Assembly (NCBI GenBank): GCA_023249375.1
Contig: JAHFCT010000022.1
Coordinates: 1-54,202, forward strand
Source of the DNA: Gemmatimonadota bacterium
GTDB lineage: Bacteria > Gemmatimonadota > Gemmatimonadetes > Gemmatimonadales > Gemmatimonadaceae
Length of the DNA stretch: 54,202 nt
Reading direction: 5' to 3'
Shown: piece after piece, positions 1 through 54,202 of the stretch
How positions within the stretch are numbered: the first letter of the stretch is position 1
Layout of the letters: each line of letters begins with the position of its first letter
Program-made: the position numbers and the translations under genes
The notes under the pieces: model-generated
Seen by the model: the letters and a program-made list of their open reading frames with translations, nothing else
The model's database searches: none
Told to the model about the DNA's origin: nothing

Positions 1-331
1 CGCCGTGCAGCGCCGTGCGCGCGCGCGACGGCGACGCATCCACGGCGATGAACGCACAGAGCGCGTCAGCCGGAAGAGCGGCGTCGGGCGCTTCGGTGCC
101 CGCCGCGCCGATGCCCACGAACGCCGCGTGCCCCTCGAGCGCCGTCACGGCGGCCGCATCCGCCGCGAGCGCCGCGTCGAGCAGCACCACCACTGGCTGG
201 TGCTCCGGCAGCGACGACGGCACCGGCAGCACGTCCACGCGGCGCACTGTCATCCCCGGGTCAGCCCCCAGGGCGGGGAACGCCGCGAGCGCTCGGCCCG
301 CGGAAGCGAAGATCAGTGGCGTCGAGGTCAC
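1..331 (-). CDS. N-terminal part of an unrecognised protein
   Basis: An open frame runs from a GTG at 331 off the left edge, giving 110 residues (VTSTPLIFASAG at the start, AVDASPSRARTALHG at the edge). The composition looks coding, and the frame lies upstream of nothing else on this strand. The alternating hydrophobic strands (VVVLLDAAL, AAFVGIGAAG, ALCAFIAVDA) loosely resemble a receiver-like alpha/beta fold, which could precede a signalling output domain outside the window. I see no diagnostic motif, so the function is unknown. No clear Shine-Dalgarno precedes the GTG, and the start is tentative. Confidence 0.55.
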   Translation of the reverse strand, partial: MTSTPLIFASAGRALAAFPALGADPGMTVRRVDVLPVPSSLPEHQPVVVLLDAALAADAAAVTALEGHAAFVGIGAAGTEAPDAALPADALCAFIAVDASPSRARTALHG

Positions 332-347
332 GTGGGCAAATGTACGA

Positions 348-384
348 GAACGCCGGCGCCCCAGTGCAATGGGCGCCGGCGTTC
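348..384 (-). terminator. Hairpin after the CsgG-like gene
   Basis: A perfect 13-bp inverted repeat, GAACGCCGGCGCC (348-360) and GGCGCCGGCGTTC (372-384), with an 11-nt loop. It sits 33 nt past the stop of the minus-strand CsgG-like gene. The following U-tract is weak (CTCGTACATTT), so it is a terminator-like hairpin and not a textbook intrinsic terminator. Confidence 0.6.
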
Positions 385-416
385 TAATGTGCGGAGGCGC
401 AACCGCGCCTGCCAGC

Positions 417-1142
417 CTACTGCAGCTTCTTCAGCTCGGCCTGCGCCTGATCAAACTGCGGGAACTTGTCGAGCGACTTGCGGAAGAGCGTCACGGCTTC
501 GGCCTTGTTGCCCGCGTCCTTCGCCGCCAGCCCCTTGCTGTACAGGGCGATCGCCTCGTAGGGCACCTTCTTGGCCGCTTCCTTCTTGGCCTCGCCCACG
601 CGCGCCGGAATGTCGGGGAGCTTGAGCCCCGCGTTCAGCTTGCCGGCGAGCTGGTTGATCAGTTCCATGAAGTTGTCGACCTTGCCCGTCACCGCCGCGT
701 CCTTCGCCGTCGGATTCGGGAACTCGATCTCGCCCTTCTCGACGTTGAAGACGCGCGTCGTGAACTTCATCGTCCCCTTGCCGTCGGTGATGAAGCCGCC
801 CGTCACCATGTGGTGCACACCAAGCAGCTTGCCGACCTGCACCGCGGTTGCGGCGTCGGTCATGTTCGACTTCGACAGGTTCTGCTCGTCGAGGATCTTC
901 TGAATCTGGTCGCGTTCGATCACGCGGACGCCCGGATTGGCCGCGAGTTCGCCGATCAGCAGGTCGGCGATGCCCTTCGTGAGGGGCTGCAGCTCCTCGT
1001 TCGCCTTGCCAATGGCGCCGTTGTTGAAGGGAAGCACCGCGATGGTCGGTTTGCTCCCGCCCTGGGCGGCGGCGGGCGACGGGATGGCGGCAGCGAGCGT
1101 AGCGACTGCGGCGAGCGTGGCGAACGATCTCATCAGCTGCAT
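417..1142 (-). CDS. CsgG/HfaB-like exported protein with C-terminal TPR-like tail
   Basis: 241 residues. A Sec signal peptide (residues 1-27, ending PSPAAAQ) leads into a CsgG-family domain. The hallmarks are a TIAVLPFNN strand near residue 33, an LLIGELAANPGVRVIERDQI segment near 80-100 and GVHHMVTGGFITDGKG near 125. This fold occurs in outer-membrane-associated secretion or assembly proteins and in TolB-like N-domains. The last 45 residues (YEAIALYSKGLAAKDAGN onward) form one TPR-like helical pair. A strong SD (GAGGAGG, 5 nt before ATG) fixes the start. There is no lipobox cysteine, so it is probably periplasmic. The precise role is unknown. Confidence 0.8.
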   Translation of the reverse strand: MQLMRSFATLAAVATLAAAIPSPAAAQGGSKPTIAVLPFNNGAIGKANEELQPLTKGIADLLIGELAANPGVRVIERDQIQKILDEQNLSKSNMTDAATAVQVGKLLGVHHMVTGGFITDGKGTMKFTTRVFNVEKGEIEFPNPTAKDAAVTGKVDNFMELINQLAGKLNAGLKLPDIPARVGEAKKEAAKKVPYEAIALYSKGLAAKDAGNKAEAVTLFRKSLDKFPQFDQAQAELKKLQ

Positions 1143-1166
1143 GGGGTCCTCCTCGTAGGCGAGGGG

Positions 1167-2039
1167 CTAAACGGTCAGCGTCAGTCCTTCTGCGGCTCCC
1201 ACTACCTGCAGCGCCCCTCCGCGGGAGCGCACCAGCGCGCGGCATTCGTCGACACGCTGGTCCAGTTCTTCATCCGTGCGCCGTGGCTCGTGGTGAAACA
1301 GCACCAGCGTGCCGACCTCGGCTTCCATCGCCACATCCACCGCGTCGTGAAAGGTCGAATGACCCCAGCCGCGGTGATGATCGTATTCCTCGGTGGTGTA
1401 CATCGTGTCGTGCACGAAGACCGTGGCCCCGCGCACGAACTCCACGAACCGCTGCTTCCAGTCCTTGGGGCTGTTGTACTTCTCCGGCGCCCCGACTTCG
1501 TTGTCCGACACATACACGATGGACCGGTCACTTCCCGGCGAGCGGAACCGGTAACCCAGCGCGCCGCCCGGGTGCTGCACTTCAAACGCCTCCACTTCAT
1601 ACCCCTGTCCGCCGCGCCGTTCCCCGGCGGCGATCGTCGAAAAATCGATGCGCGCATCGAGTTCCTCGAACGACACCGGAAAGACCACCGGCGACATCTG
1701 ATCCCGCACCACCCGATCCACGCTGCCCTCAAGCGCCTTCGATCCCCAGATCGTGAAGTGATTCCCGCGCTGGAAAATCGGGGCGAAGAACGGAATGCCC
1801 TGGATGTGGTCCCAGTGGGCGTGCGTGAGGAAGATGTCTCCCGCCAGCGGCGCACCATCGGACCGGTCCTGCAACGACAGCCCAAGTTCGCGAATGCCCG
1901 TGCCGGCGTCGAGGATGACCAGCCACCCTTCGGCCGTCCGGATCTCGATGCACGGCGTGTTGCCGCCGTAGCGCACCGTCCTTCGTCCCGGACTCGGAAT
2001 GGACCCGCGGGTCCCCCAAAACTGCACGCGCAGACTCAT
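1167..2039 (-). CDS. Metallo-beta-lactamase-fold hydrolase
   Basis: 290 residues beginning MSLRVQFWGTRGSIPSPG, the strand/loop start typical of the RNase Z / cyclic-phosphodiesterase-like branch of the MBL superfamily. The metal-binding HxHxDH motif is intact (THAHWDHIQ, residues 72-80). A later VFVHDTMYTTEEY segment supplies the bridging Asp, and a distal His lies in LVLFHHEPRRTD. No signal peptide is visible, so it is cytoplasmic. It sits between a CsgG-like gene and a Crp-type regulator on the same strand. The substrate (RNA 3' end, cyclic nucleotide or other phosphodiester) cannot be told from sequence alone. Confidence 0.85.
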   Translation of the reverse strand: MSLRVQFWGTRGSIPSPGRRTVRYGGNTPCIEIRTAEGWLVILDAGTGIRELGLSLQDRSDGAPLAGDIFLTHAHWDHIQGIPFFAPIFQRGNHFTIWGSKALEGSVDRVVRDQMSPVVFPVSFEELDARIDFSTIAAGERRGGQGYEVEAFEVQHPGGALGYRFRSPGSDRSIVYVSDNEVGAPEKYNSPKDWKQRFVEFVRGATVFVHDTMYTTEEYDHHRGWGHSTFHDAVDVAMEAEVGTLVLFHHEPRRTDEELDQRVDECRALVRSRGGALQVVGAAEGLTLTV

Positions 2040-2108
2040 CGTCAGAATAGTAGGCTGAGGAAAGCGGTCGAGGCTTGGTTCATGGTCACGTGCCCACCGT
2101 GACGCCGG

Positions 2109-2786
2109 TCACACCCGCTGCTGTGCCCGCTCGTGCAGCGCGGTCTTATTCAGCAGGCGAATGCGTCGCCGTTCTGCCGTCACCCATCCCAACTCCTGGA
2201 ACTCGCGCATCGCCCGCGACACGGTCTCTCGGCTGGCGCCGATCACCTGCGCGATGGTCTGGTGCGTGAGCGGTTTCTCGATCAGGTCGCTGCCGCACTC
2301 GATGGCCGCATCGAGCAGCATGCGCGCGATGCGTCCCGGCACATCGAGCAGCACGAGCGTGCCAATCTTCTCGTCAGCGCGGCGGAGCCGGCGGGACAGC
2401 TCCTGCAGCAGCGCCCACGCGACCGTCGGGCTTGCCTCGACGCGGCGGCGGAAGTCATCGCGCCGCAGGACGAGCACCGACGACTCCTCCATCGCGATAA
2501 CGTGCGCCGAGCGCGGCTGGTCGTCGATGAGCGACAGTTCGCCAAAGTGCTCGCCGACGCCGAGCAGTCCGAGGATGACTTCGCGCCCGTCTTCGGCGAG
2601 CAGCACCACCTTCACTCGGCCCGACCGCACGACGAACAGCGCATCGCCGGGGTCGTCCTCAAAGACGATCACGCTGCCCTTCGGGTAGTTCTTCTCGCGC
2701 ACCAACTCCCCGAACCGCTCGCGCTCGGCGGGGTTGAGCGACTTGAAGAGAGGCACCGTGGCAAGAAACGCGGCGATCGTGGGCAC
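2109..2786 (-). CDS. Crp/Fnr-family transcriptional regulator
   Basis: 225 residues. An N-terminal cyclic-nucleotide-binding beta-roll ends in a phosphate-binding-cassette-like segment, [13 protein letters not shown] (82-94), which keeps the Glu and the Arg-Ser pair that contact the phosphate in cAMP receptors. A long dimerisation helix follows ([17 protein letters not shown]). The C-terminal winged HTH is [21 protein letters not shown] (about 172-192). Ligand binding is therefore plausible but unproven. It has no iron-sulphur cysteines like Fnr. Translation starts at a GTG with no obvious SD. A good promoter lies about 110 bp upstream. Confidence 0.88.
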
Positions 2787-2893
2787 GTGGAGGGAGGAAG
2801 GCGGTAGACGAATGGTGGCTGGCGGCTGGCGGACGACGGAGTGGCGGAAAAACGAACGGCCCGGCCTCGGGTCCGAACTCGCTAACTGAGGCG

Positions 2894-2922
2894 AACTTAG
2901 CCTCCACGGGGGTCTTCGTCAA
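2894..2922 (-). promoter_or_regulatory. Sigma70-type promoter of the crp-like gene
   Basis: On the minus strand, TTGACG (2917-2922) is followed by a 17-bp spacer and TAAGTT (2894-2899). It points at the Crp/Fnr gene and leaves a leader of about 100 nt. It is back to back with the rpmE promoter. Confidence 0.6.
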
Positions 2923-2941
2923 ACTCTTTATAGTTGCCCGC

Positions 2942-2971
2942 TTGAATCCGAGGCATCCATTTGGGTATATT
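2942..2971 (+). promoter_or_regulatory. Promoter of the rpmE-prfA operon
   Basis: TTGAAT (2942-2947), an 18-bp spacer, then TATATT (2966-2971), about 30 bp before the rpmE start codon. An AT-rich TTTATAGT box just upstream could be an alternative -10. Confidence 0.55.
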
Positions 2972-3007
2972 TGCCAGCTACCCAAGAACACACGCCTGGA
3001 GTATCCC

Positions 3008-3217
3008 GTGAAGGCCGACATCCATCCCGTCTATGCGACGACCACCGTGCGCTGCGCGTGCGGCAACACGTTTCAGACGCGTTCTGTTCGCGACGAGATC
3101 CATCTCGACATCTGCTCCAACTGCCACCCGTTCTACACGGGCAAGCAGAAGCTGATCGACACGGCTGGTCGTGTCGAGCGCTTCAACCAGAAGTTCCGCC
3201 GGAAGGCCGCCGTCTGA
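3008..3217 (+). CDS. rpmE: 50S ribosomal protein L31
   Basis: 69 residues starting at GTG 3008 ([16 protein letters not shown]), preceded by GGAG at a 6-nt spacing. It is the zinc-binding form of L31. Cysteines in VRCACGN and [11 protein letters not shown] form the four-ligand zinc site, and the family signature [17 protein letters not shown] is present. It binds the 50S central protuberance and bridges to the 30S head. It opens an operon with release factor 1 and PrmC, a common bacterial arrangement. Its TGA stop overlaps a likely CTG start of prfA. Confidence 0.95.
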
Positions 3218-4290
3218 GCCTGCGCGACCGCCTCGCCGACGCGCTCCAGCGCGCGGCCGACGTCGAACGCGACCTGCTCGATCCCGCCGTGTTGCGGGAT
3301 GCCAAGCGTTTGGCTGAGCTGGGACGCGAGCATCAGCGGTTGGCCGGCCTCGTCTCGCGCGCCAATCGGCTGTCCAAGCTGGAGAGCGAGCTCGCGCAGG
3401 TGCGCGAGCTCGTTGCGTTGGATGACGCCGAAATGAAAGCCGAGGTCGAGGCGGAGAAAGGCCGCCTCGAGGCGGAGATCCCGCGGCTGGAAGAGGAGAT
3501 CAAGCCGCTCCTCGTGCCGCCTGACCCGCTGGACGACCGCAACGCGATCGTCGAAATCCGCGCCGGTACCGGTGGCGATGAAGCCGCGCTCTTTGCGGCC
3601 GACCTCTATCGCATGTACACGCGCTACATCGAGCGGCACGGCGGGTGGAAGCTCGAGACGCTCTCGCTTTCCGACGGCGGCCTGGGCGGCTACAAGGAAG
3701 CGGTGTTCAAGGTCGCGGGCCCGGGTGCCTTCGGAGAACTCCGCCGCGAAGCTGGCGTGCACCGCGTGCAGCGCGTGCCCGCCACCGAAGCCTCGGGGCG
3801 CATCCACACGTCCGCCGCGACGGTCGCCGTGCTCCCCGAAGCCGAGGACGTGGACGTTTCGATCGAGGACAAGGAGCTGCGCATCGACGTGTATCGCGCC
3901 TCGGGGCCGGGCGGTCAGGGCGTGAACACGACCGATTCCGCCGTGCGCATTACGCACCTGCCCACGGGACTCGTCGTGACGCAGCAGGACCAGCGCTCGC
4001 AAATCCAGAACAAGGCCAAGGCCATGGAAGTACTGCGCTCGCGCCTGCTCGACCAGCGCATTGCGGAGCAGGAGGCCGAACGCTCCCGCCTGCGGCGCAG
4101 CGCGGTGAGCACCGGCGACCGCTCGGCGAAGATCCGCACGTACAACTTCCCGCAGAGCCGCATCACCGACCATCGCATCAACTTCACGACGCACGACCTG
4201 CAGGGCGTGCTCGACGGCAAGATGCAGGCGCTGGTCGAGGCGCTGCGGACGGCGGATCTCGAGGAGCGGCTGTCGGGCGGGGGCGAGTAA
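3214..4290 (+). CDS. prfA: Peptide chain release factor 1
   Basis: About 358 residues, normal RF1 length. The codon-recognition tripeptide PAT (189-191, in [16 protein letters not shown]) marks an RF1 (UAA/UAG) and not an RF2. The catalytic GGQ is at 233-235 ([19 protein letters not shown]). Homology begins at [11 protein letters not shown], and no ATG, GTG or TTG exists in frame between the L31 coding region and this point. The best start is CTG 3214, with GGAAGG seven nt upstream and the rpmE TGA overlapping as CTGA. A second CTG at 3220 is the alternative. The next gene, prmC, methylates this GGQ glutamine. Confidence 0.93.
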
Positions 4291-4300
4291 CAGGAGGCGG

Positions 4301-5266
4301 ATGACGGATTCGGCTGAGGCGGGCGCTGGCGCCAGGGACTCGGGTCCCTTCGTAAAGAAGCTGCGCGACGTGGAGCTGCCTGCTGACATCTCGTCGGCCG
4401 CCGCGGCGGGCGAGACGATCGGCGGAGTGCTCGACGCGCTGGCGGCAGAGCTCGCGGGCGTCAGCGCCATGCCGGCGCGACAGGAAGCGCGCGACTTGAT
4501 CGCGGCCGTCCTCGGCCAGCCGCGCTTCTGGCCCACGGCCCACCGCGACGAGGTGCTGCCGCCCGCGACGCTGGTGGCGCTCAGCGAAGCGGCCATGCGC
4601 CTCAAGCGCGGCATGCCGTTTCAATACGCCGTGCGCCGTGCAGATTTCCGCACGCTGACGCTCTACGTCGACGAACGCGTACTGATTCCGCGCCCCGAAA
4701 CCGAACTGCTGGTCGAACTCGCTCTGGCCCAGACCGCCGGCGCGGGCATCATCGCCGATATCGGCACGGGATCTGGCGCCATCGCGCTGTCGCTCGCCGC
4801 CGAGGGACGCTACGAGCGGGTCATCGCGACGGACATCTCGAGCGATGCGCTGACGGTGGCGCGCCACAACCTGCGCGCCATCCCCGCCGAACGCCGCGGC
4901 GTGCTCGAGTTCCGCGCCGGCAGCTACTGCGCGCCGCTGGTCGGCGAACGGCTGGGCGCGCTCGTCGCGAACCCCCCGTATATTGCTCCCGCAGAGGCGG
5001 GCGAGCTGCCCGATCTCGTGCGCAATTGGGAGCCGTCGTTTGCGCTCTTTTCGGAGCGCGATGGCATGGCGGCGATCCGGTCGATCGTCACCGGGGCGGT
5101 GTCGGTGATCGCAGTGCACGGTGTGCTCGCGCTCGAAGTCGACGCGCGGCGCGCCACGGACGCCGCACAGCTGGTGGAAGGAACGAACGCGTTTGCGCAG
5201 GTGACCATTCACAAGGATCTGACCGGTCGCGAGCGGTTCGTCGTGGCCCGACGCAAGGAGAGTTGA
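4301..5266 (+). CDS. prmC: Release factor glutamine N5-methyltransferase
   Basis: 321 residues. It is a class I SAM methyltransferase that modifies the Gln of the GGQ motif in RF1/RF2. It shows IPRPETE (129-135), the SAM-binding IADIGTGSGAIALSLA (151-166) and the catalytic NPPY (224-227) followed by IAPAEAGELPDLVRNWEPSFALF. The N-terminus carries roughly 40 residues more than typical PrmC. AGGAGG directly before the ATG supports this start. It follows prfA after 10 nt, and its TGA overlaps the next ATG (TGATG), indicating translational coupling. Confidence 0.93.
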   Translation: MTDSAEAGAGARDSGPFVKKLRDVELPADISSAAAAGETIGGVLDALAAELAGVSAMPARQEARDLIAAVLGQPRFWPTAHRDEVLPPATLVALSEAAMRLKRGMPFQYAVRRADFRTLTLYVDERVLIPRPETELLVELALAQTAGAGIIADIGTGSGAIALSLAAEGRYERVIATDISSDALTVARHNLRAIPAERRGVLEFRAGSYCAPLVGERLGALVANPPYIAPAEAGELPDLVRNWEPSFALFSERDGMAAIRSIVTGAVSVIAVHGVLALEVDARRATDAAQLVEGTNAFAQVTIHKDLTGRERFVVARRKES

Positions 5267-5619
5267 TGCTGCACGACCGCTCGGTGGAACTGGGCCGCCT
5301 CATTGGGCAGAGCGACGAATACAAGGCCGTGCGCCGCGCCAATGATGCGCTGGGCGCCGACAAGGATGCCGTCGTACTGCTGCAGCGCATGGAAGAGCTG
5401 CGCCGCAAAGCATCGGACATGATGGACGGCGGCGAGCAGCCGACGCCCGAAATGGAAGCAGAACTCGAGCAGCTGCTCGGCCAGATCCAGGTGAACCCGC
5501 TGTATCAGCGCATGATTGTCGCGCAGGAGAACTTCGACAAGATCATGATGCAGGTGAACCAGTGGATCCTCGAGGGGATCAAGAAAGGCGCGACCAGCGG
5601 CATCATCACGCTCGGGTGA
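5266..5619 (+). CDS. YlbF/YmcA-family protein
   Basis: 117 residues, all helical, ending NPLYQRMIVAQENFDKIMMQ then VNQWILEGIKKGATSGIITLG. This matches the Com_YlbF (DUF964) family, whose Bacillus members form the Y-complex that affects RNase Y activity, competence and sporulation. The fit is by overall pattern (heptad-like leucines, YQR, late GI segment), since the family has no catalytic motif. The start ATG overlaps the prmC stop, and the stop TGA overlaps a possible GTG start of tmk. The role in this organism is unknown, though RNA-turnover control is plausible from its translation-operon setting. Confidence 0.75.
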   Translation: MLHDRSVELGRLIGQSDEYKAVRRANDALGADKDAVVLLQRMEELRRKASDMMDGGEQPTPEMEAELEQLLGQIQVNPLYQRMIVAQENFDKIMMQVNQWILEGIKKGATSGIITLG

Positions 5620-5624
5620 CCGCG

Positions 5625-6275
5625 ATGCCCGGCCGGCTGGTCGTCTTCGAAGGTGTTGAGGGCGCGGGCAAGACGACGCAGCTCGAACGGCTGGCGCTGC
5701 GCCTCGGCCGGCACGGCGCGCAAGTGCGCATGCTTCGCGAACCGGGCGGCACGCCCGTGGGAGACGAGATTCGCGCGCTGCTGCTGCGGCCGAGCGCGCA
5801 GATTCCGCCGCGCACCGAGGCGCTGCTGTTCATGGCGTCGCGCGCCGCGCTTGTTGGCGAGCAAGTGCGACCGGCGCTGGCGCGCGGCGACATCGTGCTG
5901 CTCGACCGGTTCTTCCTGAGCACCTACGCGTATCAGGTGGGCGGCCGCGGACTGCCCGAGGACGAAGTGCGAGGCGCCAACAGCTTCGCCACGGGCGGGC
6001 TCGTCCCGGACGTCACGGTGCTGCTCACGCTGCCGGTGCAGGTTGGACTCGAGCGCGCCGCGCAGCGCGGCGCGTCGGACCGGATGGAGCAGGCGGAGCG
6101 CGCGTTTCACGAGCGGGTGGAGGCGGCGTTTGCGGTGTTCGCCGAGCCGGCGTGGCAGGCGTCGCACGCGGAATGCGGCGCCGTCGTGGCGGTGCCGGCA
6201 GCGGGAACGGCCGACGAGGTCGAGGAGCGCGTCTGGCGCGTCGTCGCCGCGCGGTGCCCCGAGGTGCAGGCGTGA
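5625..6275 (+). CDS. tmk: Thymidylate kinase
   Basis: 216 residues; converts dTMP to dTDP. The P-loop FEGVEGAGKTTQ (8-19), the DR(F/H) catalytic loop LLDRFFLSTYAYQ and the REPGGTPVGDEIR dTMP-binding segment are all present. The LID region PVQVGLERAAQRGASDRMEQ has arginines in the LID. ATG 5625 is chosen because GGGTGA lies 6 nt before it. GTG 5616, which overlaps the previous stop as GTGA, would add three residues. Confidence 0.92.
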   Translation: MPGRLVVFEGVEGAGKTTQLERLALRLGRHGAQVRMLREPGGTPVGDEIRALLLRPSAQIPPRTEALLFMASRAALVGEQVRPALARGDIVLLDRFFLSTYAYQVGGRGLPEDEVRGANSFATGGLVPDVTVLLTLPVQVGLERAAQRGASDRMEQAERAFHERVEAAFAVFAEPAWQASHAECGAVVAVPAAGTADEVEERVWRVVAARCPEVQA

Positions 6276-6317
6276 TGCCGCTTGGAACCCGTTTCCTCCG
6301 TCCTTCGTAGAGGCCCT

Positions 6318-7901
6318 GTGCGTCGCAACCGGCTGATCATCACGCTGCTCGTGCTTGCCGTCAGCGCCATTGCCGGCGGCTGGCTCGTGCAGCGCGCGCT
6401 GCGGCGCTCGATGGGGCGCGGCGATGTGCACGGCGCGCGGCTACTGGCCGCGGTGATGGAGCGCGTGCGCGACAGCTACGTCGATTCGCTGTCGGTGGAT
6501 GAACTGTGGCGTCGCGCGGCCATCGGCTTGGTGGACGAGCTGGGCGATCCCAACAGCACGTACCTGCCGCCCGACCGGCTCAAGCGGCTCACCGAGGCGA
6601 CGTCCGGGCTGTACAGCGGCGTCGGCATCCAGGCCGACCGGCGCGAAGGGTACGTCGTGGTGCTCGCCGTGCGCCCGAACTCGCCCGCCGAGCACGCGGG
6701 CGTGCAGGCCGGCGATCGGTTGGCGGAAGCGGACGGCCAGGCGATGAAGGGCTGGACGATGGAAGAGGCGCGCAACGCGATGCGCGGCGCGCCCGGCACG
6801 CGACTGCACCTCGTGGTTGAGCGGGGGACGGCGCGCATTCCGTTCGACATGGAGCGCGGCTCCATTCACGTCTCGTCGGTGTCGCGCCAGATGGTGCTCG
6901 ACGGCGGTGTCGGCTACGTGCTGCTCTCGACGTTCAGCGATTCGGCGCGCCAGGAGCTGACGCGCACGGTGGATTCGCTGGTGGCCAACGGAGCGCGCTC
7001 GCTGATCCTCGACCTGCGCAACAACCCCGGCGGTCTGTTGAATCAGGGCGTAGCCATCGCCGATCTCTTTCTCGACCAGGGGCAGGAAATCGTCGACGTG
7101 CGCACCCGCGGGCAAAAGCGCGAAATCGTCTACGTGGACAGCGTGGCACAGAAGTGGCCCAAGCTGCCGCTCGCGGTCGTCGTCAACGCGGGGACGGCGA
7201 GCGCGGCGGAAATCGTGGCGGGCGCGCTGCAGGATCACGATCGCGCGCTCGTGCTCGGCCGCACGTCGTACGGGAAGGGAAGCGCGCAAAATGTCTTTGA
7301 ACTTGAAGGCGGCGGCGGCCTCAAGCTCACGACGGCGCGTTGGTACACGCCGTCGGGGCGGAGTATCAGCCGGCTCGCCAGGGCGGATTCCGCACCGCGC
7401 GTGATCAATGACCGCGCCGAGCGCCCCGTCTTCAAGACCGACGCCGGCCGCAAGGTGCTGGGCGGCGGGGGCATCGCGCCAGACCTCTCGGCGGGCGACT
7501 CCGTGCCGTCGCTGGCGGACCGCAGTTTCTTGATTGCGCTCGGCGCGAAGGCCGCTGTTTTCCGCGACGTCATGAAGAACTTCGCCGCCTCCGAACTGCG
7601 GCGCGGCGCGGCGCGCGACACGCTCTTTGTCGTGAGCCCGGCGCTGCGTGACGCGTTCTATGCGTCCATCGCGCGGCAGGGCATCGATGTGCCGCGCAGT
7701 GTGTACGATGACGCGGCGTCGCTGGTGGACCGCCAGCTGGGCAACGAGATCGCCCGGCAGGCGTTCGGTCTCGAGTATTCCGGCCGTCGCATCGTGCGCA
7801 ACGACAAGGTCGTGCAGCGCGCCGCCGAGTTGCTGCGGCGGGCGACGAATCCGCGGCAGTTGTTGGAGAAGATACCGGTGGCGGATTCCGCTCCGCGGTG
7901 A
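6318..7901 (+). CDS. S41-family C-terminal processing protease (CtpA-like)
   Basis: 527 residues. A single N-terminal membrane anchor (LIITLLVLAVSAIAGGWLV) is followed by a PDZ domain (about 95-175, GVGIQADRREGYVVVLAV). The S41 peptidase core carries the catalytic Ser in NAGTASAAEIV (S295) and Lys in TSYGKGSAQ (K320), so the Ser-Lys dyad is complete. LDLRNNPGGLL is the family strand. It is presumably periplasmic, tethered to the inner membrane, and acts on C-termini of envelope proteins. GTG 6318 follows AGAGG. An upstream TTG at 6282 is a weaker alternative. Confidence 0.9.
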   Translation: MRRNRLIITLLVLAVSAIAGGWLVQRALRRSMGRGDVHGARLLAAVMERVRDSYVDSLSVDELWRRAAIGLVDELGDPNSTYLPPDRLKRLTEATSGLYSGVGIQADRREGYVVVLAVRPNSPAEHAGVQAGDRLAEADGQAMKGWTMEEARNAMRGAPGTRLHLVVERGTARIPFDMERGSIHVSSVSRQMVLDGGVGYVLLSTFSDSARQELTRTVDSLVANGARSLILDLRNNPGGLLNQGVAIADLFLDQGQEIVDVRTRGQKREIVYVDSVAQKWPKLPLAVVVNAGTASAAEIVAGALQDHDRALVLGRTSYGKGSAQNVFELEGGGGLKLTTARWYTPSGRSISRLARADSAPRVINDRAERPVFKTDAGRKVLGGGGIAPDLSAGDSVPSLADRSFLIALGAKAAVFRDVMKNFAASELRRGAARDTLFVVSPALRDAFYASIARQGIDVPRSVYDDAASLVDRQLGNEIARQAFGLEYSGRRIVRNDKVVQRAAELLRRATNPRQLLEKIPVADSAPR

Positions 7902-8051
7902 TTGAGGACAGAGATCACGGAGATCGATTCAGGAGTCCGATTCCGGACTGAGAATTCGATAGGGCGCCTTGGCAGCTTGCCGAGGCGCCCTCTCGCAATC
8001 CCGATCGGAAATCAGAATCCTGAATCGATATCCGTGATCCCTGTCCTCAAT
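7901..8051. repeat. Dispersed palindromic repeat, copy 1 (complete)
   Basis: The left arm (7901-7934) and the reverse complement of the right arm (8018-8051) share ATTGAGGACAG then ATCACGGA and TCGATTCAGGA, with 3 mismatches in 34 bp. The arms flank the terminator hairpin at 7961-7991. Related arms occur at 13.9, 21.6 and 45.1 kb. The element fills the whole gap between two convergent genes. Confidence 0.75.
7961..7991. terminator. Bidirectional terminator-like hairpin
   Basis: AGGGCGCCTTGGCA (7961-7974), a 3-nt loop, then TGCCGAGGCGCCCT (7978-7991), forming a 14-bp stem with one G-T wobble. It lies between the convergent S41 protease and M28 peptidase genes, nested inside the palindromic repeat. 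There is no T-run. Confidence 0.6.
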
Positions 8052-8055
8052 GCCT

Positions 8056-9654
8056 CTACGGCAGCGCCCCCTTCAACACATACCCCGTCTTCCTCGGCAG
8101 CTTCGCATCACGCTGCGCGGTGAGCCAGACGAAGCTTGCCACCACCGCCGCGTTGTGCTTCATGTCGTCCGCCTGGATGCGCTCGTACACGTCCTCATTG
8201 GAGTGGTGCGTGCGCGTGCCGTAGTCGAGCGGATCCTGGATAAACTGCCACCCCGGAAGCCCGATGCCATCAAACGCGAGATGGTCGGTGCCGCCGGTGT
8301 TCGAGAAGGTGATGGTCTGCGCCCCGTTGGCCCAGAAGGGCTGCAGCCAGGCATCGAAGATCCCCTTCACACCGGCATTCCCCTGCAGATAGACACCGCG
8401 GATCTTGCCCGTGCCGTTATCGACGTTGAAGTACCCTGCGAACTTGTCGTAGTCGGCCTTGGTGAAGACGGTGTCGCCCTTGCGTTCGCCGAGGTGCGCC
8501 TTCACGAACTCGCGCGACCCGAGAAGACCTTCCTCCTCGCCCGTCCACAGGCCAATGCGGATGGTGCGGCGCGGCTTCAGGCCAAGCGTCTGGATGATGC
8601 GCATGGCTTCGAGCATGACGGCCGAGCCCGCGGCATTGTCGGTGGCCCCGGTGCCGGCGTGCCACGAATCGAAGTGCGCGCCGAGCATCACGATTTCATC
8701 CCTGAGCGCCGGATCGGTGCCGGGAATCTCGGCGACGATGTTGTACGACAGCGTATCGGGCGTGATGGTGTTCTGCATCGTCAGTTCGAGCGGCACCGTG
8801 AGGCCCTTGTCGAGCATGCGCGCGATGCGGCCGTAGGCTTCGCCGGAGACATGCACGGCCGGCATCGGCGGCGGGTTCTTGACGCGCGGCGCGCCGTTGT
8901 CGGTGAAGACCGTGCCCATGTCCCCGCGCGCGGCCATCAGGATGCCCGACGCGCCTTCCTTGACGAGGAACTTGAGGAAGTTCGTGTCGCTGGGCAGGCG
9001 GCCGAGGGCGGCACGCGCAAACTGTGCGCGCTGCGCCGGTGTGAGGTTGGCGAGGTTGGGCGCACCGCCGCCGAATCCGCCGCCGCCCGGCGCCGGCATC
9101 GGCGCCACCGCCATCTTTGCCAGCTCTTCATCCGTGAGTCGATGCGCATCGGCATCGAAATGCGGCTTGATGTCGGGCACGGGCGCGAGCATCACGAACT
9201 TGCCCTTCAGTTTCCCCGCATACTTGGTGGTATCGCCGATCGAGTCGAGCTTCATCATCAGCGCGTCGCCCTTGGCGACGCCTTTCAGCGGCGCCGGCGA
9301 CCAGGCGCGCGGCGCGGCCGCGACCGGAAACGGGTTGTTGCCGGTGACCTGCAGCGCAAAGCGATCATTGCGCCAGCCCTTGTAGAAGGACCAGCCCTCG
9401 AGGTGCGCGTTCTGCACACCCCAACCGGTCATCGCCTTCATCGTCCACTCGGCGGCGGCGTGTTCGTTCGGTGAGCCCGTGAGCCGCGGGCCGTAGACGT
9501 CGGTCAGCCAGCTCATGGTCTCCATCACCTGACTGCGGTTGAGCGCCTCGTCCTTGATCTTCGTGACGGTGGCGAGATCGACCTTCTCCTGCGCGAACGC
9601 GGGCGCGGCTACGAGAAGAACCGCGGCGATCGCGCGACGTGCAAGCCTGCTCAT
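8056..9654 (-). CDS. Exported M28-family zinc aminopeptidase
   Basis: 532 residues with a signal peptide (AIAAVLLVAAPAFAQ). A protease-associated (PA) domain insertion precedes the M28 core. Zinc ligands are visible in LGAHFDSWHAGTGATDN (His, Asp), GEEEGLLGS (Glu-Glu), FNVDNGTG (Asp) and a late THHSNEDVYERI histidine. Such enzymes release N-terminal amino acids in the periplasm or outside the cell. ATG 9654 follows CCAGGAG at 8 nt. Upstream codons in frame lack export features. It lies 58 nt after the S45 acylase gene and probably forms a catabolic pair with it. Confidence 0.88.
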   Translation of the reverse strand: MSRLARRAIAAVLLVAAPAFAQEKVDLATVTKIKDEALNRSQVMETMSWLTDVYGPRLTGSPNEHAAAEWTMKAMTGWGVQNAHLEGWSFYKGWRNDRFALQVTGNNPFPVAAAPRAWSPAPLKGVAKGDALMMKLDSIGDTTKYAGKLKGKFVMLAPVPDIKPHFDADAHRLTDEELAKMAVAPMPAPGGGGFGGGAPNLANLTPAQRAQFARAALGRLPSDTNFLKFLVKEGASGILMAARGDMGTVFTDNGAPRVKNPPPMPAVHVSGEAYGRIARMLDKGLTVPLELTMQNTITPDTLSYNIVAEIPGTDPALRDEIVMLGAHFDSWHAGTGATDNAAGSAVMLEAMRIIQTLGLKPRRTIRIGLWTGEEEGLLGSREFVKAHLGERKGDTVFTKADYDKFAGYFNVDNGTGKIRGVYLQGNAGVKGIFDAWLQPFWANGAQTITFSNTGGTDHLAFDGIGLPGWQFIQDPLDYGTRTHHSNEDVYERIQADDMKHNAAVVASFVWLTAQRDAKLPRKTGYVLKGALP

Positions 9655-9712
9655 GACCTGACTCCTGGTATGTGGGGGACGAGTTGATTCGAATTTGACC
9701 AGCGACGTGAGT

Positions 9713-11890
9713 CTACGGTTTCTCTCCCGGACGATAGCGAACGACCGCTTGCGCTTCAACGTCGGCGGCGGTGTAGGCCACCGGCTTCAGCGCGCCTTTG
9801 GCAAACAGCTCGGCCTGGCTGGAGTACCACGGCGACTCGGGGTGCGCGCTGTTCCCGTAGGCGAGCGCCGAGTAGGCGTGCGGCGTGTCGGTGAACTCCA
9901 CGGCGAGAATCCAGCCGTCGCCGCCGTTGGCCGACAGCTTCCCATCGGCATCTCGCGCGAAGTTGAGCACGCGGAAGCAGCCGAGTGCGCCGCCGCATCC
10001 GCCGACCGGCACGTCCACGGTGCCGCGCCGCACGCGATGCACCGAGCCCCACTCGGCATCATACGCGCCGTAGCGCCGCGCGGTCTCTGCCACCGCCCAC
10101 GCGAACGCTTCGGCGGCCTTAACCGGCTGCGAGAGTCCAATCGGTGTGTGCACTGGATCTGCCGAGGTCCACGCCTTGGTATAGCGCAACGAGTCGGGCA
10201 TGTTCTGGCCGTAGCGCTGCCACCACGTCTCGAAGAGCAGGGCGCCCTTGCTGTCGGGGGCGGCGGTGTTGTCCCACTTCTCCATCATCGCGAGTGCGGC
10301 GGCGACATCCCCTGTGGGGTTGGTGGCCTTCACTGCGGCAATGAGGTCGGGCTTCACGCGGTCGGCGAGCAGCATCCGGTAGCTGTGCTTGAGCTTCACC
10401 ACGTCTTCGAGCGTCACCTTGTTCGTGCCGCCGACGAGCTGCAGCGCGAGCTGGCTGCGCAGGGAGAGCGAGGGCTTCTCGAAGTTGGGATACTTGTTCG
10501 TCGTGTCGATCGGCTCGCGGATGTTGGTGAAGTGCGGCGAGCTGTTCTCGTTGTGCACGTAGCCGCCCTTCGGGTTCAGGAACTGCGGCAGCGAGTCCCA
10601 CGGCACGTACTGCGTCCACATGTCGTTGGTGTTCTTCACGGGAATCGCCAGCGTGTCGCCGCCGCTGGGATGCGGGAGCAGCGGCAGTGCGGCGTTCCAC
10701 ACCATCAGGATGTTTCCGGCCTTGTCGGCGTACGTGAAGTTCGACGTGCCGCGTCCGTGCAGGCGCATCGCCGACTTCCACTCGGCGAGCGAGGTGGCGT
10801 GCATCATGCGCAGAAACTGTTCGCCGCCGCGGTATTCGCCGTCATTCGCGGTCTTGAGGACGTAGATCTTGCCGGCGGCGCGGTGGATTACCGGCCCCGC
10901 CGGCGTCGACCAGAACTCGCGCGTCTCGGACGAAATGCCGCCGCCATTGCGGAACTGCACCTTCACGAGTTCGCGAACGAGCGGCAGGGACGTGCCGTCG
11001 ATGAGGTAGTTGTCGGGCTTGGCCGGGTCGACCTCCAGCGAGTAGAACTCCTCGAGGCGCTGCGCGTTGTTGGTCGTCGACCAGCCGAGGTTGGCATTGA
11101 AGCCGCCGACCACGGCAAACGGCCCGCCAATGCGGAAGTCGCCGTAGAAGTCGAAGTGTCCGGGCACCGTCATGGCTGCTTCGTAGTAACCCGAGTTCCA
11201 CGCGAGGTGCGGATTGCGCAGCAGAATCGCCCGGCCGCTCTTCGTGCGGCTTGGCGCGAAGGCCCACGCGTTCGAGCCGACATTGTCGCGGCTGAGCCCG
11301 TCGGTGTCCTGCGCCACGGCGCTCGGAGCGTCCTCGCCTTCGCTCGGCGGTCCAAAGCCGCGACGCGATTCGGGAGGGAACTGCTTGGGGTCAAGCTTGG
11401 AGAGGAAACGGCGCACCGCCGCATACGCCGGTTCGCCCATGTCGCCGGCCAGCACATCGTAGCCGGTGAAGTCCGTCGCCATCGCGGCCGGATACTCCGC
11501 GGGATGGAGCACGATGTAGCGATTCAGCCCGGCGGCAAAGCCATCGTACATGTCACGTGTATTGGGCTCGAGCTTCGGATAATCCTCAACGGCGCGCGTG
11601 CGCGCGCGCTGGGCAATGAAGTCCTGCTCCATGCTGTCGCGGCCGAAGACGAGTCCCATGCGGGCCGACGCACGCAGGACCTGCATGGCCGTGCGCGGGC
11701 CGTAGTCCTCCAGCTGTAGCCACGCGAGGGCGTAGCCCGCGGCGCGCAGATTCTCCGCGCGAATGTGCGGCACGCCGTACGTTGTGCGGATGATCTCCAC
11801 CTGGCGCCACAGCTCGGGCGCGGCCTGCGCGCCGGAGCGGGCGGCAAAGGCGGCAAGGGTGAGGACGGGGAGGAGCGAACGAGGACGCAT
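9713..11890 (-). CDS. Penicillin-acylase-family (S45) exported amidase
   Basis: 725 residues with a signal peptide ending RSGAQAA. The Ntn-hydrolase signature is intact: autoproteolysis is expected at G205/S206 in DNVGSNAWAFAPSRTKSG, making Ser206 the N-terminal nucleophile of the beta chain. RNPHLAWNSGYYEAAMTVPG, ANLGWSTTNNAQ and GGYVHNENSSP are characteristic of acyl-homoserine-lactone/penicillin acylase relatives. The substrate is unknown; long-chain amides or N-acyl compounds are possible. The 158-bp gap upstream shows a possible TACAAT -10 (11976-11981) and otherwise nothing I can name. It is followed by the M28 peptidase. Confidence 0.88.
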   Translation of the reverse strand: MRPRSLLPVLTLAAFAARSGAQAAPELWRQVEIIRTTYGVPHIRAENLRAAGYALAWLQLEDYGPRTAMQVLRASARMGLVFGRDSMEQDFIAQRARTRAVEDYPKLEPNTRDMYDGFAAGLNRYIVLHPAEYPAAMATDFTGYDVLAGDMGEPAYAAVRRFLSKLDPKQFPPESRRGFGPPSEGEDAPSAVAQDTDGLSRDNVGSNAWAFAPSRTKSGRAILLRNPHLAWNSGYYEAAMTVPGHFDFYGDFRIGGPFAVVGGFNANLGWSTTNNAQRLEEFYSLEVDPAKPDNYLIDGTSLPLVRELVKVQFRNGGGISSETREFWSTPAGPVIHRAAGKIYVLKTANDGEYRGGEQFLRMMHATSLAEWKSAMRLHGRGTSNFTYADKAGNILMVWNAALPLLPHPSGGDTLAIPVKNTNDMWTQYVPWDSLPQFLNPKGGYVHNENSSPHFTNIREPIDTTNKYPNFEKPSLSLRSQLALQLVGGTNKVTLEDVVKLKHSYRMLLADRVKPDLIAAVKATNPTGDVAAALAMMEKWDNTAAPDSKGALLFETWWQRYGQNMPDSLRYTKAWTSADPVHTPIGLSQPVKAAEAFAWAVAETARRYGAYDAEWGSVHRVRRGTVDVPVGGCGGALGCFRVLNFARDADGKLSANGGDGWILAVEFTDTPHAYSALAYGNSAHPESPWYSSQAELFAKGALKPVAYTAADVEAQAVVRYRPGEKP

Positions 11891-12048
11891 GCGAACCTCT
11901 ATCAGTGGAACTGCATGGCGTGCGGTGCTTGGGTGTGGTGCGGCCGGACGCAGACGGCTCGTGCGGCGCCAATTAATTGTACGGGCTGCAGCGCGCGCCC
12001 GCTGGGGCGTGCGGGATGAACGCTCGTGCAGCGGCGCGTCGGCCGCTG

Positions 12049-12801
12049 TTACGGACGCCGCGCGGGCACGCCCATCAGCGCGGCTTGATCGACGATGCGC
12101 ACGCTGTCGGGCACGACGAAGACGAACGCGCGTTTGGGGAGCGTCACGCCGAGCCGCATGTCGGTGAAGCGCAGCCGGCGACGGAGACCGCCCGGCTCTT
12201 CCACTTCAATCTGCCGCACGAGGGCGTCCGACCCGATCCAGACCCTCGCCTTCTGGAACGGCGCGCCGGCGGCTCGAGGGGTGAGATCGTAGACCGACAC
12301 TTTCTCGTTGCCGATGATGTCGGCATCGGGCGCGACCTGCACCTGATTGCGGTCGCCCGGATTCGCAAGCAATCGCGCGACGACGTCAAAGGCGCCGCCG
12401 AGTTCGCGCGGAAGCTTGAGCACCTGACCCTTCGCCGTGCTCGGCAGGTACACCCAGAGCGCCTCACCGTCTGAGACCACGGCATCGCCGGCCGGATCGG
12501 TGAAGCGAAAGGCGAAGCGTTGCGGCGGGCGCTGCATCATCTCGCCGCGCGAGAGCCGCGGGGCCTTGCTCATCGGGCTGATCAGCGTCTGCTCAAAGCG
12601 CGCGCGAATGGTCTTGGCCGCGGCGAACTTCGTGGCCGCCCTGCGGTACAGCGTCATCGCGGCGGCGGTGTCTCGCGGCGCCTGCGCGGCAGCGCGCACC
12701 GGACGCGCGGCAATGCCAAGCACCGCGGCGAGACCTCCGCACGCCACAAGGGCGCGCCACTCGCGGCGCGCCCTCGGGATGTGTGACCAGGCGAACCGCA
12801 T
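12049..12801 (-). CDS. lolA: LolA-like periplasmic lipoprotein carrier
   Basis: 250 residues with a signal peptide (LVACGGLAAVLGIAARPVRA). The LolA fold is recognisable in AAAKTIRARFEQTLISPM, a RPPQRFAFRF strand and DGEALWVYLPSTAKGQVL. IIGNEKVSVYDLTPR and a C-terminal VWIGSDALVRQIEVEEPGG segment follow. LolA shuttles lipoproteins from LolCDE to the outer membrane, which fits a diderm. ATG 12801 is preceded by GGGTGG. It starts 7 nt after the aroF stop and is probably co-transcribed with aroF. Confidence 0.85.
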   Translation of the reverse strand: MRFAWSHIPRARREWRALVACGGLAAVLGIAARPVRAAAQAPRDTAAAMTLYRRAATKFAAAKTIRARFEQTLISPMSKAPRLSRGEMMQRPPQRFAFRFTDPAGDAVVSDGEALWVYLPSTAKGQVLKLPRELGGAFDVVARLLANPGDRNQVQVAPDADIIGNEKVSVYDLTPRAAGAPFQKARVWIGSDALVRQIEVEEPGGLRRRLRFTDMRLGVTLPKRAFVFVVPDSVRIVDQAALMGVPARRP

Positions 12802-12808
12802 TTCCACC

Positions 12809-13834
12809 CTACAACGCGGCGATGCGGCGGCCAATCGCCACGGCAATCGGTCGCAACTCGTTCATGAGCTGCTCGAACTGCTGCGGGAAGAGCGACTGCG
12901 CGCCATCACTGAACGCCTGGTTCGGGTCGGGGTGCACCTCGATGAGCAGACCATCTGCGCCGGCAGCGACGGCGGCACGCGCCATTGGCGTCACGCGATC
13001 ACGCACGCCCGTGCCGTGGCTCGGGTCGCCGATCATCGGCAGATGCGACAGCTTCTTCACCGTCGGAATGGCGTTCAAGTCGAACATGTTGCGCGACGAC
13101 GGATCCCACGTGCGCACGCCGCGTTCGCAGAGGATCACCTGGTCGTTTCCTTCGGCCAGGATGTACTCGGCGCTCAACAGCAGCTCCTGCACGGTGGCCG
13201 CCATGCCGCGCTTGAGCATGACTGGCTTGCGCAGCTTGCCGACCGTTTTGAGGAGCGAGTAGTTCTGCATGTTGCGCGCGCCAATCTGGATGCAGTCGGC
13301 GTATTCGGCGACGGCATGCGCCCCCTCGTCGTCCATCGCTTCGGTGACAATGGCGAGTCCGGTCTCTTCCTTGGCGCGCCGCAGCAGCTGCAGCCCTTCC
13401 ACGCCCATCCCCTGAAACGAGTACGGCGACGAGCGCGGCTTGAAGGCGCCTCCGCGCAGCGCGACCGCGCCGGCGTGGCGCACCGCATACGCCGAGGCGA
13501 TGATCTGCGCTTCGCTCTCCACCGAGCACGGGCCGGCGATGACCGGCACATCGGTGCCGCCAAAGGTCACGCCCGGGGCGATGGTGACCAGCGTGTTCTC
13601 GGCACGCCACTCGCGCGAAACTTGCTTGAACGGGCTGGAGACATAGATAATCTCGGCCACGCCCGGCAGCGCCTCGATGTGCGATCCATCGACGCGCCGG
13701 TCGTTGCCCACCAGTCCCACCGTCGTGCGCTGCGCGCCCGGCATCGGCAGGGGCTGGAAGCCCATCGCGGTGATTGCCGCGCACACCCGATCGACGTCGG
13801 CTGGCGAAGCGGTTGCTTCCATGACCACGAGCAT
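12809..13834 (-). CDS. aroF: 3-deoxy-7-phosphoheptulonate (DAHP) synthase, type I-beta
   Basis: 341 residues. It catalyses the first step of the shikimate pathway (PEP + erythrose-4-phosphate). An N-terminal ferredoxin-like/ACT-like regulatory domain occupies about 1-70 ([17 protein letters not shown]). The KDO8P/DAHP synthase barrel follows with AGPCSVES (100-107), [12 protein letters not shown] (131-142), [12 protein letters not shown] and [15 protein letters not shown]. The metal-site Cys, His, Glu and Asp are all in place. The start ATG follows AGGGA. The leader contains a GC-rich hairpin (13856-13884). Confidence 0.93.
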
Positions 13835-13855
13835 TGTGTTTCCCTGAGAAAGAAC

Positions 13856-13884
13856 GGCCCGGAGCGCCAAGGGCGCCCCGAGCC
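13856..13884 (-). promoter_or_regulatory. GC-rich hairpin in the aroF leader
   Basis: On the minus strand, GGCTCGGGGCGCC, a CTT loop and GGCGCTCCGGGCC pair over 13 bp with two mismatches/wobbles. GTTCTTTCTC and then the SD follow. The position between a likely transcription start and the RBS suits an attenuator, but no leader peptide is seen. It may be a leftover terminator. Confidence 0.4.
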
Positions 13885-13937
13885 TGTGAAATATGGGTAT
13901 CTCGGCGGGCTTATGGCAGTAGAGGGAGATTTCGGAG

Positions 13938-13965
13938 CTCGGATCACGGATGGTGATTCGGGACT
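13938..13965. repeat. Dispersed palindromic repeat, copy 2 (single degenerate arm)
   Basis: GGATCACGGAT followed by GGTGATTCGGGAC matches one arm of the elements at 7.9, 21.6 and 45.1 kb, without a clear partner arm. It lies in the 292-bp gap between aroF and the secreted FlgD-Ig gene. Confidence 0.55.
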
Positions 13966-14038
13966 TCGATTGCGGAGTTGGATGGCGATGGATGTGATGG
14001 GAGCGGAGGGCAGTGCCGATCCCGCTGCTTCGTTGCTT

Positions 14039-14100
14039 GCCGTTCGCCACTCGCCGTTCGCCACTCGCCGTCACTGGCCGCCGCTCGCCGCCGCTCGCCG
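14039..14100. repeat. Short tandem direct repeats
   Basis: GCCGTTCGCCACTC occurs twice in a row (14039-14066). GCCGTCACTG and two copies of GCCGCCGCTC follow (14077-14096). These are GCCG-phased units of 10-14 bp, just beyond the 3' end of the secreted FlgD-Ig gene. Confidence 0.6.
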
Positions 14101-14126
14101 TCGCGCATTGCCGAGCAATCGCGCCG

Positions 14127-15254
14127 CTATCTGCCCTTGTACAGCGCCTTCCGGAAACTCTCGACGCCGCCGGCGCGCATGCGAATGAGATACACGCCAG
14201 TGGGCACGCGGCGGCCCGCGTCGTCCGTGCCGTCCCACGAGAGGCGCGGGTCGCAGCCAGAGTTACTTCCCTCGCTGGCGCGGCCATAGCGCCCCGCTGG
14301 AAAGTTCGTGGCCGACGGGAAGGACGGACCCGGAATCATCGACCGCACCAGGTTGCCGCGCAGATCCAGCACCTGCAGTTCCACTGGGGACGCGTCGCGC
14401 AGGTCGAACCAGATGCAGGTGGCGTTGACGCGCTCATTGGGGAACGGGTTCGGAAAGTTCTGGAACAGGATCGTCGCCGGTGGCATCGCCGGGTCGAGCA
14501 CGACGAACGTTGCGGCGCTCTGCGCATGGGTGGTGTCACCCGCCAGCGTCCACGCCATCAGTGTCCATCGATACGACGTGTTCCCTTCGAGATCGCGCAC
14601 CGACGTGTACACCGTGTCATCGAGGCGGCCGACGAGCACCGTCTGCAGGTGCGCGTCGATCACGCGAAGCTCGTACTGCCAGCGCCCCGCCGACGCATCG
14701 ATGCGCGCCGAGTGCCAGGTGAATGTCGGACGCTTGGAGGTGACCGTCGAACCGTTCGGATTGTTGGGCGAAAGCAGCGTGAGCCACGCCGCCGTGTTGC
14801 GCGGTCCCGTGATGGCCGAGTTCACCTGCAGGCCGGCCGCGGTCGTCACCACGCCGCGCCAGAAGACGAGGCTCTTCTCCGGGAAGACGCGCCGCGGCGC
14901 AATCGTCTGGCTCGTGCCCGTACCCAGCATTGTCGTGTCGGAGAGGAGCCCGGTGGCGAACGTCACGTTGGTGGACACCTGCAGCGTGAATCGCAGCGGC
15001 ATGTCAGCCGCGGTAAAGCCGCTGCCGACAATCGTAAACGCCGGGATGCCGTCGATCAGCGGATTATCGGTCGGGCCATTCACCGAGACCGCGCGCTGGG
15101 CGCCGACGGGTGCCGCCGCCAGCAGGAACGCCGCCAGCAGGAATGCCGCCAGTGCCACGGCGCGCCTCGCGCGCCGCGCCGCGGGCGGCCCCCCGCGTTC
15201 CGTCGCTGGGCGCTCGCGCCCGGCCGGCGACCAGTGTCCCACCGTGCGCTTCAC
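14127..15254 (-). CDS. Secreted protein with C-terminal FlgD-Ig-like domain
   Basis: 375 residues. A long arginine-rich N-terminus leads into a signal peptide ([21 protein letters not shown]). Two beta-sandwich-like regions follow: one around [14 protein letters not shown], and one around [16 protein letters not shown] with SYRWTLMAW. The C-terminus is a FlgD-Ig/por-secretion-like domain ([44 protein letters not shown]). The family marks extracellular or surface-sorted proteins, but no sorting machinery is visible here. GTG 15254 overlaps the smc stop (GTGA), so it is coupled to smc. The function is otherwise unknown. Confidence 0.75.
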
Positions 15255-18200
15255 GAGGCCGGCGCGACCTCCGCGACGTCCTCATCCACCGGCTGGCCCT
15301 TCATGCGCACGCTGACGAGCGACGAGACGCCCGGCTCCTGCATCGTCACGCCGTAGACGGCATCGGCCGCTTCCGTCGTGGTCCGCGGGTTGTGCGTGAT
15401 GACGATGAACTGCGTGTTCACCTTGAACTCGTTGAGCATCTTCACGAAGCGCCCCACATTCTGGTCATCGAGCGGCGCATCCACTTCGTCGAGCAGGCAG
15501 AACGGGCTCGGTTTGGTGAGGAAGATGCCGAAGAGCAGCGACAGCGCGACGAGCGCGCGCTCGCCGCTGGACAGCAGATGAATGCGCTGCGTGCGCTTGC
15601 CGCGCGGCGACGCGTGGATCTCGATGTCGCAGTCGAGCGGCAGCTCGGGATTCTCGAGCCGCAAGTCGCACTCGCCGCCGCCGAACAGCGTCATGAAGAT
15701 GCGGCGGAAGTGCTCGCGCACCTCGGCGAACGTCTTGAGGAACATCTCGCGCGCCGTCGTGTCGATTTCGCGGATGGCCTGCTGCAGCGCCTTCTGCGCG
15801 TCACCAAGGTCGGCGCGCTGCGTCGTGAGGAAGTCGAGGCGCTTGCCGGCCTCGTCGTGCTCTTCGATGGCCAGCTCGTTTACGGGGCCAAGCGCCTCGA
15901 GCTGTGCGCGCAGCTGCTCCGCCTCCGCGCGGAGTGCCTCATCGTCGATCTCGAGCGCCACGTAGTCGGCGAGCAATTCCTCGAGCGGTTTGCGCCACTC
16001 AGCCTCGAGCCGCTCGCGAATCGCGGTGCGCTTGCCGCCTAGCTCCGAATGGCGCAGTTCGGCGTGGTGCAGCGCCTCGGCCATCGCCATCACGTCGCGG
16101 CGCGTGGCATCAAGATCGTGTTCAGCGGCGCCAAGCGCGGCGTCGGCCGTGCGGACGCCAGCCTCGGCTTCCTCGAGCGCCTGCTCCGCCGCAACCAGAT
16201 GCTGCGTGCGTCCCGCGAGGTCTTCGCGCCACGCGGCCATCTGTCGCGCGAGTTCATCGTCGGCCGCATCGATGGCCGCGAGTTCCTGGTTAAGCGCCTC
16301 AAGTCGCGCGGCGGCCCCCGCCTGCTCGAAGCCAAGGCGCTCTTCGCGCTCGGTCGCCACTTGGCGGCGCGCTTCGGACTGCGCGTGCGTCACCTGCGCG
16401 GCAGACCGCGTTTCACGCGCGGCATCCTGCCGCGCTTCGGCAATGGCCAGCGCCTCGCGCGCCTCGAGCGAGCGCTGCTCGGCGGCGGCCAGCGTGTCGC
16501 CTTCCTCCTGAATCCGCGCCGCGCCATCGGCGGCGCGAGTGGCGAGCTCCGCCTGTCTCGCCGCGAGACGGCCGGCGAGCGCTTCGGCGTCCGCGATGTC
16601 GCGCTGCAAACGCTGCACGCCGCGCTCGCGATCGGCGCAGAGTGCGGCGGCGCGCTGCGCCGCTTGCTGCGCGAGGCCATCCGCCTGCGCGGCGGCCGCG
16701 GCGGCCGCCTCGGCGGCGACGACGTCCGCGTGTACGCGCTGCAATGCGGCGACCGCCGCCTCTCGACGCGAACCAATAGTCTGCAGGTCGGCGCGCAGCT
16801 GGAATAACTCCGCCTTGCGCCGCAGCGGGCCCGCTCCGCCGCCCGTGCCGGGGAGCCACACCGCGCCGCGCGCGTCAACAAAGGCCGTGCCGTCTTCGAC
16901 GCTGTGCACCTTGCCGAGCAGGGCGCGAACCCACGCGCGCACCGGCCCTTCTGACTGCACGCGTCCCGCAAGCTCATCCGCGTCCGGGCTCTCGTCCCCC
17001 ATGGCCAGCGCGTCGAGCGGAAGCAACAGCAGCGCTCCCGGCGTGGAGCGTGCGTGCCACTGGCGCACCGCGTCGGCCACCGCGCGGTCACGAACCACCA
17101 CGGCGTGCACGGTGGCACCGAGGAAGCGCTCGACGAGCGCGGCCGCGGCAGAATCGGCGCCAATGAAGTCAGAGAGCGGGCCGAGCACGGCGCCTTCGCC
17201 AAACTGCTCGCGCTCGCGCAGCAGCCGCGCGGCGGCGGGGGCGAGGCCAACACGTTCGCGTTCGAGGCCCTCGAGCGCGCTCAACTTGCCCTGCAATCCG
17301 GTATGCTCTTCCTCGACGCGACGCACGTCGGCGCGCGCCGCGGCTTCGCGCTCGCCGAATGTGCGGGCGTGCGCGCGCGCCTCTTCGAGGGCGCCCGTCG
17401 CCTGGCCAGCCGCGCTCTGCGCAATCGCGAGCGCCTCGGCGGCCGCGGCGAATTCGCGCTCGGCAAGCGACCGCTGCTCGGCGAGGCGCTCGCGTTCACC
17501 CCCCAGCACCGCGATGCGCTGGCCGATGTCGCCTGCTTCGCGCTCGGCGCCCTCGCGTTCCAGTTCCATGCGGCGAATGCGATCGCGCACTTCGCGGACC
17601 GACGTTTCCACCTGCGCGAGCGCGTCGCGCGCGGCGGCCACGAAGCCGCGCGTTTCCTCCTCGGCGGTGACGGCGCGCTGCAGCGACTCCGCGGCGTCGC
17701 GCACATCGGCCTCGCACTTCGCTTCTTCGGCGCGGGCGTTCTCCCATTCACTGCGCAGGCGGTCACCGAACGCGGCGCCTTCGCTGCGCTCCTGCTCGGC
17801 GCGTTCGCGGCGCTGGGCCGCATTTTGGTGGCGCTCCTCGGCGACGGCCACTTCGCGCTGCAGCAGTTGCTGCGATTCGCGCAGCTGCATGGCTACGCGC
17901 GTGCGTTCCTGTCGCGACGTGTCGGCGGCGGCACGGGCGGCGTGCGCGGCATCGCGCGCCGCTTCGGCGGCGAGCACGCGCGTTTCGCCCTCTGGCGCAC
18001 GCTCGCGGAGCGCCACCAGCTCCTCGTCCAGGCGCGCCAGTTCGTCCATCCACGACGCCATTTCGCGCTCGGCGAGCGTCAGCTCCACCGACTTGCGGCG
18101 CGCCATCACATCGGTGTGCCGCTCCGCCTTCTTGCGTTGACGGGCGAGCGAACGCACCTGGCTGCCCACTTCGTTGATCAGATCGTCGAGTCGCGCGAGA

Positions 18201-18760
18201 TCGCCCGTGGTCTCCTCGAGGCGGCGCTCGGTGGAACGGCGCCGATCGCGGTACAGCCCCACGCCCGCCGCTTCCTCGAACAGTTCGCGGCGGTCGTCGG
18301 GGCGGTCGCTGAGCAGGGCGTCGATCATCTTGCTCTCGATCACCACGCCCACATCGGCGGCGAGGCCGGTGCCGCGGAGGAGATCGTGGATGTCGCGCAG
18401 GCGGCACGGCGTGCGGTTCAGCAGGTACTCGCTCTCCCCCGAGCGCGAGAGGCGGCGTGTGATCACCACCTCGCGATACGCGATGGGAAGCACGCCGTCT
18501 TCGTTGGAAAAGTGCAGCGAGACTTCGGCGATGTTGACCGGCTTGCGCGCCGACGAGCCCTGGAAGATGACCTCTTCCATCTTGGCGCCGCGCAGCAGCC
18601 GCGCGCGCTGCTCGCCGAGCACCCAGCGTACGGCGTCGGAGACGTTGGACTTGCCGCACCCGTTGGGACCGACGATCGCGGTCACGCCGGCGTCGAACGT
18701 CAGGTCCGTCGGATCTGCGAACGACTTGAAGCCGTGCAGCTCGAGTCTGGTCAATTGCAC
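15251..18760 (-). CDS. smc: Chromosome segregation SMC ATPase
   Basis: 1169 residues, standard bacterial SMC length. The N-terminal Walker A is GPNGCGKSN (31-39) in FDAGVTAIVGPNGCGKSNV. Long coiled coils rich in Ala/Arg/Glu flank a hinge near 500-640 (EGAVLGPLSDFIGADS onward). The C-terminal ABC signature LLSSGERALVALSLLFG and Walker B FCLLDEVDAPLDD close the ATPase. It condenses and segregates chromosomes with ScpA/ScpB, which are not in the window. GTG 18760 abuts the TAA of the upstream gene with no gap. Confidence 0.96.
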   Translation of the reverse strand: MQLTRLELHGFKSFADPTDLTFDAGVTAIVGPNGCGKSNVSDAVRWVLGEQRARLLRGAKMEEVIFQGSSARKPVNIAEVSLHFSNEDGVLPIAYREVVITRRLSRSGESEYLLNRTPCRLRDIHDLLRGTGLAADVGVVIESKMIDALLSDRPDDRRELFEEAAGVGLYRDRRRSTERRLEETTGDLARLDDLINEVGSQVRSLARQRKKAERHTDVMARRKSVELTLAEREMASWMDELARLDEELVALRERAPEGETRVLAAEAARDAAHAARAAADTSRQERTRVAMQLRESQQLLQREVAVAEERHQNAAQRRERAEQERSEGAAFGDRLRSEWENARAEEAKCEADVRDAAESLQRAVTAEEETRGFVAAARDALAQVETSVREVRDRIRRMELEREGAEREAGDIGQRIAVLGGERERLAEQRSLAEREFAAAAEALAIAQSAAGQATGALEEARAHARTFGEREAAARADVRRVEEEHTGLQGKLSALEGLERERVGLAPAAARLLREREQFGEGAVLGPLSDFIGADSAAAALVERFLGATVHAVVVRDRAVADAVRQWHARSTPGALLLLPLDALAMGDESPDADELAGRVQSEGPVRAWVRALLGKVHSVEDGTAFVDARGAVWLPGTGGGAGPLRRKAELFQLRADLQTIGSRREAAVAALQRVHADVVAAEAAAAAAAQADGLAQQAAQRAAALCADRERGVQRLQRDIADAEALAGRLAARQAELATRAADGAARIQEEGDTLAAAEQRSLEAREALAIAEARQDAARETRSAAQVTHAQSEARRQVATEREERLGFEQAGAAARLEALNQELAAIDAADDELARQMAAWREDLAGRTQHLVAAEQALEEAEAGVRTADAALGAAEHDLDATRRDVMAMAEALHHAELRHSELGGKRTAIRERLEAEWRKPLEELLADYVALEIDDEALRAEAEQLRAQLEALGPVNELAIEEHDEAGKRLDFLTTQRADLGDAQKALQQAIREIDTTAREMFLKTFAEVREHFRRIFMTLFGGGECDLRLENPELPLDCDIEIHASPRGKRTQRIHLLSSGERALVALSLLFGIFLTKPSPFCLLDEVDAPLDDQNVGRFVKMLNEFKVNTQFIVITHNPRTTTEAADAVYGVTMQEPGVSSLVSVRMKGQPVDEDVAEVAPAS

Positions 18761-20062
18761 TTAGAACGTTCTCCCGGTTCGGTACGCCAACTGCGGCGCG
18801 AGCCCGGCCGCGCGGAGATCCGCGTCGAGGGGCACCGCCGCAGCGGCCGTTTCAAAAGCGCCCGCGAACAGGCGCACGGTCCCATCATCCTGCACCAACG
18901 CATACGCCGGCACGCCGCGCGCGAGCAGCGCCGCGACGCGCGCGGGCGCCGCGCCGCGCGGCACGCCCGCTTCAAGCAACAACGAAAACGGCACTCGAAC
19001 CACCATGCCAGCATCGGACTTCAGCACGCCTTCCGCACGCAAGGCCGCCAGCATCGAGTCGGCGCCCACGCGATCCCGCCACGCACCGGCCCTCACCTTG
19101 TGCCAGCGCGTGCGCGCCGCACCCAGCAGCAGCGGCGAGACGGTCACGCCAGGCAGCGACGCGCCTCGTTCGCGCAGCCACAAATTTGCACCCGTGGCGG
19201 TGTTTGTCGCCACAAGTTCGACGGCGAATTCCGCGGCATTCGCGCTGTCCGGGGGATTGACAGGGTCGGGCACACGCACGGTGTCCGTCGCGGGAATCGC
19301 CGGGGCCGCCGTCACCGGCGACGGCACCGCGGTCTGCGCGCCGGGCGCCGCCTTCACGCGGTCTCTCGCGGTCTGCGTGGTCCCGCCAATCCATATCGAG
19401 GCAATCGCGATGATAATGGTGACCGCCAGCAGGGACGCCGACGCGACGCTAAACACGCTCCATGGCCGTCGCGACTGATGCTCGCCGGCCGACGCCGCGG
19501 GAGGCGGGGTTCGGTCGCCGACCTGTGCGAGCACACGCCACTCGAGCGGAATATTGGCATCGCCCACCGAGACCGCGCCGTCGGTCTGCACGACGAGCGC
19601 GGCGAGCGCCGGCGTCTCCGCACGCGCCACAAGCAGGAGAAGGGCACCAGCTTCGGCGAAGCCCGCCGCGAGGCGCTGCCAGCGATCGCTGCGCAGCACG
19701 TCTTCCGGCACGGTCGGCTCGCTGCCCGACGGAAGGATGAACAGCGACGGCGTGCCGTCGGCCGCCGGGCGCGCAATGGCGTTCAGCGAGATGCCGTAGA
19801 GGAAGCTGTCGGTGATGCCGTGCGCGTCACCGTCTCCCGCGAGCGCCACGAGCGCCGGCGCGCCGCCCGTGAGATCGGCCAGCGCCACGCGCCGCTCGAG
19901 CGACGCCACGCGCGCAATGCCCAGAGCCACGCGCGCCGCCGCGTCGGCGTCCGACGCGATGACCACCGCCGACGACACACTGCTGAACAGCGGGGCGAGG
20001 CGGCGGCCCTCCTCCTCCCAGGGATTGGGGACCGGCGGCGCGGGCCGCCGCCGGCCGATCAC
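18761..20062 (-). CDS. Single-pass membrane protein with SPOR-like C-terminus
   Basis: 433 residues. The N-terminal ~190 residues look like an alpha/beta ATPase-type fold without a P-loop (VVIASDADAAARVALGIARV, LFILPSGSEPTVPEDVL). One membrane segment follows (VFSVASASLLAVTIIIAIASIWIGG, about 200-225), then a Pro/Ala/Thr linker. The C-terminal periplasmic region (about 285-433) has the alternating pattern of SPOR domains (FAVELVATNTATGANLWLRE). SPOR domains bind denuded peptidoglycan at division sites. GTG 20062 overlaps the preceding gene's stop. The position between a SPOR lipoprotein and smc suggests an envelope-division link, which is inference. Confidence 0.6.
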   Translation of the reverse strand: MIGRRRPAPPVPNPWEEEGRRLAPLFSSVSSAVVIASDADAAARVALGIARVASLERRVALADLTGGAPALVALAGDGDAHGITDSFLYGISLNAIARPAADGTPSLFILPSGSEPTVPEDVLRSDRWQRLAAGFAEAGALLLLVARAETPALAALVVQTDGAVSVGDANIPLEWRVLAQVGDRTPPPAASAGEHQSRRPWSVFSVASASLLAVTIIIAIASIWIGGTTQTARDRVKAAPGAQTAVPSPVTAAPAIPATDTVRVPDPVNPPDSANAAEFAVELVATNTATGANLWLRERGASLPGVTVSPLLLGAARTRWHKVRAGAWRDRVGADSMLAALRAEGVLKSDAGMVVRVPFSLLLEAGVPRGAAPARVAALLARGVPAYALVQDDGTVRLFAGAFETAAAAVPLDADLRAAGLAPQLAYRTGRTF

Positions 20063-21531
20063 GGTGACGCCTCAAAGACCCAGTACGGAAGTCCGCTGCG
20101 CCGTCCCGCATCGTCGGCCGCGTCGCGCGTCGCGAACGGGCCGGCGACCACGCGATACACGGTGGTGCCATTGCGGTCGCTCGACTGCACGCGCGCGCTC
20201 GCGCCGTCCACGTGCACCGCGGCCGCCATCGACCGCGCGCGGCTCTCCGACAGCACGGCCGCAAAGCTCAGCATCCAACCGTGGCTCTTCAACTCGGCGC
20301 GCGCCGCGGCGGGCGGCACCGGGTTGATCACTTCGGCCGGCGGTTCCGGTGACTCGCTCACCGCCGCCAACGTGTCGGCGGCCAGTGAATCGGCGTCGGC
20401 AAAGGTCACGGGCTCGTCGAGCGTCGCCGAGCGCGGGCGGAAGCCGTTCCAGCGCACCATCGCCCAGACATCGGCCGCGCCGTTTGGCACGCGGGCGCGT
20501 TCGCGCTTCGTCTCGGCGTCCACGATCACCATCGCATTGTCCACGACGAGCGCCAGTCCGCCATCGGGCGCGACGAGCGGCAGGTCCGGACGCCACGCGG
20601 TCGCCACCGTGCTGATGGCGCGTTGCGTGCCAATCGCAATCACCTGCGCCGAATCGCCGCCCGCCGTGCGGGCAAGCAGATACTGGCCGTCGGGATCCAT
20701 GCGCAGCGCTATCGGCGCGCTCGACAGCGCAATCCGGTCGCGCACCGCGGCCTCGTAGCGATCGACGACATACAACGTGGGACTGTTCTTCACCGCGACA
20801 AACAACCGGTCGCCGCTCGGCGACACTTCTACCGCGCGAATGGCATCGCTGAACGAGACCGAGAGCGACGACTTCAGGTCGCGCGTGCGCAGTCCATCGA
20901 GACGGTCTCCGGTGGCGAAGTAGATGCGGTCGCCGACCACCGTGGGGACGACAAGGTCAGCGCCGCTCACGGTGGCGCTGTCGCTCACCTTGGTTTCCGG
21001 CGGATGCACCTTGCGAATGACCACCCGTCCGTCTTTGGTGTCGCTCAGGATCAGCAGCGCGCCGTCGGGGAGGGGGAGCAGCGTGCGCACCGGATCCGGC
21101 GGCCGGTAGCGCCACGTGGCGCTGCTCGTCAGCCGCACGATCTCGCCCGTGGGCGCTATGCCAAAGACCGCATAGCCGTCAGCCGACGCAATGGCGCGCA
21201 GGCGCTCCGATGTGGCAGGGGTGATGCGGCCCACGCGCAGGTCCACGCGCAACGGCACGCGCGCCGCATCGAGCATCACGACGATTCCCTGCTGCGCATC
21301 GAAGGCGATCGCGTCGGTGACCGCCGGCGCGCGCTGCGTCGACGCCCAGATGGAGCTGTCACGCCACCAGCGATACGCGCGCGCCGTGCCGCCGAGGCGC
21401 GGGAAGCGAAGGAGGATCGCATCCGGTCCCGCCGCGCCTGCCACCGCGCCGCCGGAAGCTACTCCCGCGTCAGGCGACCGCGAGCAGGCGGCGGCGAGGA
21501 CGACGGAGAGCAGCAAGGCGGCGCGGCGCAT
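20059..21531 (-). CDS. Lipoprotein with beta-propeller and C-terminal SPOR domain
   Basis: 490 residues from ATG 21531. A lipobox (LSVVLAAAC) predicts lipidation at the cysteine near residue 16. The middle is a beta-propeller of repeated strands (ADGYAVFGIAPTGEIVRL, DGALLILSDTKDGRVVIRKV, SGDRLFVAVKNSPTLYVVDR). The last ~70 residues (WMLSFAAVLSESRARSMAA to YRVVAGPFATRDAADDAGRR) match the SPOR consensus, with the strand-helix repeat and the conserved VVAGPF turn. It is likely an envelope protein that recognises septal peptidoglycan. It overlaps the next gene by 4 nt. Confidence 0.72.
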   Translation of the reverse strand: MRRAALLLSVVLAAACSRSPDAGVASGGAVAGAAGPDAILLRFPRLGGTARAYRWWRDSSIWASTQRAPAVTDAIAFDAQQGIVVMLDAARVPLRVDLRVGRITPATSERLRAIASADGYAVFGIAPTGEIVRLTSSATWRYRPPDPVRTLLPLPDGALLILSDTKDGRVVIRKVHPPETKVSDSATVSGADLVVPTVVGDRIYFATGDRLDGLRTRDLKSSLSVSFSDAIRAVEVSPSGDRLFVAVKNSPTLYVVDRYEAAVRDRIALSSAPIALRMDPDGQYLLARTAGGDSAQVIAIGTQRAISTVATAWRPDLPLVAPDGGLALVVDNAMVIVDAETKRERARVPNGAADVWAMVRWNGFRPRSATLDEPVTFADADSLAADTLAAVSESPEPPAEVINPVPPAAARAELKSHGWMLSFAAVLSESRARSMAAAVHVDGASARVQSSDRNGTTVYRVVAGPFATRDAADDAGRRSGLPYWVFEASP

Positions 21532-21579
21532 CAAACCAATTTGCGCGCGCGACGGGTGCAGGCGGTAGGGTGGTGGAGC

Positions 21580-21635
21580 GATTGAGGACCGGGATCACGG
21601 ATTGCGATTCGGGATTCCGTGATCCCTGTCGGCTA
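21580..21635. repeat. Dispersed palindromic repeat, copy 3 (short hairpin form)
   Basis: ATTGAGGACCGGGATCACGGA (21581-21601) pairs with TTCCGTGATCCCTGTC (21615-21630) across 13 nt. It is the same arm sequence as copies 1 and 4 but with the interior deleted. It lies in the 106-bp gap between two co-directional envelope genes. Confidence 0.7.
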
Positions 21636-21637
21636 TC

Positions 21638-24600
21638 TCAGAAACTCGGTCCCAACGTCCAGAACCAATATCCCTTCTTCGACGCGGCATCGAGCGGATA
21701 CGACTTATCAAGCCGCAGCACCGCGAAGTTGAAGAGATTGACGCGGATCCCGTAGCCGTAGCTGCGCAGCGGATAGCGCTGCGTGTTCCAGTCGTAGTTG
21801 GCCGGCCGCGTCGCCGAGATCGTCTGCCCCTTGCTCCACGCCATGCCGGCGTCGGCAAAGATCAGTCCGTCAATCGGAATGAACGAAATGGTGGTCTTTT
21901 TGTAGCGGAACGGCCGGAAGACGGGGAAGCGAAGCTCCACGTTGCCAAACGCCACGCGGCTGCCCAGCAGCTGCGTCGCCGAGCATTCGCCGGTGCCGCT
22001 CGCCGCGGTCTCGCACGAGTTGCTGTAGTAGTTCTCTCGGTCGTACCCTCGCACAAGGTCCGCCCGCCCGATGTATTTGGGGAACTGCGCCTCGCCAGGA
22101 CCCGCCGAGATGGCGGTCTGCACGCGCGTTGCCAGTGTGAGATAGCTGAACAGCAGCGCCTTGTAGTTGCGCCAGTCGACGTTGTAGTTGGTCCAGCTCA
22201 GGTTGCCCACCGCGTGTTCCACCTCAAAGCGGTAGCGCGTACCGAAAATCGGCCCGGTGTAGCCCATGATCGTGTTGTCGCTCACGAACGCGGCATATGG
22301 CGCCACGAAGTTGAGCGACGACAGGTTGATGATGCTGTCGATCATCGGCTGCGTGGAGTAGCCGTACGCGTAGTCCACGCCGTAGCTGATGAACATCAGC
22401 GACCGGTCGATGTTGTTCATGCTCATCCCGTACTCGAACCGCTTGAAACGGTTCAGCGGGTACAGGCCGGCGAGGAAGGCGGAGCGCTGGATGTAGCGCG
22501 CAATCGCCTGCTCCTGAATGGCCTGCGTGCTGCTCACCGGCGTCTGCCCCGCTGCGAGCAGGAAGAACGTCGGCTGCTGCTGCACGCCCGCGGTGTACTG
22601 GAAGCGGTTGCCCAGCGACGTGTATGCCGCAAACACCTGCGCCTCTTCAATGCGGCCGTTGATGCCGCCAGCCAGCGCCAACCGCTTGTTGCCCACCAAG
22701 TCGGAGAGCACGATGGCCGTGCCTCCGTACACGCCGCGGCCGTAGTTATCCTGCGCGTAGCCCACCTGCGGGCGCGCGATGTACTCGGGGCGCAGCGTGC
22801 CGGGATACCGGCTCGAGACGAACTTGGCGGTGTCGGGGAGGGCAAAGGCGGCGCTGTCGAGCAGGGACGCCACGGCCACGCCAAAGCCGGGCGTGCCGGC
22901 GTTGTCGGGAAGCTTGTCGGAAGAGCGCAAGCCGGATTCGCTGCGGTACACCGACTGGCGGCGCGGATCGCGTGTACTCGGCAGCTGCGGCATGCCCGGC
23001 ATCACGGTATCGCGTCCCGCCGCTGCCCTCGACACAATGGCGTTCACGTTCGCCTCGGCCGTCGCCCGCTCGCGCACACGGCGGATCGTGGCCGTGTCGG
23101 CTTCAGCGCGCGCCGGCGCCGCCGCCGCAACGACCTGCGGCTCGCGATACGCGTCGTGCTTGAGTGACCGCGGATTGGCCACCTGCCACACCGTGTAGCC
23201 GTTGCTCTCGAAGTACACGAAGGCCATGCGGTCGGCCTTGCTCGCCCACGTGAGCGCCGGGCTGTTCTCGGTGATCGCCTGCACGCCGCCCACCAAATGC
23301 GTCAGCTGGTAGTGCTGCTTGTCCCCGAAGTCGTAGAGGAAGACCTGCGGGATGCCCTCGCGATCCGAGATGAACGCCAGCGACTTGCCGTCCGGCGCCC
23401 ACTGCGGATTGAGGTTCTTGCCCGCCTGCCCGGGGAGCACCTCGATCTTTCCCGACTCGATGTCGAGCACGCTGATCTGCCACTTGCCGAACTTCATCAC
23501 CTCGAGCTGCGTCTGCGGCCCGCGCTCGCTGGCGAACGCGATCTTCTTGCCGTCGGGCGACCACGCCGGCATCAGGTCGCCGTACAGGTCGTTCGTCAGC
23601 TGGTGCAGATTCGTTCCGTCGGCGTTGATGATGTAGAGATCTGAAATGCCGCCGTTGTGCCCGCTGAAGACGAGCCGGCTGCCGTCCGGCGACCACGCCG
23701 CCCCCACCATCGCATCCAGCTTGGTGTCGAGACGCCGCACGATGCGTCGCGACTCCATGTCGAGCACGTAGATGACGTCGCGCCCGTTGCGCTGCGCGGT
23801 GAACGCCAGCTGCTTGCCGTCGGCCGAGAACGCGCTCTGCGAATACAGGAACCGCAGCTCCTCGAACTCGGGGTTGAGCGTGCTGTTGGTCAGCCGCTTC
23901 AGGCGCTTGCCAGTCTGCGCATCCGCGAGATACAGGTCGAGGAACACCTCGGCGCGCACCAGACTGCCGGTGGAGATGTACGCGATGTACTTGCCGTCGC
24001 TCGAGAGCGCGGGCGCCACGTACACGGGAATCACGCCGCCCGTCTTGCGCTCGGTCAGCAGCGACGTGGCGATCTTGCGCGGTCGGTCGAGCCGCCCCAC
24101 TTGCGGCAGGTACTGCGCCTCCATCGCGTCCTTCCAGTCGTTCCCCAACTCCTCGAACGACAGGCCCAGATGCCGCTTGAACGCGCGGTCGTGCCCAAGC
24201 GTCGGCGTCGACTGCATGATCTCGCCGATGATCTCGTCGCCCCAGCGCGAGCCCACGTAGCGCCACAGCGCCTCGCCGTAGCGATAGGGGAAGTACTCGT
24301 TCGACTTGCGCTCCAGATCCTCGATGGTCGGGAACTTGCCGCTCAGCGCCGCGTCGCGAATGATGCCGTCCGTCGCCGGATGGTTGGGCCCCATCGACAG
24401 ATACTCGGCCATGCCCTCGGCGAACCAGAGCGGCGGCTGGCGCTGCTGCAGCGTCTCCAGCCCCTGACCGGCGCGTCCGCGCGAGAAGATGTCGTACTGG
24501 AACTGGTGCACCATTTCGTGCGTGAGCACATGCTCGCTTTCACCAAGGTCGCCGGTGAAGAAGAACATGTTGCGCTGTCGCAGCGCGTCGGTGACGCCGC

Positions 24601-24922
24601 CCGTCCCCTCGCCCAGGTCGCCGAAGACGTTGTTCTGCCCGAACGCCCCGCGCGACGCGTAGACGATGATCGGCTTGCGCTCCTTGAACTGGTAGTTCAT
24701 CAGGCGCGACAGCCGCGCGTACGAGCGCTCGGCCAGGCTCCCGGCGACGCGCGCCATCTGCGCCTCTTCCGGGTAGTAGTGGATGTCGAAGTGCTCGGTC
24801 TTCAGCACCCGCCAGCTGAATTTCTGGAACTGGACCTGGTTCTGGCCGAAATACCCCTGCGCCCCAAGCGGGAGGGCGGTGCACAGCGCCATCAACAGGG
24901 TGGTCAGACGGACCTTCGACAT
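21638..24922 (-). CDS. Gluzincin-like protease + TolB-type propeller + outer-membrane barrel protein
   Basis: 1094 residues with a signal peptide (LTTLLMALCTALPLGAQ). Residues about 30-290 resemble a zinc metallopeptidase: HEMVHQFQ (HExxH at 135-139) and downstream glutamates in LWFAEGMAEY. A PD40/TolB-like propeller follows (AWSPDGSRLVFSGHNGG, AWSPDGKKIAFASERGP, QWAPDGKSLAFISDREG). From about 750 the sequence becomes amphipathic beta-strands with a LVRGYDRENYYS motif like the Omp85 barrel VRG(F/Y) loop. It ends in an aromatic residue (GYWFWTLGPSF), as outer-membrane barrels do. The start ATG follows GGGAG. Its role is unknown; it is probably outer-membrane anchored. Confidence 0.78.
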   Translation of the reverse strand: MSKVRLTTLLMALCTALPLGAQGYFGQNQVQFQKFSWRVLKTEHFDIHYYPEEAQMARVAGSLAERSYARLSRLMNYQFKERKPIIVYASRGAFGQNNVFGDLGEGTGGVTDALRQRNMFFFTGDLGESEHVLTHEMVHQFQYDIFSRGRAGQGLETLQQRQPPLWFAEGMAEYLSMGPNHPATDGIIRDAALSGKFPTIEDLERKSNEYFPYRYGEALWRYVGSRWGDEIIGEIMQSTPTLGHDRAFKRHLGLSFEELGNDWKDAMEAQYLPQVGRLDRPRKIATSLLTERKTGGVIPVYVAPALSSDGKYIAYISTGSLVRAEVFLDLYLADAQTGKRLKRLTNSTLNPEFEELRFLYSQSAFSADGKQLAFTAQRNGRDVIYVLDMESRRIVRRLDTKLDAMVGAAWSPDGSRLVFSGHNGGISDLYIINADGTNLHQLTNDLYGDLMPAWSPDGKKIAFASERGPQTQLEVMKFGKWQISVLDIESGKIEVLPGQAGKNLNPQWAPDGKSLAFISDREGIPQVFLYDFGDKQHYQLTHLVGGVQAITENSPALTWASKADRMAFVYFESNGYTVWQVANPRSLKHDAYREPQVVAAAAPARAEADTATIRRVRERATAEANVNAIVSRAAAGRDTVMPGMPQLPSTRDPRRQSVYRSESGLRSSDKLPDNAGTPGFGVAVASLLDSAAFALPDTAKFVSSRYPGTLRPEYIARPQVGYAQDNYGRGVYGGTAIVLSDLVGNKRLALAGGINGRIEEAQVFAAYTSLGNRFQYTAGVQQQPTFFLLAAGQTPVSSTQAIQEQAIARYIQRSAFLAGLYPLNRFKRFEYGMSMNNIDRSLMFISYGVDYAYGYSTQPMIDSIINLSSLNFVAPYAAFVSDNTIMGYTGPIFGTRYRFEVEHAVGNLSWTNYNVDWRNYKALLFSYLTLATRVQTAISAGPGEAQFPKYIGRADLVRGYDRENYYSNSCETAASGTGECSATQLLGSRVAFGNVELRFPVFRPFRYKKTTISFIPIDGLIFADAGMAWSKGQTISATRPANYDWNTQRYPLRSYGYGIRVNLFNFAVLRLDKSYPLDAASKKGYWFWTLGPSF

Positions 24923-24935
24923 CGCGGCTCCCGGC

Positions 24936-25301
24936 TCAGGAAGTGACGGCGACTGCGGGGGCGTCCCCCCACAAGCGCTCAATCTGGTAGTACGACCGCA
25001 TGGACGGGTGGAACACGTGCACCACAAAATCGACGAAGTCCACCAGGACCCAGCGGCCGGTCTCGGCGCCTTCGATGTGATACGCTTTCAGTCCCGCCTT
25101 CGCCATCCCCTCAACCACATGCTGCGCGACGCTTCGCACGTGCGTGTCCGATGTCCCGGTGGCGACGATGAAGAAGTCCGCCATGTCGGTGACGCCGTGC
25201 AGGTCGAGCAACAGGACGTCCTGCGCCTTGTTGTCAGCGCACAGCGTGGCCGCACGACGCGCGTGCTCGGCCACCTGTACGGGGGAAGCGGCGGGGGGCA
25301 T
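24936..25301 (-). CDS. rsfS: Ribosomal silencing factor RsfS
   Basis: 121 residues with the family core DVLLLDLHGVTDMADFFIVATGTSDTH, and the later AYHIEGAETGRWVLVDFVDFVVHVFHPSMR segment. RsfS binds ribosomal protein L14 and blocks subunit joining in stationary phase. It stands 13 nt upstream of the large barrel protein on the same strand. A perfect 10-bp palindrome, GTTCCGGAAC (25333-25342), lies about 30 nt before its start and could be a regulatory site. Confidence 0.92.
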   Translation of the reverse strand: MPPAASPVQVAEHARRAATLCADNKAQDVLLLDLHGVTDMADFFIVATGTSDTHVRSVAQHVVEGMAKAGLKAYHIEGAETGRWVLVDFVDFVVHVFHPSMRSYYQIERLWGDAPAVAVTS

Positions 25302-25463
25302 CTGATTAACGCAACACCTGACGGAGGAGAATGTTCCGGAACAAGCGAGAATCGCCAGCAGCGGCTGGACTCGAGGGTAATAGACAAACTACAAGGCGAA
25401 CGTGACCGCCGTCACCAGATCCGACACGCGAGTCGCGGCGCACCCTAGACGCCCATCTGCGAC

Positions 25464-25493
25464 AGGGGCCCGCCGCAACCGCGGCAGGCCCCC
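25464..25493 (-). terminator. Intrinsic-type terminator after rplI
   Basis: AGGGGCCCGCCGC (25464-25476), an AACC loop, then GCGGCAGGCCCCC (25481-25493). It is a 13-bp GC stem, 25 nt past the rplI stop on the minus strand. The T-run is poor. It ends the rpsF operon. Confidence 0.7.
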
Positions 25494-25518
25494 GTTCCGT
25501 TCCAGCACCACCGAACCA

Positions 25519-25962
25519 CTAGCCCTTGATGACCCACACCTTGATCTCGGGCTTCACGTCGGCGTGCAGGCGAATGCCGACCTTGTAGACGCCAAGCGCC
25601 TTGATTGGCTCGCCGAGATCGATCTGCCGCTTCTCGATCTTGATGCCCTGCGCCTCGAGCTGCGCGGCGATGTCGGCCGTCGTCACCGACCCAAACAGCT
25701 TGCCCTCTTCGCCCACGCGCGCGGCAAAGGTGAGCGAGATCGGCTCGATCTTGGCCGCAAACTCCTCAGCCGCCGAGCGGCGCGCGTTCTCCGCTGCCTC
25801 CAGGCTGGCCTTCTCCTGGGCGATGCGCTTCTTGTTGCCCGGCGTGGCCTCGTACGCGATGCCGCGCGGGAGCAGGAAGTTGCGCGCGTAGCCCGCCGAC
25901 ACCTTCACGATGTCGCCCGGATGCCCGAGCTTTTCCACCGCTTCTCGCAGAATGACTTCCAT
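25519..25962 (-). CDS. rplI: 50S ribosomal protein L9
   Basis: 147 residues from ATG 25962 (MEVILREAVEKLGHPGDIVKV). The N-terminal RNA-binding domain carries GYARNFLLPRGIAYEAT. A connecting helix rich in Ala/Glu leads to the C-terminal domain ending VGIRLHADVKPEIKVWVIKG. It is full length. It is last in the rpsF-rpsR-DUF2232-rplI operon, a widely conserved order. An in-frame TTG four codons upstream is less likely. Confidence 0.95.
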   Translation of the reverse strand: MEVILREAVEKLGHPGDIVKVSAGYARNFLLPRGIAYEATPGNKKRIAQEKASLEAAENARRSAAEEFAAKIEPISLTFAARVGEEGKLFGSVTTADIAAQLEAQGIKIEKRQIDLGEPIKALGVYKVGIRLHADVKPEIKVWVIKG

Positions 25963-25977
25963 CGGAAACCCCAACGT

Positions 25978-27006
25978 TCAGGTTGATGGGCGTGCTCGGC
26001 GACGCCAATCCAGCCACGTGTCGCCCAAGCCCAGCCCCACGAAGATCACGCCAGCCGTGCCGGCAAACAGCACCGACAGGCTGACCAGAACGACCATCAT
26101 TACCCGCCCCGGCGCCAGGAAGAACAGCGTGACGCCTGCCCCGCGAAGGCCATACAGCGCCCCGAAGAAGAGCAGCAGGTTGAACCCAGCGCCCCGCAGG
26201 GGAGCAAGGCCCGGCACCACCAGCAGCACCAATCCGCTCACCAGTCCCCAAATGAACTGGTCGTTGAACCGGAACTCCCGAAGGCGTGCGAGCGGCGCGC
26301 CGATACGGGCGCGTCCCACGCGGTGATACAGCGCCCAGGCGAGCCCGAGCGCGGCCAACGTTTCCAGCGCGAGCAGGGCGGGGAAGACCGCGGGTGATTG
26401 TTCGGCGGTGCGCCGCACCATCCCTCGCTGCTCCTCCAGCGTCTTCTCAAACCAGGCCGCCGATTCGGCGTTGGTGGCCCGGAAGTCCTGCCAGTCCTTC
26501 GTCACCAGCCTCGCCTGCCAATCCGCGTCGAATGCATCGGCGCGGCGCAGCGCTTCGCTGGCGAACACTTGCTTCACGCGGGCCGGACCTCCCGGCACCG
26601 CAAACGACGTCATGCCGCCCACGAGAAAAGCCATGCCGAGCGTGGCCAGTGCGCGGGGAAGAAACGGACGATCGGGCCAGATGAGGGCCCACGCCGCAAA
26701 TGCCACCGCCACCAGCACCCCCCAGCCGCGCGCGAGCAGCGCGTAATCGCTTCTCGCCGGTCCTGCCACGATGACCCAGGCGGCGAACGCCACCCACAGC
26801 ACCGCGAGAAAGAGCCGTCCACCGGCCTTCCACCCCGCGAGCGCGCACGCCGCGAGCGCGGGGACCAGCACCAGCGCGGTTTCCGCTACGGGCAGGACCA
26901 CCGAGAATGGTGGCATCGCCGGAAGCAGCAGGAGCAGCGCCAGTCCGCCGACGACACCCCGCCAGCCGCGTTCCCGCGGTGCGGGCTCGACGACGGGAGC
27001 AGTCAC
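25978..27006 (-). CDS. DUF2232 (YybS-like) membrane protein
   Basis: 342 residues, strongly hydrophobic, with about eight membrane segments (GLALLLLLPAMPPFSVVLPV at the start, VSLSVLFAGTAGVIFVGLGL near the end). A soluble central stretch (about 155-200, VKQVFASEALRRADAFDADWQ) carries conserved charged and aromatic residues. YybS/DUF2232 proteins commonly sit between rpsR and rplI, as here, and their function is unknown. GTG 27006 begins immediately before the rpsR TAG, so the genes are head to tail with no spacer. Confidence 0.75.
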   Translation of the reverse strand: MTAPVVEPAPRERGWRGVVGGLALLLLLPAMPPFSVVLPVAETALVLVPALAACALAGWKAGGRLFLAVLWVAFAAWVIVAGPARSDYALLARGWGVLVAVAFAAWALIWPDRPFLPRALATLGMAFLVGGMTSFAVPGGPARVKQVFASEALRRADAFDADWQARLVTKDWQDFRATNAESAAWFEKTLEEQRGMVRRTAEQSPAVFPALLALETLAALGLAWALYHRVGRARIGAPLARLREFRFNDQFIWGLVSGLVLLVVPGLAPLRGAGFNLLLFFGALYGLRGAGVTLFFLAPGRVMMVVLVSLSVLFAGTAGVIFVGLGLGDTWLDWRRRARPST

Positions 27007-27228
27007 CTACGGAGTCTGGCCGCGCGTGTACGGCAGCAGCGCCAGATAGCGCGCCTTCTTGATGGCGCTCGCCAGCTGACGCTGGTGACGCGCGCACGTG
27101 CCACTGAGCCGGCTCGGCAGGATCTTGCCGTTGTCCGTGACGAAGCGCGACAAAAAGCGCTCGTCCTTGAAGTCAACAAAGCGGATGCGGGCTTCGTCCA
27201 TCGGGCAGGTCTTCTTCTGGCGGCGCAT
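27007..27228 (-). CDS. rpsR: 30S ribosomal protein S18
   Basis: 73 residues ([20 protein letters not shown]). The conserved [20 protein letters not shown] and C-terminal [16 protein letters not shown] are present. It binds with S6 to the platform of the 30S subunit. Its ATG overlaps the rpsF TAA by one base (TAATG), indicating coupled translation of the S6/S18 pair. Confidence 0.96.
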
Positions 27229-27590
27229 TATTCGTCGTCCTCGTCGTCGTCGTCACGGGCCCGCTTGGCGGCGAGCTGTTCCTCGGTCATTGGCGGCGCG
27301 CCGAGCTCATGCTCATGGATCGAGATGAGGTAGCGTACGACGCCGTCGTCGAGCTTGAGCGAGCGCTCGAACTCGGGCAGCACCTTGCCGTCCGCCTTGA
27401 AGCGCGCGACGAGATAGTAGCCTGTCTCACGCTTGCCGATCTTGTAGGCGAGCTGGCGACGGCCCCAGTGGTTGAGCGCAATTTCGCCGTCGGCGCTGAG
27501 GAGCGCGTGGTGCTTGGCGATCTTGTCGTTGATGGCGGCGTCTTCGAGCGTCGAGTCGAAGACGTACACCGCCTCGTATTCACGAGTCAC
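27228..27590 (-). CDS. rpsF: 30S ribosomal protein S6
   Basis: 120 residues from GTG 27590 ([20 protein letters not shown]). [21 protein letters not shown] is the family core, and the C-terminus is a highly acidic tail (DDDDEDDE). AAAGGAGG lies 10 nt before the GTG. A TTG at 27599 is only one base from the SD and is rejected as the start. S6 pairs with S18, encoded next. The leader carries a strong hairpin and a good promoter. Confidence 0.95.
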
Positions 27591-27619
27591 GGATGGCAAT
27601 CCTCCTTTGGTCGTTCGCG

Positions 27620-27646
27620 CCCCCCGCGGGTTGCCGACGCGGGGGG
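27620..27646 (-). promoter_or_regulatory. Leader hairpin upstream of rpsF
   Basis: A perfect 9-bp stem (CCCCCCGCG at 27620-27628 with CGCGGGGGG at 27638-27646) and a 9-nt loop. It lies in the transcribed leader, just before the rpsF SD. S6:S18 autoregulatory RNA structures occur at this place in several phyla. Whether this hairpin belongs to that class is not established. Confidence 0.45.
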
Positions 27647-27688
27647 AGGCAAGGCGGCCTGAATTGGCCGCGTTGTGTTGAGCCTTGA

Positions 27689-27717
27689 ATAATAGTCGGG
27701 GCCTTCCGAGGGGTCAA
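27689..27717 (-). promoter_or_regulatory. Sigma70-type promoter of the rpsF operon
   Basis: On the minus strand, TTGACC (27712-27717), a 17-bp spacer and TATTAT (27689-27694). It is the best promoter match in the window. It gives a leader of about 90 nt containing the hairpin. Confidence 0.8.
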
Positions 27718-27845
27718 CCGGCGGTTCGGCCCCGCAGCTGGCGCTCCCGCGTCATGTCTTCGGGCTGCTCACTGCGGCGTCCGATTCTGTTCGGCGCGCG
27801 CACCGCGCTAATCCGGACGCCCGCGCCTTTTCCCGCGCAGGAATG

Positions 27846-27852
27846 TATATAT
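27846..27852 (+). promoter_or_regulatory. Possible -10 element of the lasso cluster
   Basis: TATATAT is the only AT-rich heptamer in the 200 bp before the first precursor gene, about 67 bp from its ATG. No convincing -35 lies at the right distance, so an activator or another sigma factor may be involved. The rest of 27718-27919 shows nothing I can name. Confidence 0.4.
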
Positions 27853-27919
27853 GTTCACTCAGGTCGGCCGCGCGCAGGCATCAGCGGTCGATCGTGATCA
27901 TTTGCCCCGGGGGTAGAGC

Positions 27920-28090
27920 ATGCCAGCCGAAGAGCTGAAGGCAGAGGCAATGGGAGCCCCCAAGCGACCAGGACGGATGGCGTGGACTGCACCAGTTCTT
28001 CGCACGCTCGGCGACCTTTCTGCCCTCACGCAGAAGGTGGACACCATCGGCAAGAATGACGGCGGCTCCGGCACCATGAAGCGCACCTGA
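27920..28090 (+). CDS. Lasso peptide precursor 1
   Basis: 56 residues (MPAEELKAEAMGAPKRPGRM at the start, GGSGTMKRT at the end). Residues 22-36 (WTAPVLRTLGDLSAL) plus Thr37 match the lasso leader pattern Y/W-x-x-P-x-L-x-x-x-G-x(4-5)-T. Taking that Thr as position -2, the core is 18 residues: KVDTIGKNDGGSGTMKRT. It has Lys1 and an Asp at position 9, suited to a nine-residue macrolactam ring. It sits 7 nt before the PqqD-type gene. GGGGGTAGAG precedes the ATG. The second precursor at 30 kb aligns without gaps over the last 35 residues (19 identical). Confidence 0.85.
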   Translation: MPAEELKAEAMGAPKRPGRMAWTAPVLRTLGDLSALTQKVDTIGKNDGGSGTMKRT

Positions 28091-28097
28091 GCACAGC

Positions 28098-28400
28098 ATG
28101 ACCGTCGCCCTTGCAATCGACGACACCGTGGCTGCCACCCCCGATCAGGTTTCCGCCGACCTCTCGGGCGAGGTGGTGATCCTCGGTATGCGAGACGGCA
28201 TCTACTACGGCGTCGAAAGCGTGGGTGCTCGCATTTGGGCGCTCATTCAGTCGCCAGTACGGGTGTCCACCATTGTGGAGACGCTCGTCGCCGAGTTTGA
28301 CGTCGAACCGACGCCGTGTGCGGCAGACGTCTTGGCCTTTGTCGACTCGCTCGTAGCCAAGGGACTCGTCGCGCGTGTCGACACCGAAGCGGCTGCGTAG
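28098..28400 (+). CDS. Lasso peptide PqqD-type leader-recognition protein (B1)
   Basis: 100 residues with the PqqD/RRE fold pattern: strands (ADLSGEVVILGMRDGIYYGV), then a winged-helix (ESVGARIWALIQSPVRVSTI, VAEFDVEPTPCAADVLAFVD). It ends SLVAKGLVARV. In lasso systems the stand-alone RRE protein B1 binds the YxxP leader and presents the precursor to protease B2 and cyclase C. It starts 7 nt after precursor 1 and overlaps B2 by 26 nt, so the three are almost certainly co-translated. Confidence 0.9.
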   Translation: MTVALAIDDTVAATPDQVSADLSGEVVILGMRDGIYYGVESVGARIWALIQSPVRVSTIVETLVAEFDVEPTPCAADVLAFVDSLVAKGLVARVDTEAAA

Positions 28401-28830
28401 CTTTGCTGACCTGCCGCGCCAGGAGCGCGGCCTGGCGCTGCGGGCGCTCTGGACGCTCGCGCTCGTTCGGGTAGGGCTGCGCCTGCTGTCGTTTCGCCGG
28501 CTTCGCGCGCGCATTGAACGCGCCGGCGGCGCCTGCGGCTCGGTGGACGAGCCCTTCGCCCGCGCCGTGCGCCGCGCGGTGGATCGGGCTGCCCGTTCGA
28601 TTCCCGGCAGCGCCTGCTTGGCTCAAGCGTTGGCGGCGGAGGTGTTGCTGCGGCGCGGCGGACGCGAGGTCCGTACCTCCATCGGAGTGGCACGCGACGG
28701 CCGACTCCTTGCGGCGCACGCGTGGGTGGAGAGTGCAGGGGTGCTGGTGACCGGAGACGCCGCCGATCTCGGGGAGTACAAGCGGTTGCTGGTCTTTGGC
28801 GAGCCGAGCGTCGCTGCGTCCGCGCCGTGA
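28375..28830 (+). CDS. Lasso peptide leader protease (B2, transglutaminase-like)
   Basis: 151 residues. The cysteine-protease triad of the lasso B2 family is visible: Cys81 in IPGSACLAQALAAEVLLRR, His115 in LLAAHAWVESAGVLV, and a likely Asp128 (GD after the His strand). TSIGVARDGR is the strand typical of the Transglut_core3 fold. It removes the leader after the conserved Thr-x, freeing the core N-terminus for ring closure. GTG 28375 lies inside the B1 gene. Its TGA overlaps the methyltransferase GTG (GTGA). Confidence 0.9.
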   Translation: MSTPKRLRSFADLPRQERGLALRALWTLALVRVGLRLLSFRRLRARIERAGGACGSVDEPFARAVRRAVDRAARSIPGSACLAQALAAEVLLRRGGREVRTSIGVARDGRLLAAHAWVESAGVLVTGDAADLGEYKRLLVFGEPSVAASAP

Positions 28831-30017
28831 CCTACGTACTGAACGACTACGTCGCGATGGTTTCGGACGAGCGCCGCACGGGCGCGTACGTGCGCGCCCT
28901 GCAGTGCTTGGTGCGTCCTGATTCTGTCGTGCTCGATCTCGGCACAGGCTTCGGGTTCTTCGCGGTGCTCGCGGCACGGCTTGGCGCCAAGCACGTCTAC
29001 GCCGTCGATCCCAACGATGCCATCTCCCTCGGCCCTGAACTGGCGCGAGACAATGGCGTGAGCGACCGCGTGACATTTTTTCACGCGGACTCGCGCGACA
29101 TTTCCCTGCCGGAGCGCGCCAACGTGCTCGTGGAGGACGTACGCGGCGTGCTGCCGTATCACGCCGACCGGGTGCGACTACTGTGCGACGCGCGTCATCG
29201 CTTGCTCACTCCGAATGCGCGGGTCGTCGCCGAGCGCGATCATCTGTTTGCGGCGCCGGTGCGGGCGCGGCCCGATTGGTCCAGCGACCGAAGGGTGCTG
29301 CAAGACGGCGCCTTCGGGGTCAGTCTCGAGGCCATTGCGCGCCGGACCGCCGATGCGTGGCGCCGAGGGAGGATCGCGCCGGATCAAGTGCTCTTCGGTG
29401 CCGAATCGATAGGATCCATTGAACTGGCGACGGTGCAGTCCCCCAACTTCGAGGGCATCGCTGCCTGGACGGTGCCGGCCGCCGCACGCATCGACGGCTT
29501 CACCGTGTGGTTCGATGCTGAACTCGCTGGCGGCGAGCGATTCTCGACCGCGCCGGGACCGGCGCAAGCCGTGCACGGAAGCTCCTATTTTCCTCTACGA
29601 GAACCGATTGAGGTGCTGCCGGGGGACGGTCTACGGTTTCGATTCGTCGGGATTCAAGGCGGCTCGGACTACACGTGGATCTGGGAATGCGGCTGTCGGC
29701 GTGGAGCCGACGCCGCGTGGACGCCGGGTCCGCGACAGTCCTCCATCGGCGCAACGCTGCTCGCTTCGCGGCGGCTCGCCTCACAGTCGCAAGAGCACGT
29801 GCCGACACTAGGAGAAGGGGGCTGTCGCCTGCAGCGCGCCACCGCGCTTATCGACGGCATTCGTGAGTCCCGAGAGATTGCTGCGGCGCTCGCCGCGACG
29901 GCGGCGTGCGGCTTTCGCGACAAGGATCAGGCATTCGCGTGGCTGGTTCGGGTGTTGCGAAACCTCGAGGTGGGTCACGAACCCCAAACCGAGGTGGAGC
30001 CACGAGATATTGCCTAA
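28827..30017 (+). CDS. PRMT-like SAM methyltransferase with possible RRE-like C-terminus
   Basis: 396 residues. SAM motif I is VVLDLGTGFGFFAVLAARLG (34-53) followed by HVYAVDPND, as in protein arginine methyltransferases. NVLVEDVRGVLPY resembles the PRMT substrate-Glu loop, though with Glu-Asp instead of two spaced Glu. A beta-rich middle (about 200-300) matches the PRMT barrel region in size. The last ~70 residues (LQRATALIDGIRESREIAAA, then AFAWLVRVLRNL) look like a PqqD-type winged helix, which would bind a leader. Being inside the lasso operon, it probably modifies the peptide. The invariant Arg17 of both cores is the obvious candidate, by inference. It could instead act on another residue. 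Confidence 0.72.
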   Translation: MTYVLNDYVAMVSDERRTGAYVRALQCLVRPDSVVLDLGTGFGFFAVLAARLGAKHVYAVDPNDAISLGPELARDNGVSDRVTFFHADSRDISLPERANVLVEDVRGVLPYHADRVRLLCDARHRLLTPNARVVAERDHLFAAPVRARPDWSSDRRVLQDGAFGVSLEAIARRTADAWRRGRIAPDQVLFGAESIGSIELATVQSPNFEGIAAWTVPAAARIDGFTVWFDAELAGGERFSTAPGPAQAVHGSSYFPLREPIEVLPGDGLRFRFVGIQGGSDYTWIWECGCRRGADAAWTPGPRQSSIGATLLASRRLASQSQEHVPTLGEGGCRLQRATALIDGIRESREIAAALAATAACGFRDKDQAFAWLVRVLRNLEVGHEPQTEVEPRDIA

Positions 30018-30038
30018 TTGTTAGACGGCGATTAAAAT
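30010..30038 (+). promoter_or_regulatory. Internal promoter before lasso precursor 2
   Basis: TTGCCT (30010-30015), a 17-bp spacer and TAAAAT (30033-30038), in the most AT-rich stretch of the cluster. It lies about 35 bp before the precursor start and overlaps the end of the methyltransferase gene. It would let the second precursor and downstream genes be expressed separately. Confidence 0.6.
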
Positions 30039-30072
30039 ACTTACAGTCCAGCTGGTCCTGAGAGGAGTGACG

Positions 30073-30270
30073 TTGGAAACGAAAGAGCGGGTCCACCATT
30101 CAGAAGCGCAGTATCCCCGTCCGTGCCGTGTCGATCAGTGCAGTGTACCCGTCCGCGCGCCGTACGAAGTGCCCTTGCTCAGGACCTTCGGATCCGTTGC
30201 CGCGCTGACCGCCAAAGTCGATTGGCAAGGGCGAACCGACGGCGGCTCCTTCTTGATGTCGCGAACCTAG
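30073..30270 (+). CDS. Lasso peptide precursor 2
   Basis: 65 residues from TTG 30073, with AGGAG five nt upstream; a GTG at 30067 would add two residues but sits on the SD. The leader motif is YEVPLLRTFGSVAALT. With that Thr at -2, the core is KVDWQGRTDGGSFLMSRT: Lys1, Asp9, and the same C-terminal Arg17-Thr18 as precursor 1. Shared core positions are K1, V2, D3, G6, D9, G10, G11, S12, M15, R17 and T18. Its N-terminal extension carries two Cys (PCRVDQC) absent from precursor 1. It lies 13 nt upstream of the cyclase gene. Confidence 0.85.
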   Translation: METKERVHHSEAQYPRPCRVDQCSVPVRAPYEVPLLRTFGSVAALTAKVDWQGRTDGGSFLMSRT

Positions 30271-30283
30271 CGACCGGAGAGCG

Positions 30284-32065
30284 ATGCTCAGCTTTGGCGC
30301 CCTAATCGCACTCGACGGCGCGCCCATAGCACCCGAGGCCTCAGCGCGCCTCCGTCAGTCGCTCGCCGCGACGCCGGGGCGCGCTCATTCGTTTGAAACG
30401 TCGACCGTCGCCTGCGTTCACGTGACACACGCGGCGCCGCTGGACAACGACCGCGATCTGCCCCTCATCGCGACACAAGGCCTCGTGTTGATGGGAGCGC
30501 TGCGCCTCGATGATCGCGAGCGTCTGCGCCGGGAACTGAAGGACGGTGCAGCGGGCGAACTTGCGAGCGCATCGGATGCCTGGCTGGCGGCCATGGCGTA
30601 TCTCCGCTGGGGTGAGCGATTCGCCGAGCACCTCATGGGTGACTTCGCGTTCTGCGTGTGGGATTCCGCGGCAGGCCGAGTGGTCTGCGTGCGCGACCAT
30701 CACGGCAACCGCCCGCTGTATTGGGGCCGCGACGGCGAGCGATTCGTCGTCAGCACGGCGCTTGAGGGCGTGCGTTCACAGGTCGCGCGGGCGGGAGAAC
30801 TGCGCGAGGACTCGATCGCGAGCTTCCTCGAAACTGGCTGGGTTCGGGATCCGTCGGCGACTGTTTGGCGCGGCGTGCATCGGGTGCCGCGCGCCACGAC
30901 GCTTTCGGTTTCGCGCGGCGCGGCACCGAACTTTCGAACGCACTGGGAGTTTCCGGTGCCAGCGCCGCTACGCTACCGCGATGATGCCGATTATGTGGCG
31001 CACTTCGCCGAGGTGCTTGGGGCTGCGGTGCGCGATCGACTGCGCGCACCGTCGGCGGTGGTGTTTCTCAGCGGCGGGATGGACAGTACCACGCTGGCGT
31101 GCACCGCCCGCGAGACGGCGCCGGACGTGACGCTGTGGGCGCTCACCACCGGGACACCGGCGCTCGCGGCGAGCGACGACGATCATCTGTCGCGTGCCGT
31201 GGCGCAGCACTTGGGGATTGCCCACGACCAACTCGCGTTCGACGAGCTCCGCTCGCTTGCCTGGCTCGATGACGTGACGCCGTATCCGGCGGAGCCGATG
31301 GATGAGCCCGACCTCGGGGCCGCGCGGGCGAGCGCGGTCGCCGCGGCACGGCGCGCGCCGATTGCGATCCTCGGGGAGGACGGCGACACGCTGCTGCAAG
31401 CGCCGACGTTGCTGGCGCAGCTGAGGTCGCAGCCGTTCGGCGAAGTCCTCGGCGCGTGGTGGCGGTATCGGCGCCAGGCCGGGCGCTGGCCATGGGTGGG
31501 GTTGGAGTGGCGCAGACGCGCGCGGGGCGCGCTCGGCCGCGGCGTGCCCGATCGCACGCCGTGGCTGCGCGACAGCGCCCGACGCCTCGCGGGCGCCGAG
31601 CCGCCGCGCGCGGCGCATCCCGTGCGTCCGCGGTCGGTGGCGTTGCTGACGTCTGGACTGTGGGACGCCGTGTACGAGCACCAGTCGCCGTCGGTGTCCG
31701 GCGCCGAGCTGCTGGTGACGCTGCCGCTGGTCGACCCTCGCGTGATCGAGTTTGTGTTTGCGATTCCACCCGTGCCGTGGGGACAGAACAAGCAGATCAT
31801 GCGTGCGGCGATGCGCCACCGGCTGCCCGCCGAGGTGCTGGCGCGCCCCAAGACGGCGTTCGGCGGATACATCGAAGCACGCGTGGCGCAGTGGCGCGCG
31901 AGCGGCGGCGCCGCTGCCCGATTGTCGGCGCGCGTGGCGCCGTGGGTGGATCGCGCGCGGGTAGAGGAGGTGTTTCAGCGCGGTCATCCGTACGCGGTGC
32001 TCGACGCATGGCGTGTGCTCGTGCTCGATCACTGGCTCGCCCGCCAGGCGCAGGGCAATGGCTGA
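30284..32065 (+). CDS. Lasso cyclase (C, asparagine-synthetase-like)
   Basis: 593 residues. The N-terminal half is a class-II glutaminase-like domain (GDFAFCVWDSAAGRVVCVRD, GNRPLYW), but it begins MLSFGAL with no Cys2. It therefore cannot hydrolyse glutamine, as expected of a lasso cyclase. The C-terminal synthetase domain has the PP-loop VVFLSGGMDSTTLA (SGGMDST at 263-269) and ILGEDGD. It adenylates the Asp9 side chain and closes the ring with the core N-terminus while the tail is threaded. CGGAGAG precedes the ATG. Confidence 0.9.
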   Translation: MLSFGALIALDGAPIAPEASARLRQSLAATPGRAHSFETSTVACVHVTHAAPLDNDRDLPLIATQGLVLMGALRLDDRERLRRELKDGAAGELASASDAWLAAMAYLRWGERFAEHLMGDFAFCVWDSAAGRVVCVRDHHGNRPLYWGRDGERFVVSTALEGVRSQVARAGELREDSIASFLETGWVRDPSATVWRGVHRVPRATTLSVSRGAAPNFRTHWEFPVPAPLRYRDDADYVAHFAEVLGAAVRDRLRAPSAVVFLSGGMDSTTLACTARETAPDVTLWALTTGTPALAASDDDHLSRAVAQHLGIAHDQLAFDELRSLAWLDDVTPYPAEPMDEPDLGAARASAVAAARRAPIAILGEDGDTLLQAPTLLAQLRSQPFGEVLGAWWRYRRQAGRWPWVGLEWRRRARGALGRGVPDRTPWLRDSARRLAGAEPPRAAHPVRPRSVALLTSGLWDAVYEHQSPSVSGAELLVTLPLVDPRVIEFVFAIPPVPWGQNKQIMRAAMRHRLPAEVLARPKTAFGGYIEARVAQWRASGGAAARLSARVAPWVDRARVEEVFQRGHPYAVLDAWRVLVLDHWLARQAQGNG

Positions 32066-33017
32066 CTACACACTCTACGGACTCGTCGTGCGCTCGGACC
32101 GACCGCTCGGCGGGCTCGACGCGGCGCCGGACGGAGCCGCCGTTGACGTGCAGATCACGCTGGGCGAAGGCGCGCCGCCCAACGCGCACTCCGAAGATCT
32201 CGTGCCGTACCACTCCGGCGGCGCGCACGCCGAGAGTGAAGCGGACGTGCGCCGCGATACCGCCGGGAATTTCTGGTTCAGGTACTCCGACGACACCTGC
32301 TTTGTGCTCGACCCTGCGGGCACGAGCATTCGTGCCTGGTGGGCGGAGCACTCCTCGCTTGAGGACACGGCCACGTACCTGCTGGGGCCGGTACTTGGAT
32401 TTGCCCTTCGCCGCCGCGGGGTGTTGGCGTTACACGCGAGCGCCATCATTCTCGGGGGCCGCGCCGTCGCGTTTCTTGGCCGCAGCGGCTCCGGCAAGTC
32501 CACCACCGCCGCGGCGTTCGCCGCCGAGGGCGTGCCGGTGCTGAGCGACGACGTGGTTGCGGTGCGGACGATCGGCGGCTTGGCATCGGCGTATCCATCG
32601 TATCGGCTGCTGCGCCTGTGGGACGCATCGGAGCAGATGTTATTTGGCACGGTGGGTCAACTGCCCTTGATGACGCCAACGTGGGACAAGCGTGCGCTGC
32701 CCCTCGGCGATGCGCATCCGTTCCACGCGGCGCCGGCACCGCTTGGCGACTTGTTCATCATCGCGCCGCGCGCCGACGATGCGCACGCACCATACGTCGA
32801 GGTGATGCGGCCGCGCGTCGCGTTCATGGAACTCGTCGCGAACACCTACGCGAACTATCTGCTGGATGACGCGATGCGCGCTGAGGAGATGGGCGCGCTC
32901 GACGCCCTGCTGCGCGGGCGCCGCGTGCGGCGCCTCGTGCCGCACGCCGATCCGAGCCGACTTGAGGCACTCGTGCGATGCGTGCGCGACGCCGTGGACG
33001 AGTCCGACGGTCGCTGA
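32058..33017 (+). CDS. HPr-kinase-like lasso peptide kinase
   Basis: 319 residues. The Walker A is LGRSGSGKSTTAAAF (GRSGSGKST at 141-149), preceded by a His in LALHASAIIL and followed by VPVLSDDVVAV. This arrangement matches HprK C-terminal domains. HprK homologues in lasso clusters phosphorylate the C-terminal residue's hydroxyl (serine in the described cases). Both cores here end in Thr18, making that the predicted target. It overlaps the cyclase gene by 8 nt and the next gene follows after 3 nt. Confidence 0.82.
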   Translation: MADYTLYGLVVRSDRPLGGLDAAPDGAAVDVQITLGEGAPPNAHSEDLVPYHSGGAHAESEADVRRDTAGNFWFRYSDDTCFVLDPAGTSIRAWWAEHSSLEDTATYLLGPVLGFALRRRGVLALHASAIILGGRAVAFLGRSGSGKSTTAAAFAAEGVPVLSDDVVAVRTIGGLASAYPSYRLLRLWDASEQMLFGTVGQLPLMTPTWDKRALPLGDAHPFHAAPAPLGDLFIIAPRADDAHAPYVEVMRPRVAFMELVANTYANYLLDDAMRAEEMGALDALLRGRRVRRLVPHADPSRLEALVRCVRDAVDESDGR

Positions 33018-33020
33018 GGC

Positions 33021-34217
33021 GTGACGACGGAGCGGGCCGCGCGCCATCTTTCGCGCATGGGTGAAACGGTGCGCCCCGAGAATGCCTTTGTGCTGGCCGC
33101 GCTGCGCCGAGACGCGCACGCGGCAGACGCGAGGCGCGCGGCGGCCAACGCCGTCACGGACTGGGCGGCGGTGGCGGCGCTGGCGGTCGCGCACGACGTC
33201 TCGTGGCACGTGCTGCGTGCCCTGCCAGGCGACGCCTCTCTCGACGCCGCTCGCGAGCCGCTCACCGCGGCGGTGAATCACGCGGCGATCAGCGGACTTG
33301 CGGCGGCGCGGCAGCTCACGGAATTGCACGGCCTGCTGCAGCGCGCGGGCGTGCGCGCGGTGGCGTACAAGGGGCCCGCGCTCGCCGTTGACGTGCACGC
33401 TGATCTGGCGGCGCGCGTGTTCACGGACTTGGATATGCTCATTGCGGAGCATGACCGCGCGCGAGCGGACGAGGCGATGCGAGCCGCCGGCTACGTGCCG
33501 CCGTCGGGCTTCACGCGGCGCGAGGCCCGCGTGTACTCCCGATGGGAGGGAGTGGCCCACTTCGAGCGTGGCGCCGATTGGCCGGTGGAGCTTCACTGGC
33601 GCTGCCAGGCGCCGCGCTATGGCGGACCACAGGATCCGGCGGCCATCGTGGCGCGCGCCGTGCCTCGCGCGCTGGGGGGCGGCACGGTGTTGGTGCCCGT
33701 CGCGGAAGATCTGGGCGTGTTGCTCGCGCTGCACGGCGCAAAGCACGCGTGGACCAGCATGATGTGGCTCGCCGACTTCGCGGCCGCCGTGACGCGTCCC
33801 GCGTTCCACTGGACCGTGGCGACCGAGCGCGCGTCGGCGTGGGGAGTGCAGCGCGCATGGCATTACGCCGTGCGGGTTGCGTCGACCCTCGTCTGCTTGC
33901 CCGTGCCCGAGCGCCTTCTGGCTGCAGCGCGCGGTGACGCGCGGATTACGCCGCTGGTGGACGCGGCCTGCGCGCGACTGTCGGGTGCGAGCGTGATCCC
34001 GGATGTCGGCGCGGAGTCAACCCCGCGTTACGACCTGCAGTGGCTGGACGGAACGCTGCCGCGGCTGCGGTATCTCGCGCTGGCGACGGTGCTGCCTACC
34101 CCGGCGGACCGCATGGCGGCGCGTCTGCCCGATGTGCTGCTTCCGCTGGCGTATCCGCTGCGCGCCGTGCGGGTCGCCGCACGCGCGATGGCGCACGCGG
34201 CGACGAGGCACGAATGA
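33021..34217 (+). CDS. Nucleotidyltransferase-family protein of the lasso cluster
   Basis: 398 residues of the NTP_transf_5 type. AVAYKGPALAVDVHADLA (KGPAL at 117-121) is followed by the metal-binding acidic pair in VFTDLDMLIAEHD (D136, D138). Then come VELHWR and a helical C-terminus with LLALHGAKHAWTSMMWLADF. Family members recur in kinase-containing lasso clusters, but to my knowledge the reaction is undefined. It could transfer a nucleotide or extend the phosphate added by the kinase, which is inference. GTG 33021 is the start. Its stop overlaps the ABC exporter ATG (ATGA). Confidence 0.75.
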   Translation: MTTERAARHLSRMGETVRPENAFVLAALRRDAHAADARRAAANAVTDWAAVAALAVAHDVSWHVLRALPGDASLDAAREPLTAAVNHAAISGLAAARQLTELHGLLQRAGVRAVAYKGPALAVDVHADLAARVFTDLDMLIAEHDRARADEAMRAAGYVPPSGFTRREARVYSRWEGVAHFERGADWPVELHWRCQAPRYGGPQDPAAIVARAVPRALGGGTVLVPVAEDLGVLLALHGAKHAWTSMMWLADFAAAVTRPAFHWTVATERASAWGVQRAWHYAVRVASTLVCLPVPERLLAAARGDARITPLVDAACARLSGASVIPDVGAESTPRYDLQWLDGTLPRLRYLALATVLPTPADRMAARLPDVLLPLAYPLRAVRVAARAMAHAATRHE

Positions 34218-35908
34218 GCGACCTGCGCGCCTTCGCGCGCTTCCTTTGGCGTGACCACCGTCGCGCGATGCTCGTGGTGGCAGTTGCCTCGGCGGCGCTG
34301 TCGCTCACCGAGGGCGTCGGCCTTTTGATGCTGGTCCCCATGCTGCAACAGGTGGGTGTCTCGACGTCCGGCGATGCCGCCGACCACGTGTCACGCGCGC
34401 TCGAGTCGGTGCTGCGCGCCGCGGGTCTCGAGCCCACGCTGTTGAGCGTGTTGGTGCTTGTCGTTGCGCTCGTGACCTTGCGTGCGACGCTGCAGTGGAT
34501 ACTCGCGGTCTGGGAGGCACGTCTTGAGGCGGGTGTGATTGGCCGACTGCGCCAGCGTCTGTTTGCCGCAGTGGTTGCCATGCCGTGGGCGCGATTCACC
34601 GGCGAGCGGCCGGCAGCGCTGCAGCACGCCATTGGTCCGCAAGTTGATGATGTGCACAGCGCGCTGCTGCTGTTGCTGCAAGGCGCTTCGCTGACGGCGG
34701 CGGTGGCGGCGGCCGCTGCCGTCGCCCTCGTGGTGTCGCCCGCGCTGACAGTCATCGTCGGAGTGAGCGGGGCTTTGCTCTTCTGGCTGGCTCGCCAGTT
34801 GCGGGCTCCCGGCCGCGCGGAGGGCGACGCGTTGCTCGCGGCGTCCATAGGACTCTTCGCTCGCATCAGCGAACTGCTCGGCGGTCTCAAGATGGTGCAC
34901 GCGCACGGCGCCGAGGAGCGAGCGGTGGCCGCCGTGGCCGCGGACACGGCGATGTGGACCTCGCTGACTGAACGTACCGCCCTGCGACGCGGGCTCGTGA
35001 GCTTGGCGCTCGCCGTGGCGTCCGCCTTCGTGCTTGGCGTGCTGGTCTGGCTGGGCGTGTCGCTGGCGCACTTGTCGCCCGCTACGCTGCTGCTGCTTCT
35101 GCTGCTGTACGCGCGACTGGTGCCGCGCGTCTCCGAGCTACAAGCAACTGCAAGTTCGCTGGGGCAGACACTCGCCTCGTATCGCTCAGTGGCGGCCCTG
35201 CTAACGCGATGCGCGGGGGAGCGAGACAATGCGGATGGGCGCTTGGCGGCGCTCCCTCGGCTGCCCGCGCGCGCGCCTGACCTTGCGGTGCGAGGGATCA
35301 CCGTTCGCTACCCGGCGACGGAGGGGCGGGCGCTCGTGGATTTCTCCGCGCGCTTCGACGCGGGCACCATCACCGTCGTGACGGGCCCGTCAGGCGCCGG
35401 CAAGACCACGCTGGGCGACGTGCTGCTTGGCCTGCTCGCACCCGAAGTGGGCGACGTCCTTGTCGATGGCGCGCCGCTGGCGGCCCTGCCGCGCGCGCAG
35501 TGGTGCGCGCGGGTGGGCTATCTGGCGCAGGAGCCGATGCTCTTTCACGGCACCATCCGCGAGAACCTGCTGTTCGCGCACCCCGACGCCAGCCACGACG
35601 AGCTGCGCGCGGCGCTGCGCGATGCCGCATGCGACTTTGTCCATCGTCTGCCGCACGGACTCGACGCCCCGATCGGCGAGCGCGGCGTGATGCTCAGTGG
35701 CGGTGAGCGTCAGCGGCTGGCCCTCGCGCGCGCCCTGCTGCGACAACCCGACCTGCTCGTGCTCGACGAGGCGACGAGCGCGCTCGACGCCGAGACCGAG
35801 ACGCGCATTCTCGACACGCTCCACGCGCTCAAAGGGCGCTGCACGGTGGTGTTCTGCACGCACCGCGAGGCGCCAACGGCGATCGCCGATCAGTTGCTGA
35901 GGCTGTAG
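34214..35908 (+). CDS. Lasso peptide ABC exporter (D)
   Basis: 564 residues. An N-terminal six-helix exporter membrane domain (about 15-310) is fused to an ABC ATPase. Walker A is TGPSGAGKTT (390-399), the signature MLSGGERQRLALARAL (493-508) and Walker B DLLVLDEATSALD. The half-transporter would dimerise in the inner membrane and export the mature peptide, giving self-immunity as well. It is the last gene of the cluster. Only 51 nt separate it from convergent ychF, and no terminator is obvious there. Confidence 0.9.
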   Translation: MSDLRAFARFLWRDHRRAMLVVAVASAALSLTEGVGLLMLVPMLQQVGVSTSGDAADHVSRALESVLRAAGLEPTLLSVLVLVVALVTLRATLQWILAVWEARLEAGVIGRLRQRLFAAVVAMPWARFTGERPAALQHAIGPQVDDVHSALLLLLQGASLTAAVAAAAAVALVVSPALTVIVGVSGALLFWLARQLRAPGRAEGDALLAASIGLFARISELLGGLKMVHAHGAEERAVAAVAADTAMWTSLTERTALRRGLVSLALAVASAFVLGVLVWLGVSLAHLSPATLLLLLLLYARLVPRVSELQATASSLGQTLASYRSVAALLTRCAGERDNADGRLAALPRLPARAPDLAVRGITVRYPATEGRALVDFSARFDAGTITVVTGPSGAGKTTLGDVLLGLLAPEVGDVLVDGAPLAALPRAQWCARVGYLAQEPMLFHGTIRENLLFAHPDASHDELRAALRDAACDFVHRLPHGLDAPIGERGVMLSGGERQRLALARALLRQPDLLVLDEATSALDAETETRILDTLHALKGRCTVVFCTHREAPTAIADQLLRL

Positions 35909-35959
35909 CCGCCTGACACCGCGCGCTGCTGCCGTTCTGCGACGCGCGCTGGGTCGGAC

Positions 35960-37060
35960 TTACACGTTGAATCGGAAGAGCAGGACGTCGCCGTCGTTGA
36001 CGACGTATTCCTTGCCTTCACTGCGCACGACGCCCGCGTCCTTGGCTCCCTTGAGTCCACCGTACGAAATGAAATCGTCGTAGCTCACCGTCTCGGCGCG
36101 AATGAACCCGCGCTCGAAGTCGCTGTGAATGACGCCGGCGGCCTGGGGGGCGGTGTCTCCCCGGTGGATCGTCCAGGCGCGCACTTCTTTCTCGCCGGCC
36201 GTGAAATAGGTCTGCAGACCGAGCAGGTGGTAGCCGCCGCGAATCAGCCGGTCGAGCCCAGCCGACTCGATGCCGAGGTGGTGCAGGAACTCGGCGCGTT
36301 CCTCCGGCGGAAGTTCGGCGAGTTCCATTTCGATCTTCGCGGAGAACGTCACGACCTCGGCGGGTTCGTGATCATTGGCGATCGCTGCACGCAGCGCCGT
36401 GATGTGCGGCCCTTCAGCGCCGCCCAGTTCGGCGTCCGTGACATTGGCCGCGTAGAGAATGGGCTTGAGCGTCAGCAGCTGCAGTGGCTGCATGAAGGCG
36501 CGCTCCTCGGGTGTGAGCGCCACGTGCCAGAGCGCGCGTCCTTCCGAGAGCGGCCCGTACGCCTTCTCGAGCGCCGCCACCTCGGTCGCCGCGGCCTTGT
36601 CGCCGGTCTTGGCCGAGCGGCGCGCGCGATCAAGGCGTTTCTCCACGGACGTGAGGTCGGCGAGTGCCAGCTCGAACTCGATCGTCTCGCGGTCGCGCAC
36701 CGGATCGACGGCGCCATCGACGTGCGTCACGTCGTGATCGTCGAAGCAGCGCACGACGTGCACGATGGCGTCCGTTTCGCGGATGTTCGAGAGAAACGCG
36801 TTGCCGCGTCCCTCGCCCTTGGACGCACCGCGCACCAGCCCCGCGATGTCGACGAACTGCACGGCGGCCGGCAGCGTGCGCTGCGGCTTGACGACGTCGG
36901 CGAGCCGGTCGAGCCGCGGGTCCGGGACGTTCACCACGCCGATGTTCGGGTCGATGGTGCAGAACGGATAGTTGGCCGCCTCGGCCTTGGCCGAGGTGAT
37001 GGCATTGAAGAGCGAGGACTTGCCGACGTTCGGCAGTCCGACGATTCCGAGAGAGAGCAT
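35960..37060 (-). CDS. ychF: Ribosome-binding ATPase YchF
   Basis: 366 residues of an Obg-family protein. G1 is [15 protein letters not shown] (8-22), G3 [18 protein letters not shown], with a coiled-coil insert around [19 protein letters not shown]. The G4-like ANVTDAEL replaces the NKxD of GTPases, consistent with the ATP preference of YchF. The C-terminal TGS domain contains [26 protein letters not shown]. It is full length. It is convergent with the lasso cluster. Confidence 0.96.
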
Positions 37061-37245
37061 CTAAGGCAGGGCGCGGGAAACAGAGGCGGACAACGGGTTG
37101 GGAGTCACCGTCGTCCGCACGGGGAGGGCAGGGCCGCGCGAGACACGCGGCCGCGTTTGGGACTCGCGAAAAATAACCGCGGTGCGGCCGTCGTGCGCCG
37201 TCGCCAGCGTTTCAGGCCGCCGAGACCCGTGACGATGCTTGAGGC

Positions 37246-38085
37246 ATGGAATCCGCGACGGTAGTCGGGACTGTCCCGCATAAGTCCCTGCAGGAGCACG
37301 CGCTCTGGGTGATGGTGCGCGTCAGCGGCGAGCATCTGGTGCTGCCCTCGGCGCTGGTCCTCGAGATGGTCCGCGCCCCTGCCACGCACGCGGTGCCGTT
37401 CGCGCCGGACGCGGTGCGCGGCGTCGCGCCGCTGCGTGGACAGGTGGGGCTGGTGGTGGACATGCGGCGGCGATTCGGCCTCGAGTCGCTGCAGGAGGAG
37501 CAGGCCGCGCTCACCGCGTTGCTGCATGCGCGCGAAAAGGACCATCGGCTCTGGCTTGAGGACCTCGAGGATTCAGTGCGCGAGCGACGTCCGTTCACGC
37601 GCACGCTCGATCCGCACGCTTGCGCCTTCGGCCAGTGGTATGACGCGTATCAGGCGCCGACACTCGAACTGGCATGGCACCTCCGCCAGTTCGCCGAGCC
37701 GCACGGCAGGATACACGCGCAAGGGGCCATCGTGGCCGAGCATATGAAGCACGGACGTCACGACGAGGCAATGGTGGTCATCGACCTCGCACGCAAGAGT
37801 GTGCTCGGCCGCCTCATCGACCTCTTCGAGGGAGCGCGGCACCTCGTGACTGGCTCGTCGCGGGAGATCGCGGTGATCGTGAACGTGCAGGGGCGCTCGG
37901 TGGGACTCGTCGTGGACGAGGTGGAAGGCATCGATCAGCTCAAGTCCGAGACCTTTCAGGCGATGCCCGACGGCTTCGGGAGCGAGGATCCGGCGATCAT
38001 CGGCACGGTGCGTACGCGGCGCGAGGACAAGGTCGTGGTGGTGCTCGATGTCGACGTGCTGACGCGGAGCTATGCCGGCCGCTGA
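37246..38085 (+). CDS. CheW-like protein with an inserted CZB zinc-binding domain
   Basis: 279 residues. A CheW/SH3-like fold is split. The first half (about 15-80) is EHALWVMVRVSGEHLVLPSA with GVAPLRGQVGLVVDMRRRFG. The second half (about 205-275) is REIAVIVNVQGRSVGLVVDE to VVVVLDVDVL. Between them lies a chemoreceptor zinc-binding module: H100 in DHRLWL, C126 in CAFGQWY, and H153 and H157. CheW couples receptors to CheA, and CZB domains sense zinc or oxidants through the Cys-His3 site. ATG 37246 is the start. The 185-bp gap upstream shows nothing specific. Confidence 0.8.
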   Translation: MESATVVGTVPHKSLQEHALWVMVRVSGEHLVLPSALVLEMVRAPATHAVPFAPDAVRGVAPLRGQVGLVVDMRRRFGLESLQEEQAALTALLHAREKDHRLWLEDLEDSVRERRPFTRTLDPHACAFGQWYDAYQAPTLELAWHLRQFAEPHGRIHAQGAIVAEHMKHGRHDEAMVVIDLARKSVLGRLIDLFEGARHLVTGSSREIAVIVNVQGRSVGLVVDEVEGIDQLKSETFQAMPDGFGSEDPAIIGTVRTRREDKVVVVLDVDVLTRSYAGR

Positions 38086-38225
38086 GTCGAGGCCCCGTTC
38101 AAACGGCTGAGATTTGCACGCGGGAGCGCCGGGCCGCCCTGTCGCATCCGTTCGCTTGCAGCCGCGTTCGTTCGGTGATGGATGGCTGTGCGCGCGGCGC
38201 CATCCTGGGGCGACCAGGAGGCGTC

Positions 38226-38660
38226 ATGCAGAACTATCTGAAGCTGGACGTGTGGAAGAAGTCGCACGAACTCGCGCTGGATGTGCATCGGCTGACCACA
38301 GGCCGCGCGGATCCCGAGTGCGCGGACATCGTTTCCGACCTGCGCCGATCGGCCGCGAGCATTCCCGTGATCATCGTGCTCGGCTGTGACGGCGAAACGG
38401 ACGCCGAGTTCGTCCGCGGAATGCGCGGCGCAGCGATGGCTGTGGACGAAGTCGCGTACCTGCTGCTCTTTGCGCGCGATGCAGGCGTGCTGCCGGCTGT
38501 GCCGTACGCGAAGCTCGAAGCACGCGTGCATCAACTGCGCGCGATGCTGGGCGGACTTATGCGGACGGTTCGCCAGAAGATGGAGGGGCGTCGTCCGGAG
38601 CGAGCCGTCCGGGGTGCCGGTTCATCGCCGCGAGAATCCCGTCCACGATCCACGTCCTGA
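38226..38660 (+). CDS. Four-helix-bundle (S23-type) protein
   Basis: 144 residues. LKLDVWKKSHELALDVHRLT and IVSDLRRSAASIP match the four-helix-bundle family (S23/rRNA-intervening-sequence protein). The usual SIxxNIAEG turn is altered to SIPVIIVLGCDGE, so it is a divergent member. AGGAG precedes the ATG. The last ~35 codons (MEGRRPERAVRGAG onward) run antisense over the 3' end of pth and are Arg/Ser-rich, so that tail may be a read-through product of a lost stop. The function is unknown. Confidence 0.65.
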   Translation: MQNYLKLDVWKKSHELALDVHRLTTGRADPECADIVSDLRRSAASIPVIIVLGCDGETDAEFVRGMRGAAMAVDEVAYLLLFARDAGVLPAVPYAKLEARVHQLRAMLGGLMRTVRQKMEGRRPERAVRGAGSSPRESRPRSTS

Positions 38661-39174
38661 TTCCCGCGTGCAGGGCGGGGAACAACTCGCGCACCGTCGT
38701 GGTTTCGTCGGCGCTAAACGCGCCGAGGACGAAGTCGCGCAGCACGTCGCCCGGCACCGGTTCCGCGGGGCCGACGCCAATGCGCAGGCGTGCGTACTCC
38801 TGCGTGCCGAGCGCGTGCTCGACGCTGCGGAGTCCGTTGTGACCTCCGGCGGAGCCCTTGGCGCGAAAGCGAAATGAACCGAGCGGAATCGCGACGTCAT
38901 CGACGATGACGAGCAAATCGTTGGCGGCCGCCCAGAACGGTCGGTTGGCGTACGGCCCCAGCGCGTCGCCGCTGAGGTTCATGAACGTGAACGGCTCGAG
39001 CAGCCGCACGCGGCGCCCCTCGACCTCGCCATCCGCGGCGCGCGCGTCGGAGACGGCGCGCCACGGGGGAAAACGCCAAACGTCGGCCAGGTGGTCAACG
39101 ACCCACCAGCCGACGTTGTGACGCGTGTTCTCGTATTCATGCCCCGGATTGCCGAGGCCGACGACGAGTTTCAC
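38557..39174 (-). CDS. pth: Peptidyl-tRNA hydrolase
   Basis: 205 residues from GTG 39174. The family start VKLVVGLGNPGHEYENTRHNV contains the catalytic His (TRHN). FMNLSGDAL, VIVDDVAIPLGSFRFRAKGSAGGHNGLRSV and RLRIGVG follow. It frees tRNA from stalled peptidyl-tRNA. The last ~25 residues (RHPGRLAPDDAPPSSGEPSA) are a disordered extension that overlaps the opposing gene by 104 bp. It lies 13 nt downstream of rplY in the conserved prs-rplY-pth order. Confidence 0.94.
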   Translation of the reverse strand: MKLVVGLGNPGHEYENTRHNVGWWVVDHLADVWRFPPWRAVSDARAADGEVEGRRVRLLEPFTFMNLSGDALGPYANRPFWAAANDLLVIVDDVAIPLGSFRFRAKGSAGGHNGLRSVEHALGTQEYARLRIGVGPAEPVPGDVLRDFVLGAFSADETTTVRELFPALHAGIRTWIVDGILAAMNRHPGRLAPDDAPPSSGEPSA

Positions 39175-39187
39175 GACGAGTCGTCGC

Positions 39188-39880
39188 CTAGGCCTTCGGG
39201 GCTGCGGCCTTCGCGCCCGCCGGTGCTGCAGCCGCGGCGCCCTCCTCGTCCTCCTTCTTGCCCTTGCTGAGCACTTCGGGTTCAGCGGCCACCGGGGCGC
39301 CCTCAACGGGCTCCGGCGCCTTCTCTTCCTTGGGCGCAGCGCACGTACAAATGGTCGCTTCGACGTCGTCCAGCACTTCGACGCCGTCGGGGACCTTGAC
39401 GTCGCCGACGTGGATGGAGCGGCCGATGGCGAGCGTCGTGACGTCGATTTCGATCTTGTTGGGGATCTGCATCGGATCGACGCGGATGGACAGGTCGTGC
39501 ATGATCTGGTCGATGATGCCGCCTTCCTTGACGCCGATCGACGCGCCGATGAACGACAGCGGCACGCTCACGGTGACCTTCTCGCCGGCGACCAGTTCCT
39601 GGAAGTCGATGTGGAGGATTTCCTTCTTGTACGGATGCCGCTGGATTTCGCGGATCAGCGCGTTCGACTTGGTGCCGTCCATGTCGAGCTCGAAGACCGT
39701 CGTGCGATAGAACACCTTCTCGAGCAGCAGCTCAAGGGTGTGCGTGTCGAGCGACAGCGAAAGCGGCTCGCGGGCGTGGCCGTAGATGATGGCGGGGATC
39801 CGGCCGGCAGCGCGGAGCTTGCGGGCGACGCCCTTGCCAGTGTCGGAGCGTGCGGAAACGGAAAGTTGTGCAGTGGCCAT
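39188..39880 (-). CDS. rplY: 50S ribosomal protein L25/general stress protein Ctc
   Basis: 230 residues. The N-terminal L25 domain (LSVSARSDTGKGVARKLRAA, IPAIIYGHA) binds 5S rRNA. The C-terminal TL5/Ctc beta domain follows (VTVSVPLSFIGASIGVKEGG, IIDQIMHDLSIRVDPMQIPN). The Ala/Glu/Lys tail (EEKAPEPVEGAPVAAEPEV onward) is low complexity. This is the long Ctc form. It is encoded between prs and pth. Confidence 0.94.
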   Translation of the reverse strand: MATAQLSVSARSDTGKGVARKLRAAGRIPAIIYGHAREPLSLSLDTHTLELLLEKVFYRTTVFELDMDGTKSNALIREIQRHPYKKEILHIDFQELVAGEKVTVSVPLSFIGASIGVKEGGIIDQIMHDLSIRVDPMQIPNKIEIDVTTLAIGRSIHVGDVKVPDGVEVLDDVEATICTCAAPKEEKAPEPVEGAPVAAEPEVLSKGKKEDEEGAAAAAPAGAKAAAPKA

Positions 39881-39956
39881 GAGTCAATCCTGCTGAAGTG
39901 CGGGTGCGCTACGTGGGTACCCGGTAGGTCCGGCCCGGCGTCGCACGGGGGTGGTG

Positions 39957-40910
39957 CTATTCGAAGAGTGAACTGACCGACTGATACGCGTGCGTGCTGC
40001 GAATGGCCTTGGCAAGCAGCTCGCCGACCGAGAGCACGGTGAGCTGCGGGAAGTGCCGTGATTCGGGAATCGAAATCGTGTCGGTGACGGTCACTTCCTT
40101 CACCGGCGCGTTGCTCAACCGCTCGACGGCGGGGCCGCTGAGCAGCGCGTGCGAGGCGCAGATGTAGATGTCGCGCGCGCCGAGCTTCTTGAGCGCGATG
40201 GCCGACTCCGAGACGGTACCCGCGGTGTCGATCATGTCGTCGGCGAGCAGACAATCGCGCCCTTCGACGTCACCGACGACGTTGACGACTTCCGCGACGT
40301 TCGCGGCCGGGCGTCGCTTGTCGATGATGGCCAGCGAGGCGTCGAGGCGCTTGGCAAAGCCGCGCGCCATCTTGGCCGAGCCGACATCGGGGGCGACGAC
40401 GACGAGGTCCTTGAGATTCTTCTTGCGGTAGTGCGCCGTCAGCACGGGAGCGGCATAGAGATGATCGACGGGAATGTCGAAGAACCCTTGCAGTGCGTGC
40501 TGATGAAAATCGATGCCAAGCATGCGGTCGGCGCCGGCGCCGGCGAGCATGTTGGCCATGAGCTTGGCGCCAATGGCAACGCGCGGCTGGTCCTTGCGGT
40601 CCTGCCGCGCGTATCCGAAGTACGGGACCACGCAGGTGATGCGGGCGGCCGAGGCGCGCCGCGCGGCGTCAATCAGGAGCAGCAGCTCCATGATGTTCTC
40701 GGCCGGCGGATTGGTCGGCTGGACGATGTAGACGTCGGCGCCGCGCACGTTTTCGTCGATGCGCGCGAAGACCTCACCATCAGCGAACCGTGAAGTCGTC
40801 GCTTTGGTGAGCTCGGTGTCCAGGTGCTTCACGATGTTTTCCGCGAGCGCCCGGTTCGCCGTGCCGGTCAGGATTCGAAAACCCTTTACAGGAACTGCAA
40901 GTCCGTCCAT
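39957..40910 (-). CDS. prs: Ribose-phosphate pyrophosphokinase
   Basis: 317 residues; makes PRPP from ribose-5-phosphate and ATP. YFGYARQDRKDQPRVAIGAK is the ATP-binding flexible loop. VVVAPDVGSAKMARGFAKRL carries the catalytic loop entry, and DDMIDTAGT (224-232) is the PRPP-binding loop. Family length is normal. ATG 40910 is the start. It is transcribed in the same direction as the upstream tRNA-Gln and ispE, as in many bacteria. Confidence 0.96.
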   Translation of the reverse strand: MDGLAVPVKGFRILTGTANRALAENIVKHLDTELTKATTSRFADGEVFARIDENVRGADVYIVQPTNPPAENIMELLLLIDAARRASAARITCVVPYFGYARQDRKDQPRVAIGAKLMANMLAGAGADRMLGIDFHQHALQGFFDIPVDHLYAAPVLTAHYRKKNLKDLVVVAPDVGSAKMARGFAKRLDASLAIIDKRRPAANVAEVVNVVGDVEGRDCLLADDMIDTAGTVSESAIALKKLGARDIYICASHALLSGPAVERLSNAPVKEVTVTDTISIPESRHFPQLTVLSVGELLAKAIRSTHAYQSVSSLFE

Positions 40911-40980
40911 AGCTATGAAAGATGGCGGGACTGAGGGCTAAATGGAAGGCGTTGAAGGCGATAGGTCGGTGGTGTCGGGT

Positions 40981-40997
40981 GGTGCGAACGTCGCACC
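40981..40997 (-). terminator. Small perfect hairpin between tRNA-Gln and prs
   Basis: GGTGCGA, an ACG loop and TCGCACC form a 7-bp stem about 80 nt past the tRNA 3' end on the minus strand. There is no T-run. It could be a processing site or a weak terminator. Confidence 0.35.
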
Positions 40998-41076
40998 GCG
41001 CACGCGGCACTGCGCACCACGGACTGGCCGGATCGGCACGGATGTGTACGCATGCCGCGCGTGACTGGCCCTTGAA

Positions 41077-41148
41077 TTGCCCCCGGTGGATTCGAACCAC
41101 CATTACCGGATCCAAAGACCGGCGTCCTAACCGTTGGACGAGGGGGCA
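41077..41148 (-). tRNA. tRNA-Gln (anticodon TTG)
   Basis: A complete 72-nt cloverleaf on the minus strand. The acceptor stem pairs TGCCCCC with GGGGGCA, discriminator A. The anticodon loop CTTTGGA gives anticodon TTG (reads CAA/CAG). The T-arm is GGTGG-TTCGAAT-CCACC, a canonical T-loop. The D-loop region is CGTCCAACGGTTAGGACG. CCA is not encoded. It sits between ispE and prs. Confidence 0.96.
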
Positions 41149-41263
41149 GTGGAGGAAAGCTAGCCGCCCCCCGAGAGGTAATGGAAGACGCGCGAGGCGA
41201 CTCGAGCGAATCGACACACGCGCGCGGCGCGAGTGTGCCGAGCACACCCAGACGCAACGGACC

Positions 41264-42208
41264 TTAGGCGAGTACGACCGGCTGCGCTGGCGCGGTGCCC
41301 GTGGTCACCATCGTCCAACCCGCGGGCAAGGCGAGCAGGCCAGCGGGGCCCGGCGCGGCTTCAGTCGCCGTGATGGCTGGTGCCGTCGGCGCCCGCGGTA
41401 CCGACGCGGCGTCCTGCACCGCAAACAGCGTGGACCCCGAGCCGCTCATCAGCGCGAGCACGGTGCGCGGCAGCGCCGCGAGCTGCGCACGCACCGTCGC
41501 CAGCTGCGGATGCCACTCGAAGATGACGGATTCGAAATCATTCACGGCATCGGCGGCGACGGCACTCCAACTGCCGAGCGCGCGCGGCGACCGCCAGGCG
41601 GCGACCGCACCAGCAGGCGACGCCGCGCGGTGCTCGGCCAGCGCCCCGTAGGCCTGCGCAGTGTTCACGCCGAAGGTGGGAACGACGAGCAGCACCGGGG
41701 CCGGCGGCAGCGGCGGGAGGTCGAGCATGCGTTCGCCGCGTCCCCAGCCCAACGCCAGTTCTGAGGGCGACGTGAGAAACGCGACATCGGCGCCGAGACG
41801 CGCCGCGATGTCGACGAGCGCGGCGTGGCCGAGCGGACGGTGAGCAAGCGCGTCGAGCGCCCGCAGCACGGCGGCGGCATCGGCACTGCCGCCCCCCAGT
41901 CCACCACCCACGGGAATGAACTTCTCGATTTCGATGTCGAATCCGCTCGGCGAACCGGCCACGGCGGCGTACGCTTCCGCCGCCCGCCACGCGAGGTTGT
42001 TCTCGACGGGGCCCAGGTCAGCGGCGCGCGCGGAGTCCGCGAAACGGACATCGAGCGAACGCGCGGCGGCGGCGCGCACGGTCACGATGTCGCCGAGTGC
42101 GAGGCGCTGAAAGAGCGTTTCGATCTGGTGGAAGCCGCTCTGTTCGCGCGCGAGCACTCTGAGCGCGAGATTGACCTTCGCCTGCGCCAGCACGCGCGCG
42201 GTGGTCAC
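41264..42208 (-). CDS. ispE: 4-diphosphocytidyl-2-C-methyl-D-erythritol kinase
   Basis: 314 residues from GTG 42208 (ARVLAQAKVNLALRVL). It is a GHMP kinase: the ATP loop IPVGGGLGGGSADAAAVLRA (98-117) and the C-terminal ALMSGSGSTLFAV are intact. AKVNLALRV holds the catalytic Lys. It phosphorylates CDP-ME in the MEP isoprenoid pathway. Its GTG overlaps the upstream membrane-protein stop (GTGA). Confidence 0.93.
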   Translation of the reverse strand: MTTARVLAQAKVNLALRVLAREQSGFHQIETLFQRLALGDIVTVRAAAARSLDVRFADSARAADLGPVENNLAWRAAEAYAAVAGSPSGFDIEIEKFIPVGGGLGGGSADAAAVLRALDALAHRPLGHAALVDIAARLGADVAFLTSPSELALGWGRGERMLDLPPLPPAPVLLVVPTFGVNTAQAYGALAEHRAASPAGAVAAWRSPRALGSWSAVAADAVNDFESVIFEWHPQLATVRAQLAALPRTVLALMSGSGSTLFAVQDAASVPRAPTAPAITATEAAPGPAGLLALPAGWTMVTTGTAPAQPVVLA

Positions 42209-43251
42209 GGCGCCGGCTCGTGCTCGCCGGTGACGCGCTTCATCTCCACCGCCTCGGCGGCTTCGATGTCGCCGAGATGCATGCCCATCCGCAGGAAGTA
42301 CCACGCGCCGATGACGGTGATGGGAATGAACGAGAGCACGTGGAAGCCGATGGCCCACGTGACGGCCTGCGCTTCGCTCACGCCGTAGACCGGCAGGGCG
42401 AGCTTGGCCATCGTCTCGAAGACGCCGACGAAGCCTGGCGACGACGGCACGGCGACGCCGACGACGATGATGCCCTGCACGAAGAGCGCGGCGGTGAATG
42501 GCGCAACGATGCCCACCGCCTTGAAGCCAAACCAGAAGGCGAGTCCATTCATGAGCCAGTGCACCATCGCCCAGGCAAAGGTCGCGGCGAAATGCGCAGG
42601 CCGGCGAATGACGGCGAGTCCCGCGGCGACGGAATGCACGAGCGCGCCGATTTGCGACTTGAAGCGCGGAAGCACCGCGCCGGTGATGCGCACGGCAAGC
42701 GATTCCATGGCGTGTGGCCATGTGGCGACCGCGAACAGGCCGCCCATCGACAGCGCGACGATGAAGGCCATCGCCGCCGCGGCCGACTGCACCGAGCGGC
42801 CGCCGATGGTGAGGTTCGCGGGGAAATCGGGGACGAGCAGCGCGACGACGAGCAGGATCACCACGCAGAGCGCGTCGAAGACGCGATCGACGGCGAGCGA
42901 GGCGAGGCCGGCGGACCACGGCACGTCCTTGCGTTCGCGCACAAGGACGAAGACGCGTGCAAGCTCACCGGCGCGCGCCGGCACGACGTTGTTGACCATC
43001 ATCCCAATGGCGGTGGCGCGCCACAGCGGTCCAAACGGAAGCTTGGGTGCGACGGGATCGAGAATGGTGCGCCAGCGGCGCGCGCGGAGCGGGAAAATCA
43101 GCTGTGACGTCACGGTGCACAGCGCCCACATCACGATGTCGCTGCCGCGCAGCGCCCGCACGACCTCACCGAAGTCGATGCCCTTCAGCGCGTACCAGAG
43201 CAGGAGCGCGCTGACGCCGATGCCGAGCGCACCACGCCATCCCATCTTCAT
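42205..43251 (-). CDS. LPG-synthase-type/UPF0104 membrane protein
   Basis: 348 residues with about eight membrane segments. The family signature is visible: LRARRWRTIL after the second helix, then MMVNNVVPARAGELARVFVL. AGLASLAVDRVFDALCVVIL and VVGVAVPSSPGFVGVFET follow. These flippase-like domains (YbhN/AglD/MprF-N type) translocate or handle lipid-linked substrates, and this protein has no synthase domain. It lies 3 nt after the HPt scaffold gene and overlaps ispE. The substrate is unknown. Confidence 0.82.
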   Translation of the reverse strand: MKMGWRGALGIGVSALLLWYALKGIDFGEVVRALRGSDIVMWALCTVTSQLIFPLRARRWRTILDPVAPKLPFGPLWRATAIGMMVNNVVPARAGELARVFVLVRERKDVPWSAGLASLAVDRVFDALCVVILLVVALLVPDFPANLTIGGRSVQSAAAAMAFIVALSMGGLFAVATWPHAMESLAVRITGAVLPRFKSQIGALVHSVAAGLAVIRRPAHFAATFAWAMVHWLMNGLAFWFGFKAVGIVAPFTAALFVQGIIVVGVAVPSSPGFVGVFETMAKLALPVYGVSEAQAVTWAIGFHVLSFIPITVIGAWYFLRMGMHLGDIEAAEAVEMKRVTGEHEPAP

Positions 43252-43254
43252 TTG

Positions 43255-44985
43255 TCAGTCCGCCGTGGCGGCGAGTTCGAGCAAGTCGAACAGCTCGGCC
43301 AACATCTCGGGATCCGGCGCGTCCGGAGACTGCCGAATCAAATCGCGCAGCTCGATGGCGCGGTCCAGCGCGTCGCGCCCGCGGTAGACGAGATCCTCGA
43401 TGGGGACGGTGACATCTTCATCGAGGGCCGCCGGCTCGGCGAGCGGCGCGGATTCGAGGCCGCTGAGTCCGGCAAGGCCGCGCTCGAGCATCGTATTGAG
43501 CGCGTCGCCGGAGCGTGGGCCGTGCGAGGACGCTGCCGGTGGCGCCGTCACTGCGGGCAGCGCCGTCGACGACACCAGCGATGCCTCTCCGTCGGGTGCG
43601 AGGCTGGCGATGGGCACGACGCCGTCCGGCGCCGCGCTGGCCAACGACTCCACGCCGTCGGGCGCGAGGCTCTCGATGGGCACGACGTCATCGGGCGCAA
43701 GGCTCTCGATGGGCACGACGTCATCGGGCGCAAGGCTCTCGATGGGCACCGCCGCGTGCGCCGCCAGCGCAGCTGCGACGACCGGCGCGACGGCGGCGTG
43801 GGCCACCGGCGTCGGCTGCTGCGGGCGCACCGCACGCACAATCTCAGCGGTGCTTCGCCCGTGCGGCGCGGAGAGCAGTTGGCACGCGGCGTCGAGCAGA
43901 TTGAGTGCGAGCCCCGCGAGCAGCGCAGCCTGCCCCTGCTGTTCGTCGAAGAATGTGGCGAGTGACGATTCACCGAAGCTCGCGGCCATGCGCGACAGCG
44001 CGCGCGTGGCGGCCCCGAGTTCGCGTGAGAGCCGTTCGCGCGTGGCGCCATCGGTGGCGCGCGCGGCGTCGCCGATGAGCCGGCGCAGGTGTTCGGCGTG
44101 GCTCACGACCTCGAGTCTGAATCGCTGCGACGCCGTGGTGGGCGGCGTGGGCGCGGCGCTCACGATGCCGGGCTGGCCATCGTCGGGGAAGAGCGAGCTG
44201 ATGGGGACGATATCGTCGGCCGCGCTCGGACCGCCTCCAAACGCCGCCGCGGCGGCCGCGAACGCCGTGATCGCACTCGACGCCGTGGACGGCCGGTCGC
44301 CGCGCTGGAGCGCGATGCTGCCATCGGCGAGCACGGCCGCCGCGCTGGTGAAGAGGGCGCGCAGCGCTGGCGTGACGGCGCCGCCGAGTTCAAACGTCTT
44401 CGCCGCCTGATCGAGGGCGTCGACGATTTCGGGCAGCGGCGGGAGATCGCGGAGCAGCGCGATGCCGCGCAGTCCACGCACGCGCTGCAAGGCGCCGGCG
44501 AAGGCGGCTGGTCCAACCGGATTGTCGGCGAAGTCTGCGAGCGCGTGTGCCACCTCGGCGCATTCCGTCGCGAGGAACACCGAAGCATTGGGCGCGGCCG
44601 CGCCCGCGCCAGAGGCGGCCGGCGCGAACTCGGCGAGTTCATGCGCACGGGCGGCGGCGCGCGTTGTGTCGGCCTCACTCCACGAGCGCACGCCACGAAT
44701 GAGGATCTTCAGATCGTCGATGGCGGCCACCCACGCGCCGCGCAGGGCGTCACTCCACGAGAGCGCGCCCGACTGCAGCGCATGCCCCACCCGCTCCATC
44801 GCGCCGGCAACGTCGGCAATTCCGCCGATCTTGGCCATCGTGGCGCTGCCACGCAGCGCGCGGGCGCTGCGAAGGCACCCCTCGAGATCCGGCGTGCCGC
44901 CGTGGGCGCGGGCGATGAGTCCGTCGAGGTGCTCGACGTACTCGGAGGCTTCGAGCGTGAAGAAGTCGAGGAGGCCGCTGCTCAT
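43255..44985 (-). CDS. Degenerate HPt-domain scaffold protein
   Basis: 576 residues. The N-terminus (FFTLEASEYVEHLDGLIARA) is an HPt/CheA-P1-like bundle, but the phospho-accepting His is Arg42 (SARALRGSA, where family members read aHxLKGSa). A second HPt-like bundle near residue 330 (ATRALSRMAASFGE) also has Arg in place of His. Between and after these are low-complexity linkers with three tandem VPIESLAPD(D/G)V units, plus related IVPISSLFPDDG and VPIEDLVYRGRD. No kinase domain is present. It is probably a CheA-derived scaffold or phosphotransfer decoy. The role is unknown. Confidence 0.65.
   Translation of the reverse strand: MSSGLLDFFTLEASEYVEHLDGLIARAHGGTPDLEGCLRSARALRGSATMAKIGGIADVAGAMERVGHALQSGALSWSDALRGAWVAAIDDLKILIRGVRSWSEADTTRAAARAHELAEFAPAASGAGAAAPNASVFLATECAEVAHALADFADNPVGPAAFAGALQRVRGLRGIALLRDLPPLPEIVDALDQAAKTFELGGAVTPALRALFTSAAAVLADGSIALQRGDRPSTASSAITAFAAAAAAFGGGPSAADDIVPISSLFPDDGQPGIVSAAPTPPTTASQRFRLEVVSHAEHLRRLIGDAARATDGATRERLSRELGAATRALSRMAASFGESSLATFFDEQQGQAALLAGLALNLLDAACQLLSAPHGRSTAEIVRAVRPQQPTPVAHAAVAPVVAAALAAHAAVPIESLAPDDVVPIESLAPDDVVPIESLAPDGVESLASAAPDGVVPIASLAPDGEASLVSSTALPAVTAPPAASSHGPRSGDALNTMLERGLAGLSGLESAPLAEPAALDEDVTVPIEDLVYRGRDALDRAIELRDLIRQSPDAPDPEMLAELFDLLELAATAD
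43658..43756 (-). repeat. 33-bp in-frame tandem repeat (3 units)
   Basis: Three near-identical 33-bp units (phase marks at 43661, 43694 and 43727) encode VPIESLAPD(D/G)V within the HPt scaffold gene. The near-identity of the DNA, not just the protein, implies recent expansion. Confidence 0.85.
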
Positions 44986-45070
44986 CAGAGGTGCAAGCTA
45001 CGGGGCAGGGAATGGGGTGGCAATAAGGCCATACCTATAGACGCGGCGCGCTCACGAGGTGTAACTGAGA

Positions 45071-45209
45071 TTGAGGACAGGGATCACGGATCACGAATCA
45101 GGATCTTGATCAAGGATATCGATGGCGATGGTCTTCGCTGGACCTATCCATCGCGATCTGAATCCGCTGTCTGAATCCGGAATCGTGATCCGTGATCCCC
45201 GTCCTCTAT
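45071..45209. repeat. Dispersed palindromic repeat, copy 4 (long form)
   Basis: The left arm begins GATTGAGGACAGGGATCACG, then GATCACGAATCAGGATC. The right arm read in reverse is GAGGACGGGGATCACGGATC, then ACGATTCCGGATTCAG. The inner part has further matches (GATGGCGATGG with CCATCGCGATC). The right end overlaps the last codons of pdxJ. It occupies most of the 220-bp gap between pdxJ and the HPt gene. Confidence 0.75.
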
Positions 45210-45943
45210 CGCGCGCGCGACAGCGCGCGCTCCATCTCGCGCACCGCCGCTTCGATGCCGACGAACACGGCGCGACTCACAATCGTATGCCCGATGTTGA
45301 GCTCCTCGATCTCCGTGATGGCGGCCACGGGGCCGACGTTGCGCACGGTCAGCCCGTGGCCGGCGTGCACGGCGAGGCCGGCGGCGCGGGCGCGACGGGC
45401 GCCGTCGCGCAGCGCGGCGAGCGTGGCGGGGTCGGCGGACGCGTGAGCGTAGCGACCGGTGTGCAGCTCGATGGCGGCCGCGCCGAGCGCGGCCGCCTGG
45501 TCGATCATCCGCGGGTCGGGGTCGATGAAGAGCGACGTGCGGATGCCGGCGGCGTCCAGACGGGCCAGTGCGGCGCGCATGCGGGCGGCGTCATGTGTGA
45601 CGTCGAGCCCGCCCTCAGTCGTCACTTCTTCGCGGCGCTCCGGCACCAAGGTCACTTGGTGCGGGCGCAGCCGTTCGGCGATGGCCAGCATCTCATCGGT
45701 GACGGCCATCTCGAGGTTGAAGGGCGTGCGAATCACCCGCAGAATCGCGTCGACGTCGGCGTCCTGAATGTGCCGGCGGTCTTCGCGCAGATGGGCGGTG
45801 ATGCCATCGGCGCCAGCCGCTTCACAGGCGACGGCAGCCGCGGCGGGGTCGGGTTCGTCGGCGTGGCGCGCCTGACGAATGGTCGCCACGTGATCGATGT
45901 TGATGCAGAGGCGGAGATGCCCCGGGCCGCTGGTAGATTCCAT
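45206..45943 (-). CDS. pdxJ: Pyridoxine 5'-phosphate synthase
   Basis: 245 residues. [24 protein letters not shown] is the family N-terminus with substrate Asn/Asp/His, seen here as [14 protein letters not shown]. Then come [51 protein letters not shown] and [10 protein letters not shown]. It condenses 1-deoxyxylulose-5-phosphate with 3-amino-2-oxopropyl phosphate in vitamin B6 synthesis. Length is normal. It is divergent from the small lipoprotein gene. Confidence 0.96.
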
Positions 45944-45963
45944 AAGTCCGTCCCATCCGTAAT

Positions 45964-45980
45964 CGCGGATCCAATCCGCG
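45964..45980 (+). promoter_or_regulatory. Inverted repeat overlapping the lipoprotein RBS
   Basis: CGCGGAT, a CCA spacer and ATCCGCG form a perfect 7-bp inverted repeat that ends at the GGGAG Shine-Dalgarno of the 45991 gene. It could be an operator or an mRNA hairpin controlling translation. It could also be chance in GC-rich DNA. Confidence 0.35.
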
Positions 45981-45990
45981 GGAGTGCCCA

Positions 45991-46464
45991 GTGAAACGAC
46001 TCGCCCTGCTGTTGCTGCCCGCCGCTGCTGCCTGCGCCAGCCTTTCAGGCGGCGGCGCCGGCACCGGTGCCGACTCGCCGAACGCGGCGATCCAGCAGTT
46101 CCTCGCGGCCGCTCAGCGGAAGGACCTCCCGGCCATGGCCGCCTTGTGGGGCACCGAGAAGGGCCCCGCGAGCAAGACCATGGACAAGAAGGAACTCGAT
46201 CGGCGCGAGTTGATAATGATCCAGTGCCTGCCGCACGAGAAGGCCACCCTTGGCAAGTCCTCGCCTTCGGAAGCGGGCCGCCTGAAGTTCCCCGTGGAGC
46301 TGACGCTGCTGACCCGCAAGGCGACGCCGGCGTTCACCGCGGTGCAGGGACCGGGCAAGCGCTGGTATGTGGAGAACTTTGAGATCGATCAACTTCGTGA
46401 TCAGGGATTCTGCGGCGCGACGGCGGCGCCGCCGTCGGCGGGAGCAGCGCAGTCCGTGCGCTGA
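45991..46464 (+). CDS. Small lipoprotein, function unknown
   Basis: 157 residues from GTG 45991. The signal peptide has a lipobox ([13 protein letters not shown]), predicting a lipid-modified Cys near residue 15. The mature part ([20 protein letters not shown] at its start, [16 protein letters not shown] later) has the helix-then-strand pattern of NTF2/SnoaL-like or DUF4878-like domains. It likely sits in the outer membrane facing the periplasm. No partner is evident in the neighbourhood. The C-terminus is Ala/Pro-rich. Confidence 0.65.
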
Positions 46465-46571
46465 TGCGTTGCTGAGGACGACGGAGAGTACGCGGCTGCG
46501 GCCGCGACAAACGAAATCGGCGTTGTGATGGGGCGGTGAGCGCCTGGGCAACCGGGGACTTGCCGCCCCAG

Positions 46572-46982
46572 TTAGTATTCACTGAGTTCGATGAGCACGC
46601 CGCCCGTCGACTTCGGATGCAGGAAGGCAATGCGCTTGCCCTCGGCGCCGATGCGCGGCACCTCATCAATGAGCACGATGCCCGCGGCCTTCGCCCTGGC
46701 AAGCGTGCCATCGAGATCCTCGACGCAGAAGCAGACGTGGTGGATGCCCGGGCCTTTCTTGCCGACGAACCTCGCAATGGGCGAGTCGGCGGCAGCGGGT
46801 TCGAGCAGTTCGACGAGTGAATCACCGGCCGCGAGGCCAGCAATGCGGGCGCCGTCGGCATCATCGAGCGGCGACTCCGGAAGTCCGAGCACGTCGCGGT
46901 AGAACGGCAGGACGTCGTCGAGGGCGCGCACGGCAACGCCGATGTGGGCGATGCGGGTGCCACGACGGTCGGGAGTGGTCAT
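46572..46982 (-). CDS. mce: Methylmalonyl-CoA epimerase
   Basis: 136 residues of the VOC (glyoxalase-like) superfamily. RIAHIGVAVRALDDVLPFYR supplies the first metal His. GKKGPGIHHVCFCVEDLDG supplies the second, together with the family-typical G-P-G-I-H-H-V/I. VPRIGAEGKRIAFLHPKSTG and the final ELSEY give the Glu ligand. It interconverts (R)- and (S)-methylmalonyl-CoA. ATG 46982 is preceded by GGAG at 9 nt. Methylmalonyl-CoA mutase is not in the window. A possible GATAAT -10 lies at 47018-47023 on the minus strand. Confidence 0.9.
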   Translation of the reverse strand: MTTPDRRGTRIAHIGVAVRALDDVLPFYRDVLGLPESPLDDADGARIAGLAAGDSLVELLEPAAADSPIARFVGKKGPGIHHVCFCVEDLDGTLARAKAAGIVLIDEVPRIGAEGKRIAFLHPKSTGGVLIELSEY

Positions 46983-47067
46983 GACGCGGTGCTCCGGCAA
47001 CAGGGTGGGCGCCTAACATTATCGAGCGCGAGCGGTGGGCGGCACCGTCGCAGCGGAGGCGAGGCGA

Positions 47068-47397
47068 ATGGCGGGCAATTTGGTAAACGTGACGGATGCC
47101 GACTTCGAACAGGAAGTGGAGAAGCACCAGGGCGTCGCCGTCGTGGATTTCTGGGCCACGTGGTGCGGCCCGTGCCGCATGATTGCGCCCATCCTCGAGC
47201 AGCTCTCGACGGAATACGCGGGCAAGGTGAAGGTGACCAAGCTCGACGTGGACATGAATCAGAAGACCTCGATGCGATTCAACGTGCGCTCGATCCCGAC
47301 GTTGCTGTTCTTCAAGGACGGCAAGGTCGTGGATCAGGTGATTGGCGCGGTGCCGAAGGCGGCGCTCGAGGCCAAGTTCAAGACGCACACGGCGTAG
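47068..47397 (+). CDS. trxA: Thioredoxin
   Basis: 109 residues from ATG 47068 (MAGNLVNVTDADFEQEV). The redox site is WATWCGPCRMIAPIL (Cys33, Cys36). The cis-Pro follows in VRSIPTLLFFKDGKVVDQVIG. It is a canonical cytoplasmic thioredoxin. GAGG precedes the ATG. A GTG at 47035 would add 11 poorly conserved residues and is rejected. A good terminator follows, so it is probably monocistronic. Confidence 0.96.
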   Translation: MAGNLVNVTDADFEQEVEKHQGVAVVDFWATWCGPCRMIAPILEQLSTEYAGKVKVTKLDVDMNQKTSMRFNVRSIPTLLFFKDGKVVDQVIGAVPKAALEAKFKTHTA

Positions 47398-47437
47398 CTG
47401 CCGGATTGCGGTGCGGGCGTGCGCTCGCACACAATTC

Positions 47438-47476
47438 AACCCGGGCTCCGCGACGCGGACGCCCGGGTTTCGCTTT
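47438..47476 (+). terminator. Intrinsic terminator of trxA
   Basis: AACCCGGGC (47438-47446) and GCCCGGGTT (47461-47469) form a perfect 9-bp stem, followed by TCGCTTT. The 14-nt loop is itself partly self-complementary (CCGCG/CGCGG). Confidence 0.8.
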
Positions 47477-47487
47477 AGCCCCCGCAC

Positions 47488-48471
47488 ATGCCTGTCGCCG
47501 CCGGACATCTTCGGTATCCCAAGGTCAGGGCGCTGCTGCCCCGGACGCGCCTCGCGTACGTCCATCTGCAGAACCTGCTGACGGACGCAAAGCGCGACCG
47601 CGCCGCGCGGGTCTTCGGCTACGTCTCGATCCTGCTGCCCGACGAGCTGCTGGTCCTCTACATGGAGGAGGGCGAGCTGGTCAACGCCACGGCGACCGCG
47701 GACGGCCGCACGTGGCGCGCGCTGCCGATTGGCGAAGCGATCGCGAAAGTGCCGAGTGCGGCGGAGTACGGCGAGATCTGCTTTCACGAAGCGGAGGATG
47801 AGCAGCTGGCCGCGATGTACGCGACGCAGACGACGCCCGACCTGGGATGGCCGGCCGAACTCCCGGTGGCCAGCAGCGCCGCGCTGCTCGGCAACATGAT
47901 GGCGACGCTCTTCGACGGCGTGCTCGAGGTGATGGCCGACGGCGGCGTCAACTACGTCGTGTTTCGGCACGGCATGCCGCTGCGCGGGTACTACGTGGCG
48001 AATGGCGCCGAGGGCGATGCAGCGGCGCACGTGCGTGCGCTGCTCGATCGCGCCTTCCGCAACGGCGGCTCGGCGCGGCGATGGGACGTGCCGCCCGCGC
48101 TTCCCAATCAGGCGGCGCCGGCGCTGATCGCGGCGTACCGCGACCTGGTCGCGGCGCTGATGCGCAGTCTCGCCGAGCACGGCGCGAGCGGCGCGTTCGC
48201 GGTGGCCGAGCACGCGCGGCATCATCTGCTGGGCAAGCATCCCGCACTCGACAAATTCTCGCTGACGCTGCCCAACCAGCGCGATCCGGTGGTGGACACG
48301 CCGGAACTGTCGGCGGCCATCGCGGCGTGGCTTGTCGAGACGATGTGGCACCTGCATCTGCCGGATGGTGTCGCGGTGGAGCGGCTGATGGCCGACGTCG
48401 CGCGCTCGCGCCGCCACTTGTTTCAGGCGGCCGGGCTCTTCGAGGCCCTCGGATGGCGCATTCCGTGGTAG
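47488..48471 (+). CDS. Conserved-looking protein of unknown function
   Basis: 327 residues from ATG 47488. The N-terminal half is a beta-rich domain (RLAYVHLQNLLTDAKRDRAA, SILLPDELLVLYMEEGELVN, GGVNYVVFRHGMPLRGYYV), and the C-terminal ~130 residues are helical. EELLVLYMEEG-like strands followed by a GxxRxYYV strand recall small-molecule or cyclic-nucleotide sensing folds, but I cannot assign a family. There is no signal peptide or membrane segment. It overlaps rsmI by 19 nt, so the two are coupled. Confidence 0.6.
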   Translation: MPVAAGHLRYPKVRALLPRTRLAYVHLQNLLTDAKRDRAARVFGYVSILLPDELLVLYMEEGELVNATATADGRTWRALPIGEAIAKVPSAAEYGEICFHEAEDEQLAAMYATQTTPDLGWPAELPVASSAALLGNMMATLFDGVLEVMADGGVNYVVFRHGMPLRGYYVANGAEGDAAAHVRALLDRAFRNGGSARRWDVPPALPNQAAPALIAAYRDLVAALMRSLAEHGASGAFAVAEHARHHLLGKHPALDKFSLTLPNQRDPVVDTPELSAAIAAWLVETMWHLHLPDGVAVERLMADVARSRRHLFQAAGLFEALGWRIPW

Positions 48472-49292
48472 AGCCGGCGGGCACGCTCTACATCGTCAGC
48501 ACGCCCATCGGGAATCTCGGAGACCTGAGTGCGCGCGCGCAGGAGGCGCTGCGCTCGGCCGATACGATACTCGCCGAAGACACGCGCCACACGCGCGCAC
48601 TGCTGACGCACTTTGACATTCACACGCCGCTGGAGTCGTATCACGAGCACAACGAGGCGGCATCGACGCCGGGGCTCGTGGGCCGGCTGCAGCTTGGCGC
48701 GCGTCTGGCGCTCGTGAGCGACGCCGGCACGCCGTTGCTCAGCGATCCGGGCGCGCGATTGGTGCAGGCGGCCACGGCGGCGGGCGTTGCGGTCGTTCCC
48801 GTGCCGGGCGCCTCGGCGCTCCTCGCCGCGCTCGTGGGATCGGCGCTGCCGGCGGATCGCTTCACCTTCTTCGGCTTCGTGCCGCGCAAGGGACCGGAAC
48901 GGCGCGAGGTGCTGGGCGCGGTCGCGGCGCTGCGGCACACGGCCGTGCTGTACGAAGCGCCGTCGCGCGTCGGCGACACGCTCGCGGACCTGGCGTCGGC
49001 AGGGGCGGGCGGCCGATCCGCGGTGGTGGCGCGCGAACTCACCAAGCAGTTCGAAGAGTTCTGCCGTGGCACCGTGCAGGACTTGGCCGCGCGATTTGCT
49101 GACGAGGCGCCGCGCGGCGAAGTGGTCATCGTCGTGCAGGGCGCTGAAGCACCGATACGCGACGAGGACGCCCTGCGCGCCCGCGCGGCGGCACTGCGCG
49201 CCGAAGGGTTGAGCGCCCGCGACGTGGTGCGCGTTCTCATGGAGGACGACGGCGCACCGCGCAACCTCGCGTATCGCCTCGCCCACGACTAA
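48453..49292 (+). CDS. rsmI: 16S rRNA (cytidine1402-2'-O)-methyltransferase
   Basis: 279 residues. The tetrapyrrole-methylase fold shows GTLYIVSTPIGNLGDLSARA, ILAEDTRHTRALLTHF, YHEHNEAA, LVSDAGTPLLSDPGARLV and PVPGASALLAALVGSALP. RFTFFGFVPRKGPERRE and VARELTKQFEEFCRGTV follow. It modifies C1402 in the ribosomal P site. ATG 48453 has GAGG at 7 nt. GTG 48465, with GGATGG upstream, is the alternative. The gene begins inside the preceding reading frame. Confidence 0.94.
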   Translation: MAHSVVEPAGTLYIVSTPIGNLGDLSARAQEALRSADTILAEDTRHTRALLTHFDIHTPLESYHEHNEAASTPGLVGRLQLGARLALVSDAGTPLLSDPGARLVQAATAAGVAVVPVPGASALLAALVGSALPADRFTFFGFVPRKGPERREVLGAVAALRHTAVLYEAPSRVGDTLADLASAGAGGRSAVVARELTKQFEEFCRGTVQDLAARFADEAPRGEVVIVVQGAEAPIRDEDALRARAAALRAEGLSARDVVRVLMEDDGAPRNLAYRLAHD

Positions 49293-49296
49293 GCAG

Positions 49297-49980
49297 ATGC
49301 GCCTCCCTCGAATCCTTCTCGTCGCCGTGCCGCTGCTGGCGGCCGCGGTCCGCCCTGCGGCGGCGCCCGCGGCGCGGCTCGCCGTCGCGCGGTTGCAATA
49401 CGACGGCGGCGGCGACTGGTACGCAAATCCGTCGAGCATTCCCAATCTGATCACTGCCATCCGTCAGCGGACGACACTCGACGTCGACCCGAAGGAGGCG
49501 CGCGTCACGCTCATGGACGAGCGGCTGTGGGACTACCCGTTCCTGCATCTCACGGGGCACGGCAACATCCGCCTCACCGACGCCGAGGTGCCGCGCCTGC
49601 GCGAGTACCTGCTGAAGGGCGGTTTCCTGCACGCCGATGACAACTACGGGCTCGACGATTCGTTCCGCCGCGAAATGAAGCGTGTCTTCCCCGATCGCGA
49701 CCTCATCGACGTGCCGCTGCGGCACCCGGTGTATCACGCGGTGTATGACTTCCCGCAGGGCGTGCCCAAGATCCACGAGCACGACGGCAAGCCGGCGCGC
49801 GGGCTCGGCATCTTCATTGGCGACCGACTCGCCGTCTTCTACAGCTACGAGAGCGATCTCGGCAATGGATGGGAGGACGTGGGCACGTATAAGGATGATC
49901 CGCCGGACCTGCACGAAAAGGCGCTCCAGATGGGTGTCAACCTTTTCGTGTACGCCGTGACAAGCCGCCCGGGCGCATGA
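49297..49980 (+). CDS. DUF4159 exported protein
   Basis: 227 residues with a signal peptide (ILLVAVPLLAAAVRPAAAPA). The DUF4159 core is clear: LAVARLQYDGGGDWYANPSS, the YPFLHLTGHGNIRLTDAEV strand-turn and LREYLLKGGFLHADDNYGLD. Then come FPDRDLIDVPLRHPVYHAVY and LAVFYSYESDLGNGWED. This is a glutamine-amidotransferase-like/flavodoxin-like fold of unknown activity. It overlaps the DUF4175 gene by 4 nt (ATGA). The pair with a downstream TPR protein resembles MoxR-vWA-type operons, where DUF4159 proteins recur. Confidence 0.85.
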   Translation: MRLPRILLVAVPLLAAAVRPAAAPAARLAVARLQYDGGGDWYANPSSIPNLITAIRQRTTLDVDPKEARVTLMDERLWDYPFLHLTGHGNIRLTDAEVPRLREYLLKGGFLHADDNYGLDDSFRREMKRVFPDRDLIDVPLRHPVYHAVYDFPQGVPKIHEHDGKPARGLGIFIGDRLAVFYSYESDLGNGWEDVGTYKDDPPDLHEKALQMGVNLFVYAVTSRPGA

Positions 49981-52900
49981 CGACCGTCGAGCGACTGCTC
50001 CACGAGCACGCCCATCATGCGAGGCTGACGCGCGTCGGCATGGCGCTGCGCGTCGCGGGCGCGGCGCTTGGCGTGCTCGCCGTTGGCGCGATCGTTCTTG
50101 GCGGACAGCGCTGGCTTTCGCTGCCGCGCGTCGCACCGTTCCTGGGATGGCTGGTGGTCGCGGTGCTGGTCGCCGTTCGCTGGCGGCTGCAGCGCCGCCG
50201 CGTGCTGGCGCAGCGCACGCCGGCGACGGTGGCCAAGGCAATTGAAGCCGAGCGCACGCTGCGCGATGGCGCCGCGCGCACGCTGCTGGAAGTGGCGCCG
50301 CAGGGCGGGCCGTTCGTCGCGCGCGCCGATGCGCTGCTCGGCGTGCGGCTGGGAGACGGACCACTCGCGCCGCGGCTGCGGCGTCGTGCGTGGCGCGAAC
50401 TGGCGGTCGCCACGACGTGGCTGGCGGCCGTGGGTGCCGCGGTGGCGATGACGGTCACGACGCATCGCGATGGCTGGCGCGCGCTGCTGCATCCGGCGTC
50501 GGCGTGGGCGGGGACGCTGCTTCCCGCCATCGCGTTCGACGATCCGCCGGCGGGACTGCTGCGCGGCGACACGGCCGTGCTGCGCGTGCGTGCGCCGGGC
50601 CGGCGTGCCGTCACGGTGCGTCAGCGCGCCATCGGCGGTGCGTGGCGCGACACGACCCTCGCCGTGCGCGCCGACGCCGCGTCGTGGCGCGTCGGACCGC
50701 TCGACGCGGACCTGCAGCTCATTGCGACCGATGGCCGCGCGGAAAGCGACACGGTGCGGTTGAAGCTCGCCGAGCGATCGTTCGTCGGCGACGTGGCCCT
50801 GTCGGCGCACTTTCCCTCGTACCTTGGCCGCGCCGACGAATCGCTGGGGTCCGAGATGGCGCTGCGCGTTCCGCAGGGGACGACGCTCACCATCAGCGGC
50901 CGCGCGTCGGAACCGCTCACGTCGGTGACATTGGGCAGCGCGGCCGAACGCGTCCCCCTCGTCATCAGCGGGCGCGGATTCAGCGGCCGCTTCGTGCCAC
51001 GCGTTGGCGGCGTGCTGACGTGGCACGCGGATGGCGTGGCGGCACCGATTGCCGATCTGCCCGCGCCGCTGCAGCTGGATGTCGTTCCGGACTCCGCACC
51101 GCAAGTGGATTTCCTCGCCCCCGGCTCTGACTCAAGCGTCGCGCCGAGTGGCACGGTCCGCGTGGCGGTGGCCGCGGCCGATGATCGCGTGCTGCGCGAC
51201 GTGACGCTGGCGGTGTGGGTGAAGCGAGGCGACGGCCGCGCCACTCCGCCGCAGTCGCGCCAGTTGTTCGAAGGCGGTGCGCCGTCGTTCATTGGTGCGA
51301 TGACGGTGGACCTCGCCGCGCTCTCGCTGCAGCCGGGCGACGTGGTGCATGTGCAAGCGTCCGCGCACGACGACGCGCCGTGGGGCCAGATGGGCAAGAG
51401 CCGCGAGCTGCTGCTGCGCGTTCCGGCGATCGAGGATCAGCGTCGCGAGGCGCGGGCGGCGGCGGATTCGCTCGTGAGCCGCGCGGTGGCGGCGGCGCGC
51501 GCGCAGCAGCAGCTCGAGCAGCGCACCAACGACGCGGCGAGGGCGCGCACGCCGAACGAGCAGGGCAAGGCCGGTGATCGCAAGGCGCCCGAGGCGATGT
51601 CATTCGAAGCCGCCGAGAAGGCGAAGGCGTTGGCGAAGGACCAGGCGCAGATGGCGGAGCGCTCGCGCGAGGTGCAAGAGGCCACGAAGGAACTTGAGGA
51701 ACGTCTGCGCGCCGCAGGCGGGCTCGACAGTTCGCTGCAGGCGCAGCTGCGCGAGGCGCAGAAGCTGATCCGCGAGGCGATGACGCCCGAACTGCTGGCG
51801 GCGATGAAGAAGCTCGAGGGCGCGGCGCAGGACCTGTCGCAGGATCGTGCGCGTCAGTCGATGGCCGATCTGGCCGAGCAGCAGAAGCGGCTGCGCGAGG
51901 CGCTGCAGAAGAGCGCGGAGATGCTCAAGCGCGCCGCGCTCGAGGGGCAGATGAAGACGCTGCGCGAAGACGCGGCGTCGATGGCGCGCAAGCAGCAGCA
52001 GGTGGCCGACTCCGGCGCCTCCGATGCGTCGCGTGCGAAGTCCGTCGCGCAGCAGACGGCTGATCTCGCCAAGGAGATTCAGCAGCTGCAGCAGCGGCTC
52101 GAGCGCGAGCGCGCCAATGCGGGGGCGCGTCAGGCCGATGCGGCGGCGAGCCAGGCGCAGGCGTCCCGCGAGGCGATGCAGCGCGCGGCACAGGACGGCA
52201 CCAAGCAGGGGCGCGAGCAGGCGGCGAAGGAAGCCGCGCAGGCGATGCAGCAGGCCGGGCAGTCGCTGCAGCAGGCGCGCGAGCAGCAGGTGGCGGCGTG
52301 GAAAAATGACATCACCGGCTCGCTCGACAAAGCCGTGCAGGAAATGATGCAGCTCGCCCGGCAGCAGGAGCAGCTCGCCGATCAGGCACAGCAGGGACAG
52401 CAGGGACAGCAGGGCCAGCAGAGCCAGCAGGGACAGCCGAGCGACATGCGCGGCCAGCAGTCGGCGTTGCAGCAGGGCGTGCAGCGCGCCAGCGAGCGGC
52501 TTTCTGAACAGGCCAAGAAGTCGGCGATGGTGTCGCCGGGTGCGCAGCAGGCGATGAAGGACGCGCAGCAGCGCGTGGATCAGGCGATGCGCGATGCGAA
52601 CAGCGCGCAGCAAGGGCAGGGCGGACAGCAGCAGCAGGCCGGTTCGATGCGTGATGCGGCGCAGGCGCTGCGGCAGGCGGCCAGCGCGCTGGCCCGCGAT
52701 CGCGAGCGGGTGGACGGGGCGCAATCGGGCAGCGGCGTTCCCGAGATGATCGCCGAGCTGCAGAAGCTCGCGCAGCAGCAGGGCGAGGTGAACGCGCAGA
52801 TGGCCAGCCTGCTGCCGACACCCAGTCAGGGCCGGCAGAGTCCAGACGCGGCCGCGCTCGACAAGGCGCGCGTGCTCGCACGGCAGCAGCGCGCCGTCGC

Positions 52901-53348
52901 CAAGGCGCTCGACGACGTGCAGGACCTGGACGCGACGGGCAAGACGCGCGAACTCGCCCGCGAGGCGCGCACGCTCGCGCAGGCGCTCGAAGCCGGTGCG
53001 GCCGATCCGTCCACGCTCGACCGGCAGCAGCGGCTCTTCCGCAAGATGCTCGACGCGGGGCGGCTGCTGCAGCAGGAAGAGCGCGACGAGCAGGGGCCGC
53101 GCGAGTCGAAGCCCGGTGACAAGGTGTCGCCGTTTGCGCCGCCCGATGCGAGCGTGCGCGGACGCGACGCGCTCCGGTACCGCGCGCCGACGTGGGACGA
53201 GCTGAAGAGTCTTGCGCCCGAAGAGCGCCGCTCGGTGCTCGAATACTTCCGGCGCCTCAACGCGTCGGGCGGCGGGCCGACGACGGACACGCCCCGCGCC
53301 ACGCCAGACGGCGGACCGCGGACGCCGGAGCCGGCGAAGACGCCGTGA
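49977..53348 (+). CDS. DUF4175-like large membrane protein with coiled coil
   Basis: 1123 residues. The membrane segments are near the N-terminus (ALGVLAVGAIVLGGQRW, LGWLVVAVLVAVRW, WLAAVGAAVAMTVTT). A beta-sandwich periplasmic region follows (about 200-480, VRAPGRRAVTVRQRAIGGAW, VRVAVAAADDRVLRDVTLAV). From about 490 it becomes an extremely Ala/Gln/Arg-rich coiled coil with a QQGQQGQQGQQSQQGQ tract near 800. The C-terminus ends EERRSVLEYFRRLNASGGGP, as in DUF4175 proteins. The function is unknown. The linkage to DUF4159 suggests a shared envelope complex. Confidence 0.8.
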   Translation: MTTVERLLHEHAHHARLTRVGMALRVAGAALGVLAVGAIVLGGQRWLSLPRVAPFLGWLVVAVLVAVRWRLQRRRVLAQRTPATVAKAIEAERTLRDGAARTLLEVAPQGGPFVARADALLGVRLGDGPLAPRLRRRAWRELAVATTWLAAVGAAVAMTVTTHRDGWRALLHPASAWAGTLLPAIAFDDPPAGLLRGDTAVLRVRAPGRRAVTVRQRAIGGAWRDTTLAVRADAASWRVGPLDADLQLIATDGRAESDTVRLKLAERSFVGDVALSAHFPSYLGRADESLGSEMALRVPQGTTLTISGRASEPLTSVTLGSAAERVPLVISGRGFSGRFVPRVGGVLTWHADGVAAPIADLPAPLQLDVVPDSAPQVDFLAPGSDSSVAPSGTVRVAVAAADDRVLRDVTLAVWVKRGDGRATPPQSRQLFEGGAPSFIGAMTVDLAALSLQPGDVVHVQASAHDDAPWGQMGKSRELLLRVPAIEDQRREARAAADSLVSRAVAAARAQQQLEQRTNDAARARTPNEQGKAGDRKAPEAMSFEAAEKAKALAKDQAQMAERSREVQEATKELEERLRAAGGLDSSLQAQLREAQKLIREAMTPELLAAMKKLEGAAQDLSQDRARQSMADLAEQQKRLREALQKSAEMLKRAALEGQMKTLREDAASMARKQQQVADSGASDASRAKSVAQQTADLAKEIQQLQQRLERERANAGARQADAAASQAQASREAMQRAAQDGTKQGREQAAKEAAQAMQQAGQSLQQAREQQVAAWKNDITGSLDKAVQEMMQLARQQEQLADQAQQGQQGQQGQQSQQGQPSDMRGQQSALQQGVQRASERLSEQAKKSAMVSPGAQQAMKDAQQRVDQAMRDANSAQQGQGGQQQQAGSMRDAAQALRQAASALARDRERVDGAQSGSGVPEMIAELQKLAQQQGEVNAQMASLLPTPSQGRQSPDAAALDKARVLARQQRAVAKALDDVQDLDATGKTRELAREARTLAQALEAGAADPSTLDRQQRLFRKMLDAGRLLQQEERDEQGPRESKPGDKVSPFAPPDASVRGRDALRYRAPTWDELKSLAPEERRSVLEYFRRLNASGGGPTTDTPRATPDGGPRTPEPAKTP

Positions 53349-53358
53349 CGACGGCGCG

Positions 53359-54202
53359 ATGAAGCGGCGCTGCCTGCACTACGCGCTCGCCGCGCTCGCG
53401 GCGCTCGCGCCACTCACGGCGCTCGCCGCACTCGCCGCACCCCGTGCCGCCTGGGCGCAGGCCCAGCCCGGCGAAGTGCCGCTGCGCCGCGGCATCGACC
53501 TTGAAAACGCGGGCAAGTATCGCGAAGCCGTTGGCGCGTATCGCGAAGCACTCGCGCAGGGCGCCACCGCCAACGCCATCCTCGGACTCGAGCGTGCCTT
53601 CGGCGCGATGGGGCAGGATGACTCGGTGCTGCCGGCGCTCGACGGCTTGCTGCGCGCCTCGCCGCGCGACCCCACGCTGCGCGGCGTGCTGCTGCGCACG
53701 CTGCGCGCCCTCGGCCGTGATGCCGCGGCGCGCCGCGCCTTCGACGAATGGCGCGCACTCGATCCGCGCGACGCGGCGCCCTACCGCGAGTACGTGCGAC
53801 TGCTGCTCACCGATCGTCGGGCGGCGCAGGCGGATTCGGTGCTGCAGTTGGCGGTGGCGGCGCGGGGCGGCGCGTCGCGCGAGTTCGCCACGGAGTTCGC
53901 CGATCTGTACGCGACGATGGGGCAGTGGGACGCGGCCGCCGCCGCGTGGCGCGATGCGATGGTCGACGACCCTTATCTGGATCAGTCGGCGGTGTACTCG
54001 CTGATGGGCGCGCCGAGTGCGTCTCGCGACGGTGTCCGCAACGCGCTCGCGCTGCCGGTGGGAAAGTCACCGCGCACGTCGGCGCCCGCCACGGTTGCGC
54101 CCGCCACGGTCGCGCCCGCCGCAGTCGCACTCACCACGGTCGCGCTCACCACGGTCGCGCTCGCCCGCACCCGAGCTTGGCTCGAGCTGCGCTGGGGTTT
54201 TC
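53359..54202 (+). CDS. Exported TPR-repeat protein (3' end beyond the window)
   Basis: 281 codons are visible from ATG 53359. The signal peptide is Ala/Leu-rich (ALAALAALAPLTALAALAAP, ending RAAWAQ). TPR-like helical pairs follow (LRRGIDLENAGKYREAVGAY, ALGRDAAARRAFDEWRALDP, FADLYATMGQWDAAAAAWRD). Near the edge is a repeated APATV/ALTTV linker encoded by 15-bp tandem repeats. The frame is open to the end of the window, so the protein is partial. It is third in the DUF4159-DUF4175 operon, 10 nt after the stop. Confidence 0.75.
   Translation, partial: MKRRCLHYALAALAALAPLTALAALAAPRAAWAQAQPGEVPLRRGIDLENAGKYREAVGAYREALAQGATANAILGLERAFGAMGQDDSVLPALDGLLRASPRDPTLRGVLLRTLRALGRDAAARRAFDEWRALDPRDAAPYREYVRLLLTDRRAAQADSVLQLAVAARGGASREFATEFADLYATMGQWDAAAAAWRDAMVDDPYLDQSAVYSLMGAPSASRDGVRNALALPVGKSPRTSAPATVAPATVAPAAVALTTVALTTVALARTRAWLELRWGF
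54082..54156 (+). repeat. 15-bp in-frame tandem repeat (5 units)
   Basis: Five consecutive 15-bp units related to GCGCCCGCCACGGTC, encoding APATV, APATV, APAAV, ALTTV and ALTTV in the linker of the TPR protein. Confidence 0.8.

Follow-up and report, generated by a model that had tools for sequence, protein, structure and literature searches.

Kinase and nucleotidyltransferase form a known pair in lasso peptide biosynthesis, described for pseudomycoidin (PMC9266682) and for the bsf cluster of Bradymonas (PMC10368454). The paeninodin (PadeK) and ThcoK/SyanK clusters combine B1, B2, C and D with an HprK-like kinase carrying a His-Lys-Asp-Asp motif, and their peptides have a hydroxyl residue at the C terminus. 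Pseudomycoidin, from Bacillus, relies on PsmK and a nucleotidyltransferase-family protein, PsmN, encoded in one lasso cluster; the review PMC9266682 reports no methyltransferase for it. In bsf, BsfK and BsfN occur together with an exporter D, B1 and B2, B1 speeds up the kinase, the phosphorylated residue is a serine in the ring, Ile occupies position −2, and no methyltransferase is mentioned (PMC10368454). Methylation of lasso peptides is treated in three reviews (PMC9266682, PMC11285071 and, from 2026, PMC13352647) as carboxyl and aspartate methylation. In the lihuanodin/cellulonodin-2 systems, the cluster-encoded SAM methyltransferase LihM belongs to the PIMT family and acts on a ring Asp of the threaded peptide, giving an aspartimide. 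In the lassomycin/StspM type, an enzyme of the cluster methylates the lasso precursor; StspM, a C-terminal carboxyl methyltransferase, was modelled on mitomycin 7-O-methyltransferase and does not have a PRMT fold. Its domain is presumably of the plant O-methyltransferase type, an assignment we base on the model template.

The window analyzed here, a stretch of 54,202 nucleotides, stems from a member of the Gemmatimonadota, a little-studied bacterium of soil and water. Positions 27920-35908 of the plus strand hold nine genes in the order A1-B1-B2-MT-A2-C-K-N-D (Table 1), which constitute a lasso peptide cluster, flanked by rpsF/rpsR (S6/S18) on one side and ychF (YchF) on the other, all on the minus strand. 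The preliminary description had proposed precisely this gene order between a minus-strand rpsF operon and ychF, with two precursors and three potential tailoring genes, for a kinase, a nucleotidyltransferase and a PRMT-like methyltransferase; the coordinates of all nine genes, both flanks and the tailoring set were borne out. The locus shares the kinase with the paeninodin and ThcoK/SyanK clusters and the kinase/nucleotidyltransferase pair with pseudomycoidin and bsf, but differs from the former in a terminal Thr that follows basic residues and in the additional PRMT-fold methyltransferase, MT, whose gene starts with GTG and overlaps B2 by 4 bases.

Table 1. Coordinates of the lasso peptide genes and of two segments of MT within the window.
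Feature	Position	Strand	Assignment
A1	27920..28090	+	lasso precursor, 56 aa; leader motif WxxPxL...G...LT
B1	28098..28400	+	PqqD-type RiPP recognition element; Pfam PqqD 64 bits
B2	28375..28830	+	lasso leader peptidase, transglutaminase-like; NF033537 and catalytic residues
MT	28827..30017	+	PRMT-fold methyltransferase, DxRG subfamily, 396 aa
MT residues 1-11, codons	28827..28859	+	up to Met11 = PRMT1 Met48; profile alignment
MT residues 101-116, codons, LVEDVRGVLPYHADRV	29127..29174	+	position of the PRMT double-Glu loop
A2	30067..30270	+	second lasso precursor
C	30284..32065	+	lasso cyclase, asparagine-synthetase-like; Pfam Asn_synthase 98 bits
K	32058..33017	+	HPr-kinase-like precursor kinase; His/GSGKS/DD motif
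N	33021..34217	+	NTP_transf_5 nucleotidyltransferase-like, PsmN type; PF14907 147 bits
D	34214..35908	+	ABC exporter; ABC_membrane and ABC_tran

B1, B2 and C, whose joint presence marks a lasso cluster, all occur here. In the comparison with lasso models suggested by the preliminary description, B2 passed the curated model NF033537 with 80.6 bits (cut-off 33), whereas B1 and C matched without reaching the exception cut-offs: the lasso PqqD model was the best NCBIfam match of B1, a clear PqqD protein by Pfam (E 1e-17), and C reached E 4e-53 with the cyanobacterial cyclase model NF033535 in addition to its Pfam Asn_synthase and GATase matches. The Cys-His residues of B2 and the PP-loop of C noted earlier are indeed present (Cys...HAWVE and SGGMDS) and shared with relatives; C has no Cys at residue 2. 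D matches ABC_membrane and ABC_tran of Pfam, as expected for an ABC exporter.

Both precursors carry the aromatic-xxPxL...G...T(-2) leader pattern and an Asp/Glu at core positions 7-9. A1 consists of the leader MPAEELKAEAMGAPKRPGRMAWTAPVLRTLGDLSALTQ and a predicted core of 18 residues, KVDTIGKNDGGSGTMKRT, with the junction WTAPVL...G...LTQ/KVDTIGKND; the leader of A2 ends in APYEVPLLRTFGSVAALTA and is followed by a predicted core, KVDWQGRTDGGSFLMSRT, of 18 residues as well (YEVPLL...G...LTA/KVDWQGRTD). Of the YxxP leaders originally ascribed to both, that of A2 (YEVP) stands, while A1 has WxxP (WTAP). Either core is predicted to form a Lys1-Asp9 ring and to end in Thr18, the one hydroxyl position that stays the same in all closely related KVD-type cores of the genus. 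The calculated masses of the unmodified lassos are 1845.94 Da (A1) and 2021.97 Da (A2); a phosphate raises them to 1925.90 and 2101.94, and one methyl on top of it to 1939.92 and 2115.96. The A1 ortholog in L021 is 77% identical.

Within the genus, the lasso cluster was found in 11/11 sampled species, ten of them with B2 and the eleventh (L027) on a broken contig that carries precursors, C and MT. It occupies the same chromosomal site in the eight genus relatives whose assemblies extend far enough; S6 and/or YchF also flank it in L022, L033 and, within the family, in a second genus (L028, L115, L124, L134, L159, L186). The shared site across the genus and further lineages indicates inheritance rather than stray acquisition, and the cluster has long resided at one place in the chromosome. 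Third codon positions have diverged about 3 to 4.6 times as much as second positions in B1, B2, MT, C, K and N and 1.9 times as much in D, evidence of purifying selection on all seven genes; together with syntenic homologues of every gene in other species, this means that the cluster is no chance reading of the DNA. It is a real, intact and conserved lasso locus with one undescribed tailoring enzyme family, and its constancy across the genus, at a fixed site wherever this can be seen, suggests a standing role of the peptides rather than that of an occasional weapon.

K, N and D represent types already known. K shows the combination of His, P-loop Lys/Ser and Asp-Asp typical of PadeK/BsfK (ALHASAI, RSGSGKSTT, LSDDVV), conserved in relatives. 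Its best NCBIfam match was HprK_rel_A, TIGR04352, with E 1e-9 but 38 bits against a cut-off of 200; by its sequence, K is a distant HprK related to HprK-related kinase A, not an equivalog of TIGR04352. N matches PF14907 and has a KG...DLD motif, shared with relatives, that provides the DxD element of the PsmN type. In a phylum-wide set of about 110 lasso loci, one of the two final core residues was Ser/Thr in 54 of 63 precursors with K versus 2 of 24 without (Fisher p 2e-11), or, counted per locus, in 41/48 versus 2/18. This association and the paeninodin and pseudomycoidin precedents (PMC9266682) make Thr18, which places a hydroxyl residue at the C terminus as in PadeK/BsfK-type substrates, the likely target of K in both cores.

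The new part of the cluster is MT; across several phyla this enzyme turns up solely alongside a peptide kinase, a pattern suggestive of a lasso modification not yet described. Pfam returned weak generic matches alone, whereas a ten-member MT profile searched against the PDB matched PRMT6 (E 9e-36), and the AlphaFold2 model (mean pLDDT 83.5) superposes on PRMT1, PRMT8, PRMT3 and CARM1 over ~300 residues (Z 31-32, rmsd 2.0-2.4), Z being ~32 for PRMT1/PRMT8 (305 residues). The modelled protein thus possesses the Rossmann (~1-135) and beta-barrel (~136-305) domains of a type I PRMT, followed by a variable helical C-terminal part (~320-385). With type I PRMTs (PRMT1/2/3/6/8, CARM1) it shares, at ~20% identity, the complete fold, the SAM-binding motif and the equivalents of Met48 and Arg54, but their three signature elements are not kept. 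In the PRMT profile alignment YFxxY is absent, as the protein begins downstream of its position; the double-Glu loop (SExMGxxLxxE in PRMTs) reads EDVRGVLPYHA, with Asp104 in place of the first Glu and Ala113 in place of the second; and the THW loop reads AVH, His/Tyr replacing Trp in nearly all relatives. The first position is occupied by Asp throughout the ten-member alignment and in every DxRG member, and all of these lack the second Glu. Judged by sequence and model, MT is built on the PRMT scaffold, yet it ought not to be classified among the PRMTs, and since the residues by which PRMTs bind arginine are missing, ‘PRMT-like’ must not be read as arginine methylation. MT represents a natural example of a PRMT fold with a rebuilt arginine-binding site. 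No PCMT domain, as in the PIMT type (LihM), and no Methyltransf_2 domain, as in the StspM type, was matched by Pfam at E values up to 1; the NCBIfam pcm model gave E 0.042, confined to the SAM motif. The C-terminal helical part superficially resembles a fused PqqD-like domain, but the profile probability was 14% over 26 columns, and many MT relatives do without this part altogether.

MT homologues with 31-70% identity lie within complete or partial lasso clusters. Relatives of the DxRG type were counted in some 28 loci spread over several phyla, almost all of them recognizable lasso loci; outside the Gemmatimonadota they include Acidobacteria, Myxococcota, Pseudomonas sp. N040 and bins assigned to Anaerolineae, Acidimicrobiia and Granulosicoccaceae, several of these extra-phylum loci being bins whose individual taxon labels are provisional. 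Distant matches of other subfamilies (L031, L046, L127) were left out of the counts. The lasso combination of methyltransferase and kinase recurs across phyla and is not peculiar to this genome; in this lineage it occupies one fixed place on the chromosome. K was present in 25 of 25 DxRG-type loci from all sources with enough flanking sequence, a count that leaves aside L027, L040 and L140, which end at contig edges. In the phylum sample (about 110 lasso loci collected by the B2 model, with genes scored by profiles), all 13 assessable loci with MT contained K, compared with 56 of the 95 without MT (39 lacking K; p 0.0037), one further MT locus, truncated at the edge of its contig, being set aside; all MT/K statistics, p-values included, ignore shared ancestry, are hence inflated and have descriptive value only. 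MT falls in clusters on a tree of 82 kinases, with 12 changes versus a mean of 21.5 after shuffling (0/500 shuffles as low), and a clade of 30 kinases from this phylum is entirely free of MT. In many loci the two genes are close neighbours on one strand. MT is therefore a recurrent, kinase-linked family of lasso tailoring enzymes in several phyla that has escaped description: in line with the preliminary description, by which a PRMT-like methyltransferase together with a kinase is not known from any characterized lasso pathway, no such case and no account of any PRMT-fold enzyme in lasso pathways was found in the open-access literature, including the three reviews cited above.

From the gene content, residues, fold, linkages and site observed, we infer the following chemistry and order of steps; to this explanation as a whole, two tailored lasso peptides made by way of B1, K, N, MT, B2, C and D, we assign a probability of roughly 0.68. 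The locus would yield two related peptides, each closed into a Lys1-Asp9 macrolactam and terminating in ...RT. B1 would bind the leader, and K, aided by B1, would phosphorylate Thr18, the last residue, on its side chain, whereupon N may further decorate the phosphate in the manner of PsmN in pseudomycoidin. MT, having lost the arginine clamp, would methylate that precursor as well, most probably where the tail adjoins the phosphorylation site, as the strict link between MT and K suggests action close to this site. B2 would then cut off the leader, C close the ring and D export the product. As acceptor of the methyl group we tentatively favor, at somewhat below even odds, the side-chain nitrogen of one or more basic residues preceding Thr18; a carboxylate, C-terminal or Asp, is a doubtful candidate, the hydroxyl or the phosphate at the residue targeted by K an unlikely one, and an acceptor elsewhere less likely still. 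A basic residue directly before Ser/Thr cannot serve as a proven methylation signature, since it is frequent without MT too (27 of 31 precursors with MT versus 23 of 39 without) and contrasts are few (4-6 independent pairs, p 1). A hexose added by N is disfavored as the substrate, MT occurring without N in the stretches around L037 and L041.

It is conceivable, albeit unlikely, that MT is a genuine arginine methyltransferase that modifies the arginines of the tail (...KRT, ...SRT), Asp104 taking the place of the first Glu of the double-Glu loop: the fold is PRMT-like from end to end, the Asp is kept throughout the DxRG type, and 30 of 31 precursors with MT have Lys or Arg among the last five residues. 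The latter, however, also applies to 31 of 39 precursor calls with K and without MT, a few of which are false precursors; many tails in MT loci contain Lys without Arg (KKS, KTS, IKS, TKT), and the loss of the arginine clamp, with second Glu, THW and YFxxY all missing, argues against the classical PRMT reaction. That same loss implies a non-guanidine acceptor and would fit O-methylation, either of phospho-Thr/Ser or of the carboxyl at the C terminus, which would mask negative charge on the tail, a possible reading that we still regard as somewhat unlikely. It agrees with MT being found only where K is found and following the kinase lineage, with N being dispensable to MT (as around L037), and with the C-terminal carboxyl methylation of lassomycin-type peptides (PMC9266682). 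A carboxyl target, on the other hand, would not require K, and the last residue is not constant (T, S, A, G, R, V). No example of peptides methylated on a phosphate is known to us. In its narrow form, in which a PRMT-fold enzyme that has ceased to bind guanidine was recruited as a partner of lasso kinases and methylates the phosphorylated peptide end, at the phosphate or a group right beside it, this reading is improbable; if true, it would give a phospho-methyl modification not known among peptide natural products.

The remaining alternatives concern the pathway as such. MT homologues were found in 8/11 genus genomes, and three sister species (L110, L113, L148), which lost MT or never had it, retain K, N and a similar core. 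Methylation is hence dispensable, and its target residue need not be specific to MT loci; no MT-specific residue was seen on comparing cores of MT-bearing species with those of the MT-free sisters. The sister clusters speak for MT as a mere operon bystander acting on another molecule, but its position between B2 and A2, its strong link to K and its recurrence beside lasso genes of several phyla, in varying gene order, render this highly improbable. Very unlikely, too, is a silent cluster or one with linear products, that is, no tailored lasso at all: the kinase-bearing bsf cluster did yield no lasso peptide in the hosts tried (PMC10368454), but all genes here are intact and under purifying selection, and the locus persists in all 11 sampled species of the genus, at one site wherever the assembly reveals it. 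As to our proposed tailoring of the peptide end, two Myxococcota cores from loci with MT and K (L038, L042) have no terminal Ser/Thr; phosphorylation of Ser3 by BsfK (PMC10368454) demonstrates that exceptions to a terminal target exist, and these two may resemble the BsfK kind.

Several related lasso cores carry the ring aspartate at position 10 when aligned by their leaders (SVGMKGTTSD and TRSKAGTLKD, for example), predicting native 10-residue rings or else a shifted leader cut. The review PMC9266682 describes a ring of this size only for an engineered fusilassin variant. Cores at two further lasso loci, L026 and L027 (TCAKGYNDGTATGCKNSFKKS and relatives), contain two cysteines each, which suggests an additional disulfide.

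Features at the loci compared with the window
Feature	Locus	Position	Strand	Remark
Core, ring Asp10	L028	7253-7636		register with leader
Core, ring Asp10	L029	8886		register with leader
Core, ring Asp10	L044	8580		register with leader
Core, ring Asp10	L115	11123		register with leader
Core, ring Asp10	L124	7243		register with leader
Core, ring Asp10	L134	6879		register with leader
Two-Cys core	L026	10901		adjoins window-type methyltransferase
Two-Cys core	L027	1070		adjoins window-type methyltransferase
Two-Cys core	L027	1271		adjoins window-type methyltransferase
Second PRMT-like subfamily	L127	7291-8724	-	double-Glu loop kept
Second PRMT-like subfamily	L036	1-1119	-	double-Glu loop kept
Second PRMT-like subfamily	L038	16880-18445	-	double-Glu loop kept

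Another PRMT-like subfamily, in which motif comparison showed the double-Glu loop SEIIGN.PL.E, lies inside or adjoining lasso loci, two of which (L036, L038) hold both subfamilies; if lasso peptides undergo genuine methylation at arginine, the members of this second subfamily are the more promising enzymes for it. The precursor and kinase-tree comparison found no window-type methyltransferase at any locus of a separate kinase clade of the window's phylum (L142, L145, L163-L165, L170, L172, L176, L178-L180, L182, L184), where leaders read YxxPxLERFG(T/S)(F/L)RELT and the long cores mostly end in RS, GS or TS.

The rpsF-ychF interval (27228-37060 in the window, and in relatives) is a conserved home of lasso clusters in the window's family, the cluster lying between or adjoining these genes in at least three genera. 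Window positions 37246-38085 (+) encode a CheW domain fused with a chemoreceptor zinc-binding (CZB) domain.

What the first reader, a model, noticed from the sequence alone, without database searches (positions are those of the whole stretch)
27920..28090. A 56-codon lasso precursor easily missed by gene callers
The frame MPAEELKAEAMG to GTMKRT is short but sits exactly where a lasso A gene belongs, 7 nt before B1. It carries W-T-A-P-V-L-R-T-L-G and a conserved Thr at the expected -2 position. The putative core is 18 residues with Asp at position 9.
Basis: partly seen in the sequence, partly recalled or inferred. Interest (0 to 1): 0.85.

Follow-up and report, generated by a model that had tools for sequence, protein, structure and literature searches.

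The report
Short lasso-peptide precursor gene, confirmed
The 56-codon frame is a real gene for a knotted "lasso" peptide in an uncultured Gemmatimonas-like bacterium, conserved in nearly all close relatives; the kind is known, but its predicted first residue (lysine) and one attached tailoring enzyme are unusual.

Summary
ATG 27920 to stop 28090 encodes 56 aa, 7 nt before B1. The leader has W(-17), P(-14), L(-12), G(-8), T(-2); the core is KVDTIGKNDGGSGTMKRT with Asp9. The motif plus a short core occurs twice in the window (A1, and a second precursor A2 at 30067-30270) against 0.05 expected. A precursor profile matches 10 of 11 genomes of the genus. The nearest relative has A1 in the same place before B1, with codon-position differences of 5/3/17 (14 synonymous, 6 nonsynonymous), so the frame is translated and under selection. 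The operon is A1-B1-B2-MT-A2-C-K-N-D. Best mechanism: B1/B2 cut after T-Q, C joins Lys1 to Asp9, kinase K and nucleotidyltransferase homologue N modify Thr18, and a PRMT-fold methyltransferase adds another mark. The genes are shown; the chemistry is inferred. "Easily missed" is plausible (curated profiles score A1 below cut-off, codon signal weak), but no gene caller was run. This is a known kind with unusual details: Lys1, a PRMT-like enzyme without the arginine-binding acidic pair, and ring Asp at 10-11 in relatives.

The parts
27920..28090 (+). A1: lasso precursor gene, 56 aa (the finding)
   Evidence: ORF; family profile E 2.9e-19 in the window's own genome; orthologue in G009 with 14 synonymous and 6 nonsynonymous codon changes
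27920..28033 (+). A1 leader, 38 aa, with W(-17), P(-14), L(-12), G(-8), T(-2)
   Evidence: sequence; invariant P, L, G and T in 16 aligned precursors; spacing matches the Tyr(-17)/Pro(-14)/Leu(-12)/Thr(-2) rule of PMC10368454
28034..28087 (+). A1 core, 18 aa: KVDTIGKNDGGSGTMKRT; predicted macrolactam Lys1 amine to Asp9; Thr18 C-terminal
   Evidence: Thr(-2) rule; the Asp is invariant in alignment A2; cleavage site inferred
28098..28400 (+). B1: RRE / PqqD-like leader-binding protein
   Evidence: PF05402 E 1.3e-17; NF033536 lasso_PqqD_Bac E 4.2e-21, bits just under its cut-off
28375..28830 (+). B2: lasso leader peptidase (transglutaminase-like), Cys ... AHAWVE ... D kept
   Evidence: NF033537 80.6 bits against a cut-off of 33; PF13471 E 4.7e-22; triad pattern
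28827..30017 (+). MT: PRMT-fold SAM methyltransferase, double-E and THW loops not kept
   Evidence: profile matches PRMT6 at E 5.6e-35; AlphaFold model matches PRMT2, Hmt1 and PRMT1 in Foldseek; beside a precursor or B2 in 22 of 26 genomes
30067..30270 (+). A2: second lasso precursor, 67 aa (GTG; a TTG at 30073 is an alternative start); core 30214-30267 KVDWQGRTDGGSFLMSRT
   Evidence: family profile E 6.8e-19; NF033528 18.1 bits, below its cut-off of 33
30284..32065 (+). C: lasso cyclase (asparagine-synthetase homologue)
   Evidence: PF00733 E 9.3e-28; NF033535 E 3.6e-53, below its cut-off
32058..33017 (+). K: HPr-kinase-related peptide kinase (longest frame starts at 32013) with the H...GKS...DD motif
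   Evidence: TIGR04352 HprK_rel_A E 1.1e-9, below its cut-off; LHAS...GSGKS...SDD motif
33021..34217 (+). N: nucleotidyltransferase-like protein (PF14907)
   Evidence: PF14907 E 9.7e-43; PsmN of pseudomycoidin has the same kind of annotation (PMC9266682)
34214..35908 (+). D: ABC exporter
   Evidence: PF00005 E 1.2e-27 and PF00664 E 1.2e-8

Best explanation
The frame is lassoA1, one of two precursor genes of a lasso-peptide operon (A1-B1-B2-MT-A2-C-K-N-D) in an uncultured member of the Gemmatimonadaceae. B1 would bind the W-x2-P-x-L stretch of the leader and B2 would cut after Thr(-2)-Gln(-1). The ATP-dependent cyclase C would then join the alpha-amine of Lys1 to the side chain of Asp9, giving a 9-residue ring threaded by the 9-residue tail GGSGTMKRT. 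The kinase K would phosphorylate the C-terminal Thr18, with N possibly adding a sugar or nucleotide there, as PsmK and PsmN do in pseudomycoidin. MT adds a methyl group at an unknown site, and D exports the product. Shown: the gene, its conservation, its translation-type evolution and its enzyme neighbourhood. Inferred: the cleavage site, ring, thread, modifications and export. The biological activity is unknown.
For: Exact motif spacing, and a hit density far above simulation. Adjacent B1 and B2 (B2 clears its curated cut-off), plus C and ABC genes. A precursor profile matches 10 of 11 same-genus genomes, often with two or three copies per locus. The A1 orthologue before B1 in G009 differs mostly at third codon positions (5/3/17; 14 synonymous against 6 nonsynonymous). 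The whole locus is syntenic across the genus. 44 distinct precursors of the family keep the same gapless leader spacing, and each has just one acidic residue between core positions 6 and 12. The kinase keeps the H-K-D-D motif that PMC9266682 reports for lasso kinases, and a hydroxyl residue next to a basic one is kept at or near the C-terminus of most of the family.
Against: No peptide or mass data. Lys1 is not among the first residues that the metanodin paper lists as experimentally seen (Gly, Cys, Ser, Ala; it adds Asn). NCBIfam scores both precursors below cut-off, and the kinase and C models are also below their strict cut-offs. Codon usage alone is weak for A1 and negative for A2. G009 keeps no recognisable A2.
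Confidence: 0.88

Rival explanations
1. A chance open frame that happens to contain the motif next to B1.
For: Short, weak codon signal, and an 85-codon antisense frame covers it.
Against: Family profile E 2.9e-19, third-position-biased divergence from the orthologue, and a paralogue in the same operon. The antisense frame scores -8.1 bits.
Confidence: 0.01
2. A1 is a relic or spare copy and A2 is the working precursor.
For: In most relatives the precursors sit before C, as A2 does; the A1 position is unusual.
Against: In the nearest relative only A1 is recognisable and the A2 place holds no intact precursor. A1 shows purifying-type change.
Confidence: 0.05
3. The product is an unthreaded branched-cyclic peptide, or the cut is one or more residues away, so that the ring is not Lys1-Asp9.
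For: In relatives the single ring-type Asp lies at 10 or 11 by the same rule (14 of 44 precursors). The A1 tail has no aromatic plug residue.
Against: 29 of 44 precursors, and all but one of the 16 in alignment A2, place the Asp exactly at 9.
Confidence: 0.15

Closest known systems
Pseudomycoidin and paeninodin (class II lasso peptides with kinase K and, in pseudomycoidin, nucleotidyltransferase homologue N)
   Same: C-terminal hydroxyl residue as likely phosphorylation site, K with the H-K-D-D motif, N-type gene (PMC9266682); split B1/B2, C and exporter
   Different: C-terminal Thr after a basic residue instead of Ser; Lys1; an added PRMT-fold methyltransferase; two precursors
Bsf cluster of Bradymonas sediminis (A, B1, B2, C, D, K, N; PMC10368454)
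   Same: Same gene set apart from MT, YxxPxL leader motif at -17 to -12; bordered on one side by ribosomal proteins
   Different: Gly1, Asp8 ring, Ile(-2), and phosphorylation shown on Ser3; here Lys1, Asp9, Thr(-2) and no Ser or Thr at position 3
NCBIfam NF033528 lasso_cyano (cyanobacterial lasso precursors)
   Same: Only model that matches A1 and A2; cyanobacterial precursors at loci L075/L076 share V2, D9 and a C-terminal NRT-x
   Different: A1 at 13.3 bits and A2 at 18.1 bits are below the cut-off of 33, so this is no formal member; position 1 is Ala or Ser in those
Metanodin (soil metagenome lasso peptide, Asn1; PMC12670498)
   Same: A gene not annotated by antiSMASH, found by hand from Thr(-2) and the spacing to Asp; non-standard first residue
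   Different: Classical ABC cluster of a gammaproteobacterium; Asn1 instead of Lys1

Membership tests
Lasso peptide (RiPP class) | Precursor with a leader carrying Y/W(-17), P(-14), L(-12), T(-2) | tested here: met
   Exact spacing; P, L, G and T invariant in 16 relatives
Lasso peptide (RiPP class) | Asp/Glu at core position 7-9 | tested here: met
   Asp9 in A1 and A2
Lasso peptide (RiPP class) | B1 (RRE), B2 peptidase and C cyclase in the same operon | tested here: met
Lasso peptide (RiPP class) | Threaded isopeptide ring | not testable with these tools
   needs expression and MS/MS or NMR
Phosphorylated (K/N-type) lasso peptides | HprK-related kinase with H-K-D-D motif | tested here: met
   TIGR04352 hit (E 1.1e-9, below its cut-off) and LHAS...GSGKS...SDD in the window and several relatives
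Phosphorylated (K/N-type) lasso peptides | C-terminal Ser as substrate | tested here: not met
   The C-terminus is Thr18 in A1 and A2; a hydroxyl residue is kept, but not Ser
NF033528 lasso_cyano | Score over the curated cut-off of 33 bits | tested here: not met
   13.3 and 18.1 bits
PRMT (for the methyltransferase gene) | PRMT fold with Rossmann domain plus C-terminal barrel | tested here: met
PRMT (for the methyltransferase gene) | Double-E loop (two Glu that bind arginine) and THW loop | tested here: not met
   Aligned to PRMT6 SEWMGYGLLHE, the family reads [ES]D-[VL]-R-G-x-L-P: first Glu replaced by an invariant Asp, second not kept; THW replaced

The most novel reading that the evidence does not exclude
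Gemmatimonadaceae carry a branch of lasso peptides that bends two rules and uses a new tailoring enzyme. (1) The ring starts with Lys in most cores of this genus, and never with Gly in 44 precursors of the family. (2) In sister genera the ring Asp sits at 10 or 11, beyond the known 7-9. (3) A PRMT-fold methyltransferase has exchanged the arginine-binding acidic pair for a conserved Asp-x-Arg-Gly loop, and so would act on an acidic group such as the C-terminal carboxylate or a phospho-threonine rather than on arginine.
Probability: 0.3. Interest if true: 0.65.

Novelty: new variant of a known kind. Interest (0 to 1): 0.45.

Why it matters
The family gives ready test cases for three open points: how permissive lasso cyclases are at position 1 (Lys, Thr, Ala, Arg), whether rings of 10-11 residues exist, and what a PRMT-fold enzyme does to a lasso peptide. 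In relatives the locus stays in one chromosomal slot beside ribosomal-protein genes, which suggests vertical inheritance and a role worth keeping.

Tried and rejected
A first codon-usage run used a training set that included shadow frames; it was repeated with a clean set. Arginine methylation by MT was considered and not adopted, because the arginine-binding double-E loop is not kept and RT-type tails also occur in clusters without MT (G002, G007). Literature searches for lasso peptides with Gemmatimonadetes, arginine methyltransferase, PRMT or Lys1 gave nothing on point in the held library; that is weak evidence of absence.

Full report
What was claimed and what is there. The frame 27920-28090 (+) is exactly as described: ATG start, 56 codons, stop TGA, and B1 beginning at 28098, 7 nt later. 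The leader holds W(-17), P(-14), L(-12), G(-8) and T(-2), counted from core residue Lys1. The core is KVDTIGKNDGGSGTMKRT, 18 residues with Asp9. The literature gives Tyr(-17), Pro(-14), Leu(-12) and Thr(-2) as recognition residues of lasso precursors (PMC10368454), so the spacing fits exactly, with Trp in place of Tyr.

Is it more than chance. The strict motif with a 14-26 residue tail occurs twice in the 54 kb window; 60 first-order Markov simulations gave a mean of 0.05 and a maximum of 1. The second hit is another precursor, A2, at 30067-30270, with core KVDWQGRTDGGSFLMSRT, directly before the cyclase gene. Codon usage is a weak guide here: A1 scores +5.6 bits in all, B1 +28.4, the 85-codon antisense frame over A1 -8.1, and A2 -7.4. 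Of 44 shadow frames inside known genes, one scores as well as A1 per codon.

Conservation. The same lasso locus was found in relatives by its B2 gene and mapped with the window's proteins. A profile of 16 precursors matches 32 of 179 genomes of the family, including 10 of 11 of the genus. Nine of those ten had members in the profile or are the window itself, so the match is partly by construction; the independent evidence is that each was first found by motif at its own lasso locus. The eleventh genome, G008, has a lasso cluster with a more distant precursor (YQAPVLRVHG...). The nearest relative by this locus, G009, carries the A1 orthologue immediately before B1. Over the 36 codons from the Trp to the stop, differences fall 5/3/17 on codon positions one, two and three, with 14 synonymous and 6 nonsynonymous codon changes. 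That is the signature of a translated, selected frame. G009 has no intact A2. In most other relatives the precursors (one to three) lie between MT or B2 and C, so the A1 position is a local arrangement.

The operon. B1 is a PqqD-like RRE (PF05402 E 1.3e-17; NF033536 E 4.2e-21, slightly under its cut-off). B2 passes its curated cut-off (NF033537, 80.6 bits against 33). C is an asparagine-synthetase-type cyclase. K is HprK-related (TIGR04352, below cut-off) with the H...GKS...DD motif. N is PF14907, and D is an ABC exporter. The rpsF side of the locus is the same in all nine relatives of the genus examined (L031-L039) and the ychF side in six of them; some contigs end before the flank. Two members of a second genus (L044, L045) have both flanks, and one of a third (L049) has the ychF side. 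The cluster therefore looks like an old resident of one chromosomal slot.

The methyltransferase. MT is weakly matched by generic methyltransferase models, but a profile of nine family members matches PRMT6 at E 5.6e-35, and an AlphaFold model (mean pLDDT 81) matches PRMT2, Hmt1 and PRMT1 structures. The arginine-binding double-E loop is not kept: the aligned stretch reads [ES]D-[VL]-R-G-x-L-P in the family, and the THW loop is also gone. At E 1e-20 the profile finds 26 of 179 genomes in the family. In 22 of these the gene lies within about 5 kb of a precursor or a B2 gene; I counted this by hand from the listed coordinates. The enzyme is thus tied to lasso clusters. The loss of the acidic pair and the conserved Arg suggest a target other than arginine, perhaps the C-terminal carboxylate or a phosphorylated Thr; that is inference.

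Mechanism. The best-supported course is: B1 binds the leader, B2 cuts after T(-2)-Q(-1), and C closes the ring from the Lys1 amine to Asp9 with the tail GGSGTMKRT threaded. K phosphorylates Thr18 and N may extend it, by analogy with PadeK, PsmK and PsmN (PMC9266682). MT methylates at an unknown site and D exports. Gene, selection and neighbourhood are shown; all chemistry is inferred.

What is unusual. Lys at position 1 is not in the list of experimentally seen first residues given in the metanodin paper (Gly, Cys, Ser, Ala, and now Asn; PMC12670498). From my own knowledge, a few others such as Trp and Leu are also known, so a large first residue is not excluded. Among 44 distinct precursors collected here by the strict leader pattern, position 1 is K 14, T 11, A 7, R 5, S 3, V 2, N 2, and never G. 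The single acidic residue between positions 6 and 12 is at 9 in 29, 10 in 10, 11 in 4 and 8 in 1. Either rings of 10-11 residues exist in the sister genera or the cut is shifted there.

Verdict. It is a new variant of a known kind: a lasso precursor below the cut-offs of the curated models, in a phosphorylation-type cluster with an added PRMT-fold enzyme.

Noticed in passing
window 30067-30270 (+): Second lasso precursor A2, core KVDWQGRTDGGSFLMSRT, with GTG or TTG start and negative codon score; likely even easier to miss than A1.
   Followed up: yes
window 28827-30017 (+): PRMT-fold methyltransferase in a lasso operon, lacking the double-E and THW loops, with conserved D-[VL]-R-G-x-L-P; linked to lasso precursors or B2 in 22 of 26 genomes of the family.
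   Followed up: partly
L044, L045, L163, L171, L179, L031, L037, L170, L178: Related precursors whose only ring-type Asp is at core position 10 or 11 by the Thr(-2) rule, beyond the known 7-9 range; some also have two Cys (L037, L178).
   Followed up: partly
window 25519-28090 and 35908-37060; L031-L039, L044, L045: The lasso locus sits in one conserved chromosomal slot beside rpsF-rpsR-DUF2232-rplI and, where the contig allows it to be seen, mostly ychF, across the genus and in a second genus.
   Followed up: partly
L075, L076 (Spirulina and relatives): Cyanobacterial precursors share the core pattern (V2, D9, C-terminal NRT-x) with the Gemmatimonadaceae family.
   Followed up: no
L038 (G009), 8614-8805: The place of A2 between MT and C holds no intact precursor in the nearest relative; it may be a decayed copy.
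   Followed up: partly

Follow-up and report, generated by a model that had tools for sequence, protein, structure and literature searches.

The gene cluster

The window, that is, the whole stretch of 54,202 nucleotides that was analysed, makes up an entire contig (C56) of the 3.8-Mb genome of an uncultured Gemmatimonadota bacterium. It carries a gene cluster that is complete for a lasso peptide: two precursors, A1 and A2, with B1, B2, C, an HprK-like kinase, an NTP_transf_5 protein, an ABC exporter, and a PRMT-like methyltransferase, all encoded on the plus strand.

27920..28090, plus strand: precursor A1, 56 aa (leave-out HMM E=5.9e-17)
28034-28087, plus strand: predicted A1 core, KVDTIGKNDGGSGTMKRT, the C-terminal end of A1
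28098..28400, plus strand: B1, PqqD-like leader-binding protein (RRE) (Pfam PqqD 1.3e-17, above cut-off; NCBIfam lasso_PqqD_Bac 4.2e-21, below cut-off)
28375..28830, plus strand: B2, leader peptidase (NCBIfam lasso_biosyn_B2 1.3e-22, above cut-off)
28824..30017, plus strand: PRMT-like methyltransferase (phmmer to PRMTs, E 1.3e-16; ORF open from 28722)
30073..30270, plus strand: precursor A2, 65 aa (TTG start at 30073; alternative GTG at 30067)
30163..30213, plus strand: A2 leader recognition segment, Y(-17)EVPLLRTFGSVAALT(-2)A(-1), register as in PMC10368454
30214..30267, plus strand: predicted A2 core, KVDWQGRTDGGSFLMSRT, with a predicted Lys1-Asp9 ring and an Arg17-Thr18 tail
30284..32065, plus strand: C, asparagine-synthetase-like macrolactam synthetase (lasso cyclase) (Asn_synthase 9.3e-28; lass_lactam_cya 3.6e-53, below cut-off)
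32013..33017, plus strand: HprK-like kinase (HprK_rel_A 1.1e-9, below cut-off; H...GxxGxGKS...DD motif)
33021..34217, plus strand: NTP_transf_5 nucleotidyltransferase (Pfam NTP_transf_5 9.7e-43)
34205..35908, plus strand: ABC exporter (D) (ABC_tran 1.2e-27; ABC_membrane 1.2e-8)

The cluster is flanked on the minus strand, at 27007-27599 and 35960-37060, by what we take from inspection by eye to be genes for ribosomal proteins S18 and S6 and for a YchF-like GTPase, respectively. The Asn_synthase and GATase_7 domains of C both score above their Pfam cut-offs, and the Cys and His residues of B2 are invariant among relatives. Judged from its genes, with some NCBIfam lasso models matched only below their cut-offs, the A1/A2 cluster is ordinary lasso machinery with an unusual predicted start residue.

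The precursors and their relatives

Translation of A2 from the TTG at 30073 yields 65 aa with the C-terminal end KVDWQGRTDGGSFLMSRT; a start at the GTG at 30067 would make the protein two residues longer. An AGGAG sequence at 30064-30068 is better placed for the TTG than for the GTG.

Multiple comparisons support the idea that A1 and A2 are two real, paralogous lasso precursors. A reading of this DNA from its letters and open reading frames (the sequence-only reading) had claimed that their last 35 residues align without gaps and with 19 identities, and exactly 19 are counted, a number reached by none of 100,000 shuffles (shuffle maximum, 11). When a profile HMM was made from relatives with A1, A2, and the nearest sister excluded, it retrieved A1 (E=5.9e-17) and A2 (E=3.3e-15) from among the 911 ORFs of the window, the next match having an E of 1.5. 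The K-V-D stretch is encoded in A1/A2 by AAG GTG GAC and AAA GTC GAT; these codons differ only synonymously, the pattern that purifying selection would produce. In the nearest sister genome, a remnant, NLEAKRRF...RRTDDGSSCLLQD, lies at the place of A2 (L039, ~6951-7330, minus strand) with both leader and core damaged, indicating that A2 has been lost there; A1 is intact.

Among named relatives, the closest are metagenome assemblies of Gemmatimonadota recovered from groundwater and lakes. B2 is present in 10 of the 11 genomes of the genus, with a single match per genome, and in 69 of the 179 genomes of the family. Relatives gathered within Gemmatimonadota from B2 loci and by a precursor-profile search comprise 75 distinct precursors at at least 21 bits, 70 of which end in the tail [RKM][TS] followed by no more than 2 residues. 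Within sister genus g2, some precursors (L152, L153, L154, L155, L158, L161) are solitary: the sole match near them is to an ABC gene, and the B and C genes lie elsewhere; these lone precursors may be processed in trans. The literature searched on lasso peptides in Gemmatimonadetes yielded nothing relevant.

Leader register and probable cleavage site

All 75 precursors keep Y/W(-17), P(-14), G(-8), and T(-2). The W/Y(-17), P(-14), L(-12) register has been verified by in vitro cleavage of BsfA, from a Bradymonas cluster with kinase and nucleotidyltransferase genes (PMC10368454). Leaders of A1/A2 contain the YxxPxL motif and Thr(-2), of the split-B type, and applying the BsfA leader count to them places Thr at -2 and Lys at +1. 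With the cut fixed in this way by W/Y(-17), P(-14), and T(-2), the predicted core has 18 residues and includes Lys1 and Asp9; the translations of A1 and A2 bear out the positions assigned earlier to Thr(-2), Lys1, Asp9, and Arg17-Thr18. Asp9 is also, as had been claimed, the sole suitable ring acid, since the only other acid of the core, Asp3, is too near residue 1. Relatives outside the clade with the tail motif (e.g. GTGARTPE, GTGGVRLD) have ordinary 8-residue rings by the same T(-2) count. Together, these comparisons support a cut after Thr(-2)-x, so that the core would begin with Lys1 and Asp9 would supply the ring acid. A register with Ile/Val(-2), as in Bradymonas, in which Val2 would be penultimate, was rejected, as the ring would then have six residues.

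The register is not beyond doubt, since in sister clusters with equal T(-2) spacing the acid is at 10 or 11 (25 of 70 cores), which by this count would mean ring sizes without precedent. Were the cut two residues later, with the core running from position 3, the window would have seven-residue Asp1-Asp7 rings, and sister genera would have Gly1, Ser1, or Ala1 with Asp8 or Asp9. Such a start looked strong from sister genus g30 (acid at 10-11, G/S/A at 3), and among registers 1, 2, and 3 it alone holds nearly all members with the tail motif to rings of 7-9. Of the 70 cores, 64 have G, D, S, A, or T at position 3, and the caulosegnins, with 8- and 9-residue rings made by one enzyme set (PMC13352647), provide a precedent. 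However, it leaves Thr(-2), invariant in 75 of 75 precursors, unexplained and makes a variable residue penultimate. It would also require Asp1 in the window cores and would reduce relatives with the acid at 8 (GTGARTPE, GTGGVRLD, GFGGSNSD) to impossible six-residue rings; because Gly is found at position 3 in these relatives too, a small residue there is no start signal. The acid-at-8 outgroup and Thr(-2) demoted the later start to a rival, and we regard it as unlikely.

A cut only one residue later, giving a Val1-Asp8 ring of eight residues, was the alternative named in the sequence-only reading. Val does occupy position 2 in 40 of 75 precursors, and eight-residue rings are common, but the invariant Thr(-2) of the leader register again speaks against it, and members with the acid at 11 would still require ten-residue rings. 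Thus, a Val1 start seems very improbable, and the discussion below uses the register with Lys1 first.

Predicted ring size and the cyclase tree

Published lasso rings have 7-9 residues (PMC9266682, PMC10368454), and rings of 7-10 are tolerated in engineered fusilassin, so far the only case of rings above nine (up to ten) (PMC13352647). Asp9 of the window cores falls within the 7-9 range of acid positions for lasso peptides, and in the window genus, all cores starting with Lys, Arg, or Ala have their sole ring-competent acid at 9. For the 70 cores with the tail motif, which are distinct cores found by similarity to the A1/A2 cluster and not a random sample, the first acid at or beyond position 7 lies at 9 (43 cores), 10 (21), 11 (4), or 8 (2). 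By the T(-2) register, the sole usable acid is at 10 or 11 in L048, L049, L050, L051, L059, L157, L165, L166, L169, L170, L175, L176, and L178. In sister genera, a cluster with an acid at 10 or 11 sometimes also encodes a core of another predicted ring size (L051, L059, L157, L169, L170, L177). A tree of C places members with the acid at 9-11 in one clade (100/99 support), apart from relatives with ordinary predicted rings of 8, such as GTGARTPE, and within the tree, acid position 10 appears in several separate clades. The cores with the acid at 10 or 11 would have either natural rings above nine or, in those genera, a cut two residues later; the later cut ranks lower because Thr(-2) is invariant and the outgroup relatives would be left with six-residue rings.

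Lys1 and the amine likely to close the ring

The usual first residue of a lasso core, Gly (or Ala, Ser, or Cys, though this is not strictly defining), is absent here, and both predicted window cores start with Lys1. Reported first residues are Gly, Cys, Ser, Ala, Trp, Leu, and Asn (PMC12670498, PMC6784204, PMC12971885), so it was fair to call Lys1 atypical among tested lasso peptides. No experimental Lys1 lasso peptide was found in the literature searched, and Lys1 would be a new experimental start residue if the product were confirmed.

Counted from T(-2), the residue at position 1 in the 70 cores of the similarity-based sample is T (19), K (17), A (12), R (10), S (5), N (4), V (2), or G (1). 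Across the family, conservation extends to the acid and the basic-Thr tail but not to Lys1. As to whether relatives keep Lys1 and the acid as a pair, a point raised earlier, the acid is retained, but Lys1 is dispensable. Single clusters combine Lys1 cores with cores that begin with Ala1 (L046, L047), Arg1 (L043), or Thr1 (L053), and each of these mixed clusters has one lasso-type C gene. Further C matches in the same genomes are mostly weak, being ~27-30% identical over part of the query; in G139 (L053), a second, more similar C match (34%) is found elsewhere in the genome. Since Ala1, Arg1, and Thr1 lack the lysine side-chain amine but have a cyclase in common with Lys1, these clusters point to closure through the alpha-amine, which is likely to be the nucleophile for Lys1 cores.

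The sequence-only reading had also suggested that the Lys1 side-chain amine could close the ring, giving a Lys-Asp isopeptide, a free N-terminus, and a topology unlike known lassos. Lys1 is indeed a frequent start, found in 17 of the 70 cores, and both window paralogs have it. However, the Ala1, Arg1, and Thr1 cores occur alongside Lys1 cores in clusters that have a single lasso-type C gene, no other difference accompanies Lys1, and lasso cyclases, according to published descriptions, use the alpha-amine of the N-terminus (PMC9266682). Side-chain closure was thus rejected as the leading reading on account of the enzymes that these paralogs have in common, and we consider it scarcely credible.

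Probable tailoring enzymes

The H...GxxGxGKS...DD motif of the kinase is intact; an H/GKS/DD catalytic motif has been described for lasso kinases (PMC10368454). In pseudomycoidin, the C-terminal Ser is phosphorylated and hexosylated (PMC9266682), and by analogy, the kinase/nucleotidyltransferase pair here probably acts on the near-invariant Thr of the [R/K]-T tail. The PRMT-like methyltransferase, whose gene is present in the clusters of most relatives, is probably a tailoring enzyme as well. When it is aligned with PRMTs (homology E 1.3e-16), the first Glu of the PRMT double-Glu loop falls at Asp105 and the second at Ala114. The idea that Arg17 is conserved only for the methyltransferase was rejected; the enzyme is absent from three genomes (G002, G003, G007), in which the Arg-Thr tail is kept. 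The literature searched contained no report of a PRMT-type methyltransferase within a lasso cluster.

A proposed pathway

From the genes and the conservation described above, we infer that A2 and A1 are quite probably class II lasso peptide precursors in which the Lys1 alpha-amine is joined to Asp9, forming a threaded nine-residue ring with a tailored Arg-Thr end. B1 would grip the W/YxxPxL...G...T leader, and the kinase, perhaps together with the NTP_transf_5 protein and the PRMT-like methyltransferase, would modify the Arg-Thr end, probably with the leader still attached. B2 would then cut after Thr(-2)-x. C, with ATP, would activate the Asp9 side chain for attack by the Lys1 alpha-amine, yielding the nine-residue ring through which the nine-residue tail, GGSxxMxRT, would thread. 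Finally, the ABC protein would export the product. The Lys1 side chain would stay free throughout.

A cyclic or linear product that is unthreaded would fit the short, Gly-rich tails, which in A1 (GGSGTMKRT) have few bulky plug residues. Yet none of B1, B2, and C is missing or damaged, each is conserved alongside the precursors from genus to genus, and W, F, M, and R are found in the tails, making an unthreaded product highly unlikely.

For the family as a whole, we tentatively suggest, at somewhat less than even chances, natural rings of 9, 10, and 11 residues, sometimes with two sizes per cyclase, on cores with Lys, Thr, Arg, or other non-Gly starts and an Arg/Lys-Thr tail bearing a phosphate and perhaps also methylation by the PRMT-like enzyme. 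With start residue and predicted ring size varying across the ~70 natural cores while cluster and tail motif stay constant, the family amounts to a natural test of cyclase tolerance. If confirmed, Lys1 would be a charged start in a class whose tested members nearly all open with small or hydrophobic residues, and would provide a free ring amine usable for chemistry.

Comparison with known lasso systems

The cluster resembles those of paeninodin and pseudomycoidin in its split B1/B2, C, ABC exporter, and HprK-like kinase, in its nucleotidyltransferase (pseudomycoidin), and in carrying, at the C-terminus or close to it, a hydroxyl residue that is the likely phosphorylation target (PMC9266682). 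It differs from them in having a conserved Thr after Arg/Lys rather than a C-terminal Ser, in Lys1, and in the extra PRMT-like methyltransferase. It also resembles the Bradymonas bsf cluster, which has A, B1, B2, C, D, kinase, and nucleotidyltransferase genes and the Y(-17), P(-14), L(-12) register (PMC10368454). However, bsf has Ile(-2), Gly1-Asp8, and a phosphorylated Ser3, whereas A1/A2 have Thr(-2), a predicted Lys1-Asp9 ring, and the Arg-Thr tail. Among lasso peptides with a non-Gly start, fusilassin is the Trp1 example. Trp is among the listed lasso first residues (PMC6784204), and A1/A2 likewise recall metanodin, with Asn1 (PMC12670498), and citrulassin, with Leu1 (PMC12971885). Unlike these three, the A1/A2 family has Lys, Thr, or Arg at position 1. 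As far as sequence comparison can tell, a new topology is unsupported, and what appears to be new in this family is its Lys/Thr/Arg starts, possible rings above nine, and the PRMT-like enzyme.
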